From an uncultured Alphaproteobacteria bacterium (GTDB taxonomy: Bacteria; Pseudomonadota; Alphaproteobacteria; Micropepsales; Micropepsaceae): a DNA stretch of 62,153 nucleotides. The notes beneath the pieces are model-generated. The model was given only the letters and a program-made list of their open reading frames with translations. It did no database searches and was not told the origin of the DNA. A program made the translations under genes and the position numbers. Location: the NCBI GenBank assembly GCA_903857685.1, contig CAIOFO010000110.1, positions 1 to 62,153 of the forward strand. Reading direction: 5' to 3'. Shown in pieces: positions 1 to 62,153 of this stretch; position 1 is the first letter of the stretch, and every line of letters starts with the position of its first letter.

Positions 1-1515
1 GAGCTTTTCGGCCAGACCGATGCGCTGCAATTTTCCGGTGGCGCCTTTTGGAATCTCCGTCAGGAAGATGATCTTGCGCGGCACCTTGAAATCGGCAACC
101 CGCGCCCCGACAAAATCGCGCAGTTCGCGTTCGTTGCAAGTCGCGCCTTCGTGCAGCACCACGGCGGCGGCGACTTCCTCGCCCAGCTTGTCATGCGGCA
201 CCGCGAAGGTGACGACCTGGGCCACGGCGGGATGATCCATGATGATGGTATCCACTTCCAGCGGGCTGATCTTTTCGCCGCCGCGATTGATCAGTTCCTT
301 CAGCCGCCCGGTCAGGCGCAAATAGCCATCCAGGTCAATCACACCCTGGTCGCCGGTACGGAACCAGCCATTGTGAAATGCCTTGGCATTGGCCTCGGGG
401 TTGGCCTCATAACCTTGCGTGACATTGCGGCCGCGAATGACGATCTCGCCCAGCGCGCCGGCTTCAAGCAGCGCGCCGTCCTCATCCATGATGGCGACAT
501 CCGGCCCTGCCGCAATGCCGACGCAGCCGGAAAACCGGCGATGCGGGGGCAGGGGGTTGGAGGCCATCTGATGCGCGGCTTCCGTCATGCCATAGGATTC
601 GATCACCGGAACATGGAAGGTTGCTTCCAATGCTTCCATCACCTGCGGCGGCAGCGACGAGGAGGAGGAGCGGATCAGCCGCAGCCGGCCCTTGGTGATA
701 ATGTCCCGATTGCGCTCGGCGCGGGTGAGGATTGCCTGGTGCATGGTGGGTACGGCCGTGTACCAGGTGGGATTTGCGTCCTCGAACCAGCCGAAGAATT
801 TTAGCGCATTGAATCCGGGCGTGCAGACCACCGAGGCGCCCGCCGCGATGCTGGACAGTGTTGCGGCGATCAGGCCATGAATGTGAAACAGCGGCATGAT
901 GTTGAGACAGACATCGTCCGGCGTCAGCGCCAGAGTCTGTCCGATATGATAAGCCGAGGCCGTGACATTGGCATGGGTAAGCGGCACGATCTTGGGACGC
1001 GAGGTGGTGCCCGATGTGTGCAGCACCAGGGCGATATCGCTTTCCTCCGCAGAGCCGCCGCGCGCCGCGGGCGCCGCCGCATCCGGCCCCTGCAGAATAA
1101 AGTCTCCCGCGATCTTGCCGGGGACCAGCCGCAATAGCGGGATGTTCCGAGCCGCAGCGACCGCCAGCGCGGGGCTGTCCATCCCCTCCTGGATCACCAG
1201 CGCCTTGGCATTGAGGTCGGATAGATAAAAATCAAACTCTTCCGCGCGATAGGCTGGATTGAGCGGCGCGGTGGTGGCGCCGCAGGCGATGGCGATGAAG
1301 GCAGCCGCCATCTCCGGGCCGTTGGGCAGCACAATCGCCACCCGGTCGTTGCGGCCGATCCCCATGAGGTTCAAGTCGGAAATGGTGCGCTGCGCCAATT
1401 CGCGCAAACCCTGGTGTGTCAACCCTGTGCGTTCCGGCGCGCCGATGGCGGGGGCGGCATCCTGCCCTGCCGCGATCAGGTTGGGCATGGTGCTGGCGCG
1501 ATAAATGCTTGACAT
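1..1515 (-). CDS. AMP-binding acyl-CoA ligase, oxalyl-CoA synthetase (Pcs60/AAE3)-like, 3' end cut by window
   Basis: Reading leftward from ATG at 1515 gives 505 uninterrupted codons to base 1, so only a short C-terminus is missing. The protein is an ANL-superfamily ligase that adenylates a carboxylic acid and transfers it to CoA. Visible signatures are the P-loop-like LHTSGTTSRPK (residues 166-175), ESYGMTE, the YxTGD-like WFRTGDQG, and the hinge and lysine region GATGKLQR at the cut end, with the catalytic lysine present. The segment NPAYRAEEFDFYLSD resembles the peroxisomal/plant oxalate-CoA ligase branch. It is divergent from an oxalate/formate-type MFS transporter 108 bp away, which supports a dicarboxylate substrate. 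Substrate is inferred; a general medium-chain acyl-CoA synthetase is the alternative. Confidence 0.85.
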   Translation of the reverse strand, partial: MSSIYRASTMPNLIAAGQDAAPAIGAPERTGLTHQGLRELAQRTISDLNLMGIGRNDRVAIVLPNGPEMAAAFIAIACGATTAPLNPAYRAEEFDFYLSDLNAKALVIQEGMDSPALAVAAARNIPLLRLVPGKIAGDFILQGPDAAAPAARGGSAEESDIALVLHTSGTTSRPKIVPLTHANVTASAYHIGQTLALTPDDVCLNIMPLFHIHGLIAATLSSIAAGASVVCTPGFNALKFFGWFEDANPTWYTAVPTMHQAILTRAERNRDIITKGRLRLIRSSSSSLPPQVMEALEATFHVPVIESYGMTEAAHQMASNPLPPHRRFSGCVGIAAGPDVAIMDEDGALLEAGALGEIVIRGRNVTQGYEANPEANAKAFHNGWFRTGDQGVIDLDGYLRLTGRLKELINRGGEKISPLEVDTIIMDHPAVAQVVTFAVPHDKLGEEVAAAVVLHEGATCNERELRDFVGARVADFKVPRKIIFLTEIPKGATGKLQRIGLAEKL

Positions 1516-1622
1516 GGGGGCCTCTCCCAACCGTATTGTTTCGCTGCCGGAAAGACAAAAATATAGCGGCGGCGGGAAGCGCGATCCAGTAAAATCAAGA
1601 ATAATAAAATCGGGGGACCAGC

Positions 1623-2885
1623 ATGGCAGGTGTGGCTTCAGGCGTGGACGAGCATCAGGGCCGCTGGTTCCAGCTCGTCATCGGCATCATCTGCATGGTG
1701 ATGATCGCCAATCTGCAATATGGCTGGAATCTCTTCGTCGATCCCATGTCGCACCAACAGCATTGGACACGCGCCACCATCGGCGCGGCCTTCAGCATGT
1801 TCGTGCTGGCCGAAACCTGGCTGGTGCCGGTGGAAAGCTGGTTTGTCGATCGCTTCGGTCCGCGCATCGTGGTGATGATCGGCGGCATCCTGGTGGCGCT
1901 GGGCTGGTCGCTTGATTCCGCCGCCGCCACGCTTCCTGTTCTTTACGCCGCGGCGATCATTTCCGGCATCGGTGCCGGCGCGGTTTACGGCACCTGTGTC
2001 GGCAATGCCCTGAAATGGTTTGTCGGACGGCGCGGTCTTGCCGCCGGCCTGACCGCGGCGGGTTTCGGCGCCGGCGCCGCCGCCACGGTGGTGCCCATCC
2101 AATATGTCATCGCGGCGCATGGCTATCAGTCGGCCTTTCTGTGGTTTGGGCTGGCCCAGGGCGGCGTGATCCTGATCGCCTCGCAATTCCTGCGCATGCC
2201 GGCCCACAAGCTGGCGGCGACGGTGCCGACGCCAAACATGCAGGCGGTTCGCAGCTTCAGCCCGCTGGAAGTGTTGAAGACGCCCATCTTCTGGGTGCTG
2301 TATGTGATGTTCGTGCTGGTTGCCTCCGGCGGCTTGATCGTCACCGCGCAATTCGCATCCATCGCCGCCGATTTCGGCGTCGCCAAGCAGCATATTGCGC
2401 TGATCGGCCTCACCGGCACGGTGCTGACGGTGGCGTTGATCATCGACAATGTCCTCAATGGGCTGGCGCGGCCATTCTTCGGCTGGATTTCCGACCGCAT
2501 CGGGCGCGAAGAAACCATGTTCATTGCCTTCATGCTGGCGGCGCTGGCGATCTGGTCGCTGTCCTATTACGGCCATGACCCTGTGATGTTCGTGGTCGCC
2601 AGCGGCGCGATCTATTTCACTTGGGGTGAAATCTACAGCCTGTTCCCATCCACCTGCACCGACACCTATGGCTTCAAATACGCCACCACCAATGCTGGCA
2701 TGCTGTACACTGCCAAGGGTACGGCGGCGGCTATCGCGGTGCCGACTTCCGCCCTCATTGCTGGCGCGGGAGATTGGCACAGCGTTTTGTGGATGGGCGC
2801 CATCGCCAATGTGGTGGTGGCGATCATGGCGATGGCGATCCTCAAGCCGATGCGCGCCGCCCAGCGGCGCAACGCGGGCGCATAG
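1623..2885 (+). CDS. MFS transporter, oxalate/formate antiporter (OFA)-like
   Basis: A 420-residue inner-membrane protein with about twelve hydrophobic segments, the usual MFS size. The motif-A-like loop DRFGPRIVVMIGG sits between helices 2 and 3, and a second copy, DRIGREETM, opens the C-terminal half. The pattern GIGAGAVYGTCVGNALKWF followed by RRGLAAGLTAAGFGAGAA is typical of the OxlT/OFA branch, which exchanges small dicarboxylates and monocarboxylates. The start ATG is preceded by a GGGGGA-type site. It lies between a divergent oxalyl-CoA-ligase-like gene and, 50 bp downstream on the same strand, the NRPS-like gene, so it could serve oxalate uptake or export of the downstream product. 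Transport direction is not readable from sequence. Confidence 0.85.
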   Translation: MAGVASGVDEHQGRWFQLVIGIICMVMIANLQYGWNLFVDPMSHQQHWTRATIGAAFSMFVLAETWLVPVESWFVDRFGPRIVVMIGGILVALGWSLDSAAATLPVLYAAAIISGIGAGAVYGTCVGNALKWFVGRRGLAAGLTAAGFGAGAAATVVPIQYVIAAHGYQSAFLWFGLAQGGVILIASQFLRMPAHKLAATVPTPNMQAVRSFSPLEVLKTPIFWVLYVMFVLVASGGLIVTAQFASIAADFGVAKQHIALIGLTGTVLTVALIIDNVLNGLARPFFGWISDRIGREETMFIAFMLAALAIWSLSYYGHDPVMFVVASGAIYFTWGEIYSLFPSTCTDTYGFKYATTNAGMLYTAKGTAAAIAVPTSALIAGAGDWHSVLWMGAIANVVVAIMAMAILKPMRAAQRRNAGA

Positions 2886-2935
2886 GATCGGATAGCGCCA
2901 AGGCGGATTCGCAATGAAGGGCATACCGCAATCCC

Positions 2936-5900
2936 ATGAGCGGGCCGGAGCTGCTGCATGAAATTTTTTCCCAGGCCGCCCAGCGGTATCCCCGGCGTAT
3001 CGCCGTCCGCCTGGCGGAATCCGATCCCGAGACGTCACGCAAGTCCGAACTGACCTACTGGGAACTGCATGGCCGGGCCCGGCGCTTCGCCCACCATCTG
3101 GTCCTGCGCGGCGTGAAGCGCGGTGACCGGGTCGCGATTTGCCTGCCGCGCGGCCTTGATCAGTACATGGTGATACTGGGCATCCTGGAAGCGGGCGCCG
3201 CCTATGTTCCGGTGGATTGGCAGTCTCCCCAGAGCCGCGCAAATTATATCGCCGGGGAGTGCGCCGCAGCCGCGGTGGTGACAATTCAAAGCCGCAAGCA
3301 GGCATTTGCCGGCGCCGCGCGCACGGTGATTGCCGCCGATGCGGAACTGGGAGACATCGCCGCGCTGGAGCCGCTGCCGCCGGCAATGGCGCGGCCCCGG
3401 CCCGACGATCTGGCCTATGTCATTTACACGTCGGGGTCCACCGGGCGTCCCAAGGGCGTGATGATCCGCCATCGCAATATCGCCTTTCAGGTCCGTTCCG
3501 AAAGCGCCATCCTGCAACTGACCCGGGACGATGTCGTTTACGCCGGCGCCTCACTCGCATTCGACGTTTCCGTCGAGGAAATGTGGGCCGCATTCGGCGC
3601 GGGCGCGACGCTTCTGGTGGGGTCCGAGGCCCTGACAAAAGCCATCGATGAATTGCCGGCAATATTTGCGGTACATCGCGTCACTGTCTGGTGTCCGGTG
3701 CCTTCGCTGCTGGCGGCTATATCGCAGCCCTTGCCATCCTTGCGGATTCTCAATGTCGGCGGCGAACCTTGTCCCGATGCGCTGGTCGGCCGCTGGGCCG
3801 GTGGGTCCTGCATCATGATCAACACTTATGGTCCGACCGAAACCTCGGTCACCGCGACCTGGACGACGTTATTTCCCGGCCGCCCCGTCACCATCGGCAA
3901 GCCTTTGCCGGATTTTTTGGTGTGGGTGGTGGACGAAGCGCTTTCGCCGGTCCCGCCCGGTGCGGAAGGAGAGCTTCTGATCGGCGGTCCCGCCGTGGGG
4001 GCCGGTTATCTGAACGATCCGGAACGTACGGCGGCCAAGTTCGTCGCCTTGCCCGGAGAAAATGCCCCTGTCTATCGCACCGGCGATCTGGTGCGGATGA
4101 ACCGGGATGGCGAACTGGAATTTCTCGGACGGATTGACCTACAGGTCAAAATCCGGGGCTATCGTGTCGAGCTCGGGGAAATCGAATCCGTTCTGGCGCA
4201 CGATCCTTCCGTGGCACAAGCGGCGGTGAAATTATTCGGCGACCCGGAAGCGGGTCAGCTGCTGGCGGCTTTCGTCACGCCCCTGTCCGGCCGCGTCCTC
4301 GACCTTGATCGCTTGCGGCAGCTGGCGGCGCAATTGCCCGACTATATGCGGCCGCAAGCCTATTTGCCCCTGACGGAAATGCCGGTCCTGGTATCGGGGA
4401 AGATAAACCGGGATGCGCTCACGCGGCCGGCCGGCTTGGCGGCCGAGCAGCGCCGGGCGGTCGAAAAGCCGCAAGGCTCTCTGGAAGAAAAATTATGGGC
4501 AATCTGGAGCCAGGTCTTCACCCCCCAGGCCATTTCGGCCACGGATGACTTCTTTGAAGATTTGGGCGGTCACTCCCTGCGCGCCGCCCATATGGTGTCC
4601 CTGGCCAGGCAGGATCCGCAGCTGCGCGCCATCGCCATCCGCGATCTCTACGCTGCCCCCACCATCCGGAAATTGGCGGACCGACTGACGCATCAGCGCC
4701 ACGCCGGGCCATCGGCCGGCCTGCCGTTCCATCCTGTTCCACCCCGGCGCTATTTCTGTTGCGTGACGGCGCAGACCATTGCTGCCGGATTGATTTTCGC
4801 CTTTTCCGGCGCGCAATGGGTGTTTCCCTACCTAGTATACACCATCGTCGCGACGCCGGATCCCGCCAGCCGGGTGCCCGCGCTTGGCGCCGCGGTTCTG
4901 GTCTTTATGATCATGCCGCCGCTGATGCTGCTTTTCTCCATTATTGTAAAATGGGCCGTGATTGGGCGCTTCCGGCCGGGGAATTACCCGCTCTGGGGCG
5001 CCTACTATTTCCGCTGGTGGTTCGTGCGGCGCTTTCTGGCCGCGGTGCCGACAAATTTTCTGGCCGGAACGCCGATGCTGGCGGTCTATTTCCGGTTGCT
5101 GGGGGCAAAGCTGGGTCACTCGATCCTGCTGCAAACCAACAATATCGACGCGCCCGATCTGGTCACGATCGGCAAGGGCGCGAGCATCGGGCAAAACGCT
5201 TCACTGGCCAACACCGCGGTGGAAAACGGCCTGCTGCGGATTGGCCGCTGTAGCATCGGCGCGGACGCCGTTATCGGCACCATGGCGGTCGTGGGCCGCG
5301 ACGCTATTGTGGGCGACGGCGCGGTGCTGGAAGAATTGTCGGCCCTGCCGCCGGGCACCACCATGGCGGCCGGCGACAACTGGGCCGGATCGCCCGCCAT
5401 GCGCACCGGCCGCGCCGCGCCCCGTCGGGAAATACCGTCCCCCAGCCCGCTGCGGCGCATCGTGGTCACAGCCGGCCTGTTTCTGGCGGCGATCATCCTG
5501 CCGCTGATGGCGGTGCTGCCGATTGCGCCCGGCCTGATTGGCATGATTGAACTGGACTGGCTTACCGACAATTACAGCTATATCGCTTTGTCGCCGCTGC
5601 TGGCGGCCATCTATGTGCTGGCCATGTGCGCCATGACGATTTCCGTCAAATGGGCCCTGCTGGGCTGCGTCAGGCCCGGGCACTATTCGACCTGGAGCTG
5701 GTTTTACATCCGCTTCTGGAGCGTTCAAAAGCTGGGCGAGCTGGCGCTGGATCTGCTGCATCCGATATATGCGACGCTGTATATGCGCCCCTGGTACCGC
5801 GCGCTAGGCGCGTCGGTAGGCAAGCGTGCCGAAATTTCCACCGCCGCATCCGTGGTGCATGATCTTGTCGAAATCGGCGCCGAGAGCTTTATCGCCGATG

Positions 5901-6853
5901 GCGTCGAATTCGGAACGGCGCGCGGCCAGCCCGGATCGCTGGACCTGACTGTCACAAGGATTGGGCGGCGCACCTTCATCGGCAATTCCGCGCTGCTGCC
6001 GTCCGGCAGCAACATTGGCGATGAAGTTTTGATCGGCGTGCTTTCAAAGCCGCCGGAGACCGGCGCGCTGGAGCAGGGTTCCACCTGGTTCGGATCGCCG
6101 CCCATCCGGCTGCCGCACCGGCAGATTGTGGCGCAATTCAATGAGGGCGCGCGATTCAATCCCTCGGCCAAATTGATCGCGCAGAGACTGGCCATAGAGT
6201 TTGTTCGCATAATCCTGCCCATTACGGTGTTCATTGCGCTGTTCTGTCTGCTTCTGACGGTGGCGGGTGACCTGTCGGACCTGCCGCATGGTGTGTGGTG
6301 GGTATTTGGCCTGTTTCCGATTCTCTACATGGCGTTTGTTTTGGCCGTCGGGGGATTTGTCATTGTTCTGAAATGGCTCGTGATGGGCCGTTACAAGCCG
6401 GTTGTCACGCCGCTGTGGAGTTCATTCGTCTGGCGCACCGAACTTGTGACATCCACCTACGAGAATCTCGTGGTGCCGCTGCTGCTGGAACCCATTCGCG
6501 GAACGCCGTATATCAACATGTTCCTGCGCCTGATGGGCGCGCGGATCGGCAGCCGGGTCTTCACCGACACCACGGATATGACGGAATTCGATCTTGTCTC
6601 GATTGATGACGATGCCGCGTTGAATGAAAGCGCCGGCCTTCAAACCCATTTGTTCGAGGACCGCGTCATGAAGGTATCGCGTATTTTCATCGGCAAGCGC
6701 GCGGTCGTCGGTTCGCAATCGATTGTCCTTTATGATTCCATCATGGAAGACGATACCCATCTGGGTGATCTTTCGGTCTTGATGAAGGGCGAAGTCCTTC
6801 CGGCGGGCACCGCCTGGGAAGGCTCACCCGCCCGGCCCAGCGGGGGCGGTTGA
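2936..6853 (+). CDS. Pls-like single-module NRPS: A-PCP-membrane/hexapeptide-repeat protein
   Basis: A 1305-residue multidomain protein. The adenylation domain (about 1-500) shows core motifs YTSGSTGRPKG (164-174), FDVSVEEMW (209-217), NTYGPTETS, YRTGDLVR, GRIDLQVKIRGYRVELGEIE and SGKINRDAL. A carrier domain follows (LGGHSL, phosphopantetheine serine near 547). From about 608 there are three copies of a unit made of membrane helices followed by left-handed beta-helix hexapeptide repeats (about 722-818, 951-1058 and 1200-1298). There is no canonical condensation or thioesterase domain. This is the layout of epsilon-poly-L-lysine synthetase relatives (TIGR02353-type terminal region), where the membrane part polymerises an amino acid. 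Asp210 would bind the amino group and Glu214 lies at a specificity position. A cationic amino acid is an inference. Confidence 0.9.
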   Translation: MSGPELLHEIFSQAAQRYPRRIAVRLAESDPETSRKSELTYWELHGRARRFAHHLVLRGVKRGDRVAICLPRGLDQYMVILGILEAGAAYVPVDWQSPQSRANYIAGECAAAAVVTIQSRKQAFAGAARTVIAADAELGDIAALEPLPPAMARPRPDDLAYVIYTSGSTGRPKGVMIRHRNIAFQVRSESAILQLTRDDVVYAGASLAFDVSVEEMWAAFGAGATLLVGSEALTKAIDELPAIFAVHRVTVWCPVPSLLAAISQPLPSLRILNVGGEPCPDALVGRWAGGSCIMINTYGPTETSVTATWTTLFPGRPVTIGKPLPDFLVWVVDEALSPVPPGAEGELLIGGPAVGAGYLNDPERTAAKFVALPGENAPVYRTGDLVRMNRDGELEFLGRIDLQVKIRGYRVELGEIESVLAHDPSVAQAAVKLFGDPEAGQLLAAFVTPLSGRVLDLDRLRQLAAQLPDYMRPQAYLPLTEMPVLVSGKINRDALTRPAGLAAEQRRAVEKPQGSLEEKLWAIWSQVFTPQAISATDDFFEDLGGHSLRAAHMVSLARQDPQLRAIAIRDLYAAPTIRKLADRLTHQRHAGPSAGLPFHPVPPRRYFCCVTAQTIAAGLIFAFSGAQWVFPYLVYTIVATPDPASRVPALGAAVLVFMIMPPLMLLFSIIVKWAVIGRFRPGNYPLWGAYYFRWWFVRRFLAAVPTNFLAGTPMLAVYFRLLGAKLGHSILLQTNNIDAPDLVTIGKGASIGQNASLANTAVENGLLRIGRCSIGADAVIGTMAVVGRDAIVGDGAVLEELSALPPGTTMAAGDNWAGSPAMRTGRAAPRREIPSPSPLRRIVVTAGLFLAAIILPLMAVLPIAPGLIGMIELDWLTDNYSYIALSPLLAAIYVLAMCAMTISVKWALLGCVRPGHYSTWSWFYIRFWSVQKLGELALDLLHPIYATLYMRPWYRALGASVGKRAEISTAASVVHDLVEIGAESFIADGVEFGTARGQPGSLDLTVTRIGRRTFIGNSALLPSGSNIGDEVLIGVLSKPPETGALEQGSTWFGSPPIRLPHRQIVAQFNEGARFNPSAKLIAQRLAIEFVRIILPITVFIALFCLLLTVAGDLSDLPHGVWWVFGLFPILYMAFVLAVGGFVIVLKWLVMGRYKPVVTPLWSSFVWRTELVTSTYENLVVPLLLEPIRGTPYINMFLRLMGARIGSRVFTDTTDMTEFDLVSIDDDAALNESAGLQTHLFEDRVMKVSRIFIGKRAVVGSQSIVLYDSIMEDDTHLGDLSVLMKGEVLPAGTAWEGSPARPSGGG

Positions 6854-6854
6854 G

Positions 6855-7454
6855 ATGCTTTGGCTGGACTCACTCGAGAGTTTCGCACCCGATCAGTGGA
6901 ACGGCGAACCGGTGGTCTGGATTTCGCAGTCCGGGGCGCAGGCGTCACCCGAATTGCGGAAACAGGCGCGCCGCGATCAGTTGCGCAAATTGTCCAGCCG
7001 GTTGACGGGTGTTTCCCCGGATCGTCTTCAGATGGAGCGCCGCGCCAGCGGACAGGCCTGTATTTCCGGCCCCGAATTGCTTTGGCTCAGCAGCGCCAGC
7101 CGGGGCAGCTGGAACGCCGTCGCCATCGCGCGCGCGCCCATTGGAGTGGACATTGAAACATGCCCCGCCGCCATCCCCGTGCCTTTCAATCTCTTGCATC
7201 CTCTGGAACGCGATAGCCTGCAAAAGCTGGAGGGCCGCGCCCGTCAGCACGCCTTCCTGCAATTCTGGACGGCGCGCGAAGCTTATTGGAAAGCAGCCGG
7301 CCGGGGCCTGGATGCGCCTTTGTCCTGCAGCCGCGCTGAAATGGGCGAAGGCCAGATTGTAAGAATTATTGTCAACGGCAACCGGGCCGGCGAGGCGCAG
7401 ACTGTCATTTCCGACGAGTATGTCGCGGCGGCGATCCAGATGGGCGAAGAATAA
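6855..7454 (+). CDS. 4'-phosphopantetheinyl transferase (Sfp-type)
   Basis: A 199-residue protein carrying both signatures of the Sfp/AcpT superfamily: IGVDIET (around 96-102; Asp and Glu bind Mg and CoA) and FWTAREAYWKAAGRG (around 136-150; WxxKEA-like, here with Arg in place of the first Lys). Such enzymes move the phosphopantetheine arm of CoA onto the serine of carrier proteins. The start lies one base after the stop of the NRPS-like gene, so the two are almost certainly translated together. The natural substrate is therefore the carrier domain at about residue 547 of that protein. The family call is secure; exclusive service to this synthetase is inferred. Confidence 0.9.
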   Translation: MLWLDSLESFAPDQWNGEPVVWISQSGAQASPELRKQARRDQLRKLSSRLTGVSPDRLQMERRASGQACISGPELLWLSSASRGSWNAVAIARAPIGVDIETCPAAIPVPFNLLHPLERDSLQKLEGRARQHAFLQFWTAREAYWKAAGRGLDAPLSCSRAEMGEGQIVRIIVNGNRAGEAQTVISDEYVAAAIQMGEE

Positions 7455-7517
7455 TCCGGGGCCATGCAACTGGATCAGCCCTGCGCTATTTCCCTTTATC
7501 CAAAGGGAAGGTGGCGC

Positions 7518-7685
7518 ATGAAATTCGCCCTGGCCGTTATCGTACTGGCTCTTGGCTGTAGCGGCTGTGCCGTGGAAACATCGCATTTCCCGAATGATAC
7601 GCCGGCCAATACAACTGCCAGCTATGATTACAAGGGCGACATTACACGGGACGGCGGCACGGACTGCTGGTATTATTGCCTCTGA
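7518..7685 (+). CDS. small secreted or lipoprotein-like peptide
   Basis: A 55-residue product. I chose ATG 7518 because AAGGGAAGG sits 7 bases upstream and the peptide then opens with a clean signal sequence (MKFALAVIVLALGCSGCAV). The cysteines at the end of the hydrophobic stretch suggest a lipoprotein, but neither has a perfect lipobox. The mature part is short, polar and ends in WYYCL. No family is recognised. It follows the phosphopantetheinyl transferase by 63 bp on the same strand. Confidence 0.55.
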   Translation: MKFALAVIVLALGCSGCAVETSHFPNDTPANTTASYDYKGDITRDGGTDCWYYCL

Positions 7686-7706
7686 AGCAATAATTACGAG
7701 CGCAAC

Positions 7707-7925
7707 ATGCGTCCCGTCAGCCGAACTGAGCAACTCATCCGCAGCGTGGTTCTGCTGGTGTCCTGCGCGGTATTTTCCCTCATCGCCTATCTTGCCGGCG
7801 CCTACAACTTGGCCGACCAGCGCTGGACCTATGCCTGCATCGTCGCAATCGTGGCGGCGGCGGCGCTGATCAGCCGCCTGGGCGCCAAATGGATCGTGCG
7901 GCGATTCGTGCAGCCAAAGGCTTAA
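7707..7925 (+). CDS. small two-helix membrane protein, unknown
   Basis: A 72-residue product with two hydrophobic helices (about 10-32 and 40-57) and basic termini (MRPVSRTEQ at the start and KWIVRRFVQPKA at the end). No family is recognised. Its stop codon overlaps the ATG of the RND-tail remnant by one base (TAATG), so it may once have headed, or been fused by deletion to, an efflux locus. Confidence 0.55.
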   Translation: MRPVSRTEQLIRSVVLLVSCAVFSLIAYLAGAYNLADQRWTYACIVAIVAAAALISRLGAKWIVRRFVQPKA

Positions 7926-8056
7926 TGCGGCTGCTATTCTGGCAACGCCCAACGCTTTATATAACGCCGGTGATCTATGTCTATCTCGACCAGACCGGCA
8001 CCTGGCTTTCCAACTGGCTTGCGCTGGGCCCTCCCGCCCAGGTGCCGGCGGAATAG
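7925..8056 (+). pseudogene. orphan 3' tail of an RND efflux permease gene
   Basis: The frame opening at ATG 7925 encodes 43 residues containing LYITPVIYVYLD. This is the conserved stretch after the last membrane helices of MdtB/MdtC-type RND permeases. The intact permease at 43448-46564 ends with the same 12 residues LYITPVIYVYLD, followed by an unrelated short tail, as here. Nothing upstream resembles the other 1000 residues of a pump, so this is a deletion remnant. A deliberate small membrane peptide is less likely. Confidence 0.75.
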
Positions 8057-8080
8057 GGCTTGCCGCGCCGTGGCAGCGTC

Positions 8081-8350
8081 ATGAGCACCGGCCGCGCGGT
8101 CATCCGCCTATGGGTTTTCGGAACGGTATTCTGGATCGGCCTGTGGGGCTGGAACGATGCCCGCAGATGTATCGCCGCACCCAAAGGCGTTCTGTTCTGT
8201 CCGGTGAGCCTTAACGCCGAAACGCTGATCCGGACGGACTATTTCCATGTCCTGTTTTTCGTCTTCGGGCCGTCCGTCATCAGCCTGCTCGGCGGGCTTG
8301 CCTGCTGGTGGATCATCCTGCGCCTGCGGCGGCGGCTGGCATCCGGGTAA
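8081..8350 (+). CDS. small two-helix membrane protein, unknown
   Basis: About 89 residues from ATG 8081 (MSTGRAVIRLWVFG). A TTG start at 8060 would add seven residues and cannot be excluded. Two hydrophobic helices (about 8-22 and 55-80) flank a short loop containing two cysteines (RRCIAAPKGVLFCPV). The C-terminus is Arg-rich (LRLRRRLASG), suggesting a cytoplasmic tail. No family is recognised. The next gene is convergent, 22 bp away. Confidence 0.55.
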   Translation: MSTGRAVIRLWVFGTVFWIGLWGWNDARRCIAAPKGVLFCPVSLNAETLIRTDYFHVLFFVFGPSVISLLGGLACWWIILRLRRRLASG

Positions 8351-8372
8351 AGTTCCCGGCGATCCAAAACGC

Positions 8373-9767
8373 TTACGGGGCGGGCGCCGTATAGCCGCCA
8401 CCCAGGGCCTTATAAAGAGCCACCGATGCCGCCAGCCGGGCGCGGCGGACATCGGAAAGCTGGTCCCGGGCGGCATAAAGGCTGCGTTCGGCGTCGGTCA
8501 CGGTCAGGAAGTCGGAATAGCCGGCATTGTATTTGCGCTGTGCCGCGCCCAGAACTTTTTCGGACTGATCCACCTGGTCGTGCAGCGCCGCTTCCTGGGC
8601 CGCCAGGTGACTGAGGTTGCCCAGCGCATTTTCCACATCGGCAAAAGCGTTCAGGACGGCGGCGCGATAGGCGGCCAGCAATTCCTCTTCCCGCGCTTTG
8701 GCTTCATCGGTCTTGGCGGCAATCTTGCCGCCATCGAAAATCGTCTGCAGCAACGCCGCGCCCAGATTGATGCCCAGGCCTGTGCCCGGCAACGTGTCCA
8801 CGGCGGCTGCCAATGCGGGATATTGCAGCCCGGCCGAGGCGCTCAGCGTGATGCTGGGCAGAAAGGCCACCCGCGCCGCCGCCAGATCGGCATGAGCGGC
8901 GGCCAGAATGGCCTCGGCGGCGGCGATATCGGGGCGGCGGCCGAGCAGCGCGGCGGGAAGCCCGGGCGCCACTAGCGGCGCGGTCAGCGTGTCCAGGCTG
9001 TCGCCGGTGACGGCAAAGCCTTCCGGTGGCCGGCCCAGCAAGATCGCCAGCGCATCGCTTGTCTCCAGTTCCTGCTGCTCAAGGACCGGCAACAGCGCCT
9101 GCTGCGCCGCCATGTTGGCGCGTTCCTGCAGCAGGTCGGAGGAGGCGGCGTAACCGGCCGAGACGCGCCGCTGCACCACGCCCAAAATGTCCTGTGAGGA
9201 TTTCAGGTTGGCCTGCGCCACGCGAATGCGTTCGCGCAGCGACAGCAGCAGGAAATAGCCGTCGGCGACACCGCCGGTGACGGTCAGGCCCACGGTCTGC
9301 CGGTCGGCGGTGCTGGCGGCGCGCGCCGCTTTTGCGGAATCGGCCGCATCGCGGTTCTTGCCCCAGAAATCCAGTTCATAACTGGCGCCCAGACCCAGGC
9401 TGTAATCGGTTTCATGCGCCGATGTGCTGCCGGTCTGCCCGTAAAGGCTGTTGACGTTGCCGTTCAACCCCAAAGTCGGCAGCAGCGCCGCGCCCGCCTG
9501 CCGCGCCCGCGCATCGGCCTGCCTGAGCCGCGCTTCGGCCTGGGCAATGTCGAGATTGTTGCTCTGGGCCGCCTGGATCAGGGTTCTGAGCTGCGGATCG
9601 CTGAAGTTCGTCCACCAGTCCAATGCCGGCCAGACCGGCGCGTTTTGCGGCAAGGGCTGCTGGAAGGCGGCGGGAATGTCGCCGGGCGGCAGCGAAGGCG
9701 GCGGCGTGCGGGCGCAGGAGGCCAGCAGCAGGGCGGGGAGGCAAAGCGCCAGGGGTTTGCGCATCAT
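8373..9767 (-). CDS. RND efflux outer-membrane lipoprotein, NodT/OprM family
   Basis: A 464-residue outer-membrane factor. The signal peptide ends in a good lipobox (LLASC, Cys18). The body then shows the two-fold TolC-like repeat: DWWTNFSDPQLRTLIQAAQSNN and YELDFWGKNRDAADSAKAA in the first half, and GRRPDIAAAEAILAAAHADLAAAR and ALLQTIFDGGKIAAK in the second. It forms the exit duct of the tripartite pump. Its ATG overlaps the stop of the upstream RND permease by 4 bp, so the pump is translationally coupled. Length is normal and no key region is missing. Confidence 0.93.
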   Translation of the reverse strand: MMRKPLALCLPALLLASCARTPPPSLPPGDIPAAFQQPLPQNAPVWPALDWWTNFSDPQLRTLIQAAQSNNLDIAQAEARLRQADARARQAGAALLPTLGLNGNVNSLYGQTGSTSAHETDYSLGLGASYELDFWGKNRDAADSAKAARAASTADRQTVGLTVTGGVADGYFLLLSLRERIRVAQANLKSSQDILGVVQRRVSAGYAASSDLLQERANMAAQQALLPVLEQQELETSDALAILLGRPPEGFAVTGDSLDTLTAPLVAPGLPAALLGRRPDIAAAEAILAAAHADLAAARVAFLPSITLSASAGLQYPALAAAVDTLPGTGLGINLGAALLQTIFDGGKIAAKTDEAKAREEELLAAYRAAVLNAFADVENALGNLSHLAAQEAALHDQVDQSEKVLGAAQRKYNAGYSDFLTVTDAERSLYAARDQLSDVRRARLAASVALYKALGGGYTAPAP

Positions 9768-12700
9768 GGCGCGGCACTTACGCGATTGGGGCCGCCGAAG
9801 CGTTCGGCCAAAGCCGGCAACACGACCAGATTGAGTATGGTGGAGCTGAGAAGTCCGCCCAGCACTGTTACCGCCATCGGGCCTTCAATTTCCTGCCCCG
9901 GCTGGTGCAGCCCGATCGCCAGCGGCAGCAGGCCGAGCGCGGTCACGGCCGCCGTCATCAGGATCGGCACCAGCCGTTCCTGCGCCCCGCGCAGGATGGT
10001 GGCGGCCGTCCAGGGCGCGCGTTCCTCTTCCACCAGATGTTCATAATGCGCCAGCAGCAGAATGGCGTTGCGGGCGCTGACCCCGAATACGGTGACCAAC
10101 CCCACCATGGCGCCCAGCGAAAGGCCGCCGCCGATCAGGGCGATGGCGACCACGCTGCCGATCAGGCTGAAAGGCAAATTGGCCAGCACCAGCCAGGTGT
10201 TCGACCGCCACTGAAAACAGATGAACAGGATCATGCCGATCAGCACCAGCGCAAAGCCGGTATAAAGCAGCATTTCGGTCTGGGCGGCCTGGGCTTCCGC
10301 GGCGGCGCCGGTGAACTGGACATAGACGCCCGCGGGCATGGTGACCTGTTTGGCAATCCGCGCCTGGGCGTCATCCACCGTCGCCTGCAGCGAGCGGCCC
10401 TTGACGTTGAAGGTAATGGAAACGAAACGCTGGCCGCCATCATGCTCGATCGTGTAGCGCGTGTCGGTGGGCACGATATGCGCCACCTGCGACAGCGGCA
10501 CGGGGCCGAACGGGCTGGCGATCATCAGCGCCGACAGGAGTTCCGGCCGGTTGCGCGCGGCTTCCGGCAACAGCAGCACGACATTGACGGCTCGGACGCC
10601 GGCATAGGTCTGGCCCACGGTCGCGCCCGCATAATCGGTCTGCACCGCATCCAGAACGTCCTGAACTTTCAGGCCGCTGGCGGTCAGCGCGGCAGGGATC
10701 AGCTGCAGCGCCAATGTCGGCGTCCCGCTTTGCGGCTTGAATTGCAGATCGACGATGCCCGGCGTCCCGCCCAGGGCTGCCACGATGCGCCGTGCCGTCG
10801 CGTCCAGCGTGTCGAGCTGGTCGCCGAATACCTTTATCGCGATGTCGGCGGTCTCGCCGGTCAGGCTTTCACTGATGCGGTCGCCCAGAAAGGTCACCAC
10901 TTCCGTCTGCAGGCCGGGATAACGGGCCAGAATCTGGCGCAGCGCGTCTTCGGCTTCGGCCTGGTCAATATCGGCGTCCGCTTTCAGCTCGACATGGAAT
11001 TCGCTGCGGTGCGGCCCCCAGGTGTCTTCGCCCAGTTCGGCGCGGCCAACCTGCTGTTCCACCGTCGCCACATAGGGCAGCGCCAGAACATCGCGGCTGA
11101 CGCGCTTGCCCATCGCCAGCATCTCGTCCAGCGAGGTACCAGGCGTGGAACTGGAGACCTGCATCACAAAATGGCCCTCGCGAAAATCGGGCATGAAGCT
11201 GGATGCCAGAAAGGGCAGCACCACTATCGCGGCGACCGTCAGGGCAATCAGCACCGCGGCGACGGCGCGAAAGTTGCGATAGACAAACTCGACCGCGTCC
11301 CGCTGCCGCGCCTTGAGCGCGCGCAGCCAGCGATAATCGGCATGGGCGTCGCGCGCACTCAGCATCAGGGCGGACAGCGCGGGCGCCGCCGTCAGCGCCA
11401 CGGCCAGCGAGGCAATCACCGCGAGAATAAACGCCATCGCCAGCGGACCCACGAAATGGCCCTCGACGCTGGTCGAAAAAAGTTCCGGCAGGAACACCGC
11501 GATCACGACCAGCGTGGCATAGACGACCGGTCCGCGCACTTCCAATGTGGCATCGCTGATGACGGCCAGGCGCGGCCGCGGATTGGGCAAGCCCGCGTTT
11601 TCGCTCAGGCGCCGCAGCGTATTCTCGATGCCGATAATGGCGTCGTCCACCAGCACACCCAACGCCACCGCAAAGCCGCCCAGGGTCATGGTGTTGAGGG
11701 TCTGGCCCATGCGGTCCAGCACCGCCACGGCCGCCAGCAGGGAAAGCGGGATGGCCAGGAAGGTGATCATGGCCGAGCGCCAGTCGCGCAGGAACAGATA
11801 CAGCACCGCCAGGATCAGCACCGCGGCGATCACCAGCGACTGCTCCAGCGAACCCAGCGCCCGTTCCACGAAATTGGCGGGACGATGCAGCGCCGGATAA
11901 ACCACAACGCCTTGCGCCTTCAGCGCGGGCATCAGCTGGGTGAGGGCGCCCTCCACCGCGCGCGTCGTCTGCAGCGTATTGGCGCCATACTGGCTCGCCA
12001 GGGACAGAAGAACGCCGGGTCGCCCCATGATCAGCGAATCGCCGGAGCGCAGCGCGGGCGCCATGGTCACGCTGGCGACATCGCCGATGGTGACCGGGAC
12101 ATTGCCCCGCACCGCCAGCACCGCCCCGGAAATTGCAGCGATATCGGGCGCCGGCACCGGCGTCTGGATCAGCACCCGCTGGTGGGCAAGATCGACAAAT
12201 CCGGCGCCGCGCAACGCCAGGGCGGCGCGGGCGGCGTCGGAAAGATCGGTCAGCGAGAAACCGTAGGCGGTCATGCGCTTCAGGTCCGGCGCAATCTGAA
12301 TCTGCCGCACCGCGCCGCCGAACACGATCACATGCGCGACCCCGGGCACCGCCAGCAAAGCGGGCTTCATCACCCAATCGGCCTGGTCGCGCAACGCAAA
12401 CGGATCAAGCTTGTCCGATACCAGGCCGATCTTCAGCAGGTCCATGGTGGAGGAGGTGAGCGGCGAAAGCTGCGGCGGGCCCACGCCCAGCGGCAACAAG
12501 CCGCCCAATTCGCCCAGCCGCTCCGCGATACCCTGCCGCGCATTGTAGAGATTGATGTTGTCGGCGAACTGGATGGTGATGACCGACAGGCCGGGAATGG
12601 ATTCCGAGCGGATGGTGGAAAGCCCGGTCGCGCCATTGACGGCGTTCTCAATCGGCTTGGTGACCAGCTGCTCAACCTGCTGGGAGGTGAAACCCGGCGC

Positions 12701-12853
12701 CTCGGTCTGGATATCGACCGTCGAGGGGACGAATTCGGGAAAGACATCCAGTGGGGCGCTTTGCGTGGCCCAGATGCCCAGCGCCAGCGCGATCACGGTC
12801 AGGGTCGCGACGGCGCCGCGGTAGCGCACGCACAATCCGACGAGCCAGCGCAT
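9764..12853 (-). CDS. RND efflux permease, CzcA/HME-like
   Basis: A 1029-residue inner-membrane proton antiporter with twelve predicted helices: one N-terminal, a group of six around 330-540, and the rest from about 850. Two large periplasmic loops lie between. Helix 4 carries GVLVDDAIIGIEN (around 400), the acidic pair needed for proton relay. The N-terminus PLDVFPEFVPSTVDIQTEAPG and the periplasmic segment RSESIPGLSVITIQFAD match the heavy-metal-efflux group (CzcA/CusA) better than drug pumps. The adaptor lies 3 bp upstream and the outer-membrane factor overlaps downstream, so a complete pump is encoded. The exported metal or compound is not readable from sequence. Confidence 0.92.
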   Translation of the reverse strand: MRWLVGLCVRYRGAVATLTVIALALGIWATQSAPLDVFPEFVPSTVDIQTEAPGFTSQQVEQLVTKPIENAVNGATGLSTIRSESIPGLSVITIQFADNINLYNARQGIAERLGELGGLLPLGVGPPQLSPLTSSTMDLLKIGLVSDKLDPFALRDQADWVMKPALLAVPGVAHVIVFGGAVRQIQIAPDLKRMTAYGFSLTDLSDAARAALALRGAGFVDLAHQRVLIQTPVPAPDIAAISGAVLAVRGNVPVTIGDVASVTMAPALRSGDSLIMGRPGVLLSLASQYGANTLQTTRAVEGALTQLMPALKAQGVVVYPALHRPANFVERALGSLEQSLVIAAVLILAVLYLFLRDWRSAMITFLAIPLSLLAAVAVLDRMGQTLNTMTLGGFAVALGVLVDDAIIGIENTLRRLSENAGLPNPRPRLAVISDATLEVRGPVVYATLVVIAVFLPELFSTSVEGHFVGPLAMAFILAVIASLAVALTAAPALSALMLSARDAHADYRWLRALKARQRDAVEFVYRNFRAVAAVLIALTVAAIVVLPFLASSFMPDFREGHFVMQVSSSTPGTSLDEMLAMGKRVSRDVLALPYVATVEQQVGRAELGEDTWGPHRSEFHVELKADADIDQAEAEDALRQILARYPGLQTEVVTFLGDRISESLTGETADIAIKVFGDQLDTLDATARRIVAALGGTPGIVDLQFKPQSGTPTLALQLIPAALTASGLKVQDVLDAVQTDYAGATVGQTYAGVRAVNVVLLLPEAARNRPELLSALMIASPFGPVPLSQVAHIVPTDTRYTIEHDGGQRFVSITFNVKGRSLQATVDDAQARIAKQVTMPAGVYVQFTGAAAEAQAAQTEMLLYTGFALVLIGMILFICFQWRSNTWLVLANLPFSLIGSVVAIALIGGGLSLGAMVGLVTVFGVSARNAILLLAHYEHLVEEERAPWTAATILRGAQERLVPILMTAAVTALGLLPLAIGLHQPGQEIEGPMAVTVLGGLLSSTILNLVVLPALAERFGGPNRVSAAP

Positions 12854-12856
12854 CTT

Positions 12857-13807
12857 TCAGTCCTCTGCCGCAGTGCTGGGATTGATTTCATGCGCATAGA
12901 GCAGACCGGCGCCGCTGGTCACGACCTGCTGGCCCGGGGCCACGCCGCCGGTTACGAAGTAGCCGTTGTTCATGGGGCGGGAAATATCGATCTTGGTGCG
13001 CAAAAACGTGTTCGGCTTGGGCTGCAGATAAACCGATGCCTCGCTTTCGCCCAGTATCAGGGCATCGGCGGGAACAACGACACCCGACAGCGCCGCGCCC
13101 ACCGGGATCGTGGCCGTGACGCGTTCACCCTGTGCCAGGTCGCTGCCATCCAGCAGCGCGAAGATGCTGCGGCCCGGAACGGCGGGGTCGGCGGGCGCAT
13201 CCCACACCCGGGTTGCGGTCCAGCTTTGCGTGCCGGCGCCGAGCCTGCTGATCCGCAGATTCTGCGGCGGCTGGCCCGCGATCGCACCCAGCGGAAATGT
13301 CACCCGCACCAGCAGGGTCCGCCCCGACGCCAGCCGCGCCATGATTGCCTGCCGTGACGCGGGATCGCGCCATGGGGCATTCATCCCGAAGGCTGCATCG
13401 GCCTTGCGCCGCGCCAGCGCCAGCGCCGCCTGGTCCGCTGCCGCCTTGCTTTGGGCGGTCTCGACAACTTCGCGGGACACCGCGGCGTCGTCGCCGGTGG
13501 CCAGTCCCTGGGCGCGTGTCGCCGCAGCCTGGCTCTGCGCCGCCGCGGCTGCCGCCGTTGTAAAGTCGGCATCGGTCTGGGCAATGGCATCCAGCGCCGT
13601 GACCACGCCATAGCCGCTGACGCCTTGGGTATATTGCGCCGCCATCGCGGGCGCCGTCTGGATGCCCAGGCTTTTGGTCTGGTCGGCGCTCAGGCTGATG
13701 CCGGCGCTCGCATCGGCGTCTTCTTTCTTGTCTGCCTCCGGCGCGGCCTTGTCGCAGGCCGAAACCGCCAGCAGCATTCCAAAAGCGATCAGCCGGGCGC
13801 GACGCAT
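12857..13807 (-). CDS. RND efflux periplasmic adaptor (membrane fusion protein)
   Basis: A 316-residue adaptor linking the permease to the outer-membrane duct. The N-terminus is a lipoprotein-like signal (LLAVSACDK). An Ala/Gln-rich coiled-coil hairpin follows (about 80-145), then beta-barrel and membrane-proximal parts with GERVTATIPVGAALSGVVVPADALI, typical of CzcB/HlyD_D23-type proteins. It is short for the family, because the lipoyl half upstream of the hairpin is abbreviated. The start is coupled to the end of the YncE-like gene by a one-base overlap, and the permease follows after 3 bp. Confidence 0.88.
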   Translation of the reverse strand: MRRARLIAFGMLLAVSACDKAAPEADKKEDADASAGISLSADQTKSLGIQTAPAMAAQYTQGVSGYGVVTALDAIAQTDADFTTAAAAAAQSQAAATRAQGLATGDDAAVSREVVETAQSKAAADQAALALARRKADAAFGMNAPWRDPASRQAIMARLASGRTLLVRVTFPLGAIAGQPPQNLRISRLGAGTQSWTATRVWDAPADPAVPGRSIFALLDGSDLAQGERVTATIPVGAALSGVVVPADALILGESEASVYLQPKPNTFLRTKIDISRPMNNGYFVTGGVAPGQQVVTSGAGLLYAHEINPSTAAED

Positions 13808-14829
13808 CAGCGGCCCAGCACCAGCAGGCGGAATGTGCCGGCAACCGGCACGGGACGCGGCTTGGGTTGCTCCGCGGTGGGCGTACCCGGCTTGCGGTCC
13901 GCCGTCACCACAAAGACCGTGTGGCTGCGCGGATCCAGTTCCATGGTGCGGGCGCCATTGGCGGTGGGCAGATTGTCGAGCACGGTGAATTTCCCCGGAC
14001 TGTCCTCGTGGGCGATTGTCAAGGTAGCGGATTCCCCATTGGAACTGAACACCAGGCCTGTCGCCGGATCATAGCGGTTGGCGTCCACGCCGTCGCCGAT
14101 GGGAATGGTGGAGACGACTTTTCCCGTCGTCATGCTGGTCACCGCGATCATGCCATTGTCGCAGCCGGAGAAAATCAGGCCATGGGCCGTGTCGGCGGCG
14201 CCGCCGGACGGTGATTGACAGGGCGCCAGCGGATAATGCGCCTTGACCGCCAGGCTGGCGGCGTCGAACGCCACAAGCTCGCTCTTGTTTTCGATATTCA
14301 CGAAAATCGTGCCCTTGCCGTCATCCATCGCCGCTTCCGGCTTGCCGCCCAGCGCCACCGTGCCGACAACCTTGCCGCTGGCGGGGTCAACCGCGGTGGC
14401 ATCGTTGCTGGCGCCGTTGAAGGTGAAGATGCGCCTGGATACCGGCTCATACAGAATGCCGTCCGGGCGGGTGCCGACGGAAATTTGCCCCAGTTTGGTG
14501 AAGTTCTTGCTGTCGATCACCGCTAGCCGGTTGGCGCCGCCTTCGGTGACATAGGCGTGGCCGTTCGCAAAGGCGGTGCCGTGAATGCCCTCAAGACCCG
14601 TGATATCCGCCAGCTGTTTGCCGCTGGCGGGATCCACCACCATCACATGGCTGCCGCGGGTGATGAACAGATCGCCGCTGGCGGGATCCAGGTTGAGGTA
14701 ATCCCAGCCGCCGTCGCCGCCCAATGTCACCGTCTTGATCAGGTGGTAGCCGGACGGCGCCGCATGGGCGGCGGTCGCGCCCACGGCGGCCGCCAGAACA
14801 GTCAGAACTGTGCATGTCGCAATTTTCAT
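13807..14829 (-). CDS. YncE-like periplasmic YVTN beta-propeller protein
   Basis: A 340-residue secreted protein with a Sec signal (ends AHAA, about residue 24). It then has repeated propeller blades of the type VMVVDPASGKQLADITGL, LAVIDSKNFTKLGQISVG and ATAVDPASGKVVGTVALGG, ending in a blade with KFTVLDNLPTANGARTMELDPRSHTVFVV. This is the YncE/YVTN fold, a periplasmic scaffold with no fixed catalytic role. It lies between the two-component genes and the RND pump on the same strand, so it is probably co-expressed with the pump. A role in sensing or binding the exported substrate is only inference. Confidence 0.85.
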   Translation of the reverse strand: MKIATCTVLTVLAAAVGATAAHAAPSGYHLIKTVTLGGDGGWDYLNLDPASGDLFITRGSHVMVVDPASGKQLADITGLEGIHGTAFANGHAYVTEGGANRLAVIDSKNFTKLGQISVGTRPDGILYEPVSRRIFTFNGASNDATAVDPASGKVVGTVALGGKPEAAMDDGKGTIFVNIENKSELVAFDAASLAVKAHYPLAPCQSPSGGAADTAHGLIFSGCDNGMIAVTSMTTGKVVSTIPIGDGVDANRYDPATGLVFSSNGESATLTIAHEDSPGKFTVLDNLPTANGARTMELDPRSHTVFVVTADRKPGTPTAEQPKPRPVPVAGTFRLLVLGR

Positions 14830-14925
14830 GATGGCTTCCCCGTATTGTCCGGCTTTCTATCATTGCGGCGCGACGCGGAAGAAAATCCAGAGAATACTTT
14901 TTCCCAATGTAGCCACCGCAGCGCC

Positions 14926-16299
14926 TCAAGGCGTCATTTGCGGCGTTCCGACGGTCAATTTTTTGGCAACAAGGCAAAGGATACCTGCACCGACAAACCG
15001 GGGCGGTGGCCGGTAATGATGCGAATGTCTCCCCCCATGCAGCTCGGTGATCGCGGCGGCAAGAGACAGCCCCAGCCCGTAACCCGGCCGTGTCCGGCTG
15101 GCTTCCTGGCGATAAAAGCGCCGGAATAGTTTTTCGTGTTCTTCCTGCGGCACGCCGGGCCCGTTATCGCTGATGCTGACGATCGCGCTGTCCTTTTCCT
15201 CCTTCAGGTCGACGACGATGCGGGTGCCTTCCGGGGTGTGCACTATGGCATTTTCGATAAGGTTGGAAAAAAGCTGCACCAGCAATTCGCGGTCGCCGCG
15301 AATGACCGTGCTCTGCGGCACCAAAAGCACCAGCCGGTGCTGCGCGTCATCGGCCACCGGCCCCAGCATGTCGCGCAACTGGCGGAGTAATTCCGCCAGA
15401 TCGACCGGCGCGAAACCGGCCCGCCGGGCGCCGCCCTCGATTTGCGCGATCCTGAGCAGGGCCGCGAACAGCGCCAGGATATCGTCCGAGGCCAGGATGG
15501 CCGCTTCCAGCGCCTTGTCGTAATCCGCCGGCGCGGCCTGGCCGCGCGCCCGTTCAAGCCGGTGGCGCAGATGCGTAACCGGCGTGCGCAAATCATGGGC
15601 GATGTCGTTGGTGACCTGCCGCACATTTTCCATCAGGGCCGCAATCCGGTCCAGCATGGCGTTGATGGTCTGGGACAACCGGTCCAGTTCATCCTGGGTG
15701 CCGCGCACCGGAATTCGGGTTTTCAGGTCGCCATTCATGATGGCGCGGCAGGTCTGGGCGATCATGTCGGTGCGGCCGAGGAAACTGCGGCTGACCAAGC
15801 TGCCGGCGATGGTGGCGAGAACAAGGGCGGCAGCGAAAATCCAGATCAGAGTTCGCAAAATCTGCCGCCGCGCCAGGTTGGCGCGATAAAGGTCACTGCC
15901 GGAAAAAACATAAAGACCCGGCGCCAGCATTGCGGCCACCCCCAGAATGGCATGCCGCGGCCTGGCGCCCGGCACGGTGAGGATGCCGGTGCGCGGCGGC
16001 ATGGGGGCAAGATTGCCGGCCAGGCGAATTCCGTTCCGCTGCAGCAGGAAAAAATCCGAGGCGCCCGGCTCCGCCATGCGCTGGCCGATCACCTCGCGTG
16101 CTTCCTCCACGCCTTCGGTGTTGTAGCCGTCGCGGACGGCGGCGATGTCGGCATTGGCGAACTGGACGATCTGGTCGCGAAACGCGACGTCGGTGATTAC
16201 CAGCACGCTGACCGCCAGGGCCGCCGCAGAGGCCGCGAAGATGGCCACGAAGATCGCGGTGACGCGAAAGCCTTCGGTGTGCAGCAGCCTAATCCGCAC
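14926..16299 (-). CDS. sensor histidine kinase, frameshifted at its C-terminus
   Basis: An inner-membrane kinase with helix 1 (about 13-36), a periplasmic sensor (about 37-148), helix 2 (149-170), a HAMP linker, and a dimerisation box NDIAHDLRTPVTHL with phospho-acceptor His235. The ATPase boxes are NLIENAIVHT, DNGPGVP, FRRFYRQE and GYGLGLSLAAA. The last 33 residues as read (from RHSHHYRPPP) are out of frame. Removing one base from the C6 run at 15031-15036 restores DIRIITGHRPGLSVQVSFAL and a stop at 14955, a normal kinase ending. The start overlaps the response-regulator gene by 11 bp. Together they form a two-component system heading the efflux operon. Confidence 0.9.
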   Translation of the reverse strand: MRIRLLHTEGFRVTAIFVAIFAASAAALAVSVLVITDVAFRDQIVQFANADIAAVRDGYNTEGVEEAREVIGQRMAEPGASDFFLLQRNGIRLAGNLAPMPPRTGILTVPGARPRHAILGVAAMLAPGLYVFSGSDLYRANLARRQILRTLIWIFAAALVLATIAGSLVSRSFLGRTDMIAQTCRAIMNGDLKTRIPVRGTQDELDRLSQTINAMLDRIAALMENVRQVTNDIAHDLRTPVTHLRHRLERARGQAAPADYDKALEAAILASDDILALFAALLRIAQIEGGARRAGFAPVDLAELLRQLRDMLGPVADDAQHRLVLLVPQSTVIRGDRELLVQLFSNLIENAIVHTPEGTRIVVDLKEEKDSAIVSISDNGPGVPQEEHEKLFRRFYRQEASRTRPGYGLGLSLAAAITELHGGRHSHHYRPPPRFVGAGILCLVAKKLTVGTPQMTP

Positions 16300-16969
16300 G
16301 GAAAATATAGCCTGTGCCCCGGATGGTGTGGATCAATTCCGGGGCATGGCCCCGCGCCAGCTTGGACCGCAGGCGGCTGACATGGGTCTCCACGATATTG
16401 GTGCGGGGATCGAAATTCAGTTTCCACACATGTTCCAGCAGCATGGAGCGGGTGACAGCGCGCCCGGTGTTGCGAACCAGATATTCCAGCAGCCGGAATT
16501 CCTGGGCCTGCAGATCGATGGCCTCGCCGCCGCGGTGGACGGTGCGGGCAATCAGGTCCATCTGCAGGTCGGCAATGACCAGGCGGGTGACCGCAGCGCG
16601 TTCGCTGATATCGGCCCGGCGCACCATCGCATGCACCCGGGCCAGAAGTTCGGCAAAGGCAAATGGCTTGACCAGGTAATCGTCGGCGCCGCCTTCCAGC
16701 CCCTCAACCCGGTCGTCAATGCCGGTCATGGTGGTGATCAGAAGAATCGGCGTCTCATTGCCCTGGGCCCGTAATTGTTTTGTCACACTCAGGCCATCCA
16801 GCCCCGGCAACATGCGGTCCATAATAAGCGCGGCATATTCGCCCGACAGCGCCCGCGACAGGGCAAGGCGGCCATCCGCGGCGCGTTCCACGTCATGGCC
16901 CGCCGCCGTCAGGGCATGGCTGACATGCCCGGAAGTCTCGCTATCGTCTTCTATCAGCAGGATTTTCAT
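16289..16969 (-). CDS. OmpR-family response regulator
   Basis: A 226-residue regulator. The receiver domain (1-118) shows the acidic pocket EDD (7-9), phospho-acceptor Asp51 in LIMDRMLPG, a Thr near 80 and the lysine of DDYLVKPFAF. The C-terminal winged helix (about 130-226) contains LQAQEFRLLEYLVRN, the recognition helix NIVETHVSRLRSKL and the wing IRGTGYIF. It activates or represses promoters by binding direct repeats. It is the first gene of the leftward run with the kinase, YncE-like protein and RND pump. The four-copy GTCA array lies 93 bp upstream of its ATG. Pump control is likely by context. Confidence 0.93.
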   Translation of the reverse strand: MKILLIEDDSETSGHVSHALTAAGHDVERAADGRLALSRALSGEYAALIMDRMLPGLDGLSVTKQLRAQGNETPILLITTMTGIDDRVEGLEGGADDYLVKPFAFAELLARVHAMVRRADISERAAVTRLVIADLQMDLIARTVHRGGEAIDLQAQEFRLLEYLVRNTGRAVTRSMLLEHVWKLNFDPRTNIVETHVSRLRSKLARGHAPELIHTIRGTGYIFRAD

Positions 16970-17061
16970 CGCACCCCTTGCCGAGCGATTTTCTCCCCGG
17001 CGATGGGGCTTGGCAATGCGCCCGGCCAGCCGCCGCGAAAATTGATTTTTCGTATACCGAC

Positions 17062-17102
17062 CGTCACCTGATCGTCAAATAGCTGTCACCCGGTCGTCAA
17101 AA
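17062..17102. promoter_or_regulatory. array of four GTCA half-sites at 11-bp spacing (Pho-box-like)
   Basis: GTCA occurs at 17063, 17074, 17085 and 17096, exactly 11 bp apart, each preceded by a pyrimidine. Seen as 22-bp units, GTCACCTGATCGTCAAA and GTCACCCGGTCGTCAAA match at 15 of 17 positions. PhoB-type regulators bind TGTCA direct repeats with 11-bp periodicity. The array lies midway between the divergent response-regulator gene and the TonB-receptor/phosphatase operon, so it could control either or both, bound by PhoB or by the neighbouring OmpR-family regulator. Confidence 0.7.
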
Positions 17103-17227
17103 CCCTGTGTCATCACGCTTCCGAACGGGGCCATTCCAGCCGATCCGCATCGCACGGTTTCGCAAAAACGCGATTCCGCCGGCGCGTCTGCTTTGCCTCA
17201 CGGGAAGTCATTTCAAGGGGAAATATT

Positions 17228-19582
17228 ATGTCGTCGATCAATCGCAACCGGCTCCTGGGTTCGGCCGCCATCCTTGTATCTGGCCTTTTCGTGCTTGCCG
17301 CGCCGGCCGCGGCCCAACAGGTGGCCGCCAATGACGCCTTCGGCGCCGATCTGGAAACCGTGGTGGTGACCGGCACGGCGTTCAATGCCGATACCGCCCC
17401 CGCCAAGGCGCGGCTGGAGACCACCGAACCCCAGACCATCATCAACCAATCTTACGTTCAGGACTCGGTCGCCAGCACGGCGGACTACACCACCATCTTG
17501 GCCATCGCCCCCAGCATGACCGGCATGTCCCTCAACGGCCCCGGCCTGTCGGACGGCGGCGTCAAGAACACGCTGCGCGGCATCCCGGACGGCAATTTCG
17601 GCATCAACTATGACGGCATTCCCTTCGGAGACAGCAACGGCCCGTCGCACCATTCCGAATCCTATTTTCCCGGCACCACCATCGGAAGCATCGACGTGGA
17701 CCGCGGTCCGGGCAACGCCGGTAATATGGGTCCCTCGACCTATGGCGGTTCGATCAACATGTTTTCCGAACTCCTCACCCAGGACAGCCACGCCAGGCTC
17801 GGGGCCACGGGCGGCAGCTTCGGCACCACCGATTTCAATGCCAATTACCAGACCGGCGACATGGATCTCGGCGGCCATAATATGCGCAGCCTGATCAATT
17901 TCCAGGACACCAACTCCGCCGGCTTCCTGTCTCTCCAGTCCACGTCGCATCAGAACCTGCTGCTGAAGACCTCGGTCCAGATCAACCCCGACTGGACCGT
18001 CACCGCCTTCGCCAATTACAACGGCCTGTTCCAGAATCTGGAAGACAATGCCGGCGAGACGGCAGCGCAGGTCAACATGTTCGGCAGGCGTTTTTCGATG
18101 CAGTCCTACAATCCCGCTGCGGGCACCTACGCGCCTTACAACCATGTCCACAAGAAGACCGACATGGATTATCTGCGCCTGCAGGGCGATGTGGGCGACG
18201 GCCTGTCCATCGACAACATCGCCTACACCTATGCCTATGTGAACAAGACCCTCAGCACCACCTCGGTGGCGCAAACCGGCGCCGATATCACCGCCGGCAT
18301 CACCGAGGGCAATGGTTCCATCGTCAACGGCGTCGCCTTCAAGACCGACGTGCCCGGCTACACCAAGCAGAATGCCTATCGCATGTGGGGCGACATTTTC
18401 CGCGCCGCCAAGGATTTCGATTTCGGCTGGCTGACCGGTCAGTTGCGCGCCGGCGTGTGGTGGGAAGATTCCGCCTCGCAGCGCCTTCGTCAGGATTATG
18501 ACGCCACCAAATGTCAGATCGCGAGCTGCAATCCCTGGCACGACAACACATTCGCCGACTCGCGGCTGCTCGCCACCAAGAAGTCCGCCGCATTCATGGG
18601 CGGCTTTTACGAATATTATGAACATTCCAGCTGGGACCAGTACCAGCCCTATGTCGAGCTGGAGCTGCATCCGCTGGACGGGCTGACGCTCACGCCGGGC
18701 TTCAAGTATGTGAACTGGACCCATAACGTGAACGCGCCGCTGGAGCAGAAGACCGTTCCGGTCGTTTCGGTCGTGCAGTCCTTCACCACCACCCGCGACC
18801 TGCCGTTCCTAACGGCCAACTACAAGATCATCCCGAACTGGAGCGTCTATGCCCAATATGCCCAGGGCATCTACGTCCCCGATATCAGCTCTTTTGAACA
18901 GGCGGTGCCGTCCCTGACCTTCCCCAAGGCGCAGACCAGCACCAACTACCAAGTGGGAACGGTCTATTACGCCGACAATTTCACCTTTGACGGCGATCTC
19001 TACTATATCGGCGTCAACAACAATATCAGTTTCCAGGCCTGCAACCTGGCACCGATCTTCGGGCCCTCGGGCTTCACCTGCGCCATCAATACCGGCACCG
19101 CGACCTACAGAGGCGTGGAAGGCGAAGGCACCTATGCCTTTGACGGCGATCTGGACGGACTGGCGGTGTTCCTCAACGCCTCGATAATCTCCGGCAAGTC
19201 GAACGGCCTCTGGCTCAAGAATGTGCCGATGTGGACCGGGGCGGGCGGTCTCACCTATAAGGCGGGCGACTTCAAATTGTCGCTGATCGACAAGGTGGTG
19301 GGGCAGCAATATTCCGACAATGCCGACACTCGCTTCTACAAGCTGGGCGCCTATAACAACATGGACTTCAAGGGCAGCATCGCGCTCCCGGCCGGCATGG
19401 AAATCAGCATGGGCATCTATAACGTGCTGAATACGCAATCCGTGGCGGCGGTCGGCATCGTGGACAAGTCGCCGATCGGTGGCTCGAACGTCTATGACGT
19501 CGGCAATCGCTGGGGCAGCCAGGATACCTATTCTTTCCAGCCCTCGCGCAATTACCAGGTTACGCTGAAGGCGTCATTCTAA
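17228..19582 (+). CDS. TonB-dependent outer-membrane receptor
   Basis: A 784-residue receptor with a signal peptide ending APAAAQ (about residue 30). A TonB box, ETVVVTG (43-49), follows, then a plug domain (about 60-190) with LRGIPDGNFGINYDGIPFGD and VDRGPGNAGNMGPSTYGGSINM. The rest is a 22-strand barrel ending in the aromatic terminus VTLKASF. It imports a scarce ligand using TonB energy. It is the first gene of an operon with a PAP2 phosphatase (14 bp gap) and a phytase-like protein, so a phosphorylated organic ligand such as phytate or a phosphoester is a reasonable guess. Strong RBS (AAGGGGAAA) before ATG 17228. Confidence 0.92.
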   Translation: MSSINRNRLLGSAAILVSGLFVLAAPAAAQQVAANDAFGADLETVVVTGTAFNADTAPAKARLETTEPQTIINQSYVQDSVASTADYTTILAIAPSMTGMSLNGPGLSDGGVKNTLRGIPDGNFGINYDGIPFGDSNGPSHHSESYFPGTTIGSIDVDRGPGNAGNMGPSTYGGSINMFSELLTQDSHARLGATGGSFGTTDFNANYQTGDMDLGGHNMRSLINFQDTNSAGFLSLQSTSHQNLLLKTSVQINPDWTVTAFANYNGLFQNLEDNAGETAAQVNMFGRRFSMQSYNPAAGTYAPYNHVHKKTDMDYLRLQGDVGDGLSIDNIAYTYAYVNKTLSTTSVAQTGADITAGITEGNGSIVNGVAFKTDVPGYTKQNAYRMWGDIFRAAKDFDFGWLTGQLRAGVWWEDSASQRLRQDYDATKCQIASCNPWHDNTFADSRLLATKKSAAFMGGFYEYYEHSSWDQYQPYVELELHPLDGLTLTPGFKYVNWTHNVNAPLEQKTVPVVSVVQSFTTTRDLPFLTANYKIIPNWSVYAQYAQGIYVPDISSFEQAVPSLTFPKAQTSTNYQVGTVYYADNFTFDGDLYYIGVNNNISFQACNLAPIFGPSGFTCAINTGTATYRGVEGEGTYAFDGDLDGLAVFLNASIISGKSNGLWLKNVPMWTGAGGLTYKAGDFKLSLIDKVVGQQYSDNADTRFYKLGAYNNMDFKGSIALPAGMEISMGIYNVLNTQSVAAVGIVDKSPIGGSNVYDVGNRWGSQDTYSFQPSRNYQVTLKASF

Positions 19583-19595
19583 GCAGGATAAAGTC

Positions 19596-20297
19596 ATGAG
19601 ACGTATTGTCGTTGCCGGACTTGCGACGTTGTTCAGCGTGTCGGCGTTCGCCGCCGATCCCGGCTTCCTCAAGCCGTCGGAAATGTTCGATCCGGCGCAT
19701 TTCCTGCCGCCGCCGCCGGAGGAGGGCTCGCCCCGCGCGCTGGCCGAACTGGCCGAGACCAAGAAGCTCATGGCCGAAGCGACTCCGGCCCAGCGCGCCG
19801 CCGCAGCTTCCGACAGTGACAATGAAAACGGCACCATCTTCGCCGTTGTGCTCGGCCCGGCCTGGGACCTCTCCAAGCTGCCTGCCACCGCCAAGCTCAT
19901 CAATGAGGTAACGGGCAGCGAAGGGCCCTTCTCCGACATCGCCAAGACGGAATTTCACCGCAAGCGTCCCTGGGTGGTGGATGCCTCCATCCAGACCTGC
20001 GCGCCGCACAAGCCCAGCCAGGACATGGCATCCTATCCCAGCGGCCATGCCACCGTCGGCTATGGCATGGGTGTGGTGCTGGCAACCCTGATGCCCTCCC
20101 ATGCCCAGGCGATTTTGGGGCGCTCGGAACTGTTTGCGGAAAACCGGCTGGTCTGCGGCTTTCATTTCCGCAGCGATATCATCGCCGGCCAGCAATTCGG
20201 CACTATCATGGCGATCCGCCTGATGCAGATTCCGCAATTCCAGAGCGACATGGCGGCGGCGAAAACGGAATTGCAGGCCGCCCATCTTGCTCCCTAG
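19596..20297 (+). CDS. PAP2-superfamily (class A acid phosphatase-like) secreted phosphatase
   Basis: A 233-residue periplasmic enzyme with a signal peptide (ends SAFAA, about residue 20). All three PAP2 motifs are present: KTEFHRKRP (Lys117, Arg124, Pro125), PSGH (148-151, His151 catalytic acid) and Arg184-x5-His190-x3-Asp194 in NRLVCGFHFRSD, with Asn replacing the usual Ser before Arg184. Such enzymes strip phosphate from esters through a phosphohistidine. It lies 14 bp after the TonB receptor and overlaps the phytase-like gene, which fits a phosphate-scavenging operon. Confidence 0.9.
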   Translation: MRRIVVAGLATLFSVSAFAADPGFLKPSEMFDPAHFLPPPPEEGSPRALAELAETKKLMAEATPAQRAAAASDSDNENGTIFAVVLGPAWDLSKLPATAKLINEVTGSEGPFSDIAKTEFHRKRPWVVDASIQTCAPHKPSQDMASYPSGHATVGYGMGVVLATLMPSHAQAILGRSELFAENRLVCGFHFRSDIIAGQQFGTIMAIRLMQIPQFQSDMAAAKTELQAAHLAP

Positions 20298-21672
20298 GTC
20301 GGCGCGCGCCCTTGCTCTTACCGCCGCCTTTCTGGCGGCATTACCGGTCCAAGCGCAGACTTTCTCCGTCAAGGGGCTTGAGGGCGTGGCGCGGGTGCCA
20401 TCCAACGCCCGCGACAGCCAGGGCGAGACGCTGGGCGGCTTCGGCTCCGGCATGGCGCTGGTGCCCGGCAGCTGGCGCAGGCAAGGCGATCAATTTACCG
20501 GCGGGCTGGCGATGCTGCCGGATCGCGGCTGGAACACGCAAGGCACCACCGATTACCAGGCGCGGCTGCAATATTTCGATGTCGCGCTGACGCCGGCGCT
20601 CACCCTCACCTATCGCAAGACGCTGCCGCTGACCGATGCCGCCGGCACCGCGACCACCGGTTTGGATCCGGGGGACGCCACTCAAGCCGCAAACGGCTTT
20701 CCGCCACTGCCGCGCGCCGTCAACGGTCATGTCAGCATGGACAGCGAAGCGGTGGCCTTGGCCGCCGACGGCACGATCTGGGTAAGCGAGGAATACGGGC
20801 CTTACATTTATCATTTCGATGCCGGCGGAAAGATGCTCGCCGCCATTCGGCCGCCCGAAGCGATGATTCCCAGACGCAACGACGCGGCAAATTTTTCGGC
20901 GGGCGAAACGGTGAAGGGCGAGCCGCAATCCGGACGCCAGAACAACCAGGGCCTGGAAGGCATGAGCATCGCGCCGGGCAGCGGCCATCTCTTCGCCATC
21001 ACCCAGAGCGCCCTGGTGCAGGACCTGGATGCCGCTGATCCGCGGGCCAGCCGCCGCAATGTGCGGCTGCTGGAATATGACATCGGCCGCGCCCCGAAGC
21101 TGATCCACGAATATGTGGTGCAGCTGCCGCTCTACAGTGACGGCGCAAGGTCCGGCGTCGCGGCGCAGAGCGAGATGCTGGCGCTGAGCGGCCACCAGAT
21201 GCTGCTGCTCTGCCGCGACAGCGGTGGCGGCTTCACCGCCAAGCGCGATGCCTCCGCCTATCGCATCGTCAATGTCATCGACACCGATGGCGCCACGGAC
21301 ATTTCGGGCAAATTCGACGGCGCCGGCGACAGCATCGCGCCGGGCGGCGTGCTCAGGCCCGGGATCAAGCCGGCGCGGCTGACGCCCTTTCTCGACATCA
21401 ACGACAATGCCCAGCTGGCGCGTTTCGGCCTGCACAATGGCGCGCCCAACGACGCCAATGATCTTTACGAGAAATGGGAAAGCATGGCGCTGGCGCCAGC
21501 CCGGGACGCCAAGGCGCCAGGCGATTATTTCCTGTTTATCGGCAGCGACAATGACTTCATCACCCAGGACGGGATGATGGCAGGCAAGCCCTACAAGGAC
21601 GCCTCCGGCGCCAATGTGGACACTCTGGTGCTGGTTTATCGCGTCACCCTGCCGGGGATCGATCGCCGCTAG
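20287..21672 (+). CDS. esterase-like protein of the phytase-like family
   Basis: A 461-residue secreted protein (signal ends PVQAQ, about residue 23), translated from TTG 20287 and overlapping the phosphatase gene by 11 bp. Motifs of the phytase-like (PF13449-type) fold include GGLAMLPDRGWN near 72, MDSEAVALAADGTIWVSEEYGPYIYHFD, NNQGLEGMSIAPGSGHLF, YEKWESMAL and FLFIGSDNDF. This fold is a calcium-binding beta-propeller related to 3-phytases, and many members are described only as esterase-like. Operon position with a TonB receptor and a PAP2 phosphatase suggests phosphoester processing. Confidence 0.85.
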   Translation: MLPRSARALALTAAFLAALPVQAQTFSVKGLEGVARVPSNARDSQGETLGGFGSGMALVPGSWRRQGDQFTGGLAMLPDRGWNTQGTTDYQARLQYFDVALTPALTLTYRKTLPLTDAAGTATTGLDPGDATQAANGFPPLPRAVNGHVSMDSEAVALAADGTIWVSEEYGPYIYHFDAGGKMLAAIRPPEAMIPRRNDAANFSAGETVKGEPQSGRQNNQGLEGMSIAPGSGHLFAITQSALVQDLDAADPRASRRNVRLLEYDIGRAPKLIHEYVVQLPLYSDGARSGVAAQSEMLALSGHQMLLLCRDSGGGFTAKRDASAYRIVNVIDTDGATDISGKFDGAGDSIAPGGVLRPGIKPARLTPFLDINDNAQLARFGLHNGAPNDANDLYEKWESMALAPARDAKAPGDYFLFIGSDNDFITQDGMMAGKPYKDASGANVDTLVLVYRVTLPGIDRR

Positions 21673-22016
21673 TGCAATTCCGGCAGTCGCCGCTGCATCG
21701 CAGCAACGCAATCCCAGGCCGCTGCCGCCGCTGAATTTCGCAATGTTTGCATTGCGTAAAGCCGGGACGCCGTGCCCTGCATGCCGATCCTTTGCGATCA
21801 ATGATAGCTTGTCATGGCATCGCGCCGGGCATTTCTGTGTGCAGATGCGAAGTGAATTGACCGGATTTGCGAAAATAATATGCAATGGTTGCGGCACGAT
21901 CCGGACCGGCCTTCCGGCCAATTTTGCCAGTTTGCGCCCGGCATTTTCTCGTGTAAGCCTTCGCCCCACAAAAGGGAGGGTTTCCATAACGCCCTCGCAA
22001 TCAAGGGGAGGAATTT
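21673..22016. other. 344-bp intergenic region, probable promoter of the NHL gene
   Basis: No credible gene. A possible sigma-70 promoter is TTGACC (21857-21862) with TATGCA (21879-21884) at 16-bp spacing, ahead of a strong AGGGGAGGA ribosome-binding site just before ATG 22017. I saw no clear terminator for the upstream operon. Confidence 0.4.
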
Positions 22017-23330
22017 ATGCGAAATCTCATGCGTTCACGGAAATTCATGCTGGGTGCCAGCGTGGCCGGCGTGCTGGCCCTGTTGGCCGGTGGTCAGGCC
22101 GCGTTCCATCAAAACATCATCGGCAGCGCCAGCGCCCAGGCGCCCGGCGCCACGATGGTGCCGCTGTTCGAGGCCGACGGCATGTGGCCCAAGCCGCTGC
22201 CCAATGGCTGGGTGATCGGCTCGACGATCGGCCTGGCGGCCGATCCGCACGACAATATCTGGATCATTCATCGTCCCGGCACGTTGAACCAGAAGGAATC
22301 CTACCTCACGCGTCATGAATCGGATTGCTGCACGGCGGCTCCGGACGTTCTGGAATTCGACGAGAAGGGCAATCTCGAGCATCACTTCGGCGCGGTCGCC
22401 GGCCATGACTGGCCCTCGTCCAACCACGGCGTCACCGTCGACAAAGAAGGCAATGTCTGGCTCGGCGCCAATGGCGCCGCCCAGCCCGGCCCGCCGGCCG
22501 GTAGTGCCGAGCAGTTCGCGCCGCGCCGTCCCGCTGCTCCTGGCAGTACGGTCGGTGCCGAAGGCGGCGGTGAGGCTGGCCGTTATCACGACAGCTTCAT
22601 CCTGAAATTCTCCCAGGACGGTCAGTTCCTGGGCGAAATCGGTACCGCCAACGGCTCCAAGGGCAGCCTCGACACCAACAACGTGCGCGGCGTGGCCCAG
22701 ATCCGCTTCCTGCCGGATGGCACCCTGGTCGCGGCCGATGGTTACGGCAACCATCGCGTCTCGGAATGGGATCCCAAGACGATGAAAAACATCCGCGTCT
22801 GGGGCGCCTATGGCAAGCCGCCGAGCGATGATCCGATCCCGCACTACAACGTGGATTCGCCGCAGTTCGGCAACCCGGTGCACTGCGCCGAGCCTTCGCA
22901 TGACGGCCTGCTCTATGTCTGCGATCGCACCAATAACCGCATCCAGGTGTTCAAGTTCGACGGCACCTATATCCAGCAATATCCGATGGAAATAGACAGC
23001 AAGGGCGACGGCTCGGCCTGGGAAATCGCCTTCTCCAAGGATCCGGCTCAGAAGTTCATGTACATCTCCGACGGCACCAACGAGAAGATCCACGTCTGGG
23101 ATCGCGCTTCGATGAAGGAATTGTACTGGTTCGGCGGCGGTGGCCGTCAGCCTGGCCAGTTCTATGCGGTGCACTCCATCGTCACCGACTCGAAGGGCAA
23201 TATCTTCACGACCGAAACCTATGAAGGTAAGCGCGTGCAGAAGTGGGTCTATAAGGGCCTCAAGCCGCTCAGCGCAGTGCTGAAAATGGGCTTCACCGGC
23301 AACAGCGTCATCGGCTCGCCGAAGCCCTAA
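22017..23330 (+). CDS. secreted NHL-repeat / six-bladed beta-propeller protein
   Basis: A 437-residue exported protein (signal peptide about 1-41, ending SASAQA). It has repeated NHL/SMP-30-like blades: GLAADPHDNIWIIHRPG, HGVTVDKEGNVWLGANG, DGTLVAADGYGNHRVSEWD, DGLLYVCDRTNNRIQVFKFDG and IVTDSKGNIFTTETYEGKRVQKW. An insert rich in Gly, Pro and Ala (about 160-190) interrupts the second blade. Members act as binding scaffolds or, rarely, lactonase- or lyase-type enzymes, and no active site can be assigned here. A second ATG at 22029 is possible. It is monocistronic, closed by a strong terminator at 23357. Confidence 0.85.
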   Translation: MRNLMRSRKFMLGASVAGVLALLAGGQAAFHQNIIGSASAQAPGATMVPLFEADGMWPKPLPNGWVIGSTIGLAADPHDNIWIIHRPGTLNQKESYLTRHESDCCTAAPDVLEFDEKGNLEHHFGAVAGHDWPSSNHGVTVDKEGNVWLGANGAAQPGPPAGSAEQFAPRRPAAPGSTVGAEGGGEAGRYHDSFILKFSQDGQFLGEIGTANGSKGSLDTNNVRGVAQIRFLPDGTLVAADGYGNHRVSEWDPKTMKNIRVWGAYGKPPSDDPIPHYNVDSPQFGNPVHCAEPSHDGLLYVCDRTNNRIQVFKFDGTYIQQYPMEIDSKGDGSAWEIAFSKDPAQKFMYISDGTNEKIHVWDRASMKELYWFGGGGRQPGQFYAVHSIVTDSKGNIFTTETYEGKRVQKWVYKGLKPLSAVLKMGFTGNSVIGSPKP

Positions 23331-23356
23331 AGGGTCAAGGACCGACTAAAAATATC

Positions 23357-23391
23357 GGGGGGAGAGACGGTTTCGTCTCTCCCCCCTTTTT
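23357..23391 (+). terminator. rho-independent terminator after the NHL gene
   Basis: A perfect 12-bp stem (GGGGGGAGAGAC paired with GTCTCTCCCCCC) with loop GGTTTC, followed by TTTTT. It lies 26 bp after the stop codon of the NHL-repeat gene and just before the convergent PCuAC gene. Confidence 0.92.
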
Positions 23392-23428
23392 CTTGCGCGG
23401 GTCTTTGGCACCCGTCTGGCGCCCGCCG

Positions 23429-23893
23429 CTACTTTCCGGCGGCGTTGCGCACCGCGAATGGCACGGTCAGTTTTTCCCCGCTCTTGAATTGCAGCGTCAC
23501 CGGCACGGTGGCGCCCGGCTTCAGGGCCGGCGTGGTGTCCATGCACATCAGGTGATAGCCGCCTGGCGTGAAGCTGACGCTGCCGCCGGCGGGAACGGAC
23601 ACCTCCGCCATATCCATCATCGAGCTCATGCCGCCCTTGTCCTCGGACTTGTGCAGCATCAGCATGCCGCAAGCCGGGCTATTGGCTCCGGTGAGAATCA
23701 CCGCCTTGCCGCCCTTGTTCTGCAGGGTGAAATAGCCGCCAGAGGGCACGGAGGAGGGCAGCGCCCGCATCCAGCCGTCCCGCACACTGACGCCGGCAGG
23801 GCCGGAATCGGCGGCGCTGGCGCCCGAAAGAGCCGCCAGGAGAAAAGCGGCGGTGGCGGCGCCGTGAAACAGTCTGCAACTTCCCGTTCGCAT
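23429..23893 (-). CDS. periplasmic copper chaperone, PCuAC family
   Basis: 154 residues from ATG 23893, chosen because a signal peptide (MRTGSCRLFHGAATAAFLLA, ending SAA) starts there. Upstream in-frame codons give no sensible N-terminus. The core GYFTLQNKGGKAVILTG and the metal site HKSEDKGGMSSMMDMAEV followed by GGYHLMCMD give the His/Met ligands H(x)nM...HLM of PCuAC proteins. These proteins carry Cu(I) to cytochrome oxidase CuA centres in the periplasm. No SCO-like partner is adjacent. Its promoter region is shared with the divergent small secreted protein. Confidence 0.9.
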   Translation of the reverse strand: MRTGSCRLFHGAATAAFLLAALSGASAADSGPAGVSVRDGWMRALPSSVPSGGYFTLQNKGGKAVILTGANSPACGMLMLHKSEDKGGMSSMMDMAEVSVPAGGSVSFTPGGYHLMCMDTTPALKPGATVPVTLQFKSGEKLTVPFAVRNAAGK

Positions 23894-24059
23894 CGCATGG
23901 TTCCGGTCTTGAATTTCGGCCTCCCTATCCCATGTTTTCAGTGTGAATTGAAGGCTTGGGCTTTTGCTGCGGTTGCACAGTGCGGCTGGCCGCTTGCCTG
24001 CCATGGGGCAGCGCCTTATCATTTGAATGGGCCGCGAATACGGCGAATACGGGATTTGA

Positions 24060-24614
24060 ATGGACATGTTCAATCACGAAACTATGCGTCAAGTGGTGAA
24101 GAAAATCGGACTGGGCGCTGCCTTTGTTCTGGTGATCGCCTCGCCCGAAATCCTGCATGTTGCGATCGCCTCGCCGGCAGCCAAATCCGCACCCGCTGCC
24201 CAGGCGGCCAGCGCAAACACTTTTGTTCCCACCTGCAGCGCTAGCCAGGTTGTGGTGGATACCCGTCCCGATCCCGCCTGGGTCGGCGCCAGCTTCGCGC
24301 ATGACAATTGCTGGGCGCCCGCCATGCCCGCGCAGCTGAACGGCGCCACGGCCACCCGCGAACAGATCGTAGCCAGCATGGCGGCTGAGAAACGCTATGA
24401 CCTTCAGTCCGCCGCCTACCAGAAATGCATCAGTGATTATGTCGTCGCCCGCACGGCCGAGGCCGGCAAGGTCAAAAAGCCGATGGATGTGGCGCTGGTC
24501 ACCATCGAAGACCATCGCATCGCTGCCAGCGCGAACAACGAGAAAAAAGTTGCGGCCCTGACCGGAAACGCGATCGAGGCTTTCAACGAATTTGGCAGCC
24601 AGTGCGACGACTAG
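24060..24614 (+). CDS. secreted protein of unknown function
   Basis: 184 residues. An N-terminal hydrophobic segment (about 15-38, ending IASPA) acts as signal or anchor, followed by an Ala-rich linker. The mature domain has four cysteines (PTCSAS, DNCWAP, YQKCIS, GSQCDD) that could form two disulfides, and a charged helical C-terminal half (EKRYDLQSAAYQKCISDYVVAR). No family is recognised. It is divergent from the PCuAC gene and overlaps the next small gene. Confidence 0.65.
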   Translation: MDMFNHETMRQVVKKIGLGAAFVLVIASPEILHVAIASPAAKSAPAAQAASANTFVPTCSASQVVVDTRPDPAWVGASFAHDNCWAPAMPAQLNGATATREQIVASMAAEKRYDLQSAAYQKCISDYVVARTAEAGKVKKPMDVALVTIEDHRIAASANNEKKVAALTGNAIEAFNEFGSQCDD

Positions 24615-24888
24615 CTTGAGGCGGGGCTGCAGCGGCTTGCGTCTTTCGGGGCGTGTCCTGGCCATTGCCGCTATTGCCTCGGCGCTGACAGCGCCGTGCG
24701 CGTTCAGCCAGATTGCCACTCCCAGCTTGTCGCTGCCGCCATGCACCGGGCCGCGGTGCCTGGTTCACCAGCGGGGCGCCACGGCCCCGCGCGTTGCCGC
24801 ACCGTCTGCCGTCAAACAGTCCTGTCCCCAGGGCACTGTATTTGACGCTTATAAAGGTGTGTGCCGGGTCATGCCCCTTGCCCGCTAA
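24592..24888 (+). CDS. small secreted cysteine-containing protein, unknown
   Basis: About 98 residues from TTG 24592, overlapping the previous gene by 23 bp. An internal TTG at 24616 is an alternative start. A signal-like hydrophobic segment (LAIAAIASALTAPCAFSQ) precedes a Pro/Ala-rich mature part with four cysteines, ending in SCPQGTVFDAYKGVCRV. That last motif resembles short disulfide-bonded carbohydrate-binding modules, but the match is too short to assign. The coupled overlap suggests a functional pair with the preceding secreted protein. Confidence 0.5.
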   Translation: MAASATTSLRRGCSGLRLSGRVLAIAAIASALTAPCAFSQIATPSLSLPPCTGPRCLVHQRGATAPRVAAPSAVKQSCPQGTVFDAYKGVCRVMPLAR

Positions 24889-25160
24889 GATGATGAATTT
24901 GCGCGGCTACCCGCCGTTCGGGCATCTTAAATAGGCAGATATTGCCTGGTTTTCCCCCCGCAGCTTGTAAAATCGGGGTTTTGAGCCTACATAAGGTCTT
25001 GCGTGGTTCTTGCGTCTTAGTCAGGCGAAGCGCTTCTGTCTTTCTGACCCGCTTCCAGCGCGCCGGACGAACCGAAAAACTTCCTTAGGCCCCGATGTTC
25101 TCGTTTCCACGACCGTCTGTGCATATCGCACAGCGGAACATTACGACTAAGGAAAATACA

Positions 25161-25364
25161 ATGACGATCGGTACCGTGAAGTTTTTCAATTCCAGCAAGG
25201 GCTTTGGTTTCATCTCGCCGGACGGCGGCGGCAAGGACGTGTTCGTCCATGCCTCGGCTCTCGAAGCGGCGGGCATGCGTACGCTTGCGGAAGGCCAGAA
25301 GGTTTCCTTCGACATCCAGCCGGATGCCAAGGGCTCGAAGGCTGCCAATCTGCAGTCGGTTTAA
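25161..25364 (+). CDS. cold-shock domain protein (CspA-like)
   Basis: A 67-residue single cold-shock domain ([17 protein letters not shown]). RNA-binding motifs RNP1 (KGFGFI) and RNP2 (VFVHAS) are intact, so it binds single-stranded RNA or DNA as a chaperone. I chose ATG 25161, with AAGGAAAA 6 bases upstream, over longer frames that would prepend an implausible Arg/Ser tail. The 270 bp upstream are gene-free and could be a long cold-shock leader. Earlier in it (24956-24982) is a weak hairpin CCCCG...CGGGG followed by TTTT. Confidence 0.93.
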
Positions 25365-25374
25365 TCTGCAATAT

Positions 25375-25402
25375 GGGCGGCTGCCGATTCCGGCGGCCGC
25401 CC
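25375..25402 (+). terminator. GC hairpin after the cold-shock gene
   Basis: GGGCGGC (25375-25381) pairs with GCCGCCC (25396-25402), with an inner TGCCG...CGGC stem, 10 bp after the cold-shock stop. The following GTTATTT is a weak U-tract, so it may be a partial terminator or an RNA 3'-end stabiliser before the downstream gene. Confidence 0.5.
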
Positions 25403-25421
25403 GTTATTTCAAGGAAATCCC

Positions 25422-25685
25422 ATGACGGAGATTGCGCCCCGCTCTCCCGAAGACAAGAAGTCCGCCCGCAGAGCCGCGGACACGTATTTCGTGGCCTGGG
25501 AAAAGCGCACCGCCCTGGTCAAGAATGGGCTGGCGGAAGAACGCGCCGCCTCTGACGTCAAGACCATCAAGCTGCGCGCCCTGCGCCTCGCCAAAGAGGC
25601 AGCGGACCGTGAAGCGTCCCGCATCGCCATCAAGAAGCGCGTGCTGGCGGACGAGCAAAAAAGCGCCAGGCGCGGCAGCAAGTAA
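25422..25685 (+). CDS. small charged helical protein, unknown
   Basis: 87 residues, strongly charged and without cysteines, dominated by Lys, Arg, Glu and Ala (for example KKSARRAADTYFVAWEKRTA and LRLAKEAADREASRIAIKKR). It is predicted fully helical and cytoplasmic. RBS AAGGAAAT precedes ATG 25422. It sits 57 bp after the cold-shock gene, beyond the hairpin, and is probably read through from it. A nucleic-acid-associated role is only suggested by charge and neighbour. Confidence 0.7.
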   Translation: MTEIAPRSPEDKKSARRAADTYFVAWEKRTALVKNGLAEERAASDVKTIKLRALRLAKEAADREASRIAIKKRVLADEQKSARRGSK

Positions 25686-25697
25686 TTTCCGGCAGCT

Positions 25698-26861
25698 TCA
25701 GTCCGGTTCCTTTCGCATCGCCGCGAACAGCCCCGTCACCTCATTGCCGTATTCCATCCGCAGATATCCCTCATCCAGCCGCAGCAATCGCATGTCCGCG
25801 CCGGCCGCCAGGTCGGCGATATGGTCCTTGTGGTGGGCATAACGGCCGGAATCCGTCAGTTGATAGGGATGTACCCCGCCGCGTTCGACGGAAAAGGCCA
25901 GCACGCCATTTTCCTTCAGCCGGCTCCTGGCGGCACGGAGCACCGGCGCCAGATCGCCGAAATAAATCAGCGTGTCGCAGGCAACGATCAGGTCATAACG
26001 CTTCTGGCAATCCGCCAGCCAACCCGTGATCTCCGCAACTTCCAGGTGATCGTATATGGCGCGGGCACGAGCGTGCTCAACCATCTCCGGCGAAAGATCC
26101 ACGCCCGTAAGCTGGGCCGCCCGCGGCCTCAGCCGCAGGCCCGACAGGCCCGTGCCGCATCCCAGGTCCAGCACCTCGAGGCCGCCCTGGTCCCCCATCA
26201 CCGCCTGGATCAGTTCGCCCAGCCGTTCGGGCGCCTGATAGTCCAGCGTGTCCACCATGTTGCTTTCATAGAAAGCGGAAAACTTCTTGTAGAGCTGCTG
26301 GATGCAGGCATCGGGAACGCGGGCAGGGGGCGCTTCGTCGCGCAAGGCGGTCAGGATGTGCCGGACTTCGGCGTCCTGCGGGTTGCTCTGGAGATACTTT
26401 TCATAGCCCGCGCGGGCCTGGGCCCGCTGCCCCACGATATGGGCCAGCTCGGCCATGGCGCACCAGGCCTCCGCGTCGTCCGGCGTCAATTCGGTCGCCC
26501 GCCGGGCGCACAGATAGGCTGTCTGGATCTTGCCATAGTCGCGCAAATGCGAAGCCAGGCTGGACAAATCGGCGGCACCCATCACTTTGCCTTCACCACT
26601 TACGCCATCGTCCTGGACCAACAGCCCGGCGGCGATGGCACCTTCAATCCATTTGTCGATTTCCCCGATGCTGTCTTCGGGCACGAAGGGCTGAGCAATC
26701 GCGCGCACCGCCGCGATAGTGCGCTCGCCATTGCACAATTCGGCAATCAGGGCCGCCACCGGGTTGAGTTCATGCAGCCGGTCCTGCGCCGTATCATAGG
26801 CGATGTAGCCGGTCTCGACCGGCGACAGCAGGATATTGGGGTTCAGTCTGGGGTTGGTCAT
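25698..26861 (-). CDS. PqqD-like (RRE) - TPR - class I SAM methyltransferase fusion
   Basis: A 387-residue cytoplasmic protein with three parts. Residues 1-88 resemble PqqD: LLSPVETGYIAYDTAQDRLH, ELNPVAALIAELCNGERT, then a helical end with IDKWIEGAIAAGLLV. PqqD folds are RiPP recognition elements that bind leader peptides. Residues about 95-170 are TPR-like helices (AYLCARRATELTPDDAEAW, AQARAGYEKYLQSNPQDAE). Residues about 190-387 are a SAM methyltransferase with motif I VLDLGCGTGLSG, TGVDLSPEM, DLIVACDTLIYFGDL and LKENGVLAFSVE. Immediately upstream on the same strand (95 bp) is a Tat-leader Gly-Lys-repeat peptide. Leader binding and methylation of that peptide are inferred from architecture and order. 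Confidence 0.85.
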   Translation of the reverse strand: MTNPRLNPNILLSPVETGYIAYDTAQDRLHELNPVAALIAELCNGERTIAAVRAIAQPFVPEDSIGEIDKWIEGAIAAGLLVQDDGVSGEGKVMGAADLSSLASHLRDYGKIQTAYLCARRATELTPDDAEAWCAMAELAHIVGQRAQARAGYEKYLQSNPQDAEVRHILTALRDEAPPARVPDACIQQLYKKFSAFYESNMVDTLDYQAPERLGELIQAVMGDQGGLEVLDLGCGTGLSGLRLRPRAAQLTGVDLSPEMVEHARARAIYDHLEVAEITGWLADCQKRYDLIVACDTLIYFGDLAPVLRAARSRLKENGVLAFSVERGGVHPYQLTDSGRYAHHKDHIADLAAGADMRLLRLDEGYLRMEYGNEVTGLFAAMRKEPD

Positions 26862-26956
26862 GGCGGCTGAGATAAAAACAGGCGGCCGCGCAATAATGGC
26901 ACGACCGCCTGTTCAGATGACTATGATTGCTTTGGGGTCTAAGCCCAAAGTGACAA

Positions 26957-27193
26957 TTACATTCCGCCGCCGGCGTCGCCCTTGCCTTTACCTTTACCCT
27001 TGCCCTTGCCTTTGCCTTTACCCTTGCCGTCACCCATGTCGCCGCCCGCTTCCTGGGCGACCGCCACGGAGGTCATCATCGGAACCGCAACGGCAACCGC
27101 CGAACCGATCACGAGGGTCTTGAAAAATCCACGCCGGTTCTGGTCGATATGGGTAAGTGCATTCAACGCATCGTCAATTTTCTTGTTAGACAC
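26957..27193 (-). CDS. Tat-signal peptide with eight Gly-Lys repeats, candidate modified-peptide precursor
   Basis: 78 residues from GTG 27193, supported by GGGAGG 7 bases upstream. Residues 1-18 are a polar leader (MSNKKIDDALNALTHIDQ). Then come the twin-arginine motif NRRGFFK, a hydrophobic segment and a likely cleavage after SVAVA (about residue 46). The remainder is QEAGGDMGDG, then lysine alternating with glycine eight times, then DAGGGM. The coding DNA is a tandem array using both AAA/AAG and mixed Gly codons, so it is not a recent slippage product. The small exported peptide precedes a PqqD-containing methyltransferase, as precursors do in RiPP loci. The unmodified alternative is a metal- or polyanion-binding exported peptide. 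Confidence 0.8.
   Translation of the reverse strand: MSNKKIDDALNALTHIDQNRRGFFKTLVIGSAVAVAVPMMTSVAVAQEAGGDMGDGKGKGKGKGKGKGKGKGDAGGGM
26963..27025. repeat. 6-bp-type tandem repeat encoding (Gly-Lys)8
   Basis: Tandem hexamer-like units read on the minus strand as GGC/GGT plus AAG/AAA. Eight lysine codons alternate with glycine codons between Asp-rich flanks. Synonymous variation between units (ctt/ttt and gcc/acc on the plus strand) shows selection on the protein rather than a pure DNA repeat. Confidence 0.85.
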
Positions 27194-27284
27194 AAACGCC
27201 TCCCTATTGTTGATGGCGCGAGTATGCCCAAGGCCTCGTCCAGCGCCTCGGCCCTCTGCATGAATTTTTCGTAACCCCCCGAAA

Positions 27285-27308
27285 AGAGCCTGCTTTGGCG
27301 GGCTTTTT
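27285..27308 (-). terminator. bidirectional hairpin terminator after the dual cold-shock gene
   Basis: AGCCTGC (27287-27293) pairs with GCGGGCT (27298-27304) around loop TTTG, with TTTT on the right and AAAA on the left, so it can stop transcription in both directions. The gene reading toward it is the leftward dual cold-shock gene ending at 27403. Confidence 0.75.
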
Positions 27309-27402
27309 CAACTCGCAGAATTGGCCGCCAGCCAAGGGGGCAAAGGAATTTCGTCCTGCCTGAGCGCAGTCTGACGCGAATCAGCCGGCCCGCTCCCGTC
27401 CG

Positions 27403-27972
27403 CTATTCCATAATGAGCGAAACATCAGCGGCGATATCGCCCTTGGTCCCATCGCCCAATCTCACCGAGACGTTCTGACCTTCCCGCAGCTCCGCGATGC
27501 CGCAGCGCCGCAGCGTCTCCATGTGAACAAAGATGTCCGGGGTGCCGGTTCCACGTGAGGCAAAGCCATAACCCTTGGCGCGATTGAACCATTTGACGAC
27601 CGCCACGAAGGCCGGACCGCGCGCTTCGGCGGTACAGCGGTTATGCCGCCCGGTGACGGCTGGCAGGGCCTGAGCGGAGGAATTGTCCAGGGAGATGACT
27701 TTTGTCGCCTGTAGCCCGCGTGGGCCAGGCACGGCTTCGCACACAACCGTTGCGCCTTCCCGGATGGTCTTGAAGCCGGAATGCCGTACGCAGCTTTGGT
27801 GCAATAAAATGTCGGCATCGCCGTCCAACGGTTTCACGAAACCATAGCCCTTGGCGCTGTCGAACCATTTGACGTGACCGGTGACGGTACGGGCGTCTGG
27901 CTCGTTCATGATTGCGCTCGGATTGCCGGCACCCATGCGCGAAGGCGGCGATAGGTACTCGCTCTGCCTCAT
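27403..27972 (-). CDS. dual cold-shock-domain protein
   Basis: 189 residues from ATG 27972 (GGGGAAAA 5 bases upstream). ATG 27909 is a shorter alternative. Two cold-shock domains occur in tandem: the first with [17 protein letters not shown] and the RNP2-like DILLHQS, the second with [17 protein letters not shown] and DIFVHME. A linker of about 45 residues joins them. This two-domain layout is common in alphaproteobacteria, where such proteins act in stationary-phase or stress RNA control. It is separate from the single-domain cold-shock gene 2 kb away. Confidence 0.9.
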
Positions 27973-28198
27973 CAATTTTCCCCGATTCAATGGCGGGAAG
28001 ACACTTTCCCGCTTCTGTTATTTTGTAGGGACAAGGCTATTGGATTTGTATGAAACTGTATGTTCCCCGCATGGAAATGGCTGTTCCGATAATGGAACGC
28101 CCGCATTTTCGGCAAATTGGGAATTTTGCGCGCACCGAGCCAGACCGCCGGGAGACAATGTCCGGCGACGGCGGCAGATTTTGGAGGTGTGGCGAAGT

Positions 28199-28771
28199 CT
28201 AGAGCAGTCCGCCGGGAAGCGAGAAAATCTCGTCTTCCGAGAAGGCGTCATTGTCCTGGTACCGGGGGATGTAGCGCAAAAGGCCCATCACGAAACTAGG
28301 GACGCCATTTTCATCCGAGAGGGGCAGATACAGATGTTCAGCCTTCAGATATTCCCTCCCGCGAATATGGACCTGACCCAGGAATCGCCAGGGCTGTTCG
28401 CTCTCCAGGATCATGCCGCAGGTGTCATTCCAGCGCTGCAAATGTTCAGAGGGAACGCTGTCTTCGAACAGTTTGCCGGTATTATGGCCCACGATCTCGG
28501 TCACGCTGGTGCCGATCAACCGCCAGCGATAGCGCGGCGGATCACCCTCTTCGCGCTGCGCTAAAACGATATGACGTAGATAGTCCTTCAGGTCGCGAGC
28601 GGTCATTTGCGACCGCGCCGGCATCTTGTAGCCTTCGGCCTTGGTCTGCCAGATGCCGAGAAAATTCGAATAATAGGAATCGCTGAAGGCAAGCGTTGGG
28701 TCGCAAGCCTGATGCCAGTTCTCGCGCCGGGCGCGCTGGTTGAATTCTTTGGCGACGGCAATGACATTCAT
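28199..28771 (-). CDS. PAS_5-family single PAS-domain protein
   Basis: 190 residues from ATG 28771 (AGTGGGG just upstream). The core segments LKDYLRHIVLAQ, RYRWRLIGTSVTEIVGHNTGKLFED and REYLKAEHLYLPLSDENG belong to the PAS_5 (PF07310-type) family. This is a stand-alone PAS sensor without an output domain, frequent in alphaproteobacteria. The protein is presumably cytoplasmic. It lies 110 bp downstream of the LysR-type regulator on the same strand. Its ligand is unknown. Confidence 0.85.
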   Translation of the reverse strand: MNVIAVAKEFNQRARRENWHQACDPTLAFSDSYYSNFLGIWQTKAEGYKMPARSQMTARDLKDYLRHIVLAQREEGDPPRYRWRLIGTSVTEIVGHNTGKLFEDSVPSEHLQRWNDTCGMILESEQPWRFLGQVHIRGREYLKAEHLYLPLSDENGVPSFVMGLLRYIPRYQDNDAFSEDEIFSLPGGLL

Positions 28772-28881
28772 GCCCCACTTTCGAACACAGCGGGTCAACG
28801 CCCGGTAAACGGGTATAGAATTCGTCGGGTAAACAAATTCTTAATAGGACAGGAAGGGTCAGTCCGGCCGCGAAAACCAGA

Positions 28882-29964
28882 TCAGCTTCGCCGACTGTTA
28901 AAGACCGACAATAGGGTCTCCTGGGCATTCTTGTGGGAATGTTCCATCAGCTTCAACGGGTGGATGAATTCGTCCCGGAACCAAGGGAATTTTTCGGGTG
29001 AGAAAGACTGGATCACCCATTCGATCAGCCGCGCCACCCGGGGGATATTCTTGGCGTCGGGATGATAGGCCATCCAGATGTCCACATGCTCATTCACGCC
29101 CAGGTCCAGCGGCACCAGCGGAGACCCGATCCATTGCGCATAGGTGGGCAGGACGCCGATGCCGCCGCCTTTGGCGATCGACCAGTAATGGGCGCTGCTG
29201 ACATTGGTGCGCAGCGCCACTAGGTTGCTGGCTGGAATGCCGGGGAAAAGCCGGTCATAGACCTCACGCCACTGCACATTGTCGTCCGACTGCACCAGGA
29301 TGCGGTGGTTGACAAGATCGGCGGCATTTTCCGGCCGGCCAAAAGTTTCAATGTAATTGGGCGAGGCAAAACACATGAAATGCAGCCGTCCCAGCTTGAC
29401 CATGCGCAGGTCGGGGGCGGTGGGCCGTGTGATCTGGATGGCGACATCCGCCTCCAGCCGCAGCACATCGGCCGACTTCATGGCGCAGTGCACATCCACC
29501 AGCAGCTTTGGATTGGCGCGCTGGAATTCCACCAAGCAGGGCGCGATCCAGAAGGTGCCCAGGCCTTCGGTCACTGCCAGCCGGACTTCTCCGGACAAAT
29601 GGATATTGGTCTGTTCGCCCGCCTTGATGAGTTCATAAGAGGCGACCTCCATCTTCTTGGCTACCTCGAAGATCTTCTCGCCTTCCGATGTGACGCGAAC
29701 ACCATCCACATGGCGGGTCAGCAGCTTTACGCCCAGGTTGCGCTCCAGTTCGTCCACCCGCCGGCGCAGCACGTTGATCGAGGTTCCCAGATACTCCGCG
29801 GCAGCCCGGAAGCTTCCCTTGCGGATAACCTCCAGAGAGATGTGGATAGATTCCCAGTCCGGCGCGCCCCTTCGGGCGGTTTGCAGGGCCTGTTCCCCGT
29901 AGAGAACACCCCGTTCATCGGAAACCTGCATATCTGTCCGCGTGGAGTCCGTATGGTTTTTCAT
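28882..29964 (-). CDS. LysR-family transcriptional regulator
   Basis: 360 residues. A 38-residue polar extension precedes the winged helix-turn-helix (about 39-98: SLEVIRKGSFRAAAEYLGTSINVLRRRVDELERNLGVKLLTR). Then come a linker helix and the periplasmic-binding-like effector domain (about 125-325: GEVRLAVTEGLGTFWIAPCL, ADVAIQITRPTAPDLRMVKLG, GIGVLPTYAQW). The extension and a roughly 25-residue C-terminal tail make it longer than the usual 300. It is divergent from the GNAT/SGNH-like gene with only 25 bp between start codons, so the target promoter probably overlaps the coding ends. The effector is unknown. Confidence 0.9.
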   Translation of the reverse strand: MKNHTDSTRTDMQVSDERGVLYGEQALQTARRGAPDWESIHISLEVIRKGSFRAAAEYLGTSINVLRRRVDELERNLGVKLLTRHVDGVRVTSEGEKIFEVAKKMEVASYELIKAGEQTNIHLSGEVRLAVTEGLGTFWIAPCLVEFQRANPKLLVDVHCAMKSADVLRLEADVAIQITRPTAPDLRMVKLGRLHFMCFASPNYIETFGRPENAADLVNHRILVQSDDNVQWREVYDRLFPGIPASNLVALRTNVSSAHYWSIAKGGGIGVLPTYAQWIGSPLVPLDLGVNEHVDIWMAYHPDAKNIPRVARLIEWVIQSFSPEKFPWFRDEFIHPLKLMEHSHKNAQETLLSVFNSRRS

Positions 29965-29989
29965 AAGTTAAAAAATCCGGTGGGACGCT

Positions 29990-31861
29990 ATGACAACTGC
30001 AGCAATGAAGGCGGTACAAGGCGAGGAGCCTACTACCGAACGGCATGGTAAACACAAATTAGACGAACTGGACGCCAGCCGGGTCGCCAAACATCTGGTG
30101 CTGTTTCGTCCGACCGAACACGTCGTCGAAAATCTGATGGCAAAAGCGCGTCTTAGTATTCCCGGCCTTGCCGCGACAGCCGATGTCCAGCGCATTTTGC
30201 GCTACAACCCTGACTGCATGTATGCAGTTGCACGCAAGGCAAAGTTTAGTACGGACGGCCCTCGGGGGGAAGGCTTTATCGCGATCCTGCCGCTCACTGC
30301 CCTGGGGCTGCAGCTGCTGGCTCTGGACGCGTTGAACACGCGCAGTCCCGACGCCCGGTACTTGACTCGGCCGGGGGAGCGCCCCGCTGGTATCTATATC
30401 TGGGGGGTTTTTGCCCCCGGCCCCTTGGCCGCGGGCGTGGCGCTTTTCATGAAGGAGATGGCCTCGCCTCTGTATGCCGGCATCAGTCTCTATACCCGGC
30501 CCAATACCGATGTAGGCCGTAAATTCAATGAGGTTTTGGGACTGACGCATGGCACCACCGTCAGCGGCATTGAGGCGCCGCATTTGTGGGTCTTCCGTCG
30601 CGCGCCGCTGAAACCGCTTTATGACACGTATTCGCCAGATGCGGCGGCGGATGAGATCGGCGTTACCTTGGCTAGAACATTCGAGGATCTGGTACGCGTG
30701 GCCGCAGTTCGCAGCGCGGTCTATATCGGCGAGCAGCAATGCCCCTATGAAGAGGAATTTGACGGCAACGACCTCGCCGCCAGCCATCTTCTGGGCTATG
30801 TCGGCTTTTACGCCGCCAGAACGGTTGAAAACCACAGCGACCTGCTTCATTTCTGCTTCTCATGCCGCACGCTGGGCATGGGCATCGAGGCATGGGTCTA
30901 CCAGAATATCGGCAAACCCTGGCTGCCGGTGGTGGGGGAGGTGCTGAGCGACCCCCGTGACGACACACGGCCGCTGGACTGGATTTCGCTCGGGAATGCG
31001 GATTTGGGCGGCGCGCCAGCGTCCGCATCGGCGAGCGCCAGCCAGTTCCCGCGCGTTATAATCCACGGTGGCTGCAACGCCCTGAGCATTGCGCACTATT
31101 TTTACGCGCTTTCGCCGTCTGTCATTGCGGAAGTAACAACCGCGCGGCATGGCATTCCCATCCGGCTGGACCATTCACTTTTTCTCACGCAGGCGCTGGA
31201 CGGCATAACGGACGAATTCATCGCCGCCGTCGAGCCTTTGGGCTACGCCAGAGCGGATTTTGGGACCAGGCTTTTTGATCGGGACGTGGACAGCCCGATC
31301 GTCATACTGGATTTCTGGACGGATTCCGAGGTGGGTGTTTATCGGCACAAGAAACTTGGCTTTCGCATTCCATTCGTGGCGCCCTATCACCTTCCCGTGA
31401 AGCCGGAAGAAAATGCCATGATCCTGACCGGCGATCTGAGCGCGGACGGTTTCGGACCGGACCATCCATTTTCCACGGCGCTGCGGGTTCTCAGGGATGA
31501 ATATGAATATGAAGGACTGATTTCCGAGGATTTATACAAGGACAATTTGCGCCGCATTCTCTCCAATATCGCGCCCCACGCAAAAATCATTTTGCTCGCA
31601 GCCAATGAGGCATGGCTGAATCCGGGAAACGGCCTGATCTACCGATATCCCGCCCACACGTCTCTCAATCAATGGACGGCGGAAGTTGCGCGGGAGCATG
31701 TCAACACCAGCATACTTGACGTCCGCACATGCTTTGTGTCGGAGAATGACGCGGAAACGGTGAACCACTTTGACCGGTTGGTTTACTTCCGCATTTTTCA
31801 AGCCATCATTCGCCTGGCGGAAGAAAATCAACCGCAGCACGCTGCCAATTCGGCGCCTTGA
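29990..31861 (+). CDS. GNAT-like / SGNH-like multidomain protein, unknown function
   Basis: A 623-residue cytoplasmic protein without signal peptide. Residues about 50-210 look like a degenerate acyltransferase fold (FIAILPLTALGLQLLALDAL, LYTRPNTDVGRKFNEVLGLTHGT). Residues about 225-330 resemble a GNAT domain (VAAVRSAVYIGEQQCPYEEEFDGND, then HLLGYVG). From about 352 a different module starts with RVIIHGGCNALSIAHYF, later DSPIVILDFWTDSEVGVY and HAKIILLAANEAW, reminiscent of SGNH/DUF6270-type hydrolase or transferase modules. It is followed 18 bp later by a double methyltransferase gene. A joint role in modifying a glycan or small molecule is plausible but inferred. Confidence 0.6.
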   Translation: MTTAAMKAVQGEEPTTERHGKHKLDELDASRVAKHLVLFRPTEHVVENLMAKARLSIPGLAATADVQRILRYNPDCMYAVARKAKFSTDGPRGEGFIAILPLTALGLQLLALDALNTRSPDARYLTRPGERPAGIYIWGVFAPGPLAAGVALFMKEMASPLYAGISLYTRPNTDVGRKFNEVLGLTHGTTVSGIEAPHLWVFRRAPLKPLYDTYSPDAAADEIGVTLARTFEDLVRVAAVRSAVYIGEQQCPYEEEFDGNDLAASHLLGYVGFYAARTVENHSDLLHFCFSCRTLGMGIEAWVYQNIGKPWLPVVGEVLSDPRDDTRPLDWISLGNADLGGAPASASASASQFPRVIIHGGCNALSIAHYFYALSPSVIAEVTTARHGIPIRLDHSLFLTQALDGITDEFIAAVEPLGYARADFGTRLFDRDVDSPIVILDFWTDSEVGVYRHKKLGFRIPFVAPYHLPVKPEENAMILTGDLSADGFGPDHPFSTALRVLRDEYEYEGLISEDLYKDNLRRILSNIAPHAKIILLAANEAWLNPGNGLIYRYPAHTSLNQWTAEVAREHVNTSILDVRTCFVSENDAETVNHFDRLVYFRIFQAIIRLAEENQPQHAANSAP

Positions 31862-31879
31862 ACACTGCTCGACTGGATA

Positions 31880-33040
31880 ATGGAGAGCCCGATGTCTGAA
31901 ATACCAATCATGACGGAGGAAAAGGCGGCATTGTCTGCGCTTCTGGATGCGCTACGCGAAAAGCTGGGCGACTGGAATGCCAAGCACGGTTCCGCCTTTG
32001 AAGGCATCTCCGACGGTCAGGCAGTGGGCATCCGGAGTGAGTTGATGCCGGCGTGCAGAACCTTCGCCGACAGAATTGAAATGCTCGCGGCACTTCCCAA
32101 GGGGAAAGTATTCGCGGAGATCGGCATCTACTCGGGGGATTTTTCCGCAAAAATATTGGAGCTTAACCAGCCCCGCGAGTTTCATTCCTACAATTGGGAT
32201 TTCAAATATGTAAAGCCCGAGAACATCGATATTCTCAAATCCTACGAAGGTGTCTTCTTTCACGAAGGGGATCCGGATTTCGTTTTCACAGTGCACCCCC
32301 CTTCGACCTTCGACATCATTTATCTCAACAAATCGAAGAATTATGCCGCTATCCGCCGGGAGCTGGCCTATTGCCTGGAAAGGCTCAATCCGGATGGAAT
32401 TCTGGTGGTCCATGACTTCACCGCATGGGATCCGGTTCAAGGCATTCCATACGGTGTGATGCCTGCGGTATGCCAGTTCGTGAATGAGCAAAGCCTGGAG
32501 GTCGTTTATATGTCCCTGCACCCTCGGGGATTTTGCGACATTGCCTTGCGCCGCACCTCGAATTCGGCGCTTCTGCGTTTGGGCGGGGATTTGCCTGAAG
32601 TCGGCAGGGCGTTATTGGGAAGCAATCAGGCCCCGGATATGCAGGGTCGCGAACCAGACGGGGAGAACTTAATGACTTGGCCTTGGATCACGACCAGCGG
32701 AAACGTTGAAAGCTCCCGGTTCGCAATGGCCTGTCGTACATCCCTGGATGCCGCGATGGAAAATCAAGGGCCGATGAACGCAGGCATCTATTCGGTGGGG
32801 GGGTTCTGCGGGCGCAAGTTTCGGCTATTTCTCAATAATCTCATTCGTGCGATTGACGATCCACGCTATCTGGAAATTGGCGTCTTTAGCGGGGCCACCC
32901 TGTGTGCGGCAATCGAGGGCAATACACTGAAGGCTGTCGGCGTCGATGACTGGTCCTGGGGGGGGCTGAGGAAAACGATGAGGTCATCAAGAACCTCTAC
33001 CGGGCCCTTGCGGTTCACAAGCCGAGAACCTGCGCCTTGA
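31880..33040 (+). CDS. double class I methyltransferase, N-terminal part (frameshifted)
   Basis: 386 residues as read, of which the last 25 or so are out of frame. Domain 1 (about 70-235) is a Methyltransf_24-like SAM enzyme: VFAEIGIYSGDFSAKILEL, FDIIYLNKSKNYAAIRREL, LNPDGILVVHDFTAWDP. Domain 2 begins about 325 with DPRYLEIGVFSGATLCAAIEGNTLKAVGVDDW and breaks at the G8 run 32958-32965. A +1 (or -2) change there joins it to AEENDEVIKNLYRALAV and the frame below. It follows the GNAT/SGNH-like gene by 18 bp. By eye this gene has lower GC than its surroundings, suggesting acquisition. Confidence 0.75.
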   Translation: MESPMSEIPIMTEEKAALSALLDALREKLGDWNAKHGSAFEGISDGQAVGIRSELMPACRTFADRIEMLAALPKGKVFAEIGIYSGDFSAKILELNQPREFHSYNWDFKYVKPENIDILKSYEGVFFHEGDPDFVFTVHPPSTFDIIYLNKSKNYAAIRRELAYCLERLNPDGILVVHDFTAWDPVQGIPYGVMPAVCQFVNEQSLEVVYMSLHPRGFCDIALRRTSNSALLRLGGDLPEVGRALLGSNQAPDMQGREPDGENLMTWPWITTSGNVESSRFAMACRTSLDAAMENQGPMNAGIYSVGGFCGRKFRLFLNNLIRAIDDPRYLEIGVFSGATLCAAIEGNTLKAVGVDDWSWGGLRKTMRSSRTSTGPLRFTSREPAP

Positions 33041-33393
33041 GCCTGATTGAAAATGATTTCCGCCTGGTTCCCTATCAAGCGCTGGGGCCGTTTAACGTGA
33101 TGTTCTATGATGGGCCGCATGCAGAGCAGGACCAATATGATGGCATCAAGAGCCCATTTCCTGCGCTCGCCGATCGGGCGATTGTCATTGTCGATGATTG
33201 GAACTGGATCCATGTCCGAAACGGGACCTTGCGAGCATTGAAGGACCTGGGCGCTGAAATCGAATATTCGATAGATCTCAGATCATCACAACAGGACGAG
33301 GGGGACCCGGGGCAAATCGTTCCAGGCGGAGCAGGCATGCACAGCGAATGGCACAATGGTTTCTTCGCGGCGGTGATCCGCAAGACCCTTTAG
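33037..33393 (+). CDS. C-terminal part of the frameshifted double methyltransferase
   Basis: 118 residues as read from TTG 33037, but the frame is open back to the G8 run at 32958 and completes methyltransferase domain 2. SLIENDFRLVPYQALGPFNVMFYDGPHAEQDQ and ALADRAIVIVDDWNW correspond to the acidic strand-4 and strand-5 ends of a Methyltransf_24-type fold. It is not an independent gene. The full product would span 31880-33393 (about 504 residues). Confidence 0.7.
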   Translation: MSLIENDFRLVPYQALGPFNVMFYDGPHAEQDQYDGIKSPFPALADRAIVIVDDWNWIHVRNGTLRALKDLGAEIEYSIDLRSSQQDEGDPGQIVPGGAGMHSEWHNGFFAAVIRKTL

Positions 33394-33554
33394 TTCAATG
33401 TTAAATCGCAATGAGGTCACATTGGAAACAGGTGGACCTAAGCGTGGCCGACAAGACCGAGTTTGCGAGGTGTGCGGGGGGTAAGAGGAATGTAGGCTAG
33501 AGGGGCGCGCTCTTCCTGCTATAGTTTGAACCAAACAAAATGGGTGGGGAGAGA

Positions 33555-35501
33555 ATGAGTCATTCCCGGAACGAATCATCGCGCCGTTCCTTCTTGCAGG
33601 GCGCGGCCGGCGTGACGGCGGCCACGGCGCTGGGGATTGGACGGACGGGCGCACAACAGATTGCCAGCGCCACATCGTTCAAGATCGATCCCCGATTGCT
33701 GATCACGCCCGACCAGGCGCAGGAATGGAATGCCTTCAAAGCCCTGGGTGGTCCCACCTACGCAGGTAGCGCAGGCTGGAAGCGCTACACGGATTTTTTG
33801 GTCGGCAAAGCGCAGGAATTCGGTGCGGTCGATCTGGATCATGTCGATATTCCCTATGACCGCTACATTGTCGAGGACTGGCCGGACCGGCGCACGCACA
33901 CTTACAGCTCCGGCATCGCGGTCGAGAAACTAGTGACCGACGGCACGCCGGTGCCGCTGGTCGCGTCCTATGGCATGACATCGGGCTCCACGCCGCCGGA
34001 GGGCATCAGCGCCCAACTGCTATTTTACGATCCGGCAAACCCACCGCCGCCCGCGCAGATTGCCGGCAGGATTTTGGTCTTCGCCACCGCGCCATATCCT
34101 TCGGCGCCATATACGGACGCTTTCATCGACAGTTACACGCCCACCGATTACGAATGGCGCTCGCCCGGCAAGTGGCCGCCGCTTTTCACGCCACCGCCCA
34201 CCAATATGATGACCGCCTATCATTCCCGCTGGGTGTTCAGTCAGCTTAACGACTTTGCAGCAATCGGTATCAAGGGCAATGCTGCGGGCCTCATCATTGT
34301 CTACGATCTTTCGCCAGGCGCAGCCTTTGGGCTGGCGCAGCGCAGCGTCTATACTCCGGACGGCAAAGCCGGACTTGGCACCAAGTATGTCAATTGCCCG
34401 ACGCTGACGCTGGATCGCGTGAATGGTGCCAAAGTACTGGCGGACGCCAAGGCCGAAAAAGCCGCGACGCTGACCCTGACGGCGAGGTTTGAACGCGCCA
34501 CGGGAAAATCCTATCTCGCCTTCCTTCCGGGCAAGGATTACGGCACGCCGCAGGACCAGCAGATTTTGCTCGCCACCCATACTGACGCCATGTCGCTGGT
34601 CGAAGAGAATGGCGGGCTGGGCATGATCGGGGTCATGTCCTATTTCAACGGCATCCCGCGCGCATCGCGTCCCCGCACGCTGGCTTTCTATTTCGACTGT
34701 CGCCATTTCATGCCGGGCGCCGAGGATAGCTGGCCACAATTCGACTATTACAACATCCATCCCGAAAAGCTGAAGCCGGTGGTGGCGACGCTGGGTATGG
34801 AGCATATGGGCGGGCGCCAAACTATCGAGACCGGTCCCGGCGGCAATCGCTATTCCTATTCCAGCGAACGGCCCGAGGATGGCGGCGTCATCACCAGCCT
34901 GATCGACGTCAACAATAACAATGTCTGGCTGGTCGAAACCGTGGCCCGCGCCGCGACTGACAATCATTGGGTGCGGGTGGATGTGAAGTCAGGCGAGGTT
35001 GCGCCGGGCGTAAATGGCGGCCGTCAGGCCCGCGTCCGCAGCCCGATGAACAAAGGGCGCGGCTACAAGCTTCCCGGCATCGGTCTGGCGGGCGACTGGC
35101 CCGGCGGCTGGACCCAAACCTATTCCCAGATGGACACCGAAGCGGGCCCTCAAGGTTTCGACAAGAACTATTTCCGCTCACAGGTCGGCGGTCTCTCCCA
35201 GATCGCGGGCGACCTGATGCGGGTCGATCCCAAGGTGATTGACTTGGGCTGGGGCGAACTCAAATCCGCAATCGTCAAGCTGGACGACAAGGCGTTTCTG
35301 AAGCCGGACTCATCCAAAGAACAACGGCAAGCCCTGCTGGACCGCTATTTTGCAGCCTTTCGCGCGCTCGAATCTGGTAACCACAGCGGCATGCAGGAGG
35401 CGCTCAAGGGTATTTCTGGCAGTCTTCCGTCCGCCGTAGTTCCCGACGCCGGGCAGAAGGTGAGCACGCTGATCAATATGCAGCTGGCAAAAATCGGTTA
35501 A
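33555..35501 (+). CDS. Tat-exported M28-like peptidase-family protein
   Basis: 648 residues from ATG 33555 (GGGGAGAG upstream). The N-terminus carries a twin-arginine motif SRRSFLQG and a hydrophobic stretch ending GAQQ, so it is exported folded. A PA-like insert is likely around 140-290. The M28-like core has LLATHTDAMSLVEENGGLGMIGVMSYF, RTLAFYFDCRHFMPGAEDSW and VVATLGMEHMGG. The first metal pair H-x-D is present, but the usual bridging D-(N)-G-x-G and EE positions are altered (ENGG; GAED). Activity as an aminopeptidase is therefore uncertain. It is monocistronic. Confidence 0.75.
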   Translation: MSHSRNESSRRSFLQGAAGVTAATALGIGRTGAQQIASATSFKIDPRLLITPDQAQEWNAFKALGGPTYAGSAGWKRYTDFLVGKAQEFGAVDLDHVDIPYDRYIVEDWPDRRTHTYSSGIAVEKLVTDGTPVPLVASYGMTSGSTPPEGISAQLLFYDPANPPPPAQIAGRILVFATAPYPSAPYTDAFIDSYTPTDYEWRSPGKWPPLFTPPPTNMMTAYHSRWVFSQLNDFAAIGIKGNAAGLIIVYDLSPGAAFGLAQRSVYTPDGKAGLGTKYVNCPTLTLDRVNGAKVLADAKAEKAATLTLTARFERATGKSYLAFLPGKDYGTPQDQQILLATHTDAMSLVEENGGLGMIGVMSYFNGIPRASRPRTLAFYFDCRHFMPGAEDSWPQFDYYNIHPEKLKPVVATLGMEHMGGRQTIETGPGGNRYSYSSERPEDGGVITSLIDVNNNNVWLVETVARAATDNHWVRVDVKSGEVAPGVNGGRQARVRSPMNKGRGYKLPGIGLAGDWPGGWTQTYSQMDTEAGPQGFDKNYFRSQVGGLSQIAGDLMRVDPKVIDLGWGELKSAIVKLDDKAFLKPDSSKEQRQALLDRYFAAFRALESGNHSGMQEALKGISGSLPSAVVPDAGQKVSTLINMQLAKIG

Positions 35502-35694
35502 GTGCCTGCGTTGCCTAGTCACGCGCATCGCCTTGTCCAAATTCACAAAATGTCGCGAAAGCTGTCACTTCGCTTCGTCCCACACTGGCATACGTATCAC
35601 TACCTACTCCATGACCATAGCAAACGTAGGGTTTAGGTGTGCTGTATATGCGTGGGCTTGTCCGCTGGGATCAAAACCGCAGGCATTTCCGAGG

Positions 35695-35725
35695 GGGCCG
35701 GTGGCGCAAGTCATCGGCCCTTTTT
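35695..35725 (+). terminator. orphan rho-independent terminator, possible small-RNA 3' end
   Basis: GGGCCGGTG (35695-35703) pairs with CATCGGCCC (35712-35720), with one G-T pair and loop GCGCAAGT, followed by TTTTT. It is 194 bp beyond the nearest upstream stop codon, so it may end either that long 3' UTR or an independent short transcript starting near 35600. Confidence 0.7.
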
Positions 35726-35789
35726 GTTGCCCACCTGACCGTCGGCTTTGGCGGGGGAAATGAACAACGCAGGACAGGCAGCAAGGAAA

Positions 35790-35981
35790 CTAGCTACCGT
35801 TCGCTATTCGCAACAGTCCGGTCGTGGTCGCGATATAGCCCCCCTTACTCGCCACGATATACCGAAGCGCGACCAGCTTCAGAAGATGTTCTGATGGAAC
35901 CACCACACCTAGAAGCGGCCCAGCCCCTATATTCGCGAGGGAGGAAAACTCTGAGACTGAAAGGGGTGGGGCGAGAGGCAT
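35790..35981 (-). CDS. candidate small protein, unknown
   Basis: A 63-residue frame that looks like a winged-helix-type small protein: VPSEHLLKLVALRYIVASKG followed by GYIATTTGLLRIA. This pattern recurs in short alphaproteobacterial hypothetical proteins. Codon choice is plausible. There is no strong RBS, and it lies in an otherwise gene-poor kilobase, so it may be a relic. Confidence 0.35.
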   Translation of the reverse strand: MPLAPPLSVSEFSSLANIGAGPLLGVVVPSEHLLKLVALRYIVASKGGYIATTTGLLRIANGS

Positions 35982-36015
35982 ACGCAGAGGTTACCCCCAA
36001 TTACGCCAACTGGCG

Positions 36016-36240
36016 ATGGCCGCACAGATTGAAAACCTGGTCGCCCCGTTTGTTATCATTGGCGAGTGTGATTTTTGCGATCGCCGCATCAAAGTCGAAT
36101 GGCTTGGCAATTGGCCCTCGGGCATAATCGGCAGTCACTCAGCCGGTTTTGGGTGCTGGCCTAAATGTTTTTTCTACTCAGATATAAGCCGATGGTTTTT
36201 CTCGCGGCGAGGATTACCGTCTAACATTCAGGAACGGTAA
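36016..36240 (+). CDS. candidate small protein with CxxC, unknown
   Basis: A 74-residue frame. Its first half (MAAQIENLVAPFVIIGECDF, then CDRR) reads like coding sequence and has a CxxC pair. The second half (FFYSDISRWFFSRRG) does not look conserved. No clear RBS. It could be a gene remnant. Confidence 0.25.
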   Translation: MAAQIENLVAPFVIIGECDFCDRRIKVEWLGNWPSGIIGSHSAGFGCWPKCFFYSDISRWFFSRRGLPSNIQER

Positions 36241-36560
36241 TCCCGTAAAAATTAATAAGGCATGCTTGCATTCTGACAGGGCTCAGATGCCCCCGCAAAC
36301 GCCTTCTGGGGTAATGACCGCATTGGGTAACAAGCGGACATCCAGAGCCCCAGAGCCCTCTGAGCGCCCCGGGGCGCTTACCTGGGTCCTGGACATGGCC
36401 AAAAGGCAGGCGATTAAACTGAGGGGGCCTCGCCCCGAGAATGCCGGAGCAAAATCCTTGCGCTCTTTGGTCTCGCGCGCGGACGGGATGGGCCTCTGGA
36501 ACAGGTGGCGTTTGGCCGTCCTCGTGCTAACCTTGAAGCAAATCAATAAGGGGGAACTGC

Positions 36561-37664
36561 ATGCGGGTATCGGGATTCATGGCGGCCGGGCTGGTGATGC
36601 TGGCCTCTTCGGCGGTGGCGCAGGACCGGATCGCCAGCAGCGACCATCATGTCAATGTCGTCTCCACCGCGCCTTCGGAGCAGGGGCAGACCGTGCGGCT
36701 CTATCTGCGCGAGCGGGTCAAGGGCACGCCTGATCCCAGCAAGCTGGTGCTGTTCGTTCATGGCGCAGGAACGCCCGCCGAAGTCAGCTTCGACGTGCCG
36801 TTTGCCGATTACAGCTGGATGGCCTATCTCGCCGATGCCGGATACGACGTCTTCGCAGTGGATATGGAGGGCTATGGCCGTTCCGCCCGTCCCGCGGCCA
36901 TGAGCGACAAATGCAACCTCAACGAGGTGCAGCGCGCGGAGTACAAGGTGGCCGCCGACTGCAAGGCGACCATGACCAGCGGCGTCACGACCCTGGCTTC
37001 GGACTGGAATGATGTCGGCGCGGCGGTGGATTATGTGCTGGGTCTGCGCCACGCAAGCAAGCTCAACCTGGTCGGCTGGTCGCAGGGCGGTCCCCGCTCC
37101 GCGGGCTGGGCGGCGCAGCATCCCGACAAGGTGAACAAGCTGGTGCTGCTGGCGCCCGCCTACAACAATGGCGCGGCGCGTCCGCCCGCTGCTGCGGCGC
37201 CATCTCGCGGCTCGGCGTTCAACGTCCAGACACACGAGGATCTGGTGAAACTGTGGAACGGCCAGGCGCCGTGCCCGGGACAGTATGAAAAGGGAACCTT
37301 GGATTCCGTCTGGAAGGAGATGCTGGCTTCCGATCCCGTGGGCGCTTCCTGGGATCCGCCGGCCCGCCGGGCGCCTGTGACCGCGCCGGGACCCGGCTGG
37401 ACCCAGGAGATGGCGAAGAATACGAAAATTCCCACCCTGATGATTTCGGGCCAGAATGACGGCCAGGTGAACCCGCAGAATGTGCGCAATCTCTACGCCG
37501 ACATCGGCGGCGAGAAGGTTTTCGTGGACCTGGCATGTTCTTCCCACAACGCCATGTGGGAGAAGAACCATCTGCTGATGTTCGCTGCCTCGCGCGAGTG
37601 GCTCGACAAGGGCACGGTGAACGGCCAGAAGAATGTGATGCTGAAGCTGGGATATGCCAAATAA
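36561..37664 (+). CDS. secreted alpha/beta hydrolase
   Basis: 367 residues with a signal peptide (MRVSGFMAAGLVMLASSAVA, then Q). The fold is an alpha/beta hydrolase: oxyanion region LVLFVHGAGTP, nucleophile elbow GWSQGG (Ser near 177), acid region LMISGQNDGQVNP and catalytic His in ACSSHNAMWEKNH. Four cysteines (SDKCNLNE, AADCKAT, APCPG, LACSS) could form disulfides, in keeping with periplasmic location. The substrate, an ester or small amide, is unknown. RBS GGGGGAA is just before ATG 36561. Confidence 0.88.
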   Translation: MRVSGFMAAGLVMLASSAVAQDRIASSDHHVNVVSTAPSEQGQTVRLYLRERVKGTPDPSKLVLFVHGAGTPAEVSFDVPFADYSWMAYLADAGYDVFAVDMEGYGRSARPAAMSDKCNLNEVQRAEYKVAADCKATMTSGVTTLASDWNDVGAAVDYVLGLRHASKLNLVGWSQGGPRSAGWAAQHPDKVNKLVLLAPAYNNGAARPPAAAAPSRGSAFNVQTHEDLVKLWNGQAPCPGQYEKGTLDSVWKEMLASDPVGASWDPPARRAPVTAPGPGWTQEMAKNTKIPTLMISGQNDGQVNPQNVRNLYADIGGEKVFVDLACSSHNAMWEKNHLLMFAASREWLDKGTVNGQKNVMLKLGYAK

Positions 37665-37904
37665 GCGCGATCGCGCCATCCGGCTATGCGGGCAACAGGG
37701 ACGAGGCGCGGAATCAATTCGCTCTGGGCTTTGCGTCAATCCGCAACAGGGGCCCGCTAACTCGGCCATACCCGTCGCAGGATCTTGTCACGCTGAGGTT
37801 TGAATTTCCCCAGGCGGCGCACGCACTTCCCGGTTGACTCAGGCGGCGCCATTCCGCCAGCATGGATCGACCGACGAACTGGAAATGTCGGGTGGGAGGA
37901 ATGA

Positions 37905-38306
37905 ATGCGTAAATTTGCAATGGCTGCCGCGGTGCTCGCTTTCGCGTCCACATCGGTGATTATAACGCTGCCCGCGATCAGCGCGGATGCACCTGCCGTC
38001 GTGCGCAAGGTGCTGATGCAGCAGGACGCGCCCGGTGGCAACACGCTGTCTGAGGTGGAGGTGACGATTCCGGTCGGCGGCCGCGAGGGCAAGCACACCC
38101 ATCCGGGGCCGCTGGTTGTCCATGTGATTTCAGGTGCTTTCTCGCTGGATTACGAAGGCAAGCCGAATATCACTTACAAGGCTGGCGAAACGTTCTACGT
38201 CGAGCCCAACCATGTTCATGAAGGCATTAACCGGGGCACCGTACCGGCCGTTGGGATTGCGGCCTTCGTGACACCCAAGGGCGAGGCGCTCACCAAGCAG
38301 CAATAA
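37905..38306 (+). CDS. secreted cupin-domain protein
   Basis: 133 residues with a signal segment (about 1-27, ending ISADA). The single cupin has the metal motif GKHTHPGPLVVHVISGAFSL (two His and a downstream His) and the second motif GETFYVEPNHVHEGINRG. The fold binds a divalent metal; many such small exported cupins have no known substrate. RBS GGGAGGAA precedes ATG 37905. It lies 240 bp downstream of the alpha/beta hydrolase in the same orientation. Confidence 0.88.
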   Translation: MRKFAMAAAVLAFASTSVIITLPAISADAPAVVRKVLMQQDAPGGNTLSEVEVTIPVGGREGKHTHPGPLVVHVISGAFSLDYEGKPNITYKAGETFYVEPNHVHEGINRGTVPAVGIAAFVTPKGEALTKQQ

Positions 38307-38457
38307 GGGGCTGTCTGCGGCAATTGGGCATCCGGCGGTCCGAAGTGGAGGGTCCATGGTGGGCGACTGTCATCGGACTCTCCACGGCGCAATCCTTGTG
38401 CTGCCAGGGATCGCGCAAGTGATCTGGAGCAATACCCGTCGGATCAAAGTCTGAGCA

Positions 38458-38772
38458 ATGCCGCAACTTCCCAATTCCCCAATTCGTACTCAGTTTGTCC
38501 TGCGCGGCTGGTCGGCAATTGCGGCCGTCCTGTTGGTGCTTGGAGCCATCGTCTTGCTGGCTGTCGGATTGCTTGTATTTTTTCTGCCGGTGCTTTTGGT
38601 CGCCCCAATACTCTATTGGCTGTTGCCGAAACCGAAGACGATGCCGCCCGCCATGAACAATGACGTTCCAGGGCGCGCAAGCGACGCGGACATCATCGAA
38701 GGAGATTTTACCGTGGTCAGCGCAACCGCCATCGATCAGCAATCAGAGACCCACGGCAAGAACAGATCATGA
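38458..38772 (+). CDS. small membrane protein, unknown
   Basis: 104 residues. One long hydrophobic region, probably two helices (about 15-58: GWSAIAAVLLVLGAIVLLAV, then GLLVFFLPVLLVAPILYWLL). A polar, acidic C-terminal tail with DADIIEGDFTVVSA follows; this tail motif is common in small Rhizobiales membrane proteins. Its stop overlaps the start of the methyltransferase gene (ATGA, 4 bp), so the two are co-translated. Confidence 0.7.
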   Translation: MPQLPNSPIRTQFVLRGWSAIAAVLLVLGAIVLLAVGLLVFFLPVLLVAPILYWLLPKPKTMPPAMNNDVPGRASDADIIEGDFTVVSATAIDQQSETHGKNRS

Positions 38773-39404
38773 GCCTGACGTCGGACGATCTAAAGCAAAT
38801 CGCCGACCTCACCCTTGATCACTACAACAAGCGTGCCGATGATTTCTGGGAAGGAACAAAAGGGCATGATGTAAGCCAGAACATCAATGCGCTACTTCAG
38901 TATATGGAAGGGGAGAGGCCCTTCACGATCCTGGATTTTGGCTGTGGTCCAGGCCGCGACCTCAAAACATTTACCGACCTCGGTCATATGGCCATCGGGC
39001 TGGAAGGCTCCGCCAAGTTCGCGGCAATGGCTCGCGAACAAGGATACGAGATTATGGAACAGGACTTCCTGAAGCTGAAGTTGCCGGATAGTCGTTTCGA
39101 TGGCGTGTTCGCGAATGCCTCCCTGTTTCATGTGCCGGGCCAGGAGCTGCCAAGGGTCCTGCGGGAGCTCCATGCAACGCTGAAGCCGGGCGGCGTCTTG
39201 TTCAGCTCCAATCCACACGGCAATAACGACGAAGGCTGGAACCGTGGCCGCTACGGCGCCTACCACGATCTCGAAACCTGGCGCGAATTCATGCACGGCG
39301 CGGGATTTATCGAGCTCATGAACTATTTTCGGCCCGAGGGATTGCCACGGGAACAGCAACCATGGCTCGCTACGCTATGGCGCAAACCAGGCGGCAGTAG
39401 ATAA
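38769..39404 (+). CDS. class I SAM-dependent methyltransferase
   Basis: 211 residues. Motif I is ILDFGCGPGRDLKTF (about 54-68), with acidic strand 2 GLEGSAKFA, strand 4 FDGVFANASLFHVP and post-motif LKPGGVLFSSNPHG. It belongs to the Methyltransf_11/25 type acting on small molecules. The upstream membrane protein overlaps it by 4 bp and the NnrU-like gene follows after 14 bp, forming a small operon. The substrate cannot be read. Confidence 0.88.
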   Translation: MSLTSDDLKQIADLTLDHYNKRADDFWEGTKGHDVSQNINALLQYMEGERPFTILDFGCGPGRDLKTFTDLGHMAIGLEGSAKFAAMAREQGYEIMEQDFLKLKLPDSRFDGVFANASLFHVPGQELPRVLRELHATLKPGGVLFSSNPHGNNDEGWNRGRYGAYHDLETWREFMHGAGFIELMNYFRPEGLPREQQPWLATLWRKPGGSR

Positions 39405-39418
39405 TGTAGGGAGGCGGC

Positions 39419-39988
39419 ATGTTGGTGCTGATACTGGGTATCGTCGTTTTTCTCGGCATCCACAGTGTGCCGATCTTCCCTGAAACCCGGGCGCGCCTCA
39501 TCGCGCAACTTGGTTTGGGGCCCTTCAAAATCGCCTATGCCCTGGTGGCAATCATTGGCTTCGCACTGATCGTTTGGGGCTTCCACCTTTATCGTGAGGA
39601 TGGATTGGTCCCGGTATGGACCCCGCCAGCATGGATGCGTCATGTGACCATTTTGCTGATGTGGTTTGCTTTTGTCGCGCTTGCCTGCATGAACCCCGCA
39701 CCAGGACGGATCCGGGGATGGCTTCGCCACCCAATGCTGGTGGCAATAAAGATCTGGGCGCTGGCGCATTTGCTCATCAATGGCGATGCAGGCGGAATAT
39801 TGCTCTTCGGGTCATTTCTCGCATGGGCAATATTCGACCGTATTGCCGTGAAAAAGCGCGGTGATCCAGGAGCGCCCCGGATAAAATCCTTCACAGGAGC
39901 GGACGCCATGGCACTGGGCCTGGGAACAGTGGCCTACGTGGCGATGATAATGCTGCACCCAATTCTCATAGGTGTGCCTGTCGTTTGA
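39419..39988 (+). CDS. NnrU-family membrane protein
   Basis: 189 residues with about five or six hydrophobic helices. The family pattern is LFLGIHSVPIFPETRARL at the N-terminus (here LGIHSVPIFPETRA), PPAWMRHVTILLMW, RHPMLVAIKIWALAHLLING and DRIAVKKRGDPG. NnrU proteins are associated with nitrite/NO reduction loci in some bacteria, and the founding member is needed for their expression. No denitrification gene is seen here, so only the family call is firm. Confidence 0.88.
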   Translation: MLVLILGIVVFLGIHSVPIFPETRARLIAQLGLGPFKIAYALVAIIGFALIVWGFHLYREDGLVPVWTPPAWMRHVTILLMWFAFVALACMNPAPGRIRGWLRHPMLVAIKIWALAHLLINGDAGGILLFGSFLAWAIFDRIAVKKRGDPGAPRIKSFTGADAMALGLGTVAYVAMIMLHPILIGVPVV

Positions 39989-40176
39989 AGTCGGATGGTC
40001 TGCGTTTCCCGCCTGCTCGGTGGCAAAGGCTTTTCCAGTCCTGCCGAAAGCTTTCTCGCTGTTCTATACTCCGGGCCTGCGTTCCAGATCGCTAATTATG
40101 CTCGCAATGCGATTCCATGCGTGGAACCCGACGGTATTGTCTCGACTTAGCGTTGCACGGGCCTTTCCCTGCTTGA

Positions 40177-40926
40177 TTAGGCAGGCCTCTTGAATCTAAT
40201 GATAAATTCATCCGCCTTGTCTTTCATCGTCTCACTGCCTGAGGCGAGAGTATGATCGTCGGCGGTCTGGTGCAGGATATTGCTTTCGCCATCCAGCATA
40301 AAGCCTGCCGCTTCAACTTCTTTTTTTAACGCCTCCTCGTCCACGCGATGCAATTTTCCGGTCGCGCTGAAGGCCGAACCAGGGGCTGCGGCGTAGTCGA
40401 TGATAAAATAGACGCCGCCCGGCTTTAGAGAATTGAACACTGCCTTGTTGAAGGCGCTGATGTCGGGTACCGCGAATCCAGGATTGTGCAGATCGTGATA
40501 GTTGAGCGAGATCCAGACGACATCGAGTTTCTCAGGAGCTCCAAACTCGGCATAGGGCTTAACCAGCAGTTCGGTGTTGCTACTGTATGGCGGCAAGACG
40601 GCGGCGATCTCCGCCTGAATACGCGGGTGGGGCGTGGCAAATTCCGCCGGCAGCACAGCGTAGACATGGCCCTTGGGTCCCACCACTTTCGAGAAGATGC
40701 GGGTGTAATAGCCGCCGCCCGGCAGGAAGTCAGCCACCTTGTAGCCCGGCTTCATTCCAGAAAAAGCCACGCTCTCGGCAGGCTTGCGATCTGCATCGCG
40801 CGCGGTGTCCGTGGCGGGACGCCCCGGGTCCTTTACCGCGGCGGTGACGGCGGGCGAAACTGTTTGCGCGAGCGCAGCGGTGGCGAATAGAGCAGCAATA
40901 GCAATGGCGGTGGCGAGACGGTACAT
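40177..40926 (-). CDS. secreted SAM-methyltransferase-like protein
   Basis: 249 residues with a clear signal peptide (MYRLATAIAIAALFATAALA, then Q). The body resembles predicted methyltransferases of the COG4798 type: PGYKVADFLPGGGYYTRIFSKVVG, LDVVWISLNYHDLHN, LKPGGVYFIIDYAA and HRVDEEALKKEVEAAGF. Export of a methyltransferase-like fold is unusual but characteristic of this family, where SAM binding is not established. It is monocistronic and reads leftward. Confidence 0.85.
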   Translation of the reverse strand: MYRLATAIAIAALFATAALAQTVSPAVTAAVKDPGRPATDTARDADRKPAESVAFSGMKPGYKVADFLPGGGYYTRIFSKVVGPKGHVYAVLPAEFATPHPRIQAEIAAVLPPYSSNTELLVKPYAEFGAPEKLDVVWISLNYHDLHNPGFAVPDISAFNKAVFNSLKPGGVYFIIDYAAAPGSAFSATGKLHRVDEEALKKEVEAAGFMLDGESNILHQTADDHTLASGSETMKDKADEFIIRFKRPA

Positions 40927-41164
40927 ACGTGACCTCCTAGGTGCTCGGTTGACTGGGAGCCTATATCCGGATCTCGCGACACGCTACCGTGTTACCCGGG
41001 CGTCGGCTCCGTGAACCAATCAAGGGTGAGGGACGATAGGTCCGGAGGCTCGGCCCGCAATGTGAGCTTTGCGCCAAAAGCGGACATTTCTGGATGCGGT
41101 ATCTGCCAAGAATCAATTTGCCTACAGCTGCAAAGTCCCATATTTGAGAATGAGGGGTCCGCGC

Positions 41165-41674
41165 ATGGTTTGGCTTAGCTTCTCTACGCTCAGGGTTTCT
41201 TCGGCCGTCCGCATACACTTGCACCGGCTGGCTTTGGCAGTACCGGCCATACTCTTGAGCAACACCTATAGCCTGGCGCAAGACGCCAGCAGCCCTTTCA
41301 CTCTGGCCCAAGTCACCACTGGTCATATGAGTTATCAGTTCTATTGCGCGAGCTGCCATGGCGAAGATCTGCAGGGCGGCGGCGATGCCCCACCGCTCGC
41401 CGGGCCGTTCTTCAATCATAATTGGTCGAAATGGTCTGTCAGCATGCTCTATCAGTTTACCTCTCAATCGATGCCGCAGGGACTCGAAGGTGAACTGAGC
41501 GCCGAAACCTATTCCAACATTGTTTCCTTCCTTCTGGCCGCAAATGGCGCCAAGCCAGGTTCGACGCCATTCGACCCGAAGAGCGGCGTAAAGATCGGCG
41601 ACATCGCCGACGGTCGGATCGCAACTGCCGTCATCAACGCACCAGTCGATCCCCAGGCTGGGCCCACGCAATAG
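41165..41674 (+). CDS. secreted c-type cytochrome
   Basis: About 169 residues from ATG 41165 (AGGGG 8 bases upstream). ATG 41150 would add five residues. A hydrophobic signal (HLHRLALAVPAILLSNTYSLAQ) precedes a single haem-binding CASCH in YQFYCASCHGEDLQGGGDAP. The distal methionine is probably in TSQSMPQGLEGELS, giving a class I mono-haem cytochrome c like those fused to or partnered with PQQ dehydrogenases. No dehydrogenase gene is adjacent. An Arg/Ser-rich N-terminal extension makes the signal long. Confidence 0.85.
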   Translation: MVWLSFSTLRVSSAVRIHLHRLALAVPAILLSNTYSLAQDASSPFTLAQVTTGHMSYQFYCASCHGEDLQGGGDAPPLAGPFFNHNWSKWSVSMLYQFTSQSMPQGLEGELSAETYSNIVSFLLAANGAKPGSTPFDPKSGVKIGDIADGRIATAVINAPVDPQAGPTQ

Positions 41675-42188
41675 CCAGAGCAAGCTTTGCCTATTCCGCT
41701 GGGAGCTCGAGATTCAGGCGGCGATGAAAGCCAATCCCGTTCTCCACTATTCGTCCGTTCGGACCATTCTGACGCATTGATCAGAAGAATATATTTCGAA
41801 GCGGCGGCGGAATTTATGCTTCTAAAAATGTCAAGTTTTGTAGGGCTGAAGCAGGTCGTGGCAATTTCCACCCGGCCTGCAAAAATCCTCGAATGGGGTT
41901 CGAGTCCCGCCAGCCGGCAGCGATAACAGTGTGGCGACAATTCGAGACAATTGGCCACGCGCTAATGCTATTCAACCAATTGAAACCGCAGTAATTTTCC
42001 CAAACCCGCGGCCGCCACTCTCGGTCTGAAATCCACAATTCCCGGCCCAACTAGGCCGTGCACCCAAACATTGGCTTATGTTATGGTTTGATTACGCTGT
42101 CGCTTCAGGGCAGGGCGGCTTGCGGGAACTTGAAGTACAAAAACATAAAAATGGGACGGGCTCAAAACAGGCCTGCCAGGGAAAGCTT
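41675..42188. other. 514-bp intergenic region before the second RND operon
   Basis: No supported gene. At 41895-41915, GGGGTTCGAGTCCCGCCAGCC resembles the T-arm and acceptor 3' end of a tRNA or tmRNA, but the T-stem pairs only three bases and no 5' half is present, so it is at most a remnant. The RND operon promoter must lie in the right part; I cannot place it with confidence. Confidence 0.4.
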
Positions 42189-43442
42189 ATGACCATTCAG
42201 ACGACACAGCGCACCGCGCCGGCAGCACAAGCCGGCGCCGCGCCGTCCATGCGCAAATATCTCATTGGCGGCGGCGCCCTGATCCTGGTGCTCGCCGGAT
42301 TTTATTTCTGGAGCCATAGCGGCGGCGCCGCGGGCCCGCGCCGCGCGCCGCCTGTTCCCGTACAGGTGGGCCAGGCACAGCAGATGGACATGCCCGTGGT
42401 CAAGAATGCGCTGGGCACGGTGGTGGCCAACACCACCGTCGCGGTCACCGCGCGCGTGCAAGGTCAGCTCACCAAGGCCTATTTCAAGGAAGGCCAGATG
42501 GTCAAAGCAGGCGACCTTCTGTTCCAGATCGATCCGCGCCCGTTCCAGGCGGCGCTGGCACAGGCGCAAGGCCAGTTGGAGCGCGACCAAGCCGCTTTGG
42601 CCAATGCCCAGCGCGATGCCGCCCGCTATGCCTCGCTCTTTTCCCAGAACGCCATTTCGATGCAGCAGCGCGACGCTTCCGCGGCCACGGCCCAGGCCGA
42701 TGCGGCCGTGGTGACCGGCGACCGCGGCATGGTCGAGGCGGCGCGCCTCAACCTGGAATTCACACAAATTCGCTCGCCGGTTGACGGCAAGACCGGACCG
42801 ATCCTGCTGCAGCCGGGCAACCTGGTTTCGGTCAATGGCCTGACCCAGCCCCTGGTCACGATCAGCCAAATTCGGCCGATCAAAGTGTCGTTCGCCCTGC
42901 CTCAGGCCGATCTGCCGCGCATCCAGCCGCGCTTCGCCAAGGGCAAGCTCACCGCCCAGGTCAATCTGCACGACCAAGCCGGCAAGACCATCACGGCGCC
43001 GGTTGATTTTGTCAGCAACGCCGTCAGCAGCGCCGGCACCATCGAACTGCGCGCCACCTTCCCCAATCTCGACGGCGTTCTGGTGCCCGGCCAGCTGGTA
43101 GATGTCACCGCCGCGCTGGATGATATTCCCGGCGCCATCGTGGTGCCGCGTGTCGCCGTCATCAACGGCCCGGATGGCAACTATGTCTACCAGATCACGC
43201 CAAAAATGACGGTGGCAAAAGTGCCCGTGACGGTGCAGTTCGATGACGGCACCAACATGGCGATTCAGGGCGATCTCAAGGCCGGCGACCGGGTGGTTAC
43301 TGATGGCGGCCTGCGCGTTACGCCGGGCTCCAAGGTGACCATCGCCCGTCTGGCGGCGCGTCCCGCGGGCGGCAAAGGCAAAGGCAAGGGCGGCAAGGGC
43401 GGTGCCGGCGCCAAGGGCGGCGCCAAACCCGACAAGGGCTGA
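42189..43442 (+). CDS. RND efflux periplasmic adaptor, MdtA/AcrA-like
   Basis: 417 residues from ATG 42189 (AGGGAAAG upstream). A membrane anchor (about 23-41: YLIGGGALILVLAGFYF) is followed by the lipoyl half ARVQGQLTKAYFKEGQMVKAGDLLFQIDPRPF, a coiled-coil hairpin rich in Ala and Gln, the second lipoyl half FTQIRSPVDGKTG and the barrel GVLVPGQLVDVTAALDD. The extreme C-terminus is an unusual Gly/Lys-rich tail (GGKGKGKGGKGGAGAKGGAK). The permease starts 5 bp downstream. No outer-membrane factor is adjacent, so it may borrow another. Confidence 0.92.
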   Translation: MTIQTTQRTAPAAQAGAAPSMRKYLIGGGALILVLAGFYFWSHSGGAAGPRRAPPVPVQVGQAQQMDMPVVKNALGTVVANTTVAVTARVQGQLTKAYFKEGQMVKAGDLLFQIDPRPFQAALAQAQGQLERDQAALANAQRDAARYASLFSQNAISMQQRDASAATAQADAAVVTGDRGMVEAARLNLEFTQIRSPVDGKTGPILLQPGNLVSVNGLTQPLVTISQIRPIKVSFALPQADLPRIQPRFAKGKLTAQVNLHDQAGKTITAPVDFVSNAVSSAGTIELRATFPNLDGVLVPGQLVDVTAALDDIPGAIVVPRVAVINGPDGNYVYQITPKMTVAKVPVTVQFDDGTNMAIQGDLKAGDRVVTDGGLRVTPGSKVTIARLAARPAGGKGKGKGGKGGAGAKGGAKPDKG

Positions 43443-43447
43443 ACATC

Positions 43448-46400
43448 ATGAACATGTCGCGCATCTTCATCGAACGGCCGATCATGACCACATTAGTCAT
43501 GGCGGCCTTGGTAATTTTCGGCCTGTTCGGCTACTTCACCCTGCCGGTTTCCAACCTGCCGAGCGTGGACTTCCCTACCATCAGCGTCAGCGCCCAGTTG
43601 CCGGGGGCAGATCCCACCACCATGGCCTCGGGCGTCGCCGGCCCGCTGGAAAACCAGTTCTCTACCATCCCCAGCATCGACCAGATGAGTTCGTCGAGCA
43701 GCATCGGCCAAACCAACATCACGATGCAGTTCGCGCTCGACCGCAATATCGACCTCGCCGCCCAGGACGTTCAGGCGGCGATCAGCGCCGCGCTGGGCCA
43801 GCTGCCCAAGGCCCTGCCGCGCCCGCCCAGCTTCCGCAAGGTCAATCCGAACGATGAACCGATCATGTATATTTCGATGTTCTCGGACACCATGCAGATC
43901 CAGGACCTGGACGAATATGCCGAGACACTGCTTGCCCGTGAGCTCTCCACCATTGATGGCGTGGCGCAGATTCAGACCTTTGGCCAGGGCAAGTATGGCG
44001 TGCGCATCCAGGCCGATCCCGACGCGCTGGCGGCGCGCCAGATCGGCATCGACCAGTTGGCCAGCGCCGTCGCCGCCGCCAACGTCAACCAGGCCACCGG
44101 CGCCATCAATGGCGAGCGCCAGGCCGCTTCCATCCTGGCCACCGGCCAGCTCAACAATGCCGCAGATTTCCGCAATCAGGTGATCGCCTATCGCAACGGC
44201 GCCCCCGTGCGGCTGGGCGAAGTCGCCAATGTGCAGGACGGCCAGGAGAGCGGCCTCGGCGGCACCTGGCTGCATGGCAGGAAGGGGATTGCGCTGGCGA
44301 TCAATCGCCAGCCCGGTTCCAACACGGTTGAAGTGATCGACAAGATCAAGGCGTTCCTGCCCCACTTCGAGGCGGGCCTGCCCAAGGGCGTGGATTTGAG
44401 GGTTCTGTACGACCAGAGCGAGACGATCAATGCTTCGGTCACGGACGTGCAATACACGCTGCTGATCGCCGGCGTGATGGTGGTGGGGGTGATCTTCGTC
44501 TTCCTGCGCCGCGTCTCGGCGACCCTCATTCCCTCACTCGCCTTGCCCATCGCGGTGATCGCCACTTTCGCAGGCATGGCCCTGTTTGGCTTCAATCTCG
44601 ACAATCTGTCGCTGATGGCGCTGACCCTGTCGGTGGGCTTTGTCGTGGACGACGCCATTGTCATGCTCGAAAATATCGTCCGCCATATCGAGCATGGCGA
44701 AAAGCCCTACGAAGCCGCCATGAAGGGCTCAGCCGAAATCGGCTTCACCATCCTGTCCATGACCGTCAGCCTGGCGGCGGTGTTCATTCCCGTCGTCTTC
44801 ATGGGCGGCATTGTCGGTCGCCTGCTGCACGAATTCGCCGTCACCATCATCATCGCGATCGCCTTCTCCGGCATCATATCGGTGACCCTGACGCCCATGC
44901 TGTGCGCCTTTTTGCTGAAGGACGAACACGGCCAGGCGCATAACGCCTTTTATCGCTGGAGCGAAAATTCCTTCAACCGTCTCCACGCTGGCTATAACCG
45001 CTCCCTGACCTGGAGCCTGAATCATCGCCCCGTGATTGTGGGTCTGTTTGTCGCCAGCATACTGGCCAGCGTCGGCCTGTTCATGGTGATGCCGGAGGAT
45101 TTCCTGCCCAGCGACGATTCTGGCCGCCTCACCGGCCAGATTCAGGCCGCCAACGGCACCTCCTTCCAGCAGATGTACACCTATCTGGATGAAGTGGGCA
45201 AAGTGCTGGACGCCGACCCCAACATCGTGGATGCGATGGTGCAGATGCCCAGCCAGAACGGCGCCGCCGGCAGCAACCAGGGCATTTTGCGCGTCATCCC
45301 CCTTGCGAAGAATCGTAAGCTCAGCGCCGACAAGGTCGCCGCCGAGTTGCGCCCAAAATTTGCGCGCTTGGCCGGCTTTAACGTTTTTATCACCAACCCG
45401 CCCTCGGTGAGCATCGGCGGGCGCGGCGGCCGCTCAGTCTACCAATACACCATGCAGGGCACCGATCTGAACCAGCTCAAGGCCGTTTCCGACCAGCTGG
45501 TGGCCTATCTCAAGGATCTGCCTGCCTTTGTCGGCGTCAACAGCGACCTGGACGCGGAGATGCCCTCCGTGCATGTCGCAATTGACCGCGACCGCGCCGC
45601 CGCCTTGGGCGTCTCGGCGCAAACTATTGAGACCGCGCTGGGCGATGCCTTTGCCGGCCAGCAGATTTCCCAGATCAATCGTCCGGCCAATCAATACGAA
45701 GTGCTGCTGGAACTGCTGCCCTCCTTCCAGGCCAAAGCCTCATCGCTGGACCGGCTTTATGTGACCTCCAGCGCGGGCGCGCTGGTGCCGCTTTCGGCCG
45801 TGACCACCGTTACCCCTGGCACCCAGCCGCTCAGGATCAACCATTCCGGCGAAGTGCCCTCGGTCACCATCTCCTTCGACCTGACCAAGGGTTACGCTCT
45901 CAGCGATGCGGTGAGTCTGATAGGCAAGGCCACCCAGGATATCGGCGTGCCCGATTCCATCCAGGGCAGCTTCCAGGGCACCGCCGCCGCCTTCCAGCAA
46001 TCCACCCAGAATATGGGCATCCTGCTCATCGTCGCCATGATCGTGGTCTATATCATCCTGGGTATCCTGTATGAGAGCCTGATCCATCCGCTCACCATTC
46101 TTTCCGGCCTGCCGTCGGCGGCGATGGGCGCGCTCCTGATTCTCTTCCTGGTCGGATTGCCGCTGACGCTGTATGCCTTTGTCGGCATGATGATGCTGAT
46201 CGGCATCGTCAAGAAGAACGCCATCATGATGATCGACTTCGCGCTGCAGAAACGCCGTACCGACAATACGCCCGCGCTCCAGGCTATCCATGAAGCGGCG
46301 ATGGTGCGTTTCCGTCCCATCATGATGACCACCATGGCGGCGATGATGGGTACCCTGCCGATCGCGCTGGGCGTGGGCGCGGGCGCCGAGTCCCGCCGCC

Positions 46401-46564
46401 CTCTGGGACTGTGCGTCGCCGGTGGCTTGCTGTTCTCGCAGGTGCTGACCCTCTACATCACGCCAGTGATCTATGTGTATCTCGATAGGCTGGAGGGTAT
46501 GCTTTACACGACGCGCAGCCGCACGCGCCGCGACCCGCCGCCGGTCAGCGCGCCGGCCGAGTGA
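43448..46564 (+). CDS. RND efflux permease, MdtB/MdtC (HAE-1)-like
   Basis: 1038 residues. The N-terminus MNMSRIFIERPIMTTLVMAA is typical of drug-type RND pumps. Helix 4 has VGFVVDDAIVMLENIVRHIE (Asp-Asp pair for proton relay, about 405-425), and the second half contains FVGMMMLIGIVKKNAIMMIDFA. It ends SRRPLGLCVAGGLLFSQ, then LYITPVIYVYLD and a short polar tail. It sits with its adaptor 5 bp upstream and exports organic compounds in relatives. The orphan tail at 7925-8056 shares its last conserved 12 residues. Confidence 0.93.
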   Translation: MNMSRIFIERPIMTTLVMAALVIFGLFGYFTLPVSNLPSVDFPTISVSAQLPGADPTTMASGVAGPLENQFSTIPSIDQMSSSSSIGQTNITMQFALDRNIDLAAQDVQAAISAALGQLPKALPRPPSFRKVNPNDEPIMYISMFSDTMQIQDLDEYAETLLARELSTIDGVAQIQTFGQGKYGVRIQADPDALAARQIGIDQLASAVAAANVNQATGAINGERQAASILATGQLNNAADFRNQVIAYRNGAPVRLGEVANVQDGQESGLGGTWLHGRKGIALAINRQPGSNTVEVIDKIKAFLPHFEAGLPKGVDLRVLYDQSETINASVTDVQYTLLIAGVMVVGVIFVFLRRVSATLIPSLALPIAVIATFAGMALFGFNLDNLSLMALTLSVGFVVDDAIVMLENIVRHIEHGEKPYEAAMKGSAEIGFTILSMTVSLAAVFIPVVFMGGIVGRLLHEFAVTIIIAIAFSGIISVTLTPMLCAFLLKDEHGQAHNAFYRWSENSFNRLHAGYNRSLTWSLNHRPVIVGLFVASILASVGLFMVMPEDFLPSDDSGRLTGQIQAANGTSFQQMYTYLDEVGKVLDADPNIVDAMVQMPSQNGAAGSNQGILRVIPLAKNRKLSADKVAAELRPKFARLAGFNVFITNPPSVSIGGRGGRSVYQYTMQGTDLNQLKAVSDQLVAYLKDLPAFVGVNSDLDAEMPSVHVAIDRDRAAALGVSAQTIETALGDAFAGQQISQINRPANQYEVLLELLPSFQAKASSLDRLYVTSSAGALVPLSAVTTVTPGTQPLRINHSGEVPSVTISFDLTKGYALSDAVSLIGKATQDIGVPDSIQGSFQGTAAAFQQSTQNMGILLIVAMIVVYIILGILYESLIHPLTILSGLPSAAMGALLILFLVGLPLTLYAFVGMMMLIGIVKKNAIMMIDFALQKRRTDNTPALQAIHEAAMVRFRPIMMTTMAAMMGTLPIALGVGAGAESRRPLGLCVAGGLLFSQVLTLYITPVIYVYLDRLEGMLYTTRSRTRRDPPPVSAPAE

Positions 46565-46667
46565 CGGTTCCGCGGCCTGTTGCGCCGCAAAAGGAACCGG
46601 CAAGGTTGAATATCATCCGTCCCCGGTCACGCTGAAAATGAAGGCCGGCCGATGCTGATCAACTAGA

Positions 46668-47012
46668 TCAAAATGGGCCGCGCTGTTTCAGCGCTTCGTA
46701 CTGGCTTTTCAGGACCGCGATGCGGCCGCGATAGAGCGCGGTAAGGCAAACGGTATCGCTGCCGCAGCGGCGGCGCGATGCCAGAAAGCTTCGCTGCGCG
46801 TCGCCCATGTCGCCGCGCATGCCCATCGCCACCAGTCCGGTCAGGGTGTCGAATCGCACCGCCATTTCGACATCCAGCTCGCTCAAAATGCCTGACGCGC
46901 AAACCGCGCGTTCATCGGCGCTGCGGGCGCGGCCGCAATCGAAGCTCGCGGCATTGGCGGGAATCACCAGCAGCACTGCGCCAACCACCGGGACAAGCAG
47001 AGCAAATTGCAT
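46668..47012 (-). CDS. LprI-like / DUF1311 secreted protein
   Basis: 114 residues from ATG 47012, where a signal peptide begins (MQFALLVPVVGAVLLVIPANA). The mature part SFDCGRARSADERAVCASGI, then LSELDVEM, with QRSFLASRRRCGSDTVCLTALYRGRIAVL, has the four-cysteine pattern of the lysozyme-inhibitor LprI / DUF1311 family. These periplasmic proteins protect peptidoglycan in some bacteria. It is divergent from a lytic transglycosylase gene 173 bp away, which makes a cell-wall role reasonable. Confidence 0.85.
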   Translation of the reverse strand: MQFALLVPVVGAVLLVIPANAASFDCGRARSADERAVCASGILSELDVEMAVRFDTLTGLVAMGMRGDMGDAQRSFLASRRRCGSDTVCLTALYRGRIAVLKSQYEALKQRGPF

Positions 47013-47185
47013 GTGCGAATTATGCGCTGGGCAGGGAACAGCATGCAACCTTTCGGAACAATTGTTCCGTCTTGCATCACACGATCAAAGCCCTTAAGTA
47101 CCCCAACGCGCAAACAGCGCCACCGTTCCCGTGGATGGGAACACCGCCGCGGCGGAATTCTCGCTCACGCTGACAGGGAACCTTG

Positions 47186-48037
47186 ATGACGCTATCTCGC
47201 GTATTGAAAGAAAAAAAGTCCTCCCCGTTGAATTTCGGGAAATTGCTCGGCACCGGCCTGATGCTGGGCGCCATCGCCTTCCTGCTGCAAAATCGCCCTG
47301 CCGAAATGACGTCGCTGCAAAACGCGCCACCGGTACGCATCTCGCTGATTGATGCGTCCGCGCCGCCGGCCTTCAATCCGGAAGGAGCCATGTCGTCCGC
47401 CCAATTGATGCAGCGCTGGGATCCCGCCATCACCGAAGCCGCCAAGCGATTCAAGATTCCCGCCGCCTGGATTCGCAATGTAATGCGTTCGGAAAGCGGC
47501 GGCCGCACGATTTTGAACGGCCAACCCATAGCTTCCAACAGGGGCGCGCTGGGCCTGATGCAGGTCGAGCCGGGCACCTATACCGAGATGGCGGCGCAAT
47601 ACCGGCTGGGCGACGACCCCTTTGATCCGCGCGACAATATTTATGCCGGCGCCGCCTATCTGCGCTGGCTGCATGGCAAATACGGTTTTCCGGCCATGTT
47701 CGCCGCTTACAATGCCGGTCCCGGCCATCTGGAGGATCACCTTTATCATGGCCAACCCTTGCCGCAGGAAACCCGTCTCTATGTTGCCGGCATTACCCGG
47801 GCGCTGGGCCAGGGCACCGATTGGCTCGCCAGCCATGACAAGCTCACCGTGACGGCGCCCGACGGCAACAAGATCGCGCTGGACCGCAGCAGGATCCGCT
47901 CAGTGCGCGCCGCGCTGCCGGGCGAATATGCCCCGGGCGTGGCCGCGGTGATTGACATGGGCAAAATCCACCAGGGCGTGCAGGAAAGCCCGGCCGTCAT
48001 ATTGGCCGCCATCGGTCCCCACCATCACAGCGCCTGA
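47186..48037 (+). CDS. lytic transglycosylase (SLT family)
   Basis: 283 residues from ATG 47186 (CAGGGAA upstream). An N-terminal membrane segment (about 19-36: LLGTGLMLGAIAFLLQ) anchors it to the inner membrane. The SLT domain (about 85-215) has the catalytic glutamate in RNVMRSESGGR, then ASNRGALGLMQVEPGTY, and FAAYNAGPGHLEDH. These enzymes cleave peptidoglycan to 1,6-anhydro products. Such proteins occur both in general wall turnover and as helpers of secretion systems; no secretion genes are near, so housekeeping is more likely. Confidence 0.9.
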   Translation: MTLSRVLKEKKSSPLNFGKLLGTGLMLGAIAFLLQNRPAEMTSLQNAPPVRISLIDASAPPAFNPEGAMSSAQLMQRWDPAITEAAKRFKIPAAWIRNVMRSESGGRTILNGQPIASNRGALGLMQVEPGTYTEMAAQYRLGDDPFDPRDNIYAGAAYLRWLHGKYGFPAMFAAYNAGPGHLEDHLYHGQPLPQETRLYVAGITRALGQGTDWLASHDKLTVTAPDGNKIALDRSRIRSVRAALPGEYAPGVAAVIDMGKIHQGVQESPAVILAAIGPHHHSA

Positions 48038-48079
48038 CCAAAGCCCTTTCTGACGCTATACTGGCGTCAGGAGAGTGCC

Positions 48080-49435
48080 TTGTCCGAAGCCGCCCAAGCC
48101 TTCATTCCCGCCGCGGCCCCGGTTCACAAGCGGCGGCTGAGCCGGCTTGAGATCGCGCTGGCGGCCCGCCGCAATGTGCTGGAACTGATCCCTGCCATTT
48201 CCTACCGTCAGCCCATCGTCACCGGCGAAGTGCTGCGGCGCTGGCACATGCTGGCCGATCCCGCCGGTTACAAGCGTGTGATGCTGGACAATCTCGCCAA
48301 TTATCCCAAATCCGAAATCATGCGCCGCATGCTGCGGCCGGCCATCGGCGAGAGCTTGTTCAACGCCGACGGACCGGAATGGAAATGGCAGCGCCAGGCG
48401 GTGGCGCCGGTCTTCACCCATCGCAATGTGGTGGCGCTGGCTCCGGCGATGAGCGCCACCGCGGCGCGGGCGGTGCAGCGCCTGTCTTCCGGCGGCCGCA
48501 CCGAACTGGTGGCGGAAATGCTGACCGCGACCTTCGACGTGATCTGCGATGTGGCGCTGTCGGGCCGCGAACATTTCGACGCGAATGCCTTCAGCCACGC
48601 CATCACCCGCTATTTCCAGACCGCGGGCCGCACCTCCCTGCTGGATTTTCTCGGCGTGCCGGAATGGTTTCCCCGGCCGGGCGAGTTGATCGCGGGCGCG
48701 GCGGTGCGGACGATGCACGGCATGGTGGCGCAGGCGATCGACGCGCGCCGGGCGCAGACGGCAAGCCCGGCCGATGACCTGCTCGATCACATGCTGGCGG
48801 CGCAGGACCCTGAAACCGGACGTCGCATGTCACCGGAAGACCTGATCTACAACATGCAGTTTTTCATCGTGGCGGGGCATGAAACCACGGCGCTGGCCAT
48901 CTCCTGGGCCCTCTATCTTCTGGCCAACAGCCCCGAGCATCAGGATCGGGCGCGGGCGGAAGCCCGCGCGCAACTGAACGGAAAAGTGGCGCAAGCAGGC
49001 GATCTCGACGCCATGCCCTTCATCAATCAGGTGCTGGAGGAAGCGATGCGGCTTTACCCGCCGGTGGGCCTCCTGGCCCGGCATGTGGTGGCGCGCGATG
49101 AACTCTGCGGCCGCACCATCAATCCCAATGACATTCTGTTCCTGCCGATCTGGGCGCTGCATCGCCATGAGTTGCTGTGGGAACATCCGGAGATGTTCGA
49201 TCCCGGCCGTTTCGCGCCCGGCACGGTGCGCGATCGTTACCAGTATCTGCCGTTCGGCGCCGGTCCGCGGGTCTGTGTCGGCGCCAACTTCGCCATGATG
49301 CAGGCGGGCATCATTCTTGCCACCCTGATCCAGAATTTCCGCTTCCGCCCCGCCCAGCCGCAGCCCAAACCCGTCATGACAATGACGGTGCGGCCCGATC
49401 CGGGCATCTTCCTGATGGTCGAAAGGCCGGACTAG
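48080..49435 (+). CDS. cytochrome P450
   Basis: 451 residues from TTG 48080 (CAGGAGAG upstream). The I-helix is VAGHETTALAISWALY (Thr for O2 activation). The K-helix ExxR is in LEEAMRLYPP, the PERF-like segment is MFDPGRFAPGTV, and the haem-binding loop FGAGPRVCVGANFAM has the axial Cys near 400. No redox partner is adjacent. Family size and motifs are complete. The substrate is unknown; the closely following beta-oxidation enzyme (opposite strand) hints at fatty-acid or hydrocarbon metabolism, which is inference. Confidence 0.93.
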   Translation: MSEAAQAFIPAAAPVHKRRLSRLEIALAARRNVLELIPAISYRQPIVTGEVLRRWHMLADPAGYKRVMLDNLANYPKSEIMRRMLRPAIGESLFNADGPEWKWQRQAVAPVFTHRNVVALAPAMSATAARAVQRLSSGGRTELVAEMLTATFDVICDVALSGREHFDANAFSHAITRYFQTAGRTSLLDFLGVPEWFPRPGELIAGAAVRTMHGMVAQAIDARRAQTASPADDLLDHMLAAQDPETGRRMSPEDLIYNMQFFIVAGHETTALAISWALYLLANSPEHQDRARAEARAQLNGKVAQAGDLDAMPFINQVLEEAMRLYPPVGLLARHVVARDELCGRTINPNDILFLPIWALHRHELLWEHPEMFDPGRFAPGTVRDRYQYLPFGAGPRVCVGANFAMMQAGIILATLIQNFRFRPAQPQPKPVMTMTVRPDPGIFLMVERPD

Positions 49436-49446
49436 AGGGCTCGTCT

Positions 49447-51489
<2,043 letters not shown>

Positions 51490-51526
51490 GAAAGGCTCCT
51501 GATGGCTGCGCCCATTCTATACCCCT

Positions 51527-52699
51527 CTAATAGGGAAGTCCTTGGCGCTTGGGCGGGGCATAGGGACTGGTGGCCGGTTTCTTGGGAAAGGTGGCGTCGA
51601 GGAATTTCTCGAGCTTTTCCATCGCCGCCATGTTGGTGGCGGGATCGGCGGTGCCGGGGGGCGCATTGCTGCGCGCGAAACTGTGCATGACGCCCGGATA
51701 CATCACCAGTTCGGCCGGCACCCCCTTGGCGCGCAGCGCCTCGTAAAGCGCCTGCGACTGCTTGGGGGACACCGTGACGTCGTCGCTCCCCTGCTGGATC
51801 AGGAAGGGCGGGCTCGTCGCCTCGACATAGGCAAGTGGGCTGGCATTGCGGGCGATTCCCACCCCGCACAGCGCCGGCTCGCAACCCAGATAATCGCCCT
51901 CGATGCTCTTGTCCGGCGCGGGCTTGCCCAGGTCCGGCCACATATTTTCAAAATCGATGATGCCGTACCAGTCAATCACCGCCTGCACGCAGTCCGAAGC
52001 GGGCTTGTCCTTCGCATCGCCGGGCGGCTCCAGCGCCGTCACGCCGCAGGAAACACCGGCCAGCGACGCCAGTTGCCCGCCCGCCGAGGCCCCCCAGATC
52101 GCGATCCGCGTCTGATCCAGGTTGAACTCCCCGGTATGGTCGCGCAGCCAGCTGATCGCGCTTTTGACATCCTGCAGCGCGGCGGGAAACCGCGCCTCGC
52201 CCGACAGGCGGTAATCGACGCTGGCCACCACATAGCCCTTCGCCGCCAGGCCGGCGAGCAGGCCGGGAAAATCGCCGAAGGTGCCGTTGTGGCGGGGATC
52301 GCCGCCAACCCAGTTGCCGCCATGAACGAAGACCAGGCCGGGGCGCGGAAATGATTTTTCCGATGTTTGGTAAAGGTCCAGCGTCAGCGGTCGAAAGCCC
52401 GGCAGGCTGCGATAGACCATTTGCGTCATGGTCACGCCGCCGGGAAAGGCGATGGTCTGGAGCGGATACGCCTTTGGCGCATCGGCCGCTGCTTCGACCG
52501 GCGGCGCCGGGGCGATTTTCTTTGCGGCGACAATTTTTGCCGCCGGCTTGGCGCTGGGTTTGGCGCTGGGCTTGGCGGCTGGCCTGGCGGGCGCGGGTTT
52601 GAGTGGCGCGGCTTTGACGGGCGTCTTCACCGGTGCGGCGGCCGCGCCCGCCGCACAAAGCGACAGCATCAGGAGCGTGGAAATCGTGATTTTCTTCAT
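51527..52699 (-). CDS. secreted alpha/beta hydrolase with Lys/Ala/Pro-rich linker
   Basis: 390 residues from ATG 52699, where a signal peptide starts (MKKITISTLLMLSLCAAGAAAA). A low-complexity linker follows (about 24-66) with repeats of the AKPSAKPSAKPAAK kind. The hydrolase domain has the oxyanion motif FVHGGNWVGG (HGG type), nucleophile elbow WGASAGGQ, the acid region FLIQQGSDDVTV and catalytic His in YPGVMHSF. This is the BD-FAE/hormone-sensitive-lipase-like type acting on short esters. The linker suggests wall or membrane tethering. Substrate unknown. Confidence 0.88.
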   Translation of the reverse strand: MKKITISTLLMLSLCAAGAAAAPVKTPVKAAPLKPAPARPAAKPSAKPSAKPAAKIVAAKKIAPAPPVEAAADAPKAYPLQTIAFPGGVTMTQMVYRSLPGFRPLTLDLYQTSEKSFPRPGLVFVHGGNWVGGDPRHNGTFGDFPGLLAGLAAKGYVVASVDYRLSGEARFPAALQDVKSAISWLRDHTGEFNLDQTRIAIWGASAGGQLASLAGVSCGVTALEPPGDAKDKPASDCVQAVIDWYGIIDFENMWPDLGKPAPDKSIEGDYLGCEPALCGVGIARNASPLAYVEATSPPFLIQQGSDDVTVSPKQSQALYEALRAKGVPAELVMYPGVMHSFARSNAPPGTADPATNMAAMEKLEKFLDATFPKKPATSPYAPPKRQGLPY

Positions 52700-52748
52700 G
52701 ATTGTGGAGGTAATCACGCGTCCGCCGGGCTTGCAACTTTTGGGATGG

Positions 52749-53717
52749 CTAGCGCGCTTCAAGCCAGTGAAGGCTGAACAGACGGGCCTCGTCGCACCAT
52801 ACTGCCCGCGGCGAGAATCCGGCGCGCGCCGCAATCTCGCGAAAACTTTCGATGCTGTATTTGTGGCTGTCCTCGGTATGCACGGCCTCGCCGGCGGCGA
52901 ATTCCACCACCCCATCTGAAAGCCTCACGCTCTGGCGCTTCAGGCTGACCAGATACATCTCGATCCGCTGCGCCTTGGGATTGTACGGCGCGTAATGGGC
53001 GAAGGCGTCCAGGTCGAAATCGGCCCCCAGTTCGCGGTTGGCGCGCGCCAGCAGGTTCTTGTTGAAGGCGGCGGTCACCCCGGCGGCATCATTGTAGGCG
53101 GCATGCAGCAAGGCGGGATCCTTGACCAGGTCCGCACCCACCAGAAGGCCGCCGCCATTCAGCGCCTCGCGCATGCGGCGCAGCAGCGCCATCGCCGCGT
53201 CGGGACGGAAATTGCCGATGGTGCTGCCGGGGAAAAATCCGGTGCGCCGCATGGCGGCGTCCGGCAGGATCGGAATATGCAGCGGCAGGGTGAAATCCGC
53301 CACCAGCGGGCGCAGCGCCATTTTGGGATAATCGGCCGCCAGTCGGCGCACCACGTCCCGCAGATAGGCGCCCGAAATATCGATTGGGGTATAGCCGCGC
53401 GGGCTCTCCAGCGCGTCCAGCAGGATGCGAACCTTTCGCAGGGCGCCAGCGCCGAATTCCACGATCTCGGCGTCCGCGCCGATCAGGGTGGCGATTTCAT
53501 CGGCATGGCGGCGCAGCAGCGCCACTTCGGTGCGGGTCTGGTAATATTCGGGCAAAGCGCAGATGGCGTCGAACAGCGCCGAGCCTTCCGCATCATAAAA
53601 ATACTTGCAGGCGATTTCCTTGGGCGTGCAACGAAGGCCGTCGCTGATGCAGCGGGCGAAGCTGTCGTCAAAGGCGGAAGGGGCGGCGGCGGCATTGATG
53701 CGGCGCGCGTCTATCAT
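52749..53717 (-). CDS. egtD: L-histidine N(alpha)-methyltransferase EgtD
   Basis: 322 residues of the EgtD family: CKYFYDAEGSALFDAICALPEYYQTRTE (histidine/SAM-binding start), EIVEFGAGALRKVRILLDAL (SAM motif), YTPIDISGAYLRD, FFPGSTIGNFRPDAA, GADLVKDPALLHAAYND and HTEDSHKYSIESF. It trimethylates histidine to hercynine, the first step of ergothioneine synthesis. Its start overlaps the egtB stop by 4 bp (ATGA). The pair thus forms a minimal two-gene pathway. Confidence 0.95.
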   Translation of the reverse strand: MIDARRINAAAAPSAFDDSFARCISDGLRCTPKEIACKYFYDAEGSALFDAICALPEYYQTRTEVALLRRHADEIATLIGADAEIVEFGAGALRKVRILLDALESPRGYTPIDISGAYLRDVVRRLAADYPKMALRPLVADFTLPLHIPILPDAAMRRTGFFPGSTIGNFRPDAAMALLRRMREALNGGGLLVGADLVKDPALLHAAYNDAAGVTAAFNKNLLARANRELGADFDLDAFAHYAPYNPKAQRIEMYLVSLKRQSVRLSDGVVEFAAGEAVHTEDSHKYSIESFREIAARAGFSPRAVWCDEARLFSLHWLEAR

Positions 53718-54904
53718 GCATCCTCCGCAAGCCGGATGCCGCTGAATTGCCAGCGGGCATGCGGCGGGAAAAAATTGCGATAGGAAATGCGCCCATGGCC
53801 TGGCGGCGTGGCGATGCTGCCGCCGCGCAAAACCAGTTGTCCCACCATGAATTTCCCATTGTATTCGGCGGCGACGCCCTCAAATGGCCGGAAGCCGGGA
53901 TAGGGGTCATGGGACGAACGGGTCCATTCCCACACTTCACCATGGGCAAATTGCGGCGCCATCGTCTCCCATTCAAATTCGGTGGGCAGCCGCTTGCCAG
54001 CCCAGGCGGCAAAGGCCGCGGCTTCAAGGAAACTCACATGTTCGACAGGCGCGTTCGGATCGAGCGGCTCCACCCCGGCCAGGGTGAACCGGCTGCGGCT
54101 GCCGTCGCTGTCGCTCAGCCAGTAGAGCGGTGCGTCCCAGCCTTCTTCCTGCACGCGCGCCCAGCCGTCGCTGAGCCAGAATTCGGCGCGGCGATAGCCG
54201 CCATCGGCGATGAAGGCGAGATATTCGCCATTGGTCACGGGCGTGGAGGCGATGCGGAACGGATGCAGCAGCGCATCGTGGCGCGGCGTCTCATTGTCGA
54301 AGGCGAAATCCTGCCCGCCATGGCCGATCTGAACAATGCCGCCGGGATGGGCCAGCCATTCGCGCCCGCGCGCCGCGCGCGGCGGCGATGTTTCCCTGTG
54401 ATAGGCCGGCAGCAGCGGATTGCAGAAAAATGCATGCTTGATGTCGGTGAGAATCAATTCCTGATGCTGCTGCTCATGATTCAGGCCCAGCCGGATGCGC
54501 GAAGCCAGCTTTTCGTCGTCCAGCCGCAACAGCAGCGATTCCATCGCCGCGTCGACATGCCGGCGATAGGCCATCACCTTGTCCAGCGCCGGCCGCGTAA
54601 GCAGGCCGCGGCGGGCGCGGGGATGCCGCGGACCCAGCGCCTCGTAATAGGAATTGAACAGAAAAGCGAAATGCGGATCGAACGGTGCATAACCGGCGTC
54701 CTGACCCAAAATCAGGCTTTCGAAAAACCAGCTGCTATGGGCCAGATGCCATTTGACGGGACTGGCGTCAGGCATCGACTGGATGGTGCAATCTTCCGCC
54801 GATAGCGGCGCGGCCAGGACCTCGCTGTGCGCCCGCACAGCGCGGAAGGCAGCCAGCAGGCTTCCGCCGGAAGGTTCGCGTGCGATTCCGGTGACGGCGG
54901 CCAT
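53714..54904 (-). CDS. egtB: ergothioneine sulfoxide synthase EgtB
   Basis: 396 residues from ATG 54904, where CAGGGA sits upstream; the open frame extends further but without a fitting start. The N-terminal DinB-like domain has KWHLAHSSWFFESLIL and the iron-binding LNHEQQHQELILTDIKHAF (His-x3-His-x-Glu type). The C-terminal FGE/sulfatase-like domain has FRIASTPVTNGEYLAFI, LPTEFEWETMAP, GEVWEWTRSSHDPYPGF and RISYRNFFPPHARWQFSG. It is an iron enzyme joining a thiol donor to hercynine. With no egtC or gamma-glutamyl ligase nearby, direct use of cysteine, as in other alphaproteobacterial EgtB enzymes, is plausible. Confidence 0.94.
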   Translation of the reverse strand: MAAVTGIAREPSGGSLLAAFRAVRAHSEVLAAPLSAEDCTIQSMPDASPVKWHLAHSSWFFESLILGQDAGYAPFDPHFAFLFNSYYEALGPRHPRARRGLLTRPALDKVMAYRRHVDAAMESLLLRLDDEKLASRIRLGLNHEQQHQELILTDIKHAFFCNPLLPAYHRETSPPRAARGREWLAHPGGIVQIGHGGQDFAFDNETPRHDALLHPFRIASTPVTNGEYLAFIADGGYRRAEFWLSDGWARVQEEGWDAPLYWLSDSDGSRSRFTLAGVEPLDPNAPVEHVSFLEAAAFAAWAGKRLPTEFEWETMAPQFAHGEVWEWTRSSHDPYPGFRPFEGVAAEYNGKFMVGQLVLRGGSIATPPGHGRISYRNFFPPHARWQFSGIRLAEDA

Positions 54905-55211
54905 GAAAATCCCTGATGCTGCTGCAGTGAATTCGGCGGAAGACAGAAGCTGTACCCAGGACAACGGGGCTGAAACCGCCAGGTTCCTGGCTTGGGACCG
55001 GCCCCGGGCCATTTCTAGCATGCCAGGCCGGGCAGGGGCCGATTGTAATTTTATTGCCGTGATTTCACCGAATATGTTCCCCGGGACCGTGAAAACGGGC
55101 CCTGTGGCTTGAAAACATCAGGATTTTGGCGCGTTTTTGTTGAGCCTGGGAGCCTGTCTCTGGTATTTTCACCCCAAGGGCCTACGTCTCAAGGGCTTGG
55201 GACTGAGTGGA
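54905..55211. other. 307-bp divergent promoter region between egtB and the outer-membrane gene
   Basis: No supported gene. The two flanking genes start outward, so both promoters must lie here. I do not see a convincing operator. The region next to 55100-55150 (AAAACATCAGGATTTTGGCGCG) is AT-richer than its surroundings. Confidence 0.4.
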
Positions 55212-56333
55212 ATGAAACGGGTTTTGACCGCCGCGATTATCGCGGCCGGCCTTGCCGCCTCTGGCGCGCAGGCAGGCGCTGATGGTTTGCGCGTGCCCGT
55301 CAGCCTCACCTCCTTCGGCGTGGCGCAGGCGATCGCGTCCTACCAGATGTCGGCAGCGGGTCTGGCGCTGGGACCGGCGACGGTTTCGTCGGGCAATGAG
55401 TTTGCCGGCAGCCCCGTTGTGATGCCGGTGATTTATGGCAGCGCAATGTTGCCGCAGAGTTTCGCGGCCACGACCGCGCTGAGCATGAATTTGGCGCTGG
55501 ACGCGGGATACAATCTCGATCTGGGGCAGCGTTTCGAAAATTACAGCGCGTTGAAGTCGCCGCTGCTCGAGCAGACAAGTTTCCTGGGCCTGGCCAATGG
55601 CGGCACCTATGCCGGCGCAACCTATGCGCCGGCGCCCAATTTGCGCGTGCGCCTCGGCGCCCAGCTCAAGAGCAACCGGCTCGACAGTTTTACTTTTGAT
55701 CCCACCCTGGGCATGCAAGGACTGCCGCTGGCCTATGACAATGGCGCCTCGCGTTCGCTGCTGGCCGGCGCCTCCTGGGATCTTGCCGACTGGGGCGGCC
55801 TCAATCTCAGCGGCATCGTCAATCAACAGCAGGGCCTGCCGGTTGGCGCCAGTCCGATGGCCGATCTCACGCCGTCCAGTACCTCCACCACCAGCGCCTT
55901 GAATGTTTCGGCGCACATGAATTTCGGCAGCGGCTGGGTGACCACGGCGGCCTTCAGCGGCGGTCTGACCCAACTCGACCAGAAGGGCCGTGCGCCCACC
56001 GAGATTGACAGCCATGCCTATTCGATCGCCATCGCCAAACATGGCTTGTTCGGCGCGGATGCGGTGGGCTTCTCCTTCAGCCGGCCCAGCCCCAGCCTTC
56101 TGGACAATGGCTTCGAGATGGTGGCGGCCTCGGGCGACCTGCCGCCGGTATTCGTGGCCAATGACAGAATGCCGGGCGCCACGCCGGAAACAGATTTGCA
56201 ACTCGGCTATGTCACCAGCTTCCTGGACGGGGCGCTGGCGCTCCAGGCCAACGCGGCCTATCAGATGAATTATCAGGGCCAGACCGGCGCCACCTCGCTG
56301 GCGGTGCTTTCCCGCGCCAAAATCAAATTCTGA
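55212..56333 (+). CDS. predicted outer-membrane beta-barrel protein, unknown
   Basis: 373 residues from ATG 55212 (GAGTGGA upstream). The signal peptide is MKRVLTAAIIAAGLAASGAQAG. The mature protein is made of alternating strands (LRVRLGAQLKSNRLDSFTFD, SLLAGASWDLADWGGLNLSG, WVTTAAFSGGLTQLDQ) and ends in RAKIKF, with the terminal Phe expected for BAM-dependent outer-membrane barrels. It resembles the transporter-barrel end of autotransporter proteins, but without a passenger. Function unknown; divergent from egtB. Confidence 0.7.
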   Translation: MKRVLTAAIIAAGLAASGAQAGADGLRVPVSLTSFGVAQAIASYQMSAAGLALGPATVSSGNEFAGSPVVMPVIYGSAMLPQSFAATTALSMNLALDAGYNLDLGQRFENYSALKSPLLEQTSFLGLANGGTYAGATYAPAPNLRVRLGAQLKSNRLDSFTFDPTLGMQGLPLAYDNGASRSLLAGASWDLADWGGLNLSGIVNQQQGLPVGASPMADLTPSSTSTTSALNVSAHMNFGSGWVTTAAFSGGLTQLDQKGRAPTEIDSHAYSIAIAKHGLFGADAVGFSFSRPSPSLLDNGFEMVAASGDLPPVFVANDRMPGATPETDLQLGYVTSFLDGALALQANAAYQMNYQGQTGATSLAVLSRAKIKF

Positions 56334-56402
56334 TAATCCCGTAGTGCTGTTCGCAGCCATGGAACGATGCCGTGCCGGCAGGTTCTTTCAGGAAATCCGC
56401 AA

Positions 56403-57701
56403 ATGCATCTTCTAAGTCCTGCGGTGTTGGCCAATCTGAGCCGGCTCGGTCTGGCCTTCGCGGCCGTTGCGCTGGCCCCAACCCCTGCTTTGTCTCAAAC
56501 GCCCATGGAATTTCCCAGAGCCGCCCCGGCAGAGGTGGGCATGTCTGCCGAAAAACTGGAAGCGGCCACCCGTGCACTGCAGGCCCATGTCGATGCCGGT
56601 GATATTGCCGGCGCCGTGGCGGCGGTTATCCGGAACGGCAAGCTGGTTTACAGCGCGGCCGTCGGCCGCCGGGACATCGAATCGACTTCGCCCATGACGT
56701 TTGACTCCCTGTTTCGCGTCTACTCCATGTCACGGCCGATGGCATCCCTGGGCATCCTCATGCTGCAGGATGAGGGTCGGCTGAACGTGGGCGATCCGGT
56801 GAAACAATATCTGCCGAAATTTGCCGGTCAGCGTGTGCTGGTTGATCCCAATGTCCAGGACCCGGACCAGACCCGGCCGCGCAAGGGCGATATCACCCTC
56901 GCCGAGCTGATGACCCACACCTCCGGCTTCGGCAACCGGGATTCCAAGATGTATGTAGACCGGAATATGCGCAGTTGGGACCAGACGCTGGCACAGGTGG
57001 TTGACAATATGGCGGCTGCGCCGCTGTTCGAGGATCCTGGCACCGCCTACCGCTATGGCGAAAGCGCCGATGTCCTGGGACGGGTCATCGAAGTCGTGTC
57101 CGGCATGAAGCTGGAGGATTTCTACCAGCAGCGGATCTTCGGGCCGCTAGGCATGCGTGATGCGGTCTATTACGTGGACGCTGCGCGGCGCAACCGCCTG
57201 GCGACGGTCTATCGTCCCCTTGCCGGCGGCCAATTGCAGCCGTTTGAAATCGAGCCGATTCCGGTGACGCAGCATCGCGCCCTGATCAGTGCCGTTGGCC
57301 TGGTGACATCCACCATGGATTATATTCGCTTCTCGCAGTTCTTCCTCGATGACGGCAAGGTGAATGGGCGGCAATTGCTCAGTTCGGGGGCTGTCCGGCT
57401 GGCGGAGAACAATGCCCTTGCCGATTCCGTTTTGCCGATAGGCAAGACAGGTTACAACACCGGAACCGGCTGGAGCTTGGGAGGGTTTGCCGTGGTGATG
57501 AATCCCGCCGCCTATGATCACACCGTCAGCCCCGGGGAATTCTGGTGGGACGGTTCGGCCGGCACCCGGTTCTGGATTGATCCGCGGGAGAATATGGTCA
57601 CGGTCATCATGGCCCAGATTCAGCCCACCGACGGCAAGCATTTCCGGGAACAGTTCAAGTCGCTGGTTTACGCCGCCATTGAAAAGCATCGGGCGCCATG
57701 A
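56403..57701 (+). CDS. secreted serine hydrolase, beta-lactamase class C family (SxxK Lys replaced by Arg)
   Basis: 432 residues from ATG 56403. A signal peptide ends TPALSQ (about residue 32). The family fold is clear: GDIAGAVAAVIRNGKLVYSAAVGRRDI, LFRVYSMSRPMASLGILML, ITLAELMTHTSGFG, YRYGESADVLGRVIE and the C-terminal GWSLGGFAVVM. In the active-site motif the serine is followed by Met-Ser-Arg (codon CGG) rather than the canonical Lys of SxxK, so the general base is missing or altered. Relatives are penicillin-binding-like esterases and D-Ala peptidases. Activity is uncertain. The family call is secure. Confidence 0.85.
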   Translation: MHLLSPAVLANLSRLGLAFAAVALAPTPALSQTPMEFPRAAPAEVGMSAEKLEAATRALQAHVDAGDIAGAVAAVIRNGKLVYSAAVGRRDIESTSPMTFDSLFRVYSMSRPMASLGILMLQDEGRLNVGDPVKQYLPKFAGQRVLVDPNVQDPDQTRPRKGDITLAELMTHTSGFGNRDSKMYVDRNMRSWDQTLAQVVDNMAAAPLFEDPGTAYRYGESADVLGRVIEVVSGMKLEDFYQQRIFGPLGMRDAVYYVDAARRNRLATVYRPLAGGQLQPFEIEPIPVTQHRALISAVGLVTSTMDYIRFSQFFLDDGKVNGRQLLSSGAVRLAENNALADSVLPIGKTGYNTGTGWSLGGFAVVMNPAAYDHTVSPGEFWWDGSAGTRFWIDPRENMVTVIMAQIQPTDGKHFREQFKSLVYAAIEKHRAP

Positions 57702-57736
57702 TTGCCGGTAACCCCAAGTCCGCGCCAAGATAGAGC

Positions 57737-58561
57737 ATGACCATCAGGAGTTTTGCCGGGCTGATCCTGGCCGGCATTGCCGCGCTTGCGCTTTACGCAT
57801 TCTGGCTTGAGCCATCCTCCTTGCGGCTCACAACCTACAAGGTGCCGCTATATGGCTCGCCCGCGCTGGCGGGCCTGAAAATTGCCGTGATCGGCGACCT
57901 GCACGGCGGCGCGCCTTACATCGATACCGCAAAGATCGATGCCGTCACGGCCATGACAAATGCCGCAAAACCCGACTTGATTTTGCTCACCGGCGACTAT
58001 GTGGTTTCGGAAACACTGGGCGCCCGTCACATGGCGATTGACGTCATTGCCGCGCATCTGAAATCCCTGTCCGCGCCCCTGGGGGTCTATGCCGTCCTCG
58101 GCAACCACGACAATTGGGAAAATGCGGCGCGGATTTCCGCCGCCTTGCGCCATGCCGGCATTACCGTGCTGGAGAATGCCCATCTCGTGATCCCGTCTGC
58201 GCGCGGCCCGCTTTACCTCGCCGGCCTGGGCGATACCTATACCAGCGGGGCGCAGCCGGCCGTGGCTTTGTCGGGCATACCGGAGGCCGCCAATGCAATC
58301 TGTTTTACCCATACGCCGGACGTATTCGCCAATTTGTCACCGCTTTGCGCGCTGACGGTGGCAGCACACACCCATGGCGGACAGGTGGTTTTGCCCTTTT
58401 GGGGTCCGCTCTATATCCCCTCCGGCTTCGGGCGGCGCTATGCCGCTGGAATAATTCGCGAACATGGCAGGACGCTGTTTGTCAACACGGGCATCGGCAC
58501 CAGCATTCTGCCGGTGCGTTTCGGGGTGCCGCCGGAAATATCCCTTCTTGTGTTGCAGTAA
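57737..58561 (+). CDS. membrane-anchored metallophosphoesterase (YaeI/LpxG-like)
   Basis: 274 residues with one N-terminal helix (about 6-23). All calcineurin-type metal motifs are present: GDLHGG (about 53-58), TGDYV, GNHDNWE, and THTP followed by AAHTHGGQVVLPFWG. This is the YaeI/LpxG-like group of inner-membrane phosphodiesterases, some of which cleave UDP-diacylglucosamine in lipid A synthesis. It is the last GC-rich gene before the AT-rich island. RBS is weak (AGATAGAGC). Confidence 0.9.
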   Translation: MTIRSFAGLILAGIAALALYAFWLEPSSLRLTTYKVPLYGSPALAGLKIAVIGDLHGGAPYIDTAKIDAVTAMTNAAKPDLILLTGDYVVSETLGARHMAIDVIAAHLKSLSAPLGVYAVLGNHDNWENAARISAALRHAGITVLENAHLVIPSARGPLYLAGLGDTYTSGAQPAVALSGIPEAANAICFTHTPDVFANLSPLCALTVAAHTHGGQVVLPFWGPLYIPSGFGRRYAAGIIREHGRTLFVNTGIGTSILPVRFGVPPEISLLVLQ

Positions 58562-58807
58562 GTTGCAGGGAGAGGCGCGCTTGGCTACAAAGCCCCGGCT
58601 TTCTCCCACCGTTTCAAGGATCAGCTGATGGCCGGGCCGCAATTCGTTTATGTGATGAAAACATATACCTAATATATTGATATTACACGATTTATAAATT
58701 TTACAGTTGTTTTACAACGGCACTGCAGCATTGCAAATTCAATGAGTTAGCGACAAAGTTTTCACAGCTATTTCACAGAAACGCTCACAGGCGGAAATCT
58801 GCGACTG
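58562..58807. other. boundary between GC-rich chromosome and AT-rich island
   Basis: No gene. Base composition changes abruptly around 58640-58680, from GC-rich to runs such as CATATACCTAATATATTGATATTA. The integrase gene begins right after. An attachment site is expected here, but no tRNA or repeat copy is visible, because the island's other end is outside the window. Confidence 0.6.
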
Positions 58808-60067
58808 ATGAAAGCGAAGACGACTTTCTACAAAGACACGATCAAAATCTTAGATGATCTCATCATCTACAGACGAGCGGATGTATCGCACGAACGCTTC
58901 TATGCGCGGATTTCTATTAAGGGAACGCGGAAATACAAAGTTGTGGCACTGACTACAACTTCTGCAGAACAAGCAAAATCAGAAGCGGGAACAAGATATG
59001 CGGAAACGCTGTTCGCTGTAAAAAACGAAATGGCGATTTTTCGCAGAACATTCGATCAAGTGGCACGAGAGTTTCTTGTCAAAGAAAAAGCGAGAACAGG
59101 TTATTCGGACAAAGGCGGAATAACTAATCATCGCTATCGCGTTCTTGAAAATCACTATCGTGTTCAACTCAGTAAATATTGCGGAACTAAGAGTGCTGCT
59201 GAAATTGGCGCTGAAGAATGGATTGGATACGCTGTATGGAGACAACAGCACGGTAAAGGCAGATCAGGAGGATTAGTTTCGTCAGCAACTATAAGATCTG
59301 AGATGGCGTGCTTTCGAAGCATAATGAACTTCGCTGCTTTGCGTGGGTATGTGAAAGAATCAAAAATCAAAAATGCTTTTTCAGGAAGGCATATGACTTC
59401 TCACGAAAGGCGGGATGCATTCACAAAAACTGAATATAGTGCGCTTTATAAGTTTATGCGGCATTGGGCCAAGCAAGACGGACTTCAGGAAGTCAATCTT
59501 TGGACAAGACAAATGGCTCGCAACTTCATTTTGATCATGGCGCGCACGGGTATGCGGAATACGGAAGCGCGGAACTTGCGATGGGCGGATGTATACTTCG
59601 AAGAAAAAAGAAATCGCGTGATTTTCAATGTCTATGGAAAAAGCAAAAAGCGTACTTTTGAAGCTCAAGGTAGGGCGTGGATCTATCTTGAGCGCATAAA
59701 GAAAATATCAAAAGCAACTGATAGCAAAGATTTTGTCTTCTCGACATTTGAGGGACAGCAATCGAAGCAGCTCTATAATCGCACAATACACGATCTGCTT
59801 GATGCATCAGGTTTGGCGATTTCCTCTTCAGGAAAAAGACGGAGCACTTACAGTTTGCGGCATACTTTCGCTACTTTTCGTATTCAAGCAGGCGCTGATG
59901 TTTATTCTCTCGCAAAGGTCATGGGGACATCAGTACAGATGATAGAGCAGTCATATGGACACATTTCATCTCGTAGTGCGTCAGATTCTGTAATACTAGG
60001 AACGGGAATGCGCAGAGACAAGACAGGCTTGATACAGGACGTGATAAAGACAACTTCGAAAAAGTGA
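58808..60067 (+). CDS. tyrosine recombinase (phage-type integrase)
   Basis: 419 residues. An N-terminal SAM-like/core-binding part (about 70-215: FRRTFDQVAREFLVKEKART) is followed by the catalytic domain. The first catalytic Arg is in MARTGMRNTEARNLRW (about 248). The second box is TYSLRHTFATFR (about 350), with Tyr at the usual His of HxxR, a common phage-integrase variant. The nucleophile is Tyr near 382 in QSYGHIS. It integrates or excises the element by site-specific recombination. The gene is markedly AT-rich compared with everything to its left. Confidence 0.93.
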   Translation: MKAKTTFYKDTIKILDDLIIYRRADVSHERFYARISIKGTRKYKVVALTTTSAEQAKSEAGTRYAETLFAVKNEMAIFRRTFDQVAREFLVKEKARTGYSDKGGITNHRYRVLENHYRVQLSKYCGTKSAAEIGAEEWIGYAVWRQQHGKGRSGGLVSSATIRSEMACFRSIMNFAALRGYVKESKIKNAFSGRHMTSHERRDAFTKTEYSALYKFMRHWAKQDGLQEVNLWTRQMARNFILIMARTGMRNTEARNLRWADVYFEEKRNRVIFNVYGKSKKRTFEAQGRAWIYLERIKKISKATDSKDFVFSTFEGQQSKQLYNRTIHDLLDASGLAISSSGKRRSTYSLRHTFATFRIQAGADVYSLAKVMGTSVQMIEQSYGHISSRSASDSVILGTGMRRDKTGLIQDVIKTTSKK

Positions 60068-60121
60068 GGCGACAGGTATTTTGAAAGCGTTCTGATCTTC
60101 AGTTGCTTCTTTGACTGAATT

Positions 60122-60418
60122 TCAGTCAGCTAGCTCAAACTCAACGCTTTGCTCGTTCACGCACGCATGACACCTCTCGCTCATTTCGATAAAGCGCATC
60201 CCAAGCTGCCGATATCGAATATTCGATACCATCTGCTCACCAGCTTTCTGCAAACGACTCGCGCATATAGCAATAGAACCAATGCTTGGAGCAGTTTTTT
60301 TGAAGCGATGCGTTCGTAAATAGCTTTCGCTGTGTCCAAGCCAACATTCGCTGAATTCGCTCTCGCTTGAGACAATTCCAGCATTTCTCAAAAGTTCATA
60401 CGTCTCGTTTAGCACCAT
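60122..60418 (-). CDS. small DUF6626-like protein, unknown
   Basis: 98 residues from ATG 60418; an upstream in-frame ATG at 60469 would add 17 residues. The segment MVLNETYELLRNAGIVSSES followed by WLGHSESYLRTHRFKKTAPS reads like the short proteins of DUF6626 type found in alphaproteobacterial genomes and islands, possibly helix-turn-helix. It is convergent with the integrase (a GACTGA-ATT-TCAGTC hairpin at 60113-60127 lies at the 3' ends) and divergent from the Rep-like gene, so it may be the island's repressor-type control. That role is inference. Confidence 0.6.
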   Translation of the reverse strand: MVLNETYELLRNAGIVSSESEFSECWLGHSESYLRTHRFKKTAPSIGSIAICASRLQKAGEQMVSNIRYRQLGMRFIEMSERCHACVNEQSVEFELAD

Positions 60419-60514
60419 TTTTTTCGAATTTTCCCTTTGTAGATAAATAACTGAGTGAACGCGCGTCAATAAGAGACGAGCCTAATATATGTTATTTATC
60501 AAGGACTTACGGGG

Positions 60515-61045
60515 ATGCAGAAAAACAGCTATTTCAAGACCAATTTAGCCCCAAATATATGCCCAGTTATTGACCAAAAAACCCGCATATCAATTGCTCT
60601 GATTGAGCATGTGAAACCAACACACTTCATTACGCTCTCACTGTGTCAGGGGCGCAAAATTGAAGGCATGCATGGTAGTCAAAAATGGGTCAGCGGCGAC
60701 GATGTTATTTATGACGAAGCGTACAGCGGATACGTAAGGTCACTGTCAAAGCTTGTCACAAGACGCAGCTTTTGGGACAAGTATAAGCTCAGTTTGCGTA
60801 ACGCTGGCATCATCGAAGGCGGAAATCGCATCGAGCGAAATCATATGCACATCATTATCGCAAAACCAGGCGATGTGAGCGAAGAAAGGTTTCGCATTAT
60901 GGCTTATCGGGCAGCTGCTCGAAATTCATGGATCATGAATGGTGGGCACAGCGTGGATATTCAAAGCATCAAAAATAGCGTCGAAGCTGTATACGCGACT
61001 TTTTACAGCATGAAGCGTGGAGTGGATCGAATTTGTATGGGCTGA
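60515..61045 (+). CDS. HUH-type replication initiator / relaxase-like protein
   Basis: 176 residues. The three motifs of HUH endonucleases appear in order: motif I HFITLSL (about 37-43), motif II RNHMHIIIAKP (His-x-His about 110-116) and motif III AVYATFYSMKRG (Tyr with downstream Lys, about 160-171). Such proteins nick single-stranded DNA and start rolling-circle replication or transfer of plasmids, inovirus-like phages and integrative elements. It is short, without a helicase domain, so Rep of a small replicon or inovirus-like Gp2 fits best. It is divergent from the DUF6626-like gene and preceded by ACGGGG. Confidence 0.65.
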   Translation: MQKNSYFKTNLAPNICPVIDQKTRISIALIEHVKPTHFITLSLCQGRKIEGMHGSQKWVSGDDVIYDEAYSGYVRSLSKLVTRRSFWDKYKLSLRNAGIIEGGNRIERNHMHIIIAKPGDVSEERFRIMAYRAAARNSWIMNGGHSVDIQSIKNSVEAVYATFYSMKRGVDRICMG

Positions 61046-61547
61046 ATAGCTCAAAGACATAGCTGAAGTGGCAGAACTAAAGCAGCAACGTATTGGAGCG
61101 CTTAGTTCGTGTGAGAGTATCTTGCGCGTCAAATCTACTACAGAAAGCACAACGGGTTCTGAAAGGAATACTGACAAACAAAGTGCGGATGTGAAATTCG
61201 TGCTTTAGCTACGCTATGTCTAATTGAAGGCCAACAATAGAACACGGTGAACGAAACTGCTTCAAAGTAGGCAAGACTATTTTGAAAAGCATCTCGATGC
61301 AGATTGGTCGAGTGAAAGCGAAGCTGGAACGAGAGCAATCAAAATCGAGTGTGGAACTGCGAAGCGCAGCGCAGCAGTTACGCAGCTAATTACAGATCAC
61401 GTTCTGATATTAAGAAATACACAAAAATTAACGAGATAAGCATATCCATTTGGAAATGCATTGGATTTCACTGGTTCGATTTCGGTAGGACACGTGGATT
61501 CATAAACATATGATTCTTACAGAGGAAATGTTTATGGGATTCACGAA
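61046..61547. other. 502-bp AT-rich gene-free region in the island
   Basis: No supported gene. It follows the Rep-like gene and could hold its origin (nick site), but I do not see a convincing hairpin origin. Part of it (61369-61385, GCGAAGCGCAGCGCAGC) is a short GC-rich repeat-like patch. It is AT-rich elsewhere. Confidence 0.4.
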
Positions 61548-62114
61548 ATGGCAAAGGCAAAAGTTCTATCGAAAGACGAAATCAAGCGTGTCATGCGTCT
61601 CGCTGAAAGCAGCAGTCACGGCGAGAGAGATAAGCTGACACTCGCTTTGAGCATTTACGCTGGAATGCGAGTTGGTGAGATCGCAGCTCTTAAGATCGGT
61701 GATGTGCGCGGTATCGACGGGAAAGCAGTCGAGATCATTCATCTGACAAAGCATCAAACAAAGGGAAATCGCTCTAGGCGTGTCTTCGTCGGAGAAGAAC
61801 TGCGGAAGCTGCTCAATAATTATCTGAGCAAAACAAGCTCGCTCAAAGACAACACAGCTCTAATTCGAAGTACTCGAACTGGTGGGCATTTCAGCAATGT
61901 CAGTCTTAGTACACGCATCAAAACGATCTATAGATCTGCTGGAATCAAAACGAGCAGTCATTCTGGGCGCAGAACATTTGCGACTAGAAAAAATGAGCTC
62001 GGGATTGGAATGCGGACAATTCAGCAGCTTTTGGGTCACGCGAATATAGCGACTACGGCACTTTATTGTGACGTCAGCGACAGGCAGCTCAAGAACGCGG
62101 CCAATGCTGTCTAA
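61548..62114 (+). CDS. short tyrosine recombinase (catalytic domain only)
   Basis: 188 residues. It lacks the N-terminal core-binding domain of usual integrases and begins directly with the catalytic half: LSKDEIKRVMRLAES, first Arg in YAGMRVGEIAALK (about 41), TKHQTKGNRSRRVFV, HxxR in HSGRRTFATR, LLGHANIATT and the nucleophile Tyr in ALYCDVSD (about 172). All catalytic residues are present. Such short recombinases occur on plasmids and phages. It is AT-rich like the rest of the island. An in-frame ATG 14 codons upstream is blocked, so the start at 61548 is the best choice. Confidence 0.9.
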   Translation: MAKAKVLSKDEIKRVMRLAESSSHGERDKLTLALSIYAGMRVGEIAALKIGDVRGIDGKAVEIIHLTKHQTKGNRSRRVFVGEELRKLLNNYLSKTSSLKDNTALIRSTRTGGHFSNVSLSTRIKTIYRSAGIKTSSHSGRRTFATRKNELGIGMRTIQQLLGHANIATTALYCDVSDRQLKNAANAV

Positions 62115-62153
62115 TGGCCTAAAAGAACGAGGGCGAATACGAGGAAGGAAGGA

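Follow-up and report, generated by a model that had tools for sequence, protein, structure and literature searches.

What does a methyltransferase that begins with a PqqD-like domain do beside a gene for a short, lysine-rich protein that appears built for export? The question is raised by two neighbouring genes in the window, the whole stretch of 62,153 nucleotides analysed here, a contig from the genome of an alphaproteobacterium. An initial annotation had described a 78-residue protein with NRRGFFK, an export signal and eight Gly-Lys repeats, encoded 95 bp upstream of a three-part enzyme with a PqqD-like N-terminus and a SAM methyltransferase C-terminus. The open reading frames bear this description out: the peptide frame is confirmed (Table 1), the gap to the ATG of the enzyme is 95 bp, and Pfam places the TPR and methyltransferase parts above cut-off, with PqqD recovered when residues 1-90 are scanned alone. 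As set out below, the enzyme probably decorates the small peptide before export. Both frames lie on the minus strand, which the annotation had not stated.

Peptide and enzyme genes of the window

The peptide, MSNKKIDDALNALTHIDQNRRGFFKTLVIGSAVAVAVPMMTSVAVAQEAGGDMGDGKGKGKGKGKGKGKGKGDAGGGM, runs from NRRGFFK through a hydrophobic stretch and A-V-A-Q to the repeat-bearing tail; read by eye, A-V-A-Q would suit signal peptidase I. Cysteine is absent from the peptide. Codons of the Gly-Lys repeats mix GGC and GGT with AAA and AAG, so the tail is not one identical hexamer repeated. A tblastn search of plasmids and phages with the window peptide gave no match. An RR motif and a hydrophobic stretch are visible in the alignment of all five peptides of this type (see below), of which one (G063, 21.7 bits) passes the curated Tat-signal model TIGR01409 at its cut-off of 16.7 bits; the window and G067 peptides score below it (14.5 and 13.8 bits) and those of G008 and G096 have no match at E<=0.1. 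The model for a formate-dehydrogenase-region Tat target (TIGR02811) was considered and rejected as weak, with 18.3 bits for the window peptide and 24.4 for the best homologue against a cut-off of 48.45.

Table 1 Features of the peptide-enzyme locus, in positions of the window
Feature	Position	Strand	Basis
Ribosome-binding-site-like GGGAGG, 5 nt before GTG	27199..27204	-	Sequence reading
Precursor peptide gene (78 aa), from GTG through stop codon	26957..27193	-	ORF list and sequence; homologues in four other genomes
Leader / Tat signal region, residues 1-47 (MSNKKIDDALNALTHIDQNRRGFFKTLVIGSAVAVAVPMMTSVAVAQ)	27053..27193	-	Conserved in leader alignment; profile matches
Core/tail, residues 48-78, eight Gly-Lys repeats	26960..27052	-	Divergent yet Lys-rich in five of five homologues
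Attenuator/terminator-like hairpin between the genes: stem of 16 bp, loop of 7 nt, U-rich sequence following	26876..26914	-	Folding z -4.9
PqqD-TPR-methyltransferase gene, 387 aa, 95 bp downstream of peptide gene	25698..26861	-	ORF list, Pfam, alignment
PqqD/RRE domain (predicted), residues 1-90	26592..26861	-	Pfam PqqD 24.1 bits alone; model pLDDT 82.7; Foldseek 6jx3 TM 0.72
TPR region, about residues 97-173	26343..26573	-	Pfam TPR_17/TPR_14 above cut-off; helices in model
Class I SAM methyltransferase domain, about residues 185-387	25701..26309	-	Methyltransf_23/12/25 above cut-off

In the whole enzyme Pfam PqqD (PF05402) reaches 21.2 bits, below its cut-off of 23.4, which residues 1-90 exceed when scanned alone (Table 1); all five members of the enzyme family match PqqD at E<=1 (best 2e-6). 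The methyltransferase carries motif I, VLDLGCGTGLSG, at residues 230-241, and the SAM motif is invariant, together with many other methyltransferase residues, in the alignment of the five enzymes. Its matches are to general families (Methyltransf_23, BchM, BioC, NodS) and not to a protein-lysine methyltransferase family; MNIO is not among the 25 best Pfam matches of the enzyme, where methyltransferases are found instead.

A strong hairpin occupies the gap between peptide and enzyme genes in all five pairs (z -4.9, -3.9, -6.6, -5.3 and -4.9, with none of 200 shuffles as good in each case). The hairpin was not among the sites listed by a consensus terminator scan, and a scan for sigma-70-type promoters found none. 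Partial termination at the hairpin, keeping the peptide in excess over the enzyme, is plausible.

Conservation of the pair and predicted fold of the N-terminal domain

Of the 96 genomes in the order, 85 gave a match to an enzyme profile at E<=1e-25, but the full-length PqqD-TPR-methyltransferase occurs in only five, all of them among the 85: G000, G008 (JAFAVT010000077.1), G096 (JAICHV010000003.1), G067 and G063, the second and third being MAGs labelled 'Alphaproteobacteria bacterium'. A leader profile, for which the five pair peptides also formed the seed, picked out the same five of 96 genomes (E 6.9e-28 to 2.4e-21); the next match stood at 6.3e-5, and the ten weaker matches belong to open frames whose lengths range from 65 to 898 aa. 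Co-occurrence in relatives, which the initial annotation had put forward as a check, is thus exact, with leader and enzyme together in five genomes and neither in the other 91 (Fisher p 1.6e-8, kinship ignored). The five enzymes form one clade (SH-aLRT 100), so the five occurrences are not five independent events.

The peptide gene lies directly upstream of the enzyme gene, on the same strand, in all five genomes. Leaders align well across the five, and the tails are divergent but Lys-rich: (GK)8, ..GKCDDGLIVSKKTGKCKAIKK.., ..GKCDDGLVVSKKTGKCAAPRKKK.., ..EEGKKKKKKKKEGE and ..GEGKKKKKKKKKEGEE. When neighbourhoods of 20 kb (window), 19 kb (G008), 17 kb (G096), 16 kb (G067) and 5.4 kb (G063) were compared by blastp, the enzyme was common to all five loci and the peptide to three, the window and G008 peptides having been dropped by the greedy choice of ORFs. 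Otherwise G067 and G063 were syntenic with each other and G067 shared one TPR-type match with G096; beyond this the pair alone was common to the compared loci. The locus therefore shows a RiPP-type organisation, with a small precursor gene beside a candidate modifying enzyme, a conserved leader and a variable core; because the pair is conserved in five genomes, the pairing is more than chance, and the linkage of peptide and enzyme is well supported.

In wider searches, the only full-length PqqD-TPR-methyltransferase found in 385 genomes of the class (E<=1e-60) or 180 of the phylum (E<=1e-55) was that of the window. A contig scan with a single enzyme protein returned nothing, and one with two proteins returned L071 and L072; Variovorax matches, considered as pair enzymes, proved to be TPR-methyltransferases without PqqD and were set aside. 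Profile scanning of the whole window recovered one PqqD, one TPR-methyltransferase and one leader, all belonging to the pair, and no HprK was found in the window or in the other four pair stretches (5.4 to 19 kb). TatC is present in four of the five pair genomes, with no match in G063, whose genome is 86% complete.

Residues 1-90 were modelled alone from three sequences (window, L071 and L072). The model has a small strand, three further strands and then three helices; the full-length model has a pLDDT of 63.5, with the methyltransferase part often below 50. In a Foldseek search of the PDB the top match was the leader-bound lasso B1 protein 6jx3 (TfuB1; E 3e-4), the only one with E<0.001, followed by 5v1u and 5v1v (TbiB1), the PbtF RRE and TruD. 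VIA-align gave Z scores of 9-10 to MibB, TigE, NisB and TbiB1, and also of 9.7 to Rv2067c and 8.0 to Rickettsia PKMT2, values near 8 being possibly due to chance. Residues 1-90 are accordingly predicted to adopt a PqqD/RRE winged-helix fold, as the initial annotation had anticipated, with leader-bound RREs as the best PDB matches, and the Foldseek and VIA-align lists leave room for other folds. Similarity of fold is in itself no proof of function.

A wider group of Tat-leader peptides and their partner enzymes

We compared the eight TPR-methyltransferase loci nearest to the pair outside the order, matched without the PqqD region, with plain TPR-methyltransferases, which share the TPR and methyltransferase domains, lack PqqD and are presumably COG4976-like. 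Small Tat-leader proteins adjoin six of the eight (G051, G299, G465, G388, G303 and G469), with tails such as CGKGKGKGHCPSGPSRPS or RGRRRRRCKKKKKKKKKK; none lies near the loci of G187 and G198. In five of the eight the peptide is within 1.5 kb of the TPR-methyltransferase match, and in G051 it lies about 0.4 kb from a second TPR-methyltransferase of the same contig. The plain set comprised 50 rows, nine of them repeats of the same locus, leaving 41 distinct loci (three from outside the order), and none of these carried a Tat-leader peptide, HprK or PqqD in flanks of 1.5 kb or less. With equal flanks the comparison is 5/8 versus 0/41 (p 3e-5); with the wider stretches available for the eight it is 6/8 (p 2e-6). 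No Tat peptide was found either in the flanks of about 6 kb around two plain loci (L260, and L028 from outside the 41-locus set) or at five plasmid TPR-methyltransferase loci (four Azospirillaceae, one Thiodictyon). The idea that all TPR-methyltransferases go with Tat peptides is ruled out by the 41 plain loci.

A tree of 56 TPR-methyltransferases (IQ-TREE quick, midpoint root) puts the pair enzymes outside a clade of 39 plain sequences (SH-aLRT 99). They fall with the Tat-linked enzymes in a grouping that is weak (72) and includes three long-branched plain rows. By this placement the pair enzyme does not seem to have arisen by local duplication of a plain copy and gain of a PqqD domain.

The leaders of this wider group follow the consensus RRxALxxLG..A..xYxAP, in which R, R, L, L, G, Y and P are invariant in 14 sequences. 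The YxxP that it contains is the motif reported for the recognition of lasso peptides and, as W/Y/LxxP/L/I, for groups including PqqD (PMC12710340). The pair leaders keep the Pro of YxxP and lack the Tyr, and in this the window leader differs from lasso leaders as well as from the wider family. An hhalign comparison of pair leader and wider leader gave a probability of 59% and E 9e-5 over 24 columns, from which homology is not separable from shared Tat features; whether the two leader families are related is doubtful on this alignment.

A search with the wider leader was positive in 22 of 289 genomes of the class. PqqD matched in 21 of these 22 against 66 of the 267 leader-negative genomes (p 3e-11), and in 14 of 15 against the same 66 of 267 once the seven seed genomes were left out (p 1e-7); the leader and PqqD searches covered 289 genomes each and were taken as the same draw, their handles agreeing. 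Within the retrieved stretches, 24 wider-leader clusters contained an HprK-like gene in 14 cases, PqqD in 11, a TPR-methyltransferase in three and none of these in nine. The leader alignment had been seeded from loci adjoining these enzymes, and eight of the 24 clusters are seeds; among the 16 non-seed clusters HprK was present in seven, PqqD in six and none of the three enzymes' genes in nine. An HprK open frame lies within about 150 bp downstream of a leader frame in 14 of the leader loci used for the tail comparison below. One locus from outside the seed set, on plasmid pcSHIWSC3 of Shinella sp. WSC3-e, encodes an HprK-PqqD fusion annotated as 'PqqD family protein', and upstream of it an 86-aa 'hypothetical protein' with the wider leader (E 5e-15) and an S/R-rich tail; a second Shinella record, equal in length, carries these genes too.

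That every PqqD locus brings such a peptide is ruled out, the leader being present in only two of 60 PqqD loci; of the 15 loci in which profiles detected both HprK and PqqD, 13 are without it, some of these looking lasso-like by eye. The PqqD profile itself recovered 25 of the 60 PqqD loci and is therefore narrow. Profiles were used because a first regular expression for the leader missed the known five and a generic Tat detector was noisy: it fired in 12 of the 50 plain rows and in 22 of 59 PqqD loci, and by eye most of these matches were membrane ORFs or antisense ones, L197 being the one genuine case. The pair thus appears to be the fused relative, of methyltransferase type, of a larger set of Tat-leader peptides whose partners are PqqD, HprK-like or TPR-methyltransferase proteins, a point that the initial annotation had missed.

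Tail composition differs with the partner enzyme. Beside a TPR-methyltransferase without HprK (seven loci, nine peptides) the mean K+R fraction is 0.40 and S+T 0.05; beside HprK without a TPR-methyltransferase (12 loci, 15 peptides) they are 0.19 and 0.20; beside both (four loci, five peptides) 0.19 and 0.19; and beside neither (nine loci, 11 peptides) 0.10 and 0.12. Per locus, methyltransferase-only tails are higher in K+R (p 0.005) and lower in S+T (p 0.001) than HprK-only tails, and against tails with neither enzyme the values are p 0.001 for K+R and 0.056 for S+T; the loci are not independent by descent, the pair clade and family f104 being the only two lineages in the methyltransferase-only group. 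Two frames were left out, L235 6562-6693 for want of an in-frame tail and L256 5571-5936 for want of an in-frame RR, and L256 5093-5890, probably frameshifted, was kept in the group with both enzymes, which entered no test. The tail of the second G303 peptide, which lies beside a TPR-methyltransferase, contains Arg and is free of Lys; not every TPR-methyltransferase can therefore have lysine as its target.

Proposed mechanism, alternatives and known systems

We favour, with a probability of about 60%, an RRE-guided methylation of the peptide, most likely at the lysines of its tail, by the fused TPR-methyltransferase before Tat export, the intergenic hairpin limiting the enzyme. The peptide would be made in excess, and its N-terminal region, at once Tat signal and leader, would be bound in the cytoplasm by the PqqD-type domain; the fused methyltransferase would then methylate the low-complexity tail, and the peptide would be released to the Tat translocon, so that the modified tail would end up outside the cytoplasm and the signal could be cleaved. 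Lysine is our best guess for the target, since, of the side chains with a plausible methyl acceptor, the alignment shows only Lys and acidic ones in every tail of the five. The peptide N-terminus is an unlikely target, because it would be exposed only after removal of the signal outside the cytoplasm.

An unlikely variant, and the strongest of the alternatives, keeps the substrate-enzyme pair and moves the methyl group to acidic side chains, as Asp/Glu methyl esters possibly followed by further chemistry, or to the C-terminal carboxylate. Acidic residues share with Lys their presence in all five tails, and a methyltransferase domain that matches general families only would accommodate such a target; Lys is nevertheless dominant and repeated, with eight Lys against four acidic residues among the 31 of the window tail, and it is in K+R that tails on the methyltransferase side stand out across loci.

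Somewhat less likely again is that the PqqD-like domain serves as a signal-peptide chaperone, retaining the Tat peptide until it can be exported while the methyltransferase acts elsewhere or is inactive. TPR regions commonly act as scaffolds for protein binding, conservation of the peptide lies in its leader, and TPR-methyltransferases without PqqD are also without the Tat peptide at the 41 plain loci. This reading sits poorly with the invariance of the SAM motif and many methyltransferase residues in five of five enzymes, and with the loci outside the order, where methyltransferases without PqqD still adjoin Tat peptides in six of eight cases. Least probable of all is that nothing is modified and an exported polycationic, low-complexity protein is by chance co-transcribed with an unrelated methyltransferase: cationic tails alone could serve as surface polycations, with no target or phenotype known, but the exact co-occurrence in five of 96 genomes among mostly different neighbours, the predicted RRE fold of residues 1-90 and the parallel Tat-peptide/PqqD/HprK loci all speak against it.

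RiPP leaders are normally not export signals, and the Tat route carries proteins already folded or matured in the cytoplasm. If RRE-guided methylation before export is correct, a Tat signal doubling as RRE leader would couple modification to Tat export. The closest parallel is with the bufferins, MNIO-modified RiPPs with Sec signal peptides, in which an export signal likewise replaces the usual leader and an RRE-type domain is likewise fused to a partner protein (PMC12452194). That paper describes the Sec signals as highly unusual, and its authors raise, as speculation, a masking of the signal by the partner for as long as modification is incomplete (PMC12452194). The two systems differ in that bufferins use Sec, have Cys oxidised by a multinuclear iron enzyme and carry the RRE on DUF2063, whereas the pair has a Tat-type signal and the RRE on a methyltransferase; in the main text of the paper the terms 'Tat', 'twin-arginine' and 'methyltransferase' occur 0 times (PMC12452194). 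The main text of a 2025 RRE survey uses 'methyltransferase' a single time, of an RRE whose gene in Streptomyces actuosus is close to that of a predicted methyltransferase. Proximity of RREs to methyltransferases is thus already known; 'kinase' and 'twin-arginine' are absent from it. Among the matches listed for the open-access literature, a scope that leaves subscription journals and non-PMC preprints outside, we found no Tat-leader RiPPs and no RRE-methyltransferase fusions of this kind, judging by titles, opening lines of abstracts and term counts. What is new here is the type of leader and the fusion in a probable RRE-guided peptide system, the chemistry of which we infer.

The predicted N-terminal domain resembles most closely the B1/PqqD-family RREs of lasso peptides, and reading the ORFs around the window pair by eye revealed neither a lasso cyclase nor a B2 gene. 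For the outer-membrane protein lysine methyltransferases KmtA/PKMT and for Rv2067c we know of no small Tat peptide partner. A precedent for multiple lysine methylation is bacterial KmtA, which methylates many lysines of the surface protein AtaA (PMC11784438); KmtA/PKMT and Rv2067c act on lysines of surface or other proteins (PMC11784438, PMC10739865); the winged-helix domains of PKMT2 and Rv2067c are among the VIA-align matches to residues 1-90, with the caution on Z near 8 given above. RRE-guided lysine methylation before export predicts exported methyl-lysine polypeptides, and would offer a possible function both for a subfamily of TPR-methyltransferases and for the HprK/PqqD loci.

HprK homologues phosphorylate lasso precursors. 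HPr-rel-A systems (NCBIfam TIGR04352 HprK_rel_A and TIGR04353 PqqD_rel_X) combine a PqqD protein with an HprK-like kinase, and some alphaproteobacterial loci of this kind carry Tat-leader low-complexity peptides; the window differs in having a methyltransferase and no kinase within 62 kb. The HprK and PqqD proteins scanned fall below the NCBIfam cut-offs (best 43.3 versus 200 and 20.8 versus 35 bits), and the HPr-rel-A family names were absent from the open-access literature searched. Tat-leader peptides beside kinase-type partners elsewhere point to an undescribed family of exported, modified peptides. We see about equal chances for and against a widespread alphaproteobacterial class of RRE-guided peptides whose Tat signal is the leader, in which a PqqD/RRE, free or fused, binds that leader (RR...YxxP in the wider family) and recruits interchangeable enzymes that modify low-complexity cores before Tat export, a TPR-methyltransferase for Lys/Arg-rich and an HprK-like kinase for Ser/Thr-rich tails. 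As part of that reading, and just as evenly balanced, the RRE-methyltransferase of the window and HprK-PqqD fusions such as that of Shinella pcSHIWSC3 would be two fused forms that reveal its logic.

Leader loci and the kinase/PqqD module

The Tat leader is missing from HprK+PqqD loci L141, L143, L158 and others, some of which carry, by eye, small lasso-like ORFs upstream of HprK, suggesting that the kinase/PqqD module may be common to lasso and Tat-leader systems. HprK, the TPR-methyltransferase and PqqD were all absent from the fetched stretch in nine loci with RRxALxxLG..YxAP-type leaders (L239, L241, L243, L244, L245, L247, L248, L251 and L254). Most of their tails are Gly/Pro/Cys-rich with few Lys residues, and these Tat-leader peptides may therefore have other partners.

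Candidate tailoring and processing enzymes

A TPR protein of G051, a genome outside the order, has a C-terminal half that resembles a 2-oxoglutarate/Fe(II) oxygenase, and represents a possible third tailoring enzyme. On the Shinella plasmid pcSHIWSC3, the leader profile that detects the Tat peptide also hits the frame holding the S8 family serine peptidase gene (E 1.4e-8), and the product is perhaps a processing protease with its own copy of the leader.

Features of the Tat-leader loci and pair neighbourhoods
Feature	Location	Strand	Remarks
98-aa ORF	window 24592-24888	+	TTG start; hydrophobic N-terminal part, C-terminal CPQGTVFDAYKGVC
Cold-shock-domain-like gene	window 25095-25364	+	flanks pair; read from sequence
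Cold-shock-domain-like gene	window 27403-27990	-	flanks pair; read from sequence
TPR-containing O-GlcNAc-transferase-type (SPINDLY)-like gene	L109 3938-7798	+	convergent to pair enzyme
TPR-containing O-GlcNAc-transferase-type (SPINDLY)-like gene	L108 4354-5436	-	convergent to pair enzyme
TPR protein	L040 (G051:C10) 1602-2765	+	flanked by Tat-leader peptide and HprK-like gene
S8 family serine peptidase	L267 (Shinella plasmid) 3040-4377	+	upstream of Tat peptide

Neighbours of the peptide-methyltransferase pair

A blastp comparison of pair neighbourhoods indicated that the convergent genes in the pair genomes G067 (L109) and G063 (L108) encode products similar to each other; these resemble TPR-containing proteins of the O-GlcNAc-transferase (SPINDLY) type. 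In the same comparison, the cold-shock-type genes on either side of the window pair, one apparently with two such domains, had no match in the other pair loci. The 98-aa ORF product resembles, judging from its sequence, a small exported protein.
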